This document shows positions 1 to 8,824 of a DNA stretch of 8,824 bases, piece after piece. Where the stretch lies: positions 1-8,824 of the forward strand of contig JAGTWP010000054.1 in the NCBI GenBank assembly GCA_018260755.1. The letters run 5' to 3'. Position 1 is the first letter of the stretch; each line of letters opens with the position of its first letter. Position numbers and translations under genes: made by a program. Below the pieces are notes generated by a model that was not told the origin of the DNA, searched no databases, and saw only the letters and a program-made list of their open reading frames with translations. The stretch is from Candidatus Altarchaeum sp. GTDB lineage: Archaea > Altiarchaeota > Altiarchaeia > Altiarchaeales > Altiarchaeaceae.

Positions 1-3
1 AAT

Positions 4-630
4 ATGTTTATTATAAAATTCGGCGGAAGTTTAAGCACAAACCCTGAAACAATAAGGAAAATCTTTGAAATTCTGGAAAAAATATCCTTAAATCACAAAT
101 TTATTGTTCTTCCGGGGGGCGGGGAATTTGCAGACCTTGTATTGAAATATTATGAAACTCATAATTTAAATTTAAAAATTTCCCATAATGCGTGTATTTT
201 GGCAATGGATATTGTCGGCTTAATGCTTTCAAATTTTACAAAAATCAAGACAAGTTACGAATTAAAATCAAATACAATATTTCTTCCATCCCGCCTGCTA
301 ATTGACAGTGATTTGGAAATTTCAAATGAAATTACTTCTGACAGTATATCTGTTTATATTGCCGATAAAGTTGATGCTGAAACCGTAATTCTGCTTAAAA
401 GTGTTGACGGGATTTTTGTTAATGGAAAATTACGCAATGAAATTTCAGCAGGAGAACTTGAAAAAATCAACAGCGATGTTGTTGATTCTGCTTTCCCAAA
501 ATTTATTGAAAAGTACAAGAAAGTTGCATACTTGATTAATGGAAATTTTCCGGAACGACTTATAAATTTTATATATTTAATTAACAAAAGAAACAAAAGA
601 GAGAAAATTTATACGAAAATTTATTTTTAA
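4..630 (+). CDS. mfnE: MfnE-like phosphate kinase of methanofuran biosynthesis (amino acid kinase fold)
   Basis: A 208-residue protein of the amino acid kinase superfamily. In methanogens MfnE phosphorylates the aminomethyl-furanmethanol phosphate intermediate to the diphosphate, which is then coupled to tyramine in methanofuran synthesis. Visible motifs are the N-terminal phosphate loop KFGGSLS (residues 5-11), the glycine-rich PGGGEFADLV (37-46), SHNACILAMD (60-69), TSDS (111-114) and LLKSVDGIF (130-138). This order and the short length fit MfnE better than acetylglutamate or UMP kinases. The start is natural because the first beta strand begins at residue 2; upstream signals lie outside the window. 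The last 15 or so residues are lysine/arginine-rich (NKRNKREK) and encoded by a T-free purine-rich stretch, but they still align with the usual family end. The gene converges with the mutS-like gene. The family is recognised from motifs; the exact substrate is inferred. Confidence 0.82.
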   Translation: MFIIKFGGSLSTNPETIRKIFEILEKISLNHKFIVLPGGGEFADLVLKYYETHNLNLKISHNACILAMDIVGLMLSNFTKIKTSYELKSNTIFLPSRLLIDSDLEISNEITSDSISVYIADKVDAETVILLKSVDGIFVNGKLRNEISAGELEKINSDVVDSAFPKFIEKYKKVAYLINGNFPERLINFIYLINKRNKREKIYTKIYF

Positions 631-675
631 AACGAAAGAAAGAAAAGAAACGAAAGAAACGAAAAAACAAAAGAA
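631..675 (-). terminator. T-rich (non-template) tract following the mutS-like gene
   Basis: The plus strand has no T for 45 bases and is built from A/G-rich units such as GAAACGAAAG. Read in the direction of the mutS-like gene, whose TGA is at 676-678, the transcript would enter a U-rich, A-free tract immediately after the stop. Archaeal RNA polymerase is known to terminate at U-rich tracts without a hairpin, so this is a plausible terminator. The sequence is seen; the function is inferred. Confidence 0.4.
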
Positions 676-2430
676 TCAGACCTGTTTTTTCATCTTCTCA
701 AAAATCCTTTTATAAATTTCACTTTCCCCCTTATTTGTTTTATCACTCAATTTATATAATCGTTCAACAATCAGTTCCGGTGTGCTCTTCCCGATTTTAT
801 TAAATTTTGGCTGCCTGTCAACAATTAAATTCAATTGTTCATCAAGTCCCGTTGCTTCTATTCCGTCAACTCTCACGTCCTTACTCACATGCTTTAAAAT
901 TTCATCGCTCAAATGCGTAACAATTACCGCAAAATCATCATTTTCAATTAAAATTTCAAAAATTGCTGAAATCATTTTTGCAGCCGCACCCGGCTCTGTA
1001 ATTGCTTCCAGTTCATCCATCAGCACGAGTTTTTTACTCTTTGAAATTAAAATTTTTGCGATGGCTTTTAAGGTTGATTCAAATGCCCCAGCACTCAATG
1101 TTCCTGTATGTTTGCTTAAAAAATAAATTTCATCAAAAACCGGAAATTCGCAGGACTCTGCACAAACAGGAAGTCCGCTTTGTGCTAGAATCTGAATGTG
1201 CAAAATTGTTTTAAGCAGAGTTGTCTTTCCGCCGGAATTTGCACCGGTAAGCATTGATATTTTTCTTCTTTCAATCTCACCGCCGAGAGAATAGGTTATT
1301 GCAGCTGAATTATTGAGCAGCAGATTTTTCGCCCCTTTAAAAAACAAAACATCACTTATTTTAGGCATTACTGCTTTATTATCATTCGCAAATTTAACGA
1401 TTCCCAAAATTTCGTCAAGAGAATAAATTTCCTCACATAATTGCTCAATGAGCTCAAATTTTATCAGTTTCTTCGCCGACTTAACTTTGTATTCATATTC
1501 CGTCTCTAAAATTTCCCTGTTTGTTTCATTTAAAAATTTTTCTATTTCACCTTCATCAACCGTTACTGGATAGTTCTTTTCAAAAACGAAAAACATAACC
1601 GTCTTGTTAATAAAAAAATTTTCCGAAATTTCTGCAATGTATTTTTCAGTAATCGTCTTGATGATTTCGCTGATTTCCGGAATTTGTGATATGCTGTCCA
1701 TGTTTTTCATCAAAAGTTCCTTTGCATCTATCCTTATTGCTCTTTTTTCAACTTCTTTCAGTATTTCGGAATTTATTTTATCTTTGTGTTCGTAAATGAT
1801 GCCCTTGAAATTTTTTATTAATCTTTTTTTTCGGCTTATTTCTTCGGTAGTGATTTCGCATTTTTCATTTATACTTACAACAATATCTGAAATTTCTTTT
1901 AATTTTTCAATACCTGTATTTGCTGTATTATGCACTTCAATACCTTGTTGTTGCAGCAATGAATAAATTTCATAAATTTTTTTAATTGTTTCTTTATTTG
2001 AAGCAAAATTTATAATAAAAAATTCAGGAAGTATTTCTTCAACAGGCATATCCGGATTTGCCATAACTATTTGCTGCCTTTCATCAATATCCTCATTGCT
2101 ATTGCTAATTCTTAAATCGCAGTATTTTTTGAGCCACATAAATCTCTCGTAACTCTCATCATCCGGCACAATAACAACTCTGTCAACAAAGAAATCGCCG
2201 GCTTTCTTTAATTCAAAATCAGTTAAATTTTCTCTTATTTTGTCTATTGTTGCACTGTCAATCCGGCTGTATTTTGAAATTTTATTTTGCATCGCCAGTA
2301 TGTCTTTTGCATCGCTAAATAAATCGGGGGAAAATTTTTCCCTGCCTTTTTTTGTGATTATATACTTTTTGATTACCTCGGAGACCTCTTTATATATTAC
2401 TTTTGCATCGGATGTTTTGAGAACAGACAT
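676..2430 (-). CDS. Archaeal MutS-like ATPase (MutS domain V family, no mismatch-recognition domain)
   Basis: A 584-residue protein whose C-terminal third is a MutS-type ABC ATPase: Walker A GANSGGKTTLL (from residue 396), a conserved TGTLSAGAFESTL segment, Walker B VLMDELEAITEPGAAA (catalytic D472-E473), and a following VTHLSDE histidine loop. Residues from roughly 150 to 350 are charged and helix-rich, consistent with the MutS core and clamp helices. No N-terminal mismatch-reading domain (the Phe-x-Glu domain of MutS1) is visible. The sequence resembles the archaeal MutS-related/MutS2-like proteins rather than canonical MutS. As I recall some relatives carry an N-terminal helix-hairpin-helix domain, which is not evident here. 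The start is fixed because an in-frame TAA lies four codons upstream. No mutL neighbours it. A role in recombination, branched DNA or ribosome-associated work is possible; classical mismatch repair is unlikely. No Shine-Dalgarno sequence precedes the ATG. Confidence 0.85.
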   Translation of the reverse strand: MSVLKTSDAKVIYKEVSEVIKKYIITKKGREKFSPDLFSDAKDILAMQNKISKYSRIDSATIDKIRENLTDFELKKAGDFFVDRVVIVPDDESYERFMWLKKYCDLRISNSNEDIDERQQIVMANPDMPVEEILPEFFIINFASNKETIKKIYEIYSLLQQQGIEVHNTANTGIEKLKEISDIVVSINEKCEITTEEISRKKRLIKNFKGIIYEHKDKINSEILKEVEKRAIRIDAKELLMKNMDSISQIPEISEIIKTITEKYIAEISENFFINKTVMFFVFEKNYPVTVDEGEIEKFLNETNREILETEYEYKVKSAKKLIKFELIEQLCEEIYSLDEILGIVKFANDNKAVMPKISDVLFFKGAKNLLLNNSAAITYSLGGEIERRKISMLTGANSGGKTTLLKTILHIQILAQSGLPVCAESCEFPVFDEIYFLSKHTGTLSAGAFESTLKAIAKILISKSKKLVLMDELEAITEPGAAAKMISAIFEILIENDDFAVIVTHLSDEILKHVSKDVRVDGIEATGLDEQLNLIVDRQPKFNKIGKSTPELIVERLYKLSDKTNKGESEIYKRIFEKMKKQV

Positions 2431-2454
2431 CTTATTTTTTTACAAATAATAAAT

Positions 2455-2491
2455 TTACTAATCAATTATATCAATTATAAATTACTAATCA
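2455..2491. repeat. Short direct repeats in the mutS-like promoter region
   Basis: TTACTAATCA occurs at 2455-2464 and again at 2482-2491. Between and partly overlapping them, ATCAATTAT is tandemly duplicated at 2461-2469 and 2470-2478. The set lies 25 to 61 bp upstream of the mutS-like start and overlaps its candidate TATA box, so it could be an operator. The DNA is very AT-rich and short repeats of this kind can arise by chance. Confidence 0.4.
2475..2482 (-). promoter_or_regulatory. Candidate TATA box of the mutS-like gene
   Basis: On the minus strand this reads ATTTATAA, a good match to the archaeal TATA element, about 45 bp before the ATG at 2430. Initiation about 25 bp downstream would give a leader of roughly 20 nt. 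The surrounding sequence is AT-rich, so alternatives exist. Confidence 0.3.
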
Positions 2492-2533
2492 GGCAAAAAT
2501 AACAATCTTTCTATTTTTATCTCAAAATGCAAT

Positions 2534-2560
2534 TTTTAGTAGTGATAAAGAAGTAATGCT
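2534..2560 (+). repeat. 27-nt motif, copy 1
   Basis: Starts TTTTAGTAGTG and ends AAGTAATGCT. It matches copy 2 at 22 of 27 positions and the reverse complement of copy 3 at 23 of 27. The last ten bases are identical in all three copies. Confidence 0.8.
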
Positions 2561-2563
2561 ATT

Positions 2564-2587
2564 TTAAATATTAATTGTAATATTTAA
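2564..2587. repeat. Perfect 10-bp inverted repeat with 4-nt loop
   Basis: TTAAATATTA (2564-2573), loop ATTG, then TAATATTTAA (2578-2587). It occupies the interval between motif copies 1 and 2. It is all A/T in the stem, so hairpin stability is modest; it could be a cruciform or a dyad binding site. Confidence 0.6.
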
Positions 2588-2596
2588 GAGTATAAA

Positions 2597-2623
2597 AATT
2601 GGTGGTGATAAACAAGTAATGCT
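2597..2623 (+). repeat. 27-nt motif, copy 2
   Basis: Same orientation as copy 1 and 63 bp downstream of it, start to start. Its left part reads GGTGGTGATAAA where copy 1 has AGTAGTGATAAA. It ends with the same AAGTAATGCT. Confidence 0.75.
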
Positions 2624-2710
2624 GAATATTAACACATTTTTATCACAGTCATTTAAATTGAGTAAAAATTTAAAATTTTCTGGTATAAGCAATGTGATTT
2701 ATTTTTGATG

Positions 2711-2737
2711 AGCATTACTTATTAGCCACTACTAAAA
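2711..2737 (-). repeat. 27-nt motif, copy 3 (inverted)
   Basis: On the plus strand it begins AGCATTACTT and ends CACTACTAAAA, the inverse of copies 1 and 2. Copies 1 and 3 could pair as the stem of a large fold-back. Confidence 0.78.
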
Positions 2738-2760
2738 GAATTATCATATTTTTTATAACG

Positions 2761-2797
2761 ATAAAAAAATAAAAATAACAGGCAAAAAAGATTGCCT
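2761..2797 (-). terminator. Hairpin plus T-rich tail after the DEAD-box helicase
   Basis: Reading on the minus strand 17 nt past the helicase stop, a stem AGGCAA / TTGCCT (plus-strand 2780-2785 and 2792-2797) encloses a 6-nt loop and is followed by GTTATTTTTATTTTTTTAT. This looks like a bacterial-style intrinsic terminator, and the T-rich tail alone would suit archaeal termination. Confidence 0.55.
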
Positions 2798-2813
2798 ATA
2801 TGTGTTTGAAACT

Positions 2814-4076
2814 TTACCATCTCTTATTATTTCTTGACCTTGAAAAACTTTTATATTTTGATGATGGTCTGTCTCCTTCCCGTCCCCCTCCGGATCTGCC
2901 TCGTGATCTGCTGCTGCCGCGATAATCGCCTCTATGTTCGTGTTCTGTTTCCGTCATGACAAAGCTCACATGTTCAAACTGCGAGTTTTTAACTTTATGA
3001 ACGGACAAAAAATTATCTCCGAAAATTCTTCTTATATTTCCGCTATCCCTACCGGTCAATAAAGAAATTGCTTTTCCTTCGGTTCCTGCCCTCGCAGTTC
3101 TTCCGATTCTGTGAACATACTCCTCCGGCGTTCTTGGCAAATCATAATTTATTATGGAACTTATATTCTTTACATCTATTCCCCGTGCAGCCACATCAGT
3201 TGCCACCAAAACATTAATTTTTCCATTCTTGAATGCATCCATAATCTGGTTTCGTTTATATTGTGAAATCCCCCCGTGAAGTGCCTCTGATTTTATATTT
3301 TGTTTGTTGAGATTTGTATTTACCATATCAACAAAATTCCGGGTGCCACAGAAAATAAGTGTTAATCCTGTTTGCTCTTTTTTTAGCAGATGAACTAATA
3401 AAGAAAATTTATCGTCTTTGCTTACTTCGTAATAACTCTGAATAAGTTTTGTCCGGTCTACATATTGTCTTAAAGTAATCTTTTCAGGATCATTAAGATA
3501 TTTTCTCGCTATTTTCATTATTTCGGTAGGCATTGTTGCACCGAATAATAACTTTTGGCTGTTTTTCGGAACTTCAGCGATAATTTTCTTTATATCTTCA
3601 ACAAATCCCATGTCAAACATCTTGTCCGCTTCATCAAGAACAAGTATTTTTATTTCATATAAATCAAAAGTTCCCCGTGAAAGATGGTCTAAAAGCCGTC
3701 CCGGAGTACCTACTATCACATCAGCTCTTCTTAAATTTGCCACCTGTGGGCCCATAGGCATCCCTCCGTAGATTTCAACTATGCTCGTTTTTCTGTATTT
3801 TGTAAATTTTTTAAATTCTCCGGCAACCTGTGTGCAAAGTTCCCTTGTCGGAACGATAACCAACATTTGTATTCCGTCTTTAGGCAAGACCTTTTCAAGT
3901 GATGGCAAACCGTACGCTGCGGTCTTTCCCGAACCGGTATATGCCAAACCGACTATATCTTTTCCTTGTTGTATCAAAGGGATACATCTTTCCTGTATTT
4001 CAGTTAACTCTGTATATTTCATGTCAACTATTGCTTTCTCAAACTCCGGTTGTAGAGTTACTCCTTTTGTATTCAT
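2814..4076 (-). CDS. DEAD-box ATP-dependent RNA helicase with RGG/RS-rich tail
   Basis: A 420-residue cytoplasmic RNA helicase that unwinds or remodels RNA using ATP; archaeal relatives assist ribosome assembly, RNA turnover and cold adaptation. Both RecA lobes are complete: Q motif around F12 and Q28, motif I AYTGSGKT (45-52), Ia PTREL (76-80), GG (104-105), Ib TPGR (124-127), II DEAD (148-151), III GAT (179-181), IV LIFCGT (240-245), ARGxD (297-301) and VI HRIGRTAR (322-329). The C-terminal tail from about 382 is rich in Arg, Gly and Ser, typical of a flexible RNA-binding extension. Motif III is GAT where nearly all family members have SAT. The start codon gives a normal short extension before the Q motif. 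It is transcribed divergently from cdc48 and ends in a hairpin/T-tract. A specific subfamily symbol (deaD, rhlE) is not assigned. Confidence 0.95.
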   Translation of the reverse strand: MNTKGVTLQPEFEKAIVDMKYTELTEIQERCIPLIQQGKDIVGLAYTGSGKTAAYGLPSLEKVLPKDGIQMLVIVPTRELCTQVAGEFKKFTKYRKTSIVEIYGGMPMGPQVANLRRADVIVGTPGRLLDHLSRGTFDLYEIKILVLDEADKMFDMGFVEDIKKIIAEVPKNSQKLLFGATMPTEIMKIARKYLNDPEKITLRQYVDRTKLIQSYYEVSKDDKFSLLVHLLKKEQTGLTLIFCGTRNFVDMVNTNLNKQNIKSEALHGGISQYKRNQIMDAFKNGKINVLVATDVAARGIDVKNISSIINYDLPRTPEEYVHRIGRTARAGTEGKAISLLTGRDSGNIRRIFGDNFLSVHKVKNSQFEHVSFVMTETEHEHRGDYRGSSRSRGRSGGGREGDRPSSKYKSFSRSRNNKRW

Positions 4077-4100
4077 ATTTCTTATGTGTTTTAAATTTTG

Positions 4101-4112
4101 TATATTTTAAAT
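4101..4112 (-). promoter_or_regulatory. Candidate TATA box of the helicase gene
   Basis: The minus strand reads ATTTAAAATATA about 25 to 36 bp upstream of the helicase ATG (4076). With archaeal spacing, transcription would start at or very near the start codon, giving a leaderless or short-leader mRNA, which agrees with the absence of a Shine-Dalgarno sequence. Confidence 0.35.
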
Positions 4113-4144
4113 TTTCTACGATAATAATTAGCATTTGTAGAATA

Positions 4145-4197
4145 TATACTTCTGTCATAAAGTAACAATACATTGTTGAGTGCTAAACAGAAGTATA
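4145..4197. promoter_or_regulatory. Nested inverted repeat between divergent helicase and cdc48 genes
   Basis: TATACTTCTGT (4145-4155) and its exact reverse complement ACAGAAGTATA (4187-4197) flank a second dyad, AACAAT (4164-4169) and ATTGTT (4172-4177), whose centre almost coincides with that of the outer pair. The element lies 69 bp upstream of the helicase ATG and 66 bp upstream of the cdc48 ATG, so it is nearly central in the divergent spacer. It may be an operator for a dimeric or tetrameric regulator controlling both genes. The sequence is seen; the regulatory role is inferred. Confidence 0.5.
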
Positions 4198-4226
4198 ACA
4201 AAAATTTAACAAAAATTTCAAAATTT
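4197..4226. repeat. Phased A-tract direct repeats upstream of cdc48
   Basis: AACAAAAATTT occurs at 4197-4207 and 4208-4218, followed by a shortened CAAAATTT at 4219-4226. A-tracts repeated at about one helical turn are known to produce intrinsic DNA curvature. It directly adjoins the inverted repeat and the candidate cdc48 TATA element. Confidence 0.5.
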
Positions 4227-4230
4227 AAAC
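4222..4230 (+). promoter_or_regulatory. Candidate TATA element of cdc48
   Basis: AATTTAAAC, centred about 38 bp before the cdc48 ATG at 4264, would place initiation about 10 nt before the start codon. No Shine-Dalgarno sequence precedes the ATG. Weakly supported because the whole spacer is AT-rich. Confidence 0.28.
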
Positions 4231-4263
4231 TAAAAAATAAAATTAATATTATGAAATTTTAAA

Positions 4264-6483
4264 ATGGATGAAAAAGCAAAGATATCATTGATTGTTGAAG
4301 AAGCCATGACGGGAGATGTCGGAAGAGGCAAGGTTAGAATTGATGATATTACAATGAAATTTCTCAATATCATATCAGGCGATGCAATTATGATAACAGG
4401 AAAATATCCTTCCGTTGCAATTGCCTTACCTTTGCATTACGAAGATTACGGAAAGCAAATGATAAGAATGGATGGGTGGGTCAGGAGAAATACCGGTGTT
4501 TCTATAGGTGAAAAAGTTGCTCTTTCAAAAGCAGATATAAAAGATGCGGAGCATATAATAATTGCACCTGTAAAAAGTAACGAGACCTTTTCAAAAAATG
4601 CAACAAATTTAATTAAACAGGAACTGCAAAATACGGGAATTCCGTTAGGAGAGGGGGACTTGCTGCCGATCTCCATAGGTTTGGGTGTGTGGAAAAATCT
4701 TGTTGTTGTCCGAATTATTCCACAGGGTTTTGTTATGTGTTCGGACTATACAATCGTAGAAATCACTTATGATTCAAAAGCATATTTGTTAAAGGAAAAA
4801 GGTGCCGCGAAAGGCGTATCTTATGAAGATCTTGGCGGCCTAAAGAATATAATCCGAAAGATAAGGGAGATGATAGAACTTCCTCTTAAATATCCCGAAG
4901 TGTTTAAACGATTGGGAATTGACCCTCCTAGGGGAATTTTATTTTATGGCCCTCCCGGAAGCGGAAAAACATTACTCGCTAGAGCAATTGCCAATGAAAC
5001 AAAGGCCAATTTTATAGGTCTAAATGGTCCAGAAATAATTGACAAGTATTATGGCGAGTCAGAAAGGAAATTAAGGGATATTTTTAAAGAAGCGGATGAA
5101 AAAGCACCGTCAATAATTTTTATAGATGAAATAGACAGCATAGCTCCAAAGCGGGATGTTGTAAGAGGAGAGGTTGAAAAAAGGGTTGTCGCACAACTTT
5201 TAACATTAATGGACGGATTAGCCACAAGAAATAATGTTGTGGTTATCGGAGCAACTAACCGGCAAAATGATATTGATTCCGCATTAAGAAGACCTGGAAG
5301 ATTTGACCGGGAAATAGAATTTTCCGTGCCTGACACAGCCGGAAGAAAAGAAATTTTAACCATTCATACAAGAGGTATGCCTCTGTCAAAAAATATTGAT
5401 TTGGATGAGATAGCAAGAACAATTCATGGTTTTGTGGGGGCGGACATTGCAGCGTTGTGCAGAGAGACAGCGATGGCAGCATTAAGAAGATCAGAAGTGC
5501 TTCAAAAAATTGACACAGAAACAAAAACATATATTGAAATTCCGATAGATGTTTTGAATAACATAAATATAGAAAAAGAGGACTTTCTTGATGCAATGAA
5601 AAATGTTCAGCCATCTGTATTAAGAGAAGTGCTGATTGAAAAACCTAATATAAAATGGAGCGATATCGGAGGATTGGAAGATATAAAGCAGCGGCTGATG
5701 GAAATGGTAGAATGGCCGCTAACATACTCTGAGTCATTTAAAAACATCGGAATAAGCCCTCCAAAAGGAATTATACTTTATGGCCCTCCGGGAACAGGAA
5801 AAACGATGCTCGCAAAGGCAGTGGCAACGGAAAGCGAAGCAAATTTTATAGTCATAAACGGCCCGGAATTACTTTCAATGTGGGTTGGAGAGACAGAAAA
5901 AGGCATCAGGGAAATTTTTAGAAAGGCAAGACAATCTTCTCCGTGTATAATTTTCTTTGATGAATTTGATGCAATGGCATCAGTCAGAACATCTGATGTG
6001 TTGTATGGTGGCGCACCAAAAACTATTGTAAATCAGCTTTTAACAGAACTTGACGGAATGAAACCATTAGATGAAATTTTCGTTATAGCCGCAACAAACC
6101 GACTGGATATAATTGACCCCGCATTGCTCCGTCCGGGAAGGTTAGGAGCAAAAATTTTAGTGTATCTTCCTGATAAAGAAGCGATAAAAAGCATATTTAA
6201 TGTCCATACAAAAAGAATGCCGCTTGCAAATGATGTGAATATTGATTTACTGACTGAAAAGGCAGATGGTTTTACAGGAGCAGATATTGAAAATTTATGT
6301 AGAGAAGCAGGTCTAAATGCTTTGAGAGAAAATATAAATGCAAAGAGCGTGTGTATGAAACATTTTGAAGATGCAATTAAAAAGATTGCTCCTTCAATTC
6401 CGAAGAACGTAGCGGAATATTATCGGGATATAGATAAGAAGATGAGTGAAAAGGAAAAAGAAAAGCAGAATTATATACTGTAA
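4264..6483 (+). CDS. cdc48: Cdc48/VAT-type AAA+ ATPase (p97/VCP homologue)
   Basis: A 739-residue unfoldase/segregase that forms hexamers and threads substrates through a central pore, handing them to the proteasome or dismantling complexes. Domains in order: an N-domain (about 1-185, beginning with the double-psi barrel), D1 from GVSYEDLGG (184-192) with Walker A GPPGSGKT (229-236), aromatic pore loop KYYGES (261-266), Walker B FIDE (286-289), sensor ATN (330-332) and arginine-finger segment RRPGRFDR (342-349), then D2 from WSDIGG (465-470) with Walker A GPPGTGKT (507-514), pore loop MWVGE (539-543) and Walker B FFDE (564-567). Both ATPase sites look competent. Two oddities: the D2 finger segment reads RPGRLGAK (623-630), with Gly at the near-invariant Asp of GRxD, and the C-terminus ends in a Lys/Glu-rich tail plus NYIL, not an exact HbYX proteasome-docking motif. 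Length is normal for archaeal Cdc48. Divergent from the helicase. Confidence 0.96.
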
Positions 6484-6503
6484 AATTTTCATTTTCATCC
6501 TTT

Positions 6504-6523
6504 ATTTATTACCTGTAATAAAT
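6504..6523 (+). terminator. Inverted repeat downstream of cdc48, possible terminator
   Basis: ATTTATTA (6504-6511), loop CCTG, TAATAAAT (6516-6523), then a pyrimidine-rich TTTCCCTCTT. It begins 21 nt after the cdc48 stop. The AT-only stem is weak, and the repeat overlaps the last codons and stop of the moaA remnant on the other strand, so it may be incidental. Confidence 0.3.
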
Positions 6524-6688
6524 TTCCCTCTTATTTATGCCTTCCAGAAGTGATTTCATAATTTATTCATCGCTGTTAAAATTTACCTTAAATATATTAT
6601 CGTTTCTCATTAAGCAGGGTTTTATAAATCCGTCGCCTGTGATTAGTATCTTCCTGCTGTTTTTACAGAAATTTCTGTTTAAATTACC
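6509..6688 (-). pseudogene. moaA: Decayed 3' fragment of moaA (GTP 3',8-cyclase, C-terminal Fe-S region)
   Basis: The minus-strand translation contains NRNFCKNSRKI, LITGDGFIKPCLMRNDN, FNSDE, an in-frame TAA (6563-6565), then IMKSLLEGINKREIYYR and a TAA at 6509-6511. This follows the C-terminus of the radical-SAM enzyme MoaA, which makes the molybdopterin precursor, including the second [4Fe-4S] site C-x2-C-x13-C. Here the spacing is exact but the middle cysteine is Ser (codon AGC, 6656-6658); the other two are at 6665-6667 and 6614-6616. The radical-SAM core with its CxxxCxxC motif is absent: GT4 lies only about 160 bp upstream. An open frame of 69 codons (6563-6772) spans part of this but its N-terminal half shows little MoaA similarity. 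Missing core, internal stop and lost cysteine all indicate a gene remnant. The remaining 6689-6847 is AT-rich noncoding DNA with no gene that I can support. Confidence 0.78.
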
Positions 6689-6847
6689 TTCGCTCTTATG
6701 TTGATTTTCACTGATGGAGTTCAAATACATTGTTGAAGTTTTGCAAATTTTAAAATTCAAGCACAAACTCAAATATAAATTAAGTCAAATACACTAAAAA
6801 TGCAAAACACAAAAGTTCAATAATAATAAGTATATGAGCGACTATTT

Positions 6848-8041
6848 TTAATGCATTACTTTCTCATAAATCTTAAAGATTTCCTTTGCTATCTCATCAG
6901 ACGAAAATTTTTTAGCATAATTTAAAATGTATTCCTCATTCCATTTTCTATCTAACGCCATTAAAATATTTTCTGCTAATTTATCGGGATTTTTTGGTTC
7001 GCATAGATAACCCAATTTATCATTTATTATTATTTCAGGAACTCCGCCAACCGTTGTTCCAACAAAAGGTTTCCCACAACCCAAACATTCAAACATTACC
7101 GTAGGATTGCCTTCCGCCAAACTTGGTTGAATATATAAATCACAGGCATTCATCCATAATGGAATTTCATCATGAGGTTTTCCGCCAATAAGTTTCACAT
7201 ATTCATCAAGATTTAGATAATTTATCTGTTTTTGAAGTTCTTCTTTTAGCGAGCCGTTTCCAATAATTAAACATAAAATATCATTTCGAATACTTACAAT
7301 TTTAGAAATGGCTGCAACCAAATATTTGTGGCCTTTGTATTCTTCTAACATTCCAACAGATAAAATAATTTTTTTGTCTTTTGGTAAATTCACAATCGTA
7401 CGAGAATCTTTTATAGGATGGAATTTTTTAGGGTCAAACGCATTAGGAATACATACCACATTATTATTATATTCTCTGAGCAATGGAACATCTTTCTTAT
7501 TTACTCGTATCAGAAAATCTGCTTTTTTCCATACATCATAAATTCTTTTATCTATAGAGTTATACTCTTCAAGAAACCAATTGCTATCCTCTTGAATGGT
7601 TACGATTACTGGTTTTTGATACTTTTTTTTTAAGTATACACCACAATGCCCGCTTGAAGTAAACTGTGCATGTATAATGTCAAATTTTATTTTGTATTTT
7701 TTGATAATTCCCTCAACGGCTTTAATTCTTAATCTTTCAAAGACCTCTTTTCCGACAGGTATTTTATAAAATATTGGAAAATAAAAATGTCGTGCAAAAT
7801 AAACACTAACATTAGCATACTTATAATCTTTTTTTATAAGTTTATGTCGAAAATTACTCCTAAAGATATGATATACAAAACTTGGAATCAATGAAACTGG
7901 ATTTATTACTATTACTGTAACTTCCTTAAAATAATCTTTAATAACTTCAAGTTGGGTTTTAACAAATATTCCATCTACATCTCTTCCATCTTTACTTGGA
8001 AATGGTGAAATTACAAGTAAATTTTTATCTTTAAGATTCAT
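6848..8041 (-). CDS. Family 4 (GT-B fold) glycosyltransferase
   Basis: A 397-residue retaining glycosyltransferase that moves a sugar from a nucleotide-sugar to a glycan or lipid acceptor, presumably on the cytoplasmic face of the membrane. The N-terminal acceptor domain (about 1-200) starts LLVISPFPSKDGRDVDGIFV and contains IIHAQFTSSG. IPNAFDPKKF marks the inter-domain linker. The C-terminal donor domain has ILSVGMLEEYKGHKYL (226-241, K236), LIIGNGSLKEEL, and the catalytic E-x7-E motif EGNPTVMFE (E310 and E318), followed by GVPEII. No signal peptide or membrane segment is evident. Its ATG overlaps the stop of the upstream asnB-like gene in an ATGA junction, showing translational coupling and a shared operon. 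The partner suggests synthesis of a surface polysaccharide, S-layer glycan or glycolipid. Donor and acceptor cannot be told from the sequence. Confidence 0.92.
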   Translation of the reverse strand: MNLKDKNLLVISPFPSKDGRDVDGIFVKTQLEVIKDYFKEVTVIVINPVSLIPSFVYHIFRSNFRHKLIKKDYKYANVSVYFARHFYFPIFYKIPVGKEVFERLRIKAVEGIIKKYKIKFDIIHAQFTSSGHCGVYLKKKYQKPVIVTIQEDSNWFLEEYNSIDKRIYDVWKKADFLIRVNKKDVPLLREYNNNVVCIPNAFDPKKFHPIKDSRTIVNLPKDKKIILSVGMLEEYKGHKYLVAAISKIVSIRNDILCLIIGNGSLKEELQKQINYLNLDEYVKLIGGKPHDEIPLWMNACDLYIQPSLAEGNPTVMFECLGCGKPFVGTTVGGVPEIIINDKLGYLCEPKNPDKLAENILMALDRKWNEEYILNYAKKFSSDEIAKEIFKIYEKVMH

Positions 8042-8824
8042 TTTTTATCAATAAACACTCTCATCCATATTTCTAAATTTATGATTTTCCAGAATATATT
8101 TGAGTCATAGTTTTTGCCGTCGCAAAATTCATTGAATTTATTAATAATTTCTTTTTGGTTGAAATATTTTCTTTTCTTAAAGCTTTCTGAACTGAAAATT
8201 TCAAGTATTTTTTCTTTGTTTTCTTTAAACCATATTTCTTCTGGGGTTGCAAATCCGATTTTGCTTCTTCTTTTTCTTATTTTTTCCGGCAGTATGTTTT
8301 TCATGGAATTTCTCAGAATGTATTTCGTCCAACCGTTTTTTATTCTCTGGGTTAAAGGCAGTGAAAATACATATTCAGCGATTCTGTAATCAAGAAATGG
8401 GACTCTTGATTCTATTGAGAATGCCATTGAATTTCTGTCTTCGTATCTTAACAAACCCTGAATACCCCCGTGTAATGCGTCTTCGTACGATCGGTCGGCA
8501 AGATTGTTGATAACATTCATCTTTTTATTTTCATTTTTAAATTCCTCTAAAAAATTTTTGTTTAATATTTCCTTGATTTTGATTTTTGATTTTGATTTTT
8601 TTACGAACAACAAATATGAAATTAAAATATCAAAGCTCATAAATATCTCTTTGAATAAGGTATAAAATTTTCTTTCTATTAACAATTGATTAAAGTAAAC
8701 CCTAAAGTAGGGAATATATCCTGAAAGCAGTTCATCGCTTCCCTGACCGTCAAGCAAAACCTTTACTTTTCCGCTTGCCAACCTCATAACATTCCATTGG
8801 GCATAAATGCTTGTTGAGCCAAAA
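8038..8824 (-). CDS. asnB: Asparagine synthase (glutamine-hydrolysing) family protein, C-terminal part (5' end outside window)
   Basis: The frame is open to the window edge. The first ATG seen (8787) is internal, because the preceding codons read FGSTSIYAQWNV and continue the conserved family sequence. About 262 codons are visible. Motifs of the synthetase domain are VLLDGQGSDELLSGY, the YEDRNSMAFSIESRVPFLD segment, and IGFATPEEIWF near the end. The N-terminal glutaminase domain with its catalytic Cys and the ATP-binding SGGxDS loop should lie upstream, off the window. True AsnB amidates aspartate to asparagine; homologues in glycan clusters often amidate sugar carboxylates or have other acceptors. 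The ATGA overlap with a glycosyltransferase makes a sugar-modification role plausible. A Lys/Ser/Ile low-complexity stretch (KKSKSKIKIK, about 8574-8603) sits in a variable part. The family is certain; the substrate is not. Confidence 0.9.
   Translation of the reverse strand, partial: FGSTSIYAQWNVMRLASGKVKVLLDGQGSDELLSGYIPYFRVYFNQLLIERKFYTLFKEIFMSFDILISYLLFVKKSKSKIKIKEILNKNFLEEFKNENKKMNVINNLADRSYEDALHGGIQGLLRYEDRNSMAFSIESRVPFLDYRIAEYVFSLPLTQRIKNGWTKYILRNSMKNILPEKIRKRRSKIGFATPEEIWFKENKEKILEIFSSESFKKRKYFNQKEIINKFNEFCDGKNYDSNIFWKIINLEIWMRVFIDKK

Follow-up and report, generated by a model that had tools for sequence, protein, structure and literature searches.

A repeated 27-nt motif beside a mutS-like gene of a Candidatus Altarchaeum-like archaeon points to a family of IS1-type MITEs

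Introduction

The contig stretch of Candidatus Altarchaeum sp. analysed here (8,824 nt in full length, termed the window) carries, in the intergenic DNA beside a mutS-like gene, three copies of a 27-nt motif, two of them direct (2534-2560 and 2597-2623, plus strand) and one inverted (2711-2737, minus strand). This arrangement raises the question whether the copies are parts of a mobile element, binding sites of a regulator or initiator sites of a replication origin. All three possibilities had been put forward in an earlier note made from the sequence alone, the mobile element being conceived as a MITE of 204 bp with inverted ends and an internal subterminal copy. As to the surroundings, the mutS-like gene and a DEAD-box helicase gene (window 676-4076) are adjacent here and not adjacent in the relatives examined. 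The nearest named records to the mutS-like protein, 77-79% identical, stem from Candidatus Altarchaeum MAGs.

Results

All three motif copies are present, with pairwise identities of 22/27 (copies 1 and 2), 23/27 (copies 1 and 3) and 19/27 (copies 2 and 3). As a chance control, the 383-bp intergenic stretch served as the model for 1000 first-order Markov sequences; direct matches of at least 22/27 occurred in 16 of them, inverted matches of at least 23/27 in one and both together in none. Moreover, the core motif occupies 42 sites of the own genome (G000) at up to 3 mismatches, compared with none for the reversed pattern. Identities, chance control and genome-wide count thus confirm the observation of two direct copies and an inverted one. 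The edges ascribed to the copies had to be moved; judged from other copies the outer boundaries lie at 2538 (copy 1), 2601 (copy 2) and 2733 (copy 3), and the terminal 'TTTT' that had been included in the 27-mer belongs to the AT-rich flanking DNA.

A whole-genome search with window positions 2500-2780 as query returned 33 matches. Near-identical copies of the window element start at copy 2 and stop at copy 3, so that the unit comprises the 133 bp from 2601 to 2733 (Table 1). They include a 96% identical copy at G000:C57:8770-8911, a copy at G000:C14 with 95% identity over the element and 89% identical copies in the relative G001. The terminal inverted repeats (TIRs) are imperfect, ca. 23 nt long and close to GGTARTGATAAANAAGTAATGMT. 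No open reading frame of at least 60 aa overlaps the element, which folds as DNA into a hairpin (z = -3.6). The genome-wide motif search proposed in the earlier note did reveal many dispersed copies, and empty sites exist at the level of the family (see below), but the unit is 133 bp and not 204 bp in length.

Table 1. Features in and around the repeated motif, in window coordinates
Feature	Coordinates	Strand	Basis
mutS-like gene (downstream neighbour, listed for context and not part of the element)	676..2430	-	PF00488 MutS_V, 45.1 bits (cut-off 30.2)
Remnant left end of a sister element (copy 1)	2538..2570	+	match to C64 end, multiple alignment
Left flank of the 133-bp element, without intact target duplication	2593..2600	+	TAAAAATT vs. 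AAAAGAAT, 5/8
Complete 133-bp non-autonomous IS1-type element (MITE)	2601..2733	+	near-identical copies, multiple alignment, DNA hairpin
Left TIR of the 133-bp element (copy 2)	2601..2623	+	TIR pattern, 1 mismatch; outer edge from other copies
Right TIR of the 133-bp element (copy 3)	2711..2733	-	core pattern, 3 mismatches; C57 copy ends on the same base
Separate dispersed short repeat adjoining the element (AAAAGAATTATCATATTTTTTATAACGATAAAAAAATA)	2734..2770	+	occurrence with and without element

Over 32 bp, copy 1 is 94% identical to the left terminus of an IS1-type relic (C64:8929-9023), and it is also similar to the ends of two ca. 130-bp elements at C42. Based on these similarities, copy 1 is a partnerless left-end remnant that is separate from the 133-bp element. 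Its right limit at ca. 2570 is approximate, and a weak likeness to left ends of insertion sequences (IS) may reach as far as ca. 2600.

On its other side, the element is abutted by a short repeat, AAAAGRATTATCATACTTTATATAACGATAAAA, which is found at 2734-2770 of the window and also at C14, C72, C7, C59, C42, C9, C66, C56 and C46. This 37-bp repeat adjoins element copies at C14, C72, C7 and C59, whose other flanks differ, and is present without the element at C42, C9 and C66. In five MITE copies drawn from two subfamilies, one flank is this repeat whereas the opposite flank varies in sequence, a one-sided sharing which simple insertion does not explain. Two further short sequences flanking elements (flank queries 926-974 and 22-82) are also highly repeated and are possibly REP-like repeats, one occurring chiefly in the relatives and the other chiefly in the own genome.

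The family consists of subfamilies of ca. 102-151 bp and a few larger forms, distributed over the own genome and three genomes of the same genus. Matches to the TIR pattern were obtained in 6 of the 41 genomes searched, two of which lie outside the genus and contain one 3-mismatch match each; among these 41 genomes the family is confined to the four of one Ca. Altarchaeum-like genus. One exact match to the TIR pattern on a viral contig of 135 kb (L219:768-790) was left out of the family count, and no IS1 relative was found there.

The parent of the family is represented by an 840-bp element at G002:C180:456-1295, in which an IS1 transposase gene is enclosed by the same TIRs. Its transposase frame contains one in-frame TAA near the C-terminus, and its flanks match at 6/8 positions. 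An uninterrupted relative of this transposase (246 aa) is encoded at G003:C42 together with one TIR, a second TIR not being found within the 3.5 kb examined; the protein scores 191.9 bits against NF033558 (IS1; cut-off 100) and 94.7 bits against PF03400 (cut-off 24.1). Parent and MITE are connected by internal-deletion forms. A 211-bp copy at C64 retains the last ca. 25 transposase codons at one end and the left end of the parent (99%) at the other, and the copies at C42 have kept similar C-terminal transposase remnants. For the 133-bp subfamily, a likeness to a parent IS could be established at one end (38 bp with 84% identity at G001:C20) and not for the rest of the interior. In the own genome, an 85% complete assembly, only fragments of a transposase of the IS1 parent type and no intact one were found, so that its copies may now be immobile. 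At C64, an N-terminal relic of the parent IS adjoins another relic of IS1 type (L021:2570-3338 in G000:C64), which is bounded by GGGAGTGTTAAC...GTTAACACTCCC and has an interrupted transposase frame.

Mobility is documented at the family level. The 28 paired elements analysed were picked for two visible TIRs and are not fully independent, five of them being near-identical copies in G003. Their flanks matched better than under permutation for a length of exactly 8 bp (4.86 versus 3.67 on average), a value as high being reached in 0 of 20,000 permutations (p<5e-5). For 9 bp the excess was weak (p 0.027), and for 7 or 10 bp there was none. A target duplication of 7/8 or 8/8 flanks 7 of the 28 elements. 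In addition, the MITE at G003:C9 is inserted in a sequence that is itself repeated, and the paralogues at C98 and C125 represent clean empty sites, in which the two flanks are joined by just one AAAATTTT.

At the window itself, the flanks of the element match at 5/8 positions for 8 bp and at 7/9 for 9 bp, and an ancestral empty site is not recoverable among the relatives examined because the gene order around the element is not conserved in them. As neither a target duplication nor an empty site is visible, this insertion is old or rearranged. The assignment of 2601-2733 relies on family membership rather than on a duplication or an empty site of its own. Judged by its sequence, the segment is non-coding and belongs to a MITE family of many copies, with ends corresponding to those of a single-ORF IS1-family element of the same genus.

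In the relative G003, ends of the same family enclose a different type of gene. A 1333-bp unit (L131:678-2010, corresponding to G003:C109:23677-25009) consists of the family TIRs, 21 nt at 90% identity, placed around an intact gene for the RNA-guided nuclease TnpB, whose uninterrupted frame encodes 395 aa and scores 340.8 bits against guided_TnpB. The unit is flanked by a perfect 8-bp duplication, AAACATAA, and the orthologous site in the own genome (G000:C15) is empty with one AAACATAA. Elsewhere in the four genomes of the genus, no close homologue of the protein turned up; G003 encodes four distant TnpB-like genes with 22-29% identity to it.

Discussion

With high confidence, we explain the repeated motif by an IS1-type MITE family, of which 2601-2733 is one element and copy 1 a separate left-end remnant. 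According to the mechanistic scenario derived from the sequences, an IS1-family transposase would have bound the 23-nt TIRs in trans and put the elements into AT-rich intergenic DNA, leaving 8-bp target duplications behind. Copy 1 is the left end of another member that was left over after loss of the right end, and the 133-bp element presumably went in beside or into this remnant. The target duplication and the ancestral site at the window would have been lost since the insertion. In this way, a previously unexplained repeat of an uncultivated archaeal lineage can be assigned to a defined family of transposons, for which a parent and intermediates as well as target duplications and empty sites are at hand.

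The earlier suggestion of a MITE thus holds for the kind of element, in view of the dispersed copies, the IS1-type parent, the 8-bp duplications and the empty sites, but not for its geometry. That the whole span of 196-204 bp from copy 1 to copy 3 moved as one unit, in which copy 2 would serve the transposase as an internal binding site, might be suggested by copies 1 and 3 forming the best inverted pair (23/27). However, other family copies begin at the edge of copy 2 and the flanks of the 196-bp span match at 3/8 positions only, so that copy alignment and flanks together speak against the 204-bp span as the mobile element and we reject such a unit as highly improbable. Nor is copy 1 to be seen as a subterminal binding site; it is an independent left-end remnant. 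Somewhat different is the notion that the MITE has been co-opted since, serving its neighbour for instance as a promoter or as a transcript end, to which the intergenic site and the strong DNA hairpin (z -3.6) would be suited. It is very unlikely in view of a locus that is not conserved in relatives and of the lack of any RNA family match above the gathering score. A structured RNA was also considered and rejected, just two sub-threshold Rfam matches being obtained, both outside the element.

The two proposals that dispense with mobility fare no better. For an operator array, with the three motifs as binding sites for a regulator of the mutS-like gene, their location ca. 110-300 bp upstream of its start codon appears favourable, but the motifs are absent upstream of the mutS-like orthologues in two Altarchaeum records (L077, L078). 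The copies that such an array should show in front of orthologous genes are therefore missing there and dispersed elsewhere, and the proposal is rejected as extremely improbable. Orthologous helicases in two relatives are also devoid of copies, the 42 sites are spread across many unrelated loci, and the paired elements bear IS-type ends and 8-bp target duplications. An array of replication initiator sites could be imagined for a repeated motif in an AT-rich intergenic stretch; we give it practically no credence, as the six genes of the window include neither cdc6 nor orc1, the local GC skew simply tracks the gene strand, and copies are dispersed over dozens of places.

The MITE family, to which the evidence leads back, can be related to several known systems. 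With the single-ORF type of IS1 (NF033558; PF03400) the parent shares one ORF with a zinc-ribbon N-terminus and a DDE domain, a size of ca. 840 bp and short TIRs. Target duplications of IS1 are usually 8-9 bp long, and the 8-bp duplication of the non-autonomous copies fits this length. Unlike IS1, the window copy lacks a transposase gene, and its TIR sequence is a peculiarity of this genus within the set of 41 genomes searched. In Sulfolobus, the MITEs SMN1 and SM3A are short non-coding TIR elements moved in trans via ISC1733 and ISC1058 (PMC3718332). By analogy, the present family may be understood as the same combination of a short non-coding TIR element, a related full IS and movement in trans, and differs by its IS1-type ends and its Altarchaeum-like host. 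In their titles and abstracts, the papers found on Altiarchae and transposases give no sign of a MITE family described from there.

The element is mostly ordinary, although ends of this type carry TnpB in one relative. The TnpB unit makes it probable that IS1-type ends can move cargo; if so, TnpB would have travelled as the passenger of a TIR-type element of the DDE class that belongs neither to IS200/IS605 nor to IS607. The presence of TnpB within IS1-type ends is relevant to the still open question of what links TnpB genes to certain transposons. TnpB elements have been described as devoid of TIRs and target duplications and, in bacteria, as limited to IS200/IS605 and IS607 (PMC3627910). The unit of G003 resembles these elements in its TnpB gene, which here is the cargo, and differs from them in that its TIRs are of IS1 type, that a duplication of 8 bp flanks it and that an empty site exists.
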